A stretch of DNA of 20,559 bases, from NCBI GenBank assembly GCA_013416795.1, contig RQSC01000031.1:296696-317254 (forward strand), read 5' to 3'. This DNA comes from Prasinococcaceae sp. CCMP 1430 (Eukaryota; Prasinodermophyta; Palmophyllophyceae; Prasinococcales; Prasinococcaceae). The notes under the pieces were generated by a model that was not told where the DNA came from, made no database searches, and saw only the letters and a list, made by a program, of their open reading frames with translations. Below, in pieces: positions 1 to 20,559 of the stretch. A program made the translations under genes and the position numbers. Position 1 is the stretch's first letter, and the number at the start of each line of letters is the position of its first letter.

Positions 1-2899
1 CCGCGCGCCGCGCCGCGCGCCGCGAGGCCGCGCGCGCGTTCTACGGCTCGCGCAAGTACGCGGCCGAGGACCTGCACATCGGCAGGCGCATCGGCGAGGG
101 CTCGTACGGCGTCGTGCACATCGGAAAGGTGCGCGTGAAAGGCTCGGACGAGCTCGTACCGGTGGTGCTCAAGCACTCGCGCGGCCGCGTGGAGGACGCC
201 GACGAGTTCACCGAGGCCGAGCTGCACATGAACAAGAAGCTGGCGGGCGTCGCGGGCGTCGCGCCCTTCCTGGGCAGCTGCGTCGTCGACGAGGCCGAGG
301 CGACCGGCAGAAAGCGCGCGGGGCTGTGGCTCGTGTGGCGCTACGAGGGTGAGCGCTCGCTGGAGGGCGCGATGCGCCAGCGCACCTTCCCGCGCAACGT
401 CGCCGACACGGCGCTCGGCGCGGCGCGAGCGGCCGAGCTGCTCGAGAGCGACGCGAGCGGCCGAGCGCTGGAGCTCGCGACGACGCGAGCGCTCGCGAGG
501 CAGCTCTTCGAGGCCATGGGGCAGCTGCACGCGAGGGGCATCGTGCACAGGTGAGCGAGCGCGCGTGAGCGGTCGAGCGAACGGGCGAGCGCCGCGCCGC
601 GCGCCGCATGCCCGGGCCCGATCGGAGGAGTCGCGGAGCGCCGCCGCGCGCGTGCGCGCCAGATCGTTGACGCCTCTCGACGCGCCCCGACATCGCGCCC
701 ACGCCCGACCGCCCACGCGCGTCGCGAATCGCGCGTCCGCACGTGCCCGTCGTGGCCGCGCTCCCCCACCCACCACCACCAACCCACACACACACACACA
801 GGGACATCAAGCCGCAGAACATGCTGCTGGCCGACAGCCCCGCCGCGGCCGATTCGCCTGCGCTCAAGCTGTGCGACCTGGGCGCTTGCGCGGACCTGCG
901 CACGGGCACCAACTGGGTGCCCGACGAGACGATCATCGACCCCGGCTACGCGGCGCCCGAGAAGTACATCATGGGCACCAAGACGTGGGACAAGCAGCAC
1001 CTCGTGGGCGGGCTCGTGTGGGCGGCCAACGCGCCCGACCGCTTCGACAGCTTCAGCGCGGGGCTCGTGCTCATGCAGATGGCCGTCAAGCGCCTGCGGC
1101 CGCGCGGCAAGTTCAGGGAGTTCCGGCGGCAGCTCGAGGCGTGCGAGTACGACCTCGACGCCTGGCGCGAGGCGCACGTCAAGAGCGCCAGGCAGGAGCG
1201 CGAGCTGTGGATGCTCGACGCGGACGACGGCGCCGGGTGGAAGCTCGCGTCCGCGCTGCTCATCTACCGCAGCGTGGAAAGCTCGGCGGCGGCGCTCGCT
1301 GGGAAGCAGCGCCCCTCGGCCTCCGAGGCGCTCGCGCGGTACGCCTTCCTGGCTGCGCCGCCGGGCGTGCGCGCCCCGTCGGCCGCGACAGCGCAGGTGG
1401 CCAGGGAGCGTGCGCCCGCCGCCAAGCAGGCGCCGAGGGAGCGCAAGCTCGCCGCCAAGCCCGAGCCGGAGCCCAAGCCAGAGCCCAGGCTGACTCCGAC
1501 GCCGACGCCGACGCCGAAGCCAACGCGGCGCCCGCCCGCCGCCTCTGCGCCAAAGCAGCGCCCGTCCGCCGCCGCCTCGCGACAGCAACGCAAGCCCGAC
1601 GCGCGGGCGCCGCCGCCGAGGCAAGCGTCGGGGCCGTCAGCCACCTCGGCCGACGCGGCCGCGGCCGCCGCGGCGGCGGCGGCGGCAGAGAGTACCACGC
1701 GCATGACCGCTCTGGACGGTGCGACGGCGGACGCCGCGCAGCTCGCGGGCGACCTGCTGCAGGTTCGCGGCGCCCTCTCTGCGGGCGTCTCAGGCGCCGC
1801 CAAACTTGCGGCGGAGCAGGCGGCGCAGGCGGCCAAGTCGCTCTCGGAGCTCGTTTCGGAACTCCCAGAGATCACAGTGACGCGAGGAGACCGCAGGGCG
1901 GACGCGCCGAGCGAACGTGGGCCCTCGCCCGCTCGTCGGAGCGCGCGCGCGCAATCGCAGCAGACTGCGCCCGCAGCGGGCGAGCGACAAGGTGCCGCCG
2001 TCAGGAGCGAGCGCCCGGCCGTCGCTACCGATCCGGCGGAGATTCTCGAGAGCGTCAATGCGAGGGCAGTCGCAAGGGCGTCCGCGGTGGAGCGCGTGCG
2101 AAAGTCCACAGCGCGCGCCGCCGATAGTGACGGCGGCGCGAGCGGGTCGTCGCGTGCGCAGCCTGACGCCGCAGCCACAGACGTGTACTCGCGCCTGCGC
2201 CAGATGGAGGAGTCAATGGATCGCATCGAGCGTCTGGCCTCGGGGTCGACCGAGACGTCCGCGGTCGCGGGCGTGGGCACAGCCACGACTAGCAGCGCGA
2301 AGGAGTCCGCGCTCGAGGCTGTCGAAAGGAGAGCGCGGGCCATCGCCGAGGCAGAAGTCCGTGCCGCGGCCGAGGCGGAGGTGCGCGCCCGGGAAGAGGC
2401 GCGGCTGGCGGCCGAGGAGGCGGCGCGCGTCGCAGAAGCTGAGGCGCGCGCTGCGGCTGAGGCAGAGGCACGGATCCGCGAGGAGGCGCGGCTGGCGGCT
2501 GAGGCGGAGGCGCGGGCTGCGGCCGAAGCAGAGGCGCGGGCCCAAGAAGAGGCGCGGCTTGCAGCGGAGGCGGAGGCGCGGGCCGCCGCCGAGGCACAGG
2601 CCGCGCTGGAAGCCCACTACGTTTTCGGGGAAAGGGAGGACTCGTTTGGCTTCGCCGACGAAGACGAGACTAGCACAGATGAAGACGACAGCGGCGAAGA
2701 CGAGCCACCGCCGCTGTCGTGCCAATGGCCACCCGTTGCCTCCCTTCCACACGACGAGTGCATGACTGATGATTGTGTGCCAGTGCTTGACGCCCCGGTC
2801 GAGGCTGACGGATCCGAGACAGCGCTGCCTAAAGCCGCTGTGGCCGTGATGCCCGACGACGCGCAGGCCGCGGCGCCCGACGGCGCTGAGGACGTGTAG
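1..2899 (+). CDS. STN7/STN8-family thylakoid-type Ser/Thr protein kinase with long coiled-coil tail (5' partial, one intron)
   Basis: Coding exons are 1-550 (open at the left edge, frame starting at base 3) and 802-2899. They give 881 residues in the window, ending at TAG 2897-2899. Visible kinase parts are the glycine loop GEGSYGVV (93-116), a candidate ATP-site lysine in VVLKHS (171-173), HRDIKPQN across the splice junction (546-820), DLG in place of DFG (875-883), and the activation-loop end [12 protein letters not shown] near 940-970. The segments [11 protein letters not shown], the [12 protein letters not shown] block and the [13 protein letters not shown] block are signatures I recognise from chloroplast STN8/STN7 kinases. 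Those kinases phosphorylate photosystem II core and light-harvesting proteins in thylakoids. Any transit peptide or membrane segment would lie upstream of the window. The catalytic domain ends near 1350. About 510 further residues follow: Pro/Ala/Lys-rich, a polyalanine run (about 1657-1690), a Glu/Ala/Arg coiled coil (about 2290-2620) and an acidic patch (about 2650-2710). Family is fairly sure; plastid location and STN8 rather than STN7 are inference. Confidence 0.85.
551..801 (+). other. GT-AG intron in the STN-like kinase gene
   Basis: The donor is CACAG|GTGAGC and the acceptor is a run of CA dinucleotides ending CACACAG|GGAC. Splicing rejoins a phase-2 codon (AG+G, Arg) and restores the invariant HRD motif and the KPQN that follows, which makes these boundaries very secure. 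Instead of a T-rich tract, the 3' end carries CCACC repeats followed by a (CA)n run at about 785-800. The intron contains frames that stay open on both strands, but none looks like protein. Confidence 0.95.
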
Positions 2900-3345
2900 G
2901 CCTGCACTGATCGTATGCGCGCGCCCGCCGAAGTGGTGCGCCACATTTTTGGGGCCACAGGGTGGTGACGGTAAATTCGCAAACTTGGGGAGGGTGAACC
3001 CCGCAGAGACAGCTCCCCCGCATCGCGTCAACCCGCCCGCCCCCTGACACCACCCTCGCGCGTGGGCATCATCGGGTAGTGCTCGGCTGCGCACGCCCCA
3101 GCACGCGATACGAACGGAGCCGGTGCCTTGGCGTGAGCTGCGAGCACTCTGCAGGAAAGTCCTCGTGCGTAGCGTTACTGTACTATTTGTATATGTGTGT
3201 GTACGCACGTAAACGGCAGCGTGACTTGCATGAGCCCTCCCCTTCCATCTCCGAAGCCCTACGCCTGCGCAGCGTTGGTAGCGATGGCCACACATCGTCA
3301 GACGTGTCTCTGTGTTTGGCCTCGGGCATCACGCCTCCCCAGGCC
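2900..3345. other. Convergent intergenic spacer, no gene seen
   Basis: This 446-bp stretch separates the stop of the kinase gene (+) from the stop of the coiled-coil gene (-), so it should hold both 3' untranslated regions. It is visibly less GC-rich than the genes and has a TGTATATGTGTGTGTACG stretch near 3187. I see no credible coding frame, RNA gene or strong terminator-like hairpin. Confidence 0.6.
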
Positions 3346-4806
3346 TCAGCCGAGGTTTTGCGTCCCCAGGTAGTCGGACAGGTGCGGCTCGGTGCCCATA
3401 TGCACAGGGACAGAGCCGCTCGCATCCGCCATGTCCTTCGCAGTCGCAGCGGCCTCGGCCTGTACGGCATCGGCTGCGATGGCGGCTGCCTCGCTGTGCG
3501 GATGCATGGTCACCTCGGCGGAGAGTGGCGCAGGCAGCCGACGCGCGTGTCCCTGGTTGTCATCTGCCGCCTGCGCCCCGAGCGCGCCCAGTCTCACCGA
3601 TGTGTTGGCGACCTGCGGGCGCATACGCAGCTCGTCCGCCTGCTGGACACCAGCGGCGCGCACGGGCGACACCGCCGCCGCGCTGATGCCCACGGCACCA
3701 ACGTATCCTCCGCCACCTCCGAAGGCCGCTGGTGCATTTGACGCGCCAGCGCGATGCCCGCCGGCCTGGGGGAAGTGCACTGCATCGCCTCCGGCGCCAG
3801 ATGCGTGCGCGCTCATGTGCAGCAGGGCCGGCTGGGCGGCAGCCTGATGGCCAGTCAGGAGGGGCACGCCGGTGCGCTCCCTCGCGTTCGACTCGGCGGC
3901 CGCTCGTGCGGCGCTCTCGCGCTCAGCTCTGACCTGCGCCTCTCGGATGGCCTGCTGGCGCCCGGCCTCCTCAGCTGCGGCGACCTCTCTCGCGGCCTGA
4001 GCGTCTCTCGCCGCCTGCTCGCGCGCCGCGTGCTCGGCGGCGGCCTGCTCGCGCGCAGCGCGCTGGCGCTCGGCCGCTTCGTGCGCCTCCCTCGTCGCCC
4101 TCCCGAGAGTTGCCGCCTCGCCGAGCCACCGCTGCTCGCGTGCCGCGGCCTCCTCGGCCTCGTGTTCGGCCGTCTCGCGCTCGGCGTGCGCTTGCTCCTC
4201 GATCACCGCGGCCTCTCGCGCGGCCTGCGCGTGCACCATCTCCTCGCGCCGCGCGGCTTCGAGCTGTTCGACCGCCTGGGCGTCGTGCTGCGCCTGCTGC
4301 TGTGCGAGGGCTTCCATGCGCTCGCGCGCGGACTGCTCGTGCGCCGCCTGCTCGCGCTTGGCGGCCGCCTGAGCCTGGAGGACCGCGCGGTGGGCAGCGT
4401 CGTGCTCGCGGACCGCCTCTAGCACCGCGGCCTGCTGGTCGTGGGCGGCTCGCGCGCGCGCGGCCTGCTCGGCCATGCGCTGGGCGCGCTCGGCGGGCTG
4501 TTCGGAGGAGGCGGCGGGGCGAGTCGCCGACGCCGGGCGAGGGTAAGGCGCGAAGCGTGCGGCGTCGGCGCTCCCCCTCGCCCCCACGCCCGCCGCTGGC
4601 GGCTCGCGGCCCGCGTCTCGCAGGACGCTGCCAATGAGCGGCGACATGCCGACGCCATCATCCGCAGCCTCTGCCGCTCCCTCCTCAGCCTCGCGCGCCA
4701 TCCTTTTGGAGGCGCGGCGAGTGAGCGGCGGCATCGATGCGCTGTCGGCCGCGGCGGCGCGCGGCAGACGGACCTGCCGCGCGGTCTGCCGCCCGCGGCG
4801 TCGCAT
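3346..4806 (-). CDS. Ala/Glu/Gln-rich coiled-coil protein of unknown function
   Basis: The frame is 486 codons from ATG at 4804-4806 to TGA at 3346-3348. A second in-frame ATG at 4732-4734 is an alternative start. The open frame continues upstream to 4899 but begins only with GTG there, which is not a likely eukaryotic start. The N-terminal third is basic and Pro/Ala-rich. Roughly the middle 215 residues (about 3850-4500) form an almost unbroken charged, Ala/Gln/Glu/Arg-rich helix with patterns such as EAAERQRAAREQAA, typical of a long coiled coil. The C-terminal part is Ala/Gly-rich with a GGGGGYVGAVG stretch. I recognise no enzymatic domain, signal peptide or membrane span. A scaffold or cytoskeletal role would be a guess. 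The opposite strand also shows open frames here, which I take as shadows of the high GC content. Confidence 0.65.
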   Translation of the reverse strand: MRRRGRQTARQVRLPRAAAADSASMPPLTRRASKRMAREAEEGAAEAADDGVGMSPLIGSVLRDAGREPPAAGVGARGSADAARFAPYPRPASATRPAASSEQPAERAQRMAEQAARARAAHDQQAAVLEAVREHDAAHRAVLQAQAAAKREQAAHEQSARERMEALAQQQAQHDAQAVEQLEAARREEMVHAQAAREAAVIEEQAHAERETAEHEAEEAAAREQRWLGEAATLGRATREAHEAAERQRAAREQAAAEHAAREQAARDAQAAREVAAAEEAGRQQAIREAQVRAERESAARAAAESNARERTGVPLLTGHQAAAQPALLHMSAHASGAGGDAVHFPQAGGHRAGASNAPAAFGGGGGYVGAVGISAAAVSPVRAAGVQQADELRMRPQVANTSVRLGALGAQAADDNQGHARRLPAPLSAEVTMHPHSEAAAIAADAVQAEAAATAKDMADASGSVPVHMGTEPHLSDYLGTQNLG

Positions 4807-5303
4807 CAAGAAGAGGTTCAAGGCCGAGACGCTCGCCGAGTGCCATCCCTTCGCAGGTCGCGCTGGCGCTCGGCGCCGCGCGCCAGCCGCGTCGCGCACG
4901 TGCCCAGCGAGAGCGCGGGCGCCATCCCGCCCACCGGCCGCACAGCCACCGCCCCCCTCTCCTCACCCCCAAGCCGGTGCCTCGCGCGCGCGCAGTGGCG
5001 GCCGCAGCATCAGCGCACCCACATTCATCAATTACAGTATCTATCGCAGTCACGGTCGGCGCTCACTACGCGCACGCGCAGCGCGCCACGCGCGCAGGGG
5101 CGGAGCGCGCGCCGCCGGCGGACGGCGCGGGGCGGAGGGGCACACAGGACCGGGACTCGGAGCTTACTCTGTCTGGCGCTCCGCAGACTACTCTACTGCC
5201 TCGAAGTACCACTACCATGTCGTACAAAGGTACATCCCGTGCTGCTGCCAGGAAGCGCTTCGAGCCGCGCGCGCCCCCAAGCCCGCGCCAAGGCTCGCGC
5301 CGA
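4807..5303. other. Intergenic spacer, no gene seen
   Basis: This spacer of about 500 bp lies between two genes transcribed leftward. It should contain the 3' untranslated region of the BTB gene and the promoter and 5' untranslated region of the coiled-coil gene. A more AT-rich patch around 5025-5065 could be promoter-associated, but I see no defined motif. Short open frames on both strands have no protein-like character. Confidence 0.5.
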
Positions 5304-7196
5304 TCAGCAGAGCTGCACGACCGCCACCACTCGTAGCGTGCCTTCGGGGGTCAGGAACAGGAACTGCTCGAGCTCCTCGAAGAGAAGCGCGGTGCGCCAG
5401 CCCCATCCCTTGGGTGCCTTGGGCAGATGCGTCTCCTTCGAGTCGGGCTGGATCGATCCCAGCACCATCAGGCTGCCTGCGGCGGGGCAGATGAGCTGGT
5501 AGCGCGCGTACACCCGCTCGCGGGTGTCGACGTACGGCACCGGCATTTGACCACCCGCGGCGGCCGACGCGCCCCCGCTGCTCGACGCACCTCCGACGGC
5601 GCGCCCCCCGCGGCCGTGGCCGTGGCCCTGGCCGTGCGCGTGCCCACCGCCCGGCGATCCCTGGGCAGGCGCGCTCTCCACCGGGCAGCGCCGGTGCAGA
5701 AACAGGCCCAGCGTGCGCCGCGAGTGCGGGTCCTCGTCGTTGAAGGCCTGAACGCTCACCTTCCAGAGGGAGCCCGCGTAAAACACCTCCTCGCTGTGTT
5801 GACTTTGCCCGTTCGTCACAGAGCGCACGTTCGAGAACTCGACCGAAAAGCGAAAGGGGGGAAACGCCGAGAGCGGACGCGGCGCGGCGCCACGCGGCAC
5901 ACCGCCCAGGGTCGAGCCCGAGGGCATGGCAGACAGCGAGCGACCGAGCCCGCCGGAGGGCGACTTGACCATCTTTGGCCTGTCGCCGCCAGTGCCGTCG
6001 CCACTGCCGCCTGATCGAGGCGAGGCCGGACGCGGCAGCCCGCCGCTGCCGCCGTCGGTATCGTTGCCCGCGGCGTCACCATCGCCCCCAGCGACGCGGA
6101 GCTTGGACAAGGCCTCGGCCGCGGCATCGGCGCTCGCGCTGGCCTCTGAGGCTTGGACGTTCGGCCTGTCCTTTTCGTAGCCCTGAGCCGCACAGGCCTC
6201 CACCCTGCTCCTGAGCGCCGTTTGCTCCCACAGCCCGTCGCTGACCGCGTCGTGGGGCAGACCCTCCTCGTCGACCTCAATGCGCACGCCCAGCAGCTGG
6301 TCATGCGTCATGTGCGAGAAGGCCACGGCGCCGCTCTTTTCACCGAGCAGCTGGCGGGCCGCCTCGAGCTCCTTCTCCTCCGCGCCGCGCAACTCGTCGC
6401 CCACTTCGCTCGGGGCACCTGCGCTCTCGCTGTGCGCCTGCAGCGTCTCGGCCAGGTTGGCGCGGCGCTGGCGCAGCACCTCGAGAACGAGCTCGTAGCG
6501 GTCGTGCTCCGAGGGCACCCACAGCTCGTCGCTCGCTAGCAGGCGCACGAGGGTCTGCAGCGGTAGGGACGGCAGCAGCGCGCGCAGCTCGACGCTCGCG
6601 CCGCGGCAGAGGTAGCCCCAGCACGCCTGGCGCACGTTCTCGCCGTGCTCGCCGTAGTGGTTCTCCTCGGCGAAGTGGACGTAGCCGACCACTGTGTCCT
6701 CGGAGACGTCGCTGACGATGGACTCGGTGCAACGCGCGCATAGCTTCTCGAGGCCCAGGAAGGCCGCGGCCGCCAGCAGCGGGAGCGCGGCCGTCGGCTC
6801 GAGCGAGGGCTGGACGCCGTACAGGTAGCCGAGCGCTGCCTTGACCGCATCGGCGTCGACGTTGGGGTCGTCTATGTTCAGCTCCACGCGCAGCGCGGCG
6901 CCGTCGGCACCGTCGGCGGGCTTTTGCTGCCATCGCTCGCCCAGGACGGCATCGAAGTACGGCGCGCGGCAGAGCACCAGCCTGTGCAGCGCGTACTCGC
7001 AGCCGAAGGCCACCACTGTCACGTCTGAGAACGCCCCCTCCTCCCAGCCCTTCTTCTGCAGGTGCGTGAGCAGCGAGCCGCTGCACGCGGGGAACGGCAG
7101 CGCCGGGCCGTTCTCGCCGCCCGCAGCGTCGCCGTCGCGCGTGCCGTTCGGCGTGTCCGCCCCCTCCCGCTCAGCATCGGCCCGCGCGCTCGCCAT
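5304..7196 (-). CDS. BTB/POZ-BACK domain protein with C-terminal beta-rich (MATH-like) domain
   Basis: I chose ATG 7194-7196 because its context (GCCATGG) is good; the frame is open further to 7304 but only from a GTG. This gives about 630 residues. Residues about 56-129 are a BTB/POZ fold: FSDVTVV, the CEYALHRLVLCRAPYFDAVL block and a YLYG near the end. A BACK-like helical region follows (about 154-309), with CWGYLCRG and SDELWVPSEHDRYEL. A Ser/Gly/Pro-rich linker leads to a C-terminal domain (about 444-630) starting FPPFRFSVEFSNV and containing FYAGSLWKVSVQ and LGLFLHR, interrupted by a His/Gly-rich insert (5601-5654). BTB-BACK proteins usually dimerise and often act as substrate adaptors for cullin-3 ubiquitin ligases, sometimes with a MATH or kelch partner domain. 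This order resembles germ-cell-less-like and fungal BTB proteins. The assignment of the C-terminal domain is tentative and the substrate is unknown. Confidence 0.85.
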   Translation of the reverse strand: MASARADAEREGADTPNGTRDGDAAGGENGPALPFPACSGSLLTHLQKKGWEEGAFSDVTVVAFGCEYALHRLVLCRAPYFDAVLGERWQQKPADGADGAALRVELNIDDPNVDADAVKAALGYLYGVQPSLEPTAALPLLAAAAFLGLEKLCARCTESIVSDVSEDTVVGYVHFAEENHYGEHGENVRQACWGYLCRGASVELRALLPSLPLQTLVRLLASDELWVPSEHDRYELVLEVLRQRRANLAETLQAHSESAGAPSEVGDELRGAEEKELEAARQLLGEKSGAVAFSHMTHDQLLGVRIEVDEEGLPHDAVSDGLWEQTALRSRVEACAAQGYEKDRPNVQASEASASADAAAEALSKLRVAGGDGDAAGNDTDGGSGGLPRPASPRSGGSGDGTGGDRPKMVKSPSGGLGRSLSAMPSGSTLGGVPRGAAPRPLSAFPPFRFSVEFSNVRSVTNGQSQHSEEVFYAGSLWKVSVQAFNDEDPHSRRTLGLFLHRRCPVESAPAQGSPGGGHAHGQGHGHGRGGRAVGGASSSGGASAAAGGQMPVPYVDTRERVYARYQLICPAAGSLMVLGSIQPDSKETHLPKAPKGWGWRTALLFEELEQFLFLTPEGTLRVVAVVQLC

Positions 7197-7309
7197 GGCC
7201 GCGCGCACGCTCGCCGTAGACGGCAGGTCGCCGTCGGTCTCCAAGAAGCGCACGAGGTGCGGGCTCGACGCCAGCACGGGGTGNCCGGCCGCGGGCCGGC
7301 CCACGCGCC
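7197..7309. promoter_or_regulatory. Short divergent (bidirectional) promoter region with ambiguous base
   Basis: Only about 113 bp separate the chosen start of the leftward BTB gene from the ATG (7310) of the rightward permease gene. They probably share a promoter, unless either gene has an upstream exon. The region holds an N at 7284 and a perfect inverted repeat CCGGCC-GCG-GGCCGG at 7285-7299. No TATA-like element is visible. The N may be a difficult base or a scaffold join, so the real spacing is uncertain. Confidence 0.45.
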
Positions 7310-8863
7310 ATGAGGGGCGACGCGGGCCGCAGGGCCGGCACCAGCGCCGGCGGCGGCGAGCGCCCAGCGCCGGCGCTCGGCACGCTGCAGATGGTGGGCA
7401 TCGTTTTCATGGCGGTCGCTGGCGGGCCGTACGGGTTTGAGGAGGCTGTCGCTGCCGGCGGCCTGCGGCTCACGCTCGTGTTTCTCGCGGCGCTGCCGCT
7501 GGTCTGGTCGCTGCCGCTTGCTCTGATGACAGCTGAGCTAAGCTGCCTCATGCCGGAGAACGGCGGGCACGTCGTGTGGATAGACAGAGCGTTCGGGCAG
7601 ATGTTGGGCTCGATGAACGCGTGCGCGGCGTTCCTGACCAACGTGTTCGACAACGCGCTTTACCCGGTGCTCTTCGTCGAGTACGCCAACGACCTTCTGA
7701 GCGGCGCCGACGCGTGCGACGGCAGCGGCGCGGACGGCTGCGACCGGCTCAGCGGTTGGCCGGCCTGGGCCGCCAAGGTCGGCGTTCTCGCGGTCGCCGC
7801 TGCGCTCAATCTGCGCGGCGTGCGAGCTGTCGGCGACGGCTCGGTGGCCATGACCGCGTACGTGCTGCTGCCTTTCGCGGTCATGGCGGCGCTGGCGCTG
7901 TGGGCGACCGTTGCTGGCGATGGCGAGGACGTGGCTGCGCCGGCGCCCTCGCTCGCCCCGCCTGGCAGCGGCGGCGGCGGCAGCAGCGGCAGCGGCGGCG
8001 TCGCGTGGGGCCAGTTCCTGGCCATCATGACGTGGAATCTGAGCGGCTTCGACAGCGCGGGCGCTTGCGCGGGCGATGTTTCGAACCCCAGTGCCGTGTA
8101 TCCGCGTGCTATGGCGATCAGCATGGTGCTTCTCGTCGTCAACTACGGAGCACCGACGCTCTCTGCCAGTGTGGTCCTGAAGGAGGACCAATTCAGCGAC
8201 GGCGCGTACCTCTACGCGGCGGGGGCACTTGGCGGCCAGTGGCTGAGGGTGTGGACGGGCACTGGCGCGCTCGTGTGCACCTTCGGGCTGCTGGTCACGC
8301 TCCTCTTCACGAGCTCCAACTCGGCGTACGGCATGGCGCGTCTTGGGCACATGCCGCGCGCGCTGGGCAAGCTCGCGCGCGGCGACACGCCGTACGTCTC
8401 GATTCTGACCAACGCGGTCCTCAGCGCGCTGGTGCTCAACATGAGCTTCGAGTTGCTCGCGCAGGTCGACATGGTCTTCTATTCGGTGTCCACCATACTC
8501 AAATTTGGCGCGCTCCTGAAGCTCAGGGGAGAGGGTGCGCTCGCGAGAGCGGACACAGCATACAAGGTCCCGCTGGACGGCCTTCCGCTCGTCCTCGCCT
8601 GCGTTCCTCCGTGCACGTGCTGCGCTTTCACCGTGCTCACGGCGCCCCCGCCGGCGCTTGCGGCCAGCGCCGCCGCACTTCTGGCGAGTGCCGGTGTGTA
8701 CTACGTGCGGGATTGCTGCCTTGGGCAGTATGGGAAGAGCGGCGATGAGCGGCTGGGCAGCGCGATGGGACTCCCGCGCGCCGATGGCACCGGTGTCCGC
8801 TCCGTGACCGAGAATGCCGGGCGCGCTTATGAGCCCCTCGACCAGGAAGAGGGCACGAGCTAG
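7310..8863 (+). CDS. APC-superfamily amino acid/polyamine transporter (plant PUT/LAT-like)
   Basis: The frame is 517 codons, ATG 7310 to TAG 8861-8863, with no intron evident. It is a multi-spanning membrane protein with about 12 hydrophobic segments. The first segment carries VAGGPYGFEEAV (residues 36-47), the APC-type broken helix 1. It is followed by LPLALMTAELSCLMPENGG (68-86) and DNALYPVLF (114-122). These closely follow the pattern I know from plant polyamine uptake transporters (PUT/RMV1/LHR1), a branch of the amino acid-polyamine-organocation superfamily. Such proteins take up polyamines or amino acids with protons across plasma or internal membranes. A Gly/Ser-rich loop (about 215-231) lies before a helix containing NLSGFDSAGACAGDVSNP (243-260), and that helix is also family-typical. 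The N-terminus (about 22 residues) is short, Arg/Gly-rich and not a signal peptide. Substrate choice among polyamines, neutral amino acids and others cannot be told from sequence alone. Confidence 0.9.
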   Translation: MRGDAGRRAGTSAGGGERPAPALGTLQMVGIVFMAVAGGPYGFEEAVAAGGLRLTLVFLAALPLVWSLPLALMTAELSCLMPENGGHVVWIDRAFGQMLGSMNACAAFLTNVFDNALYPVLFVEYANDLLSGADACDGSGADGCDRLSGWPAWAAKVGVLAVAAALNLRGVRAVGDGSVAMTAYVLLPFAVMAALALWATVAGDGEDVAAPAPSLAPPGSGGGGSSGSGGVAWGQFLAIMTWNLSGFDSAGACAGDVSNPSAVYPRAMAISMVLLVVNYGAPTLSASVVLKEDQFSDGAYLYAAGALGGQWLRVWTGTGALVCTFGLLVTLLFTSSNSAYGMARLGHMPRALGKLARGDTPYVSILTNAVLSALVLNMSFELLAQVDMVFYSVSTILKFGALLKLRGEGALARADTAYKVPLDGLPLVLACVPPCTCCAFTVLTAPPPALAASAAALLASAGVYYVRDCCLGQYGKSGDERLGSAMGLPRADGTGVRSVTENAGRAYEPLDQEEGTS

Positions 8864-9139
8864 AGAGGGGTCCGTCGCTACGGAGGCAGGTAGGTGGGTG
8901 TAGGTAGGTAAGTGGCTTAATACATGGCTAGCTCTAGAGAGTCCCTAAATTCTACTACTACGTCGTCTGGTTGATCTGGAGGCACCAAAACCGCACGCGC
9001 GGGAGAGCTCAGTGCGCTGCCCGGAGCACGTGCGCGCTCGCCTGGCGCAATCGCCTTCGCCTCCTGCGGTCCTTTGCAACTTCGATCCGATGCCACCCCC
9101 CATCCCCTTACCCCCACCCCACCGCAGCCCAGGCCTCGC
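8864..9139. other. Convergent 3' spacer with TAGG-rich tract
   Basis: This 276-bp spacer lies between the permease stop and the EF-hand gene stop. It starts with a GTAGGTGGGTGTAGGTAGGTAAG-type imperfect repeat (about 8888-8911), followed by the most AT-rich stretch nearby (about 8915-8970). That fits 3' untranslated regions and polyadenylation signals. No gene is seen. Confidence 0.5.
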
Positions 9140-11161
9140 TCATGGCCCGTTGGACATGAAGAAGGTCCGATTGCCCGTGCGCTGCTTGCCGGACGCGTCG
9201 GGGTCTTGGTTGCGCATCTCAAGGAGCTTGAGCCTCTCGAGATGGGCGCGCATGGCGGTGGCCTTTGACTCGAGCTTGGCGCGCTGGCGGCGCTCGAGAT
9301 CGTCATCGAGCCTCGCGCAGCGCTTGCTCATCTCCTCCGAGTGCTTTCTGATGCGCGCCTGGCGCGCCTCAGCGCGTGAGCGCATGCGAGCGCGCTCCTG
9401 TGCCTGCTGCGCGCTGAAGATCTGCTCGCGGCTGGCCGGGCGGCGCACCGAGGCGTCGCCGTACGCGGGGGTGCCCGGAGGCGCGCTCAGGACGAGGCCC
9501 GTGTTGCGACCCACGGGTGTGGAAGCGAAGCGCCCCCTGCCACCTCGCACCATTCGCGTGTCGGCCGAGCGCGGGCGCGTTGGCGATGCCACGCGCGACC
9601 TCGCCATCGGCGTCGACGCTGTCGCGCTCGCCGAGTCGGTGCCGGCGCTCGCCGGGCGCATTGCCAACGTCTCCGAATGCACGCCGCTGCCATGCACGCC
9701 GCCACTGGTACGCGGCCGCAGCCGCCCACCCGGGCGTCGCACGCTGACGCGCGGGTCGCGCGCGCCCCACGCTGCGCCGTCTTCCCTGTTCATGAGCTCC
9801 AGAGGCTGGATGGGCTGGGCTTCCTCGGGGACCAAGTGACCCGCCATCGGGTTGGCGGTGTACGCGCGCGCCTGCGAGAGCTGTGAGGCGTCTGACAGGT
9901 CGCTGAGCCCGTTGACGAACTCACGGTAATCGACGTAGCCGTCGCCGCTCGCGTCGATGGACGCCACCACCTCGGCGACCTCCGCCTCGTCGAGCACGGG
10001 GCACGCAGAGGCGAGGCCCAGCTTGAACTCCTCCTGCGAGAGCACGCCATCGCCGTTGATGTCCATCTGCTTGAAAGCGTTCCTCAGCTTCTTCGAGGAG
10101 CGGTACATCGTGTCGCCCAGGACGCGGATGGCGCGCGTGCCGCCAATCCGCGCGATCGTTTCGTCGCGCCGCGCGGCTGCCGCGCGCTCCTCTTCGGCGG
10201 TGCGACTGGGACGCGACGATTCGAAATCCATTCCGACGATCTCGTGGCGGTCGAAGCGCTTGAAGAATTCCTCGTAGTCGATCGCCCCGTTGCCGTCCGC
10301 GTCGACCATCTGGCAGAGCCGCCGCACATGCCGCGGCTGCAGCCCCAGCCCGAGCTTATCGATGCCGCTCGTGAACTCCTCGTACGACAGCCCGCCGCTG
10401 CGGTCGGAATCCATCGCGCGAAAGGCGCTTCGGATGGTCGGCCCCGACTCTTCGAACTTGCGCACGATCAGGCGCGTGAGCAACTGGTCCGCGCGTCGCT
10501 CCTCGTACGAGCCCGGGGGGTACACGGGCTTGGCACCCACCGCAGGCGCCAGCTCGGCGCGCTTGCGGCTTGCCAGCAGCTCCTCGAAGCGCGAGTGCAC
10601 GGGCTCCCACGGGGCGCCGGTGAGCACGTTGTCGCGTGGATGCATCTGCTCCTCGTGGATGTTCGGCTGCAGCGGCTGGTAGCTAGCGAAGAAGTCGATG
10701 AACTCTTCGTAGTCGATTGTGCCGTCGCCGGTGCGGTCCAGCGTTCCCACCACGCCGTCGATTTGCGCATCTTCCAAGCCAAAGTTGAACTGTTCCAGGC
10801 CCTTCCGCAGCTCGCCCTTGTCGAGGGTGCCGCTCTGATCGACGTCCATGGATCGAAATTGCTGGCGCAGCTTGTCGAGTTTGTCGCCCATCGAGTAGAA
10901 CTTGTCGCCGATGCGCTTGAGCAGCGCACGCTCGTCGCGGACGCCGTATGATAGGGCGACGCGCTTTTTCGTGGGCTGCGCCGCACTTCCGGGTCTTTCC
11001 GCGTCCGTTGACGCCGCCGAGGCCAGGCCGGCGCGCGCCCCAGCGCTGCCGGTGCTCGCAGGACGGCTCGCTCGGCAGCCGCCGGGCGTCCTCGCGCCGG
11101 GCGTGGAGCGCGCGGTGGGCCAGAAGTCGCCCTTGTTGGAATACCTCGTGTACTCGCCCAA
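9140..11161 (-). CDS. Six-EF-hand calcium-binding protein with C-terminal coiled coil (5' end unresolved)
   Basis: The frame ends at TGA 9140-9142 and gives 673 residues from 11161, but that first codon is TTG. The frame stays open to 11359 (in-frame TGA 11360-11362) and still looks protein-like just upstream (DKLTSFLTDTDPPIL). With no ATG there, an upstream exon probably supplies the start. Numbering from 11161, six canonical 12-residue EF loops begin at residues 106, 142, 251, 287, 367 and 403 (DVDQSGTLDKGE, DRTGDGTIDYEE, DSDRSGGLSYEE, DADGNGAIDYEE, DINGDGVLSQEE, DASGDGYVDYRE). All have Asp at position 1, Gly at 6 and Glu at 12, so all should bind calcium. They form three pairs. Arg/Ser/Pro-rich sequence follows, then a charged helix (about 577-650) likely to form a coiled coil. 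Role: calcium sensing. A flagellar or cytoskeletal site is possible but unproven. Confidence 0.85.
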   Translation of the reverse strand: MGEYTRYSNKGDFWPTARSTPGARTPGGCRASRPASTGSAGARAGLASAASTDAERPGSAAQPTKKRVALSYGVRDERALLKRIGDKFYSMGDKLDKLRQQFRSMDVDQSGTLDKGELRKGLEQFNFGLEDAQIDGVVGTLDRTGDGTIDYEEFIDFFASYQPLQPNIHEEQMHPRDNVLTGAPWEPVHSRFEELLASRKRAELAPAVGAKPVYPPGSYEERRADQLLTRLIVRKFEESGPTIRSAFRAMDSDRSGGLSYEEFTSGIDKLGLGLQPRHVRRLCQMVDADGNGAIDYEEFFKRFDRHEIVGMDFESSRPSRTAEEERAAAARRDETIARIGGTRAIRVLGDTMYRSSKKLRNAFKQMDINGDGVLSQEEFKLGLASACPVLDEAEVAEVVASIDASGDGYVDYREFVNGLSDLSDASQLSQARAYTANPMAGHLVPEEAQPIQPLELMNREDGAAWGARDPRVSVRRPGGRLRPRTSGGVHGSGVHSETLAMRPASAGTDSASATASTPMARSRVASPTRPRSADTRMVRGGRGRFASTPVGRNTGLVLSAPPGTPAYGDASVRRPASREQIFSAQQAQERARMRSRAEARQARIRKHSEEMSKRCARLDDDLERRQRAKLESKATAMRAHLERLKLLEMRNQDPDASGKQRTGNRTFFMSNGP

Positions 11162-11359
11162 GATCGGGGGATCTGTGTCGGTCAGGAACGACGTCAGCTT
11201 GTCGCGGCCGGCATGCGCGGCGGCGGCAGCTGCCGAGGCGCGCCGCGCTTCGCCGCGGCGCAGCGGCGTCGGCGGCCTGCCGGGCGGGCCGAGTGCGCGG
11301 CCTGCGCCCGTTCCGGCGCCGCGAGAGCCACTCGCGAGGCGGCGCCGCGGATAACAACA

Positions 11360-11734
11360 TCAAAAACAACAACAACAACAACCGGAGCGATTTGGGTTTG
11401 GGTCGCGCGCGTTCCGTTCCAGACCCTGCAAATTGGGTATGAAGAGGGCACCAGAACCGGGCATAAAGGGACCGCCGCAGGGCTACCATGCATTTACCAT
11501 CAAAATGCATCAGCGAGGCCGGGCCATGTGCGTTCGCGCGGCCGCGTTGCCCGCCCGAAGCGTCGCCGCACATCAAAACGCATGCGTGTCCGGGTGGCCG
11601 CGCTGTGACAAGGTCAAAATCAACGTAAACCACCATCGGCGAGTGCGCCCCCTTGCCAGAGCGCAGGCGGCCCCCGCAGAGCGCGCGCGCTCGGCCGCTT
11701 TCCCTCTCTCGCTGCCTGTGCTTCCGTTCTTCCT
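11360..11734. other. Spacer between the EF-hand gene and the RecQ-RdRP gene
   Basis: About 375 bp between two leftward genes. It should contain the 3' untranslated region of the RecQ-RdRP gene and either the promoter or the missing 5' exon and intron of the EF-hand gene. On the minus strand the T-rich GTT run just before the EF-hand frame could be a splice-acceptor pyrimidine tract. An ATG at 11491-11493 (minus) opens a frame not in phase with the EF-hand frame. No independent gene is supported. Confidence 0.45.
11365..11382. repeat. AAC trinucleotide microsatellite (6 copies)
   Basis: Six exact AAC units (GTT on the minus strand), preceded by AACAACATCAAAA. It lies just outside the open frame of the EF-hand gene. 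Confidence 0.95.
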
Positions 11735-14700
11735 TCAGCCCATTGCTGCGTCCTCCGCCCACGCCCTGAGCAGGTAGCGCAGCTCTGCGCCGGCGAAAGC
11801 CCACGTCGCCAAACGCTCACGCGACGTGTGCCGGCGGTCCTTTGCCAGCGCATCAGCAGCCTGAGTAGCAACGCTGCAGAGCTCCAATCCGACCAGCCGC
11901 GCCTCCAGACCACGACGCGCGATGACATCCAGGCTTGCGAGCTCCTCCCGTGCGGAGATGAAGCGCGCGCGGAGAGCGCGGAGGGCGTCCCAGTAGGCAT
12001 CCTTGCCGCGCCGCTCCGAGACGCTAGCGGCGGCGGTCGTGTTGATCTCCTTGAGCTCCGCCAGCAGCCCGCGAGCGACCCGCTTGTACTCCTTGAGTGC
12101 AATTGCGGGAATGCGCGTGTTAGACCAGAACGGGCGCGGCGGCGGCGTGGATGCTGCAGGGGGCATCGGCGGCGCTTGCGGCGCGGATCGCGTGCGCTCG
12201 TCGAGCTCCACCAGCTTGTCGTTGACGGCTGCAAGCAATGAGGTTGATCGGTAGAACTTGGCACTTGTGCCCGACAGACCAAGCCCGGGATGCACCTTGC
12301 GGCTGCTGCTGCTGCTGCTGTCCTCGAAGTGCGCCAATCGCCAATGCGACTGGCCGTGCTCATCGTCATAGGTCGGCATCGCACAGGCCTCCTCTTTCAT
12401 GAGCGCGCGCGCAGCCTCTGACACGTCGTAGCCGTGTTTGGGAGCGTCGATGGCCAGAACGGCCAGGGAGCCCAGCTGGCGGAGCTGAGGCTGGAGAGCA
12501 CCGGGACGCTCTGTGAGAGACGTCTGAGCATCCACACAGCGAACCCACCGCGAAGAGGCGATGCCAAGCACGCGTCGCTGCTCGACGCTGAAGACGGCGT
12601 GCTCGCGAACTGCCTTGACCAGTCCGCCCATGTCGCGCACACTCCTCGCGTGGGCCGCAGATGCCTGCTTCACCCGTTCCACGTAGTCGGTGGTCCCAGG
12701 ACTTGAGGCGGGCGCGACCGTGCCCATGTTTGTCTTGGTTTTCTTCCTTGCACTCTGTTGCTCTTCGGTGCCATCGGACGCGGTGCTTCTGCTCCTCTTC
12801 TCACTCCTCTTCATCTTCTCCTTTTCGTCTCGCTTCGAGTTCTCAGCGCGGCACACCTTCCCAGCAGCGCCCTTGGTAGGCGCGGGAGCGCGAGGCGTCG
12901 CCGCGGCCGCCAGCGGCGATCGCCCGCCCGCCGCGCTCCTTGATTGCGACCGCGGCTTGGACGGCGATGGCGATGGCGCGAGGGCTGCCGGCGGCTTTGG
13001 CGGCGGCCTCGATCCCGGGGGCAGCGGCGGCTGTATGTCGGGCAGCAGCGCGAGCGCCGCCGCCTTCTTGGCCTGGCGCTCCTCCTCGGTCATGGCGGCG
13101 CAAACCCTTAAACCCTCCTTCTTGTGCAGGGAGTCGACGAAATCTCGCTCATAGACACACCACGCCGTGTCACCGTCGAAGTCGCCATTCGAGAGCCGCG
13201 AGGCCATGGAGGTCGTCTCGTCCGAGCAGTTTATGAAGATGACCCCTGGCATGAACACATCCAACTCTTGGCACGCGACCGCGGTTGCGACGACGACATC
13301 CTCCGGCTGATAGCTCGGCGACCTCCAGAGCGCCACCGGGCCCTCTACCCATCCATCTGGGCCGCGCACCGCTACCTCGCCCGGGCCCAACACCCCGAAG
13401 GGATCGGGGATCATGTACAGTTGCACCGCGGCCTGCAAAGGGATCTTGAAGTCAAAGAGCTCCTTGACCTCAGTCGCTTGGCGCCGCCTGAGGAACGCGG
13501 CAGCCTGTGAGGCGACGTCACGGTCATCGCCAGCTTCAATCGCCATTGAGACGGAGCTTGAACCGCGACGGCTAAGCAACTCCAAGAGTGCCTGCAGATT
13601 CTGCTCATCCTCGCGGACGCAGCGCCTCGGTAGACGCTCCAGTAGCCGCTGAGGACTGTTCGAGTCCGCCCAATTGTTGACCACAGCAGAGTGGGCCTCT
13701 GAGGCCATGCGCAGCAAGGCATTACGTAAGGCGAGAACCCCATCGTTCCCATTGGCCAGCCACGCACTAGCCTCCAGGACAGGGACAATCTCTCGGTATA
13801 GCCTAGGCGTATGGTGGATCGAGTCAGCCTTGCAATGCGCGACAACTTCAAACATGCACAGGCACGCATGTGGCGCGTCGCCGACGTCATACTTGACCTG
13901 GCTGTGCCTGATGGCCAGCGAGGATGTCTTCTCGAGCCCTAAGCGCTCGACGTAGTCCCTTTCCCTCAGCACAAGGAACATGCCCTTCGCTCCTCCGATG
14001 CGCGCCTGGAATGCGCTCGGAACAGATGATAAGGACAGCTGGTCGGCCACCCTCCTTCCGAGGCCCTCGCGCATGAATCCGCACCCATCGGTGAAGCATT
14101 CGCCGCGCTCATGGTCCGGGATCAGAGTTATATCACGGCTCCAATCGAGCTCGACGGTGGGCCGAGTCAGACTCAGGGAGAGTTCCAGATAGGCGCACGC
14201 CTTGAACGCCGGCTTGTTCAAGTTAGCCGCGCACTGAGGCATCATCTCCGCCAGGACGTCCTCGACGGCTATCCTATCAATGCCTCTCGATGACGAGTCG
14301 GAACTCTCAGCGAAGAAGTGCAGCACGCCAGGCTTGCAACAAAGCAGTCGGTACTGGCGACCCGCCACTGAGAGCGTCTCCCCCGTGAGCCGGCGAACCG
14401 TCGCGGCGCTGAGGTTGCCGATTCCAACCCTCAAGAACCTTCCATATCCAAATCGCCGCATAACGCGACGAGTGGCCTGCCCACTGCTCACGCTGTACTC
14501 CACGGGTGGGAAGAGCTCGATCTGAAGGCCGCCATCGTCGTTGTCCCGCGCTGCCGCGACGAAGACGAGCTCGCCTTGGCACGCCTGAGCGGCAGCGCTT
14601 GTTCTGTCGTGACCCCTGATGTCCTCGAAAGATTTTAACGCGTCTCTACTGTCGAAGGCGCTCGCCCAGCCTCCTGTTGCCCAATCAGGCTCCTTAATCG

Positions 14701-17700
14701 GCTCAGTCGAGTCCATCACGCAAGCGCACTTGCGGAAGGCGGAAGCGAGCTTGCGCTTGGCCATCAGCATCGACTCCGCTTCGCTCACCTCGGCAACGAG
14801 GCCTGCGGCCAGCATCTCATCAATGACCTCGACCTCCTTGCCCTCGTCGCGCATCGATTGCATACAAGCCGCAACGGCCCACTCCAGTAGAAACCGCCTG
14901 TCGAACGCCAAGGCATCCCACGCCTGCCAGAATGAAGCCCCTGTGGTGGCCTTGCCGAGGAGCTGGTAGCCTTTGCTCCGCAACGAGCGTCGCCCTTGAG
15001 CGCTGCCGGAAGCCGCTGTGGCCGGGCCGGCGGCGACGGTGCCGCGCAACAGCCGTTCTTGCACCGCCCTGATGCGATCGATGTTCTGCTGTTTCTCGAG
15101 TTCGTAAGGCACCAACGCAGCCGCATCCGCGACAGCCAAAGGAGTGTCGTTGTTGACCGGACAAGCGCCTTGAAGTGACTGTAGCGGCGGCACCACGGCC
15201 ACAACCGGACGCTTAAGCTCCTCCTCGATGGCCGCGATGATCTCAGTCGCTCGCGGCTCCGCGCACGCAGCGTCGAAGTCCTGTAGGCTGCAGTGTGTCG
15301 AGGGCTTCTTGGTCTTCGGCTCGACCTGGCTTGCCGCGATGAAGTTTCGAGCTTGCTTCCACGGTACCAGAACGCAGCCCTGATTGTGCGTGGCCGGCGG
15401 GACAACGAGATATGCCGAGAAGCGTGGCTGCGCGCAGCGACAAGTCAACCAGGCGAGCCCGTACCGGCCGATCGCGCGGCTTGAAAGGATGCCCTTGGCA
15501 AGGCTGGATTGAGAATTCGCGCTCGTGTTCGCGCGACGCGTCGCCAACTCATTTTCGCTGCGTGCCTCGTATCGTCGGCACGAAAGCAGCAAGGTGCCGC
15601 CGGTCCTGAACTGCAGCTTGCTGCGAGCCTGGGCGCTAAGAGCGTCCCAGCGAGGGATTTGCTGCAGCTTGAGGTCATTGCGAATGGCATCGAGGAGCTT
15701 TGTCGAAAGATCCGCTCGCCATGTGTTGGAAGCCTTGCCGTCAATGAGGCGTCTGAGGAGCGCGCGACAGCGTGCAGACACCAAGGCGTGGCCCGCGTAA
15801 TTTGCCGCGTGTATTAGTCTGAGGCGGCTTCGGTGGCTTGACACAGCCAGATCGAAGAGAACACCTTCCCGAAGAAGCAAGTCCTTCCAGCCCAGCCTCT
15901 CCTCTTCGGGGACGTGCGTCGCGGATGGTGCCTCGGCTGCTGATGATGCAATGCCAAGGCAGCACGCCGCCGCGTGCTCCACGTCGCTCTCAGTGTCGCT
16001 CTGGTCATCCCACTGCTTCGTAAACTTCCCACCGCAATCCTTTCGACGACGAGGCGTCAAGGACATGCATTCTATGCAGTCAGGACACTTCCACTTGCTT
16101 GCTCCAGCGCGATCTTGGGCTCCATCCGGCAGGCAACTCCGGTGAAACGCTCGCGGACACGTCGCGCAGCAAATGAGAAGCCCGGGCCCTGCGCACATGC
16201 TGCAAATCGACTCGTTGGGGTTCAGGGACGCCGGCAGTTCGAAAGTGGCCCAGACGTGCGCCACGGTAGTAGCTCCATTCGGGTGGCCCGCGCGCGTTTC
16301 CTCCAGGACTCTTTCGAAAGAGCGCTCCCATTCTATCCCTGCGGGGGTCGATGAGAAAACGAGGTGGCTGGCGTACTTCTCGTTCACACGCTGCACCCTG
16401 AACTGGAGGAGCCCCTTCACGATGAGTACACAGATCAGCTTCGAGAGGAACCACTCCACCAGACGCGGCGAGCAGCACGAAAATGGAAGAGCGGAGAGAT
16501 CGGCACGAGTTTTCTCGAGGAGCTGATTGAACGTCATGCTCTTCGCGGAGGACGTGAAAGCGGATAGAACACTGTGTGCAGGGACAGAGATGTCCTCCGA
16601 TTCGGCGTAGCACTCCTCGTCGAGGCCTGGATGTAACTCCAGGCAGACGTCGCAGAGCCCACAGTTCCCCCCGACGTCAGAGCTCTCGAGCGCTCGCTCG
16701 AGGGAGACCTTGCGGCAGGTGGCGACTGAGTCGAGCATGCGGAGGACCCGTATGGCATCATCGCGCCATGAGCGATCGCCGTGACCTAACACATTTGACC
16801 AAATCTTGAGGTCCTGGATGTGCCACGAGATAGAGCAGGCACCCGCGCCTCTGATGCGCCCCGCCTGCTCCATCAGCGCAACAGGGCTGGGAGGAACACA
16901 CAGCATTGCCACCCACTCTACATTGGGGTGTGCCTCCGCATGCGACAGCGCGGAGGTACTCACAACCACTTGCGTTTTGCCCTCGCGCCAACTATGGAGC
17001 ACCTCGCGCCTGGTCTCAGCGTCCATCCCACTCTCGCCTCTCCCGCTGTAATACGAAGCCAAATTTCCGAGCCTTGCAGCAAGGCTGCGCCCGTCCTTCT
17101 TCAGCTTGGAAAGCTCCATTACTGTATCGTTTGCGTCCGTTTTTCTCGGAACGAAGATGATGCCAGGACGCCCCAACAAAGTTTGACCTGGGTTCTGCGC
17201 ACTCGGGACTGCATCGAGCCCCCTCAGCAGCCTCTTCAGCGAGGCAGGGTCGCTGGGCCTTGCGCTAAGACGCTCCGTCACATCGTAAAAGATCCTGTGC
17301 TGCCTGCAGGACAGACGGAAGAACATGACGTTAGCGGTCTCGTCTGCCAGGCCAGTGATCTCACGAATCGCTGGCCAAAGAGGGCCAAGGGGGACGGCAG
17401 ACAATAGAGAGACCGGGGTCGTGCCACAGGACTGACGCACGCGTGCGACCCGCAGCCGGTACTCGTCAGCCTTGTCGTCGGCCAGCAGGTGGACCTCGTC
17501 GAGGCAGATGCGGCGGAGCCGTCCCTGCCTGCGGAGATCCTCGAGCGTCGACAGCAAGGCGGTTGGCCCGTGGGAATCGCCCCCGCTTGCTTTATGCAGA
17601 GTTGCTACGACGAGTGCCGCGCCCTGATGCCCCCGCAGCTCGGCGAGTTGGGCACGCTCAGCAGCGATCTTGTTGGGTTCGCTATCATGAGCCTCCAGCA

Positions 17701-18267
17701 GGAAGATCCTCAGCCCACCCACTGCCTGGCAGTTGCTGAGACTCGCGACCAGGGCGGTGGGCATTGCCTGCAGCGGGCAGAGGACCAGCGTGATTCCCCC
17801 AGCGGCGAGCGAGGGGCCCGCGATGGCCATGGTCTTGCCATGGCCCGTCGGCCACTCGCACACGACGTGGCGTCCGCTCAGCGAGGCGCGGAGCGCTTCC
17901 CTCTGCTGCGGCCGGAACTTGAAGCTCGCGGCGGAAGTGTTGCAAGCGGCGGCGAGAAAGGGCACCGACTCATCCAAGCGGCTCTCCACCGCAGCCTCGC
18001 TGGCATGACCGTAGCTGTGCATGCCGCTCATCCAGTCGGGCAGCTCAGCGTCGCGCAGGGCAGCCCTAAGCGCCTTCGCCCCTTCGCGGGACTTGATGAG
18101 CGCATCGAGCTCCCCGCCCCGCTCCCGGAGCTGCCGCTTCGCCTCAGCGAGTGCGGCATCGCCTGGTGCCGGCTGGTTTACCGCGGCGGATGCATCCTGC
18201 AGCCACTCGCTGCTGCTGTCCTCCCGCACTTCCTGCGCGCGCTCGAACGTGCGAAGAAGAATCACGG
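11735..18267 (-). CDS. RecQ-like helicase - PHD finger - cellular RNA-dependent RNA polymerase fusion (main exon)
   Basis: One stop-free frame of 2176 codons ends at TGA 11735-11737. Its first nominal start codon is a GTG (18263-18265), so translation should begin in an upstream exon or at ATG codon 79 (18029-18031). Numbering from the GTG: RecQ motif 0 FKFRPQQ (115-121), Walker A WPTGHGKT (138-145), DEVH box (256-259), motif III SAV (289-291), motif VI-like QAGRIRGAG (467-475). The RecQ zinc cluster follows: Cys517, CGLC at 535-538, Cys541. A winged-helix-like stretch (about 595-655) precedes a perfect C4HC3 PHD finger (Cys688, 691, 700, 703, His708, Cys711, 727, 730). Residues 740-1240 are unassigned. 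The RdRP begins near 1250 (RFGYGRFLRV), with FTDGCGFM (1391-1398), RIGGAKG (1422-1428), RSPSYQPEDV (1648-1657), catalytic DFDGD (1695-1699) and IDAPKHG (1939-1945). A basic, proline-rich insert (1728-1858) interrupts it. Expected activities are ATP-driven DNA unwinding and RNA synthesis from RNA or single-stranded DNA for silencing. GC content looks lower than in neighbouring genes. Confidence 0.95.
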
Positions 18268-18441
18268 CTTCAGTTTTTGTATTTGTTCAATCGCAACCGC
18301 GGTCGGTGCGTGCGACGTAGCGTGTGCGCACACGCGCGTGTGCGTGTGTTGGTTAGCACGTTGTACCATGTGTATATGTAGGCCGTAGGGGGAGCGGTCC
18401 GCGGATGGTGGGGCGCTGCATGCAATGCAGAGCGGACGCAC
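18268..18441 (-). other. GT-AG intron joining the ePHD exon to the RecQ-PHD-RdRP exon
   Basis: On the minus strand the donor is CGAAAG|GTGCGT (exon ends at 18442) and the acceptor is AACTGAAG|CC (exon resumes at 18267). The upstream exon ends after one base of a codon (G) and the downstream exon starts with CC. The codon GCC is restored and both frames continue in phase. A branch-point-like GTGCTAACC lies inside, and the first AG after it is the proposed acceptor. An in-frame TGA at 18287-18289 stops unspliced readthrough. RNA evidence is lacking, so this remains a prediction. Confidence 0.75.
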
Positions 18442-19147
18442 CTTTCGAGAGCATGCGACTGCTGCTGCACTTTGAGGCGCAATCTTTCGTACAGTACGCC
18501 TCGAAGTGCTCCTCTGACAGCAGCGCCACTCCATGCCGCGCCGCTACCCATAGACATGGGTAGTGCCACGCCGCGCCGCTCGTGCACGTGCCTGTTCGAG
18601 CGGTGCAGCGCACGCTTGCGCCCCCACGGCCGCAGTGTGCGCACGTCGTGGTCACCCCGTCGCACATCATGTCTTTACAGACTCGATGTGCGACGCCGCC
18701 ACGGCAGGCTTCCAGGGCACGCTCGTCGTGCACATCGTCGAACGCATACGGCGGCCCTTTGGCCGCCTCGTACGTAAGCCCGCAGAGGCAGCATGTGTCC
18801 GCCGCGCCGGATCCGCCCGCCGCGCCGGATCCGCCCGCCGCGCCGGATCCGCCCGCCGCGCCGACCGCTGCCGGGCAGCGCGCCGGCGACAGAGCTGGCA
18901 CGCCCAGCGCCGGCAGCTGCGACAGCGGCGTCGCTGCTGCCTCGCTGCGCCTTGCGCCGCAGAGCGCGGAGCTGGCGCTCCTCACGCTGCGCCTCGCGTA
19001 CGGGCGCCCTGCGCGAGCGCGCACGTGAGGAGCGCTCGCAGGCCCTGAGGATGTCGTCCATGAGGGGTGGCGGCGCGTGTGAGCGCCGCGGCGCGCACGA
19101 GTGACCCGCTTGTGCGCGGGGGGAGGGGGGGTATGGCCGCCCCCCAC
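18442..19147 (-). CDS. ePHD (extended PHD) zinc-finger exon, probable N-terminal part of the RecQ-RdRP gene (5' end unresolved)
   Basis: From about 18800 down to 18480 the minus strand encodes a zinc finger with the ePHD pattern found in PHF6, JADE and BRPF proteins. Numbered from the GTG at 19147, there is a first knuckle Cys119-x2-Cys122...His154-x2-Cys157. An atypical PHD half follows: Cys169-x2-Cys172, GGAS, Cys181, Cys188, His195-x2-Cys198 and further cysteines (219, 223, 227). ePHD modules bind nucleosomes, histone tails or nucleic acid. Upstream is an 18-bp repeat encoding GGSGAA units and then Ala/Arg-rich sequence of doubtful coding status. The frame is open to 19180 but has no ATG before the finger. 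An ATG at 19059-19061 (MDDILRACER...) opens a protein-like frame that is out of phase, so a small intron or a sequencing indel may lie between. The 3' end splices in phase to the RecQ exon. Confidence 0.7.
18801..18863. repeat. 18-bp tandem repeat, 3.5 copies, encoding GGSGAA units
   Basis: Three exact copies of GCCGCGCCGGATCCGCCC (18801-18854) plus a half copy. In the ePHD frame (minus) this encodes Gly-Gly-Ser-Gly-Ala-Ala repeats immediately before the zinc finger, which would act as a flexible linker. In the alternative minus frame it reads as Arg/Gly-rich repeats. Confidence 0.95.
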
Positions 19148-19523
19148 TTTTGTGCGCGCGCGCGCGCCCGCGCACCGCTGCTACTTGCGCGCGCAGCCCG
19201 CACGCTCCGACGCGACAGAGCGCTGAGTGGTTATTGATTTGATTGATTGATTGATTGCCAGCCGAGGTGACAGCGAGGTGATGGCGTTCAACGCGGCACG
19301 CACCTCCCAACTTATTGCAGCGCACCTATTTTCCGCCCGCAGCGGGGCGGGCGGGCGGTGCGCGCAGATATACGCGCGCGATTCCGTATCAAATCGAATG
19401 GGAGGGAACATGCTTCTTAAAAAATGGCAGCAAAAATGAGGTGCGCCCGCCGGGGCGGCAGCCGAGGGGCGCGGCGCGCCGGCAGCGCGGTCGGCAGCAG
19501 TGTCGAAGGGCGCCGGCTCGCGC
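19148..19523. other. Intergenic region: promoter side of the ePHD-RecQ-RdRP gene and 3' end of the translocator gene
   Basis: Apart from CG-rich alternating purine-pyrimidine stretches (GTGCGCGCGCGCGCG near 19152), this region is less GC-rich, with A-rich TTCTTAAAAAATGGCAGC near 19414. It should hold the 3' untranslated region of the translocator gene and upstream sequence of the ePHD-RecQ-RdRP gene. No gene is recognised. Confidence 0.5.
19234..19257. repeat. TTGA/GATT tetranucleotide microsatellite
   Basis: TTGATTTGATTGATTGATTGATTG: about four exact GATT units preceded by one interrupted unit, in the spacer between two leftward genes. Confidence 0.9.
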
Positions 19524-20559
19524 TCACGCCGCCGCGGGCTTGGGCGTGGCCTCCGGGCCAGGGCCGTCGTCCTTCGCGGGCGCGAGCGGCAGCAGCTTGG
19601 CGCGGCTGTACGCGTACGATCCCGCGATCGCCACGCACGTGCCCGACACCGACGCCGCGGTCACCGGCGTGCTGAAGAAGAGGATGGAGCTGAAGATGAT
19701 GAAGACGCGCTTCATGGTGTTGACCACGGCGTACGTGACGGGCTTGAGCGAGGTCAGCGCGCCATAGCTCGACATGTTGTACAGATGGTACGTGATACCG
19801 CCGCCGAGCACCAGGTGCGTCAGCTGCGCGGTGCCGACCTTGGCGGCGCCCTCCGCGAGCCCCGGCCCCCAGTTGTGGCCGTCGAAGAGGATGGCGCCGG
19901 GCAGCAGGAAGCACAGCGACAGCATCGTGATGCACCCGTACAGGTTGATGCCCGATATCTCAATGCCGTCGAGCAGCTTTTTGCTGACGATGGTGCGGGT
20001 CACCACCGCCAGGTTGGCCACGTTGGCCGTCACGAACGCCGCCGTCGAGAAGTTGAGCTCGGTTATGGCCGCCACTGACACGCCGGCCACCACCGGGATC
20101 AGGCTCAGCCACACCAGCGCGTGGAAGCGCTGCTTGAGCACGAGCGCGCACACCGCCACCGTGTAGAGCGGTTCGGCGCTCTTGATGACGTGGGTGAAGC
20201 TCACCGCCGACTTGGACAGCGCGAAGCACGTGCCCACGTGGTTGACCAGGTGGCAGAGCGCCACCGGCAGCAGCTTCTTCCAGAAGCCTTTGGGCAGCTT
20301 CGGAGGCTCGACCACGCGCGTCAACCACAGCAGCGCCATGAAGATGCCGCCGCACAGGAGCTCCATCGTGCACATGAACATGGGATAGGGAAAGGCATTG
20401 AGCACGGACTTGTTGTAGAGGTTGAAGGCGACGTTGAAGGTGTACCATGCGACGACGAACCCCACGAGCTTGAGGTTCACCCCCGCCAGCGGCCCCGCTT
20501 TGCCCTCCTCCTCCGCACCCCCCTCGCGCGCGCCGGCGACGGCCGCGCGCGGCGGCGCG
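19524..20559 (-). CDS. Plastid-type sugar-phosphate/phosphate translocator (TPT family), N-terminus outside window
   Basis: The frame ends at a stop at 19524-19526 and runs open to the right edge, so the N-terminus (with any plastid-targeting extension) is missing. The first candidate start in the window is GTG at 20480, which lies within the frame. Visible family features, numbered from there, are WYTFNVAFNLYNKSVLNAFPYP (12-33, helix 1), SFTHVIKSAEP (94-104), SKK (166-168), and the substrate-binding dibasic pair in NTMKRV (Lys257, Arg258) preceded by KPVTY. Eight to ten hydrophobic segments fit the drug/metabolite-transporter fold of these antiporters. They exchange phosphorylated three-, five- or six-carbon compounds for inorganic phosphate across plastid membranes. 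The variants SFTHVIKS and NTMKR resemble the glucose-6-phosphate/xylulose-5-phosphate branches, as I recall them, more than the classical triose-phosphate branch. The C-terminal tail is short, Pro/Ala-rich and hydrophilic. Family is sure; substrate is not. Confidence 0.92.
   Translation of the reverse strand, partial: APPRAAVAGAREGGAEEEGKAGPLAGVNLKLVGFVVAWYTFNVAFNLYNKSVLNAFPYPMFMCTMELLCGGIFMALLWLTRVVEPPKLPKGFWKKLLPVALCHLVNHVGTCFALSKSAVSFTHVIKSAEPLYTVAVCALVLKQRFHALVWLSLIPVVAGVSVAAITELNFSTAAFVTANVANLAVVTRTIVSKKLLDGIEISGINLYGCITMLSLCFLLPGAILFDGHNWGPGLAEGAAKVGTAQLTHLVLGGGITYHLYNMSSYGALTSLKPVTYAVVNTMKRVFIIFSSILFFSTPVTAASVSGTCVAIAGSYAYSRAKLLPLAPAKDDGPGPEATPKPAAA

Follow-up and report, generated by a model that had tools for sequence, protein, structure and literature searches.

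A predicted RecQ-like helicase, PHD finger and QDE-1-like RNA-dependent RNA polymerase in a single reading frame of Prasinococcaceae sp. CCMP 1430

The window (the whole stretch of 20,559 nt that was analysed) carries on its minus strand a single open frame (11735..18265, read from 18265; 2,176 codons plus one stop) that is predicted to join a divergent RecQ-like helicase, a PHD finger and a cellular RNA-dependent RNA polymerase (RdRP) in one polypeptide. The initial annotation had proposed this architecture for a frame of 2176 codons at 11735-18267; its coordinates were right, the strand being minus, and the positions it gave for Walker A, DEVH, the zinc cysteines, the PHD finger and the RdRP motifs proved exact, with Pfam domains of the three blocks above cut-off in one stop-free frame. 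We propose, with a probability of about 0.5 for this reading as a whole, that the frame is a single nuclear gene whose product would be a silencing enzyme, with a RecQ block used mainly for docking and a tethered RdRP that feeds PAZ-PIWI silencing.

All the joints between domains are stop-free and coding-like. The same stretch has stops throughout on the plus strand, and dinucleotide shuffles of the frame contained at least 33 in-frame stops each (mean 49). The linker between the PHD finger and the RdRP (14477..16075, minus strand, residues 731-1263) appears to be coding by both its codon usage and the shuffles: as a segment of 526 codons it was open in 0 of 2,000 shuffles, its codon usage is that of the flanking domains in the coding frame only, and the other five frames contain 8-15 stops. 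Additionally, the G+C content by codon position is continuous along the entire 2,176 codons. A chance open frame was thus rejected, because neither the linker nor the whole frame stays open when shuffled. The 6.5 kb without stops, together with intact catalytic motifs in the RdRP, indicate purifying selection.

The first block comprises a RecQ-like helicase core and zinc domain (16514..17920, minus strand, residues 116-584), identified by TIGR00614, by phmmer against the PDB and by Foldseek with an AF2 model. Pfam DEAD (residues 118-290, E 7.7e-10) and Helicase_C (residues 369-471, E 5.8e-6) were both over their curated cut-offs, and the best NCBIfam match was TIGR00614 (recQ_fam; residues 116-584, E 4.3e-17), with 62.1 bits against a curated cut-off of 219.8 and hence far below the level of canonical members. 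The PDB matches to this block were all RecQ proteins (human RECQ1, RECQ5, BLM and RECQ4, and bacterial RecQ), and none was Dicer-like. We compared its motifs with those of 17 RecQs from viral contigs and of six RecQ loci from the same genome. Motif 0 (FKFRPQQ, for the RecQ F-R-P-x-Q), Walker A (PTGHGKT, residues 139-145; 17831..17851, minus strand) and motif II (DEVH, residues 256-259; 17489..17500, minus strand) are kept, and a zinc cluster (C517, C535, C538 and C541; 16643..16717, minus strand) aligns with the RecQ pattern C...CxxCDxC, although the PF16124 match to it is below cut-off (E 0.013, 16.7 bits, cut-off 25). Three sites are degraded: the aromatic-rich loop (17456..17479, minus strand), which reads DDKADEYR versus QWGHDFRP in relatives, the motif V region (16922..16954, minus strand), with SALSHAEAHPN versus an AFGMGI-type sequence, and the motif VI region (16841..16870, minus strand), with EQAGRIRGAG versus the QESGRAGRDG type and only its first GR kept. 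The other complete RecQs of this genome retain all three. The aromatic-rich loop of RecQ enzymes serves to link ATP hydrolysis to the binding of DNA, and their arginine finger is supplied by motif VI. A candidate winged-helix (RQC-like) region was located by eye at about residues 599-675 (16242..16471, minus strand), where Pfam gave no match and the AF2 model stays under pLDDT 60; the RQC winged-helix domain is missing from some RecQs.

Structure modelling, advised in the initial annotation for each block, yielded a two-lobe, RecQ-like helicase core but failed for the RdRP, whose AF2 model, made without relatives, had a mean pLDDT of 38 and was unusable. The helicase model reached a pLDDT of about 80-90 over much of both RecA-like lobes, with low values after approximately model residue 420, and RecQ structures were its best matches in Foldseek. 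Nevertheless, the model was built from an alignment of RecQs, and VIA-align, used as another aligner, lists DEAD-box helicases too, so the identification as RecQ rests on sequence and the modelled fold is consistent support only. From its motifs, the block is RecQ-derived and divergent rather than a canonical RecQ helicase. The earlier suggestion that the protein acts by unwinding DNA or R-loops is therefore unsupported as stated, given the degraded state of the aromatic-rich loop and of motifs V and VI; the loss of the loop and of motif VI points instead to a motor that has diverged or to a module used for docking.

The PHD finger (16076..16204, minus strand, residues 688-730) exceeds the PF00628 cut-off (E 6.5e-6, 26.5 bits, cut-off 24) and has the C4HC3 arrangement. 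Its nearest solved counterparts by sequence are the fingers of CHD4 (E 3.5e-11) and AIRE (E 8.6e-9), which bind histone H3 tails. In the fingers of CHD4 and AIRE the third zinc-cysteine is followed by an acidic residue (CDTC/CDGC), whereas the loop CCATC of the fusion protein has Ala at this position (CATC), and binding of the H3 tail by this finger is thus uncertain.

The third block is a QDE-1-like cellular RdRP domain (PF05183; 12353..14476, minus strand, residues 1264-1971, E 1.8e-59), which scored 202 bits against a cut-off of 23.8 and covers positions 15-560 of the 582 of the profile. It contains FTDGCG (1391), IGGAKG (1423), DFDGD (1695-1699) and DAPKHG (1940); FTDG, GGAKG, RSP and GDFDGDTAW align with QDE-1, the last of these (13160..13186, minus strand) being the catalytic sequence, which aligns to GDYDGDMAW. 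Among PDB matches, a QDE-1 family chain (E 3e-17) scored better than Arabidopsis RDR2 (E 4e-6), whereas the rice OsRDR1 carries the name of a land-plant RDR1. A Pro/Lys/Arg-rich insertion with NLS-like basic clusters, delimited by eye (12611..13108, minus strand, residues about 1720-1885), is placed between the catalytic loop and DAPKHG. The fusion gene holds the only RdRP match in the 24.5-Mb genome. As judged from its sequence, this RdRP is complete and QDE-1-like, with its catalytic motifs present.

The assembly (24.5 Mb in 145 contigs) is eukaryotic and intron-bearing, with 67% G+C at other loci. The neighbours of the fusion gene are ordinary genes that include triose-phosphate transporter-family, EF-hand, amino-acid permease and BTB genes; the first of these (window 19524-20480, minus strand; PF03151, E 2e-89) adjoins it. 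There are at least five canonical RecQ loci elsewhere in the genome, which would leave the fused copy free to specialise. Two other RecQ genes (L005 and L007) have an intron at a nearly identical place, inside motif VI and before GRAGRDG.

A search of the genome for Argonaute and Dicer, also raised in the initial annotation, gave a positive answer for the former, with one PAZ-PIWI protein, and no match for the latter. The single PIWI match (E 2.7e-20) is accompanied by a weak PAZ match, and the only PIWI-domain protein found is L003, at G000:C31:119748-120602. By eye, it has RNGV for RDGV and is without the terminal His of the slicer tetrad, so that slicing by this protein is doubtful. Two RNase III models and Dicer_dimer gave no match genome-wide, in a search that genes split into exons can escape; the Dicer_dimer model matched no control genome either, and therefore we do not claim that Dicer is absent. 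Some RNase III is expected in a plastid-bearing eukaryote, and here it would be either exon-split or truly missing. A standard dicing and slicing pathway is thus not demonstrated, given the lack of RNase III and Dicer matches and the incomplete PIWI tetrad seen by eye. Several matches to C5 DNA methyltransferases were found in the genome.

The initial annotation noted that the RecQ protein QDE-3 and the RdRP QDE-1 act together in Neurospora, a link that is strengthened by a rice pair, OsRecQ1 and OsRDR1 (PMC3559376), and by an interaction of EhRdRP1 with RecQ in Entamoeba (PMC8546589). In Neurospora crassa quelling and qiRNA production, QDE-1 copies single-stranded DNA better than RNA before going on to double-stranded RNA, a synthesis promoted by RPA, and the interaction of QDE-1 with RPA needs QDE-3 (PMC2950127). 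The products of QDE-1 stall as DNA/RNA hybrids, of a kind that BLM is reported to unwind (PMC2950127). This system resembles the fusion in its QDE-1-type RdRP, in fold and motifs, and in its RecQ partner, but there the two are separate proteins, with QDE-3 a homologue of WRN and BLM, and no PHD finger is described (PMC2950127). In rice, OsRecQ1 and OsRDR1 are both required for the damage-induced aRNA and qiRNA small RNAs, although they are two genes and OsRDR1 is named as a land-plant RDR1 (PMC3559376). In Entamoeba histolytica, EhRdRP1, RecQ and EhAgo2-2 interact and the small RNAs bear a 5' polyphosphate, being likely RdRP products; the RecQ was a low-confidence match in the Ago pull-down and, while associated with an RdRP as in the fusion, is again a separate protein (PMC8546589). 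By analogy, the fusion would be the RecQ and RdRP partnership of these three organisms within one polypeptide.

We propose that the RecQ block, which keeps its ATP-binding lobe, mainly docks at DNA structures or single-stranded DNA, rather than acting as a processive helicase, and that the docking sites would be damaged, stalled or repetitive loci. The PHD finger may add a contact with histone H3 or chromatin, and the tethered QDE-1-like polymerase would copy the exposed single-stranded DNA and/or nascent RNA, giving RNA and double-stranded RNA. The latter would pass to the single PAZ-PIWI protein, directing silencing. Recruitment is better supported than unwinding as the role of the RecQ block because the motor motifs are worn. 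A more specific version, which we put forward tentatively, is that of an initiator that works without Dicer: the RecQ-derived module would sense DNA of damage or replication without processive unwinding, the PHD finger, perhaps along with an extended PHD finger encoded upstream, would read nucleosomes, and the RdRP would copy the exposed DNA strand, possibly into polyphosphate small RNAs for a non-slicing Argonaute.

A RecQ block that still works as an ATP-driven helicase or translocase, parting DNA or RNA:DNA hybrids and feeding the strand to the polymerase, would agree with the conserved Walker A, DEVH and zinc cysteines, with both RecA-like lobes in the modelled core and with the need to remove the hybrids on which QDE-1 stalls, a task for which the activity of BLM offers a precedent (PMC2950127). 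We regard this as doubtful in view of the changes of QWGHDFRP to DDKADEYR, of AFGMGI to ALSHAE and of GRAGRDG to GRIRGAG, in a genome whose complete RecQs keep these motifs. The protein could also belong to an already known class of N-terminal helicase-RdRP fusions, present in Dictyostelium, in peronosporomycete oomycetes including Phytophthora, in Hydra and in Nematostella (PMC4791657). Its helicase would then act on RNA, clearing or threading templates for the synthesis of secondary siRNA, and its likeness to RecQ would be the result of divergence from a shared SF2 ancestor. The class has the same order, with an N-terminal SF2 helicase followed by a C-terminal RdRP; DEVH is reported in the Dictyostelium RDRs too, and the helicases joined to RDRs group in a clade separate from Dicer (PMC4791657). 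Compared by description, however, those helicases are DEAD-box/Helicase_C proteins discussed in relation to Dicer, and neither a RecQ zinc domain nor a PHD finger is reported for these fusions, whereas the protein studied here has both the RecQ zinc cluster and a PHD finger, and its PDB helicase matches were all to RecQ; we therefore consider membership of that class unlikely.

The two remaining alternatives concern the gene itself. Two adjacent genes, one for RecQ-PHD and another for the RdRP, might seem to be one if an in-frame intron had gone unrecognised, if the assembly had joined them or if a stop had been missed, and it is true that these domains exist as separate proteins elsewhere and that the genome has introns; the open linker of 526 codons, with flank-like codon usage in its own frame only and closed in all 2,000 shuffles, makes this very improbable. 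Least probable of all is that the fusion protein is real but a relic, with silencing decaying and the gene left with a non-silencing role or none. The undetected RNase III, a PIWI protein that by eye has neither RDGV nor the terminal His, and the degraded helicase motifs would fit such a decay, but the frame and the RdRP motifs bear the mark of purifying selection noted above, and RNase III genes split into exons could have been missed. The docking and silencing reading is thus the one that we prefer.

The initial annotation knew of no such fusion, which holds for the RecQ and PHD type but not for helicase-RdRP fusions in general (PMC4791657). We found no description of a RecQ-RdRP fusion in the open-access literature, and the new part would accordingly be the combination with a RecQ-type helicase and a PHD finger, helicase-RdRP fusion as such being already known. 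Relatives of the whole protein were not found in viral and prokaryotic genome contigs, and the pattern GD[FY]DGDxAW occurred in 3 viral and 16 genome contigs, none of which holds a relative of the RdRP (tblastn best E 0.11). The fusion would add a helicase type to those known to be joined to an RdRP. Neurospora and rice both need a RecQ helicase to produce the small RNAs made by an RdRP, for reasons that are understood only in part. Their fusion in nature suggests that the two proteins act physically on one template, and would turn a genetic association between RecQ and RdRP into one testable polypeptide. Their coupling could be assayed in a single protein, with recruitment of the RdRP tied to chromatin reading, and the worn helicase motifs would allow a test of whether the role of RecQ is recruitment or unwinding.

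The gene probably extends further upstream. The first ATG in the frame is residue 79, with none earlier, yet the codon usage of residues 1-78 looks coding, and an upstream exon is thus likely. A possible candidate, offered as a lead only, is a Cys/His-rich, extended-PHD-like segment (18353..19147, minus strand), in a frame with the same orientation as the fusion gene and weak codon usage. A putative splice would link the two, from a strong, phase 1 donor-like site at 18441 (AAAG/GTGCGT) to phase-fitting acceptors at 18267 or 18228; a different RecQ gene of the genome has an intron with the same donor hexamer. The segment (window 18353-19147, minus strand) reads CCLCG ... TCAHCGRGGASVRC ... AWHYPC ... 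YCTKDC and resembles an extended PHD finger, a likeness for which searches of Pfam and the PDB gave no support. Directly before the Cys-rich segment, at about 18805-18860 (minus strand), there is a tandem 18-base repeat, GGATCCGGCGCGGCGGGC, in approximately 3 copies, which codes for GSGAAG.
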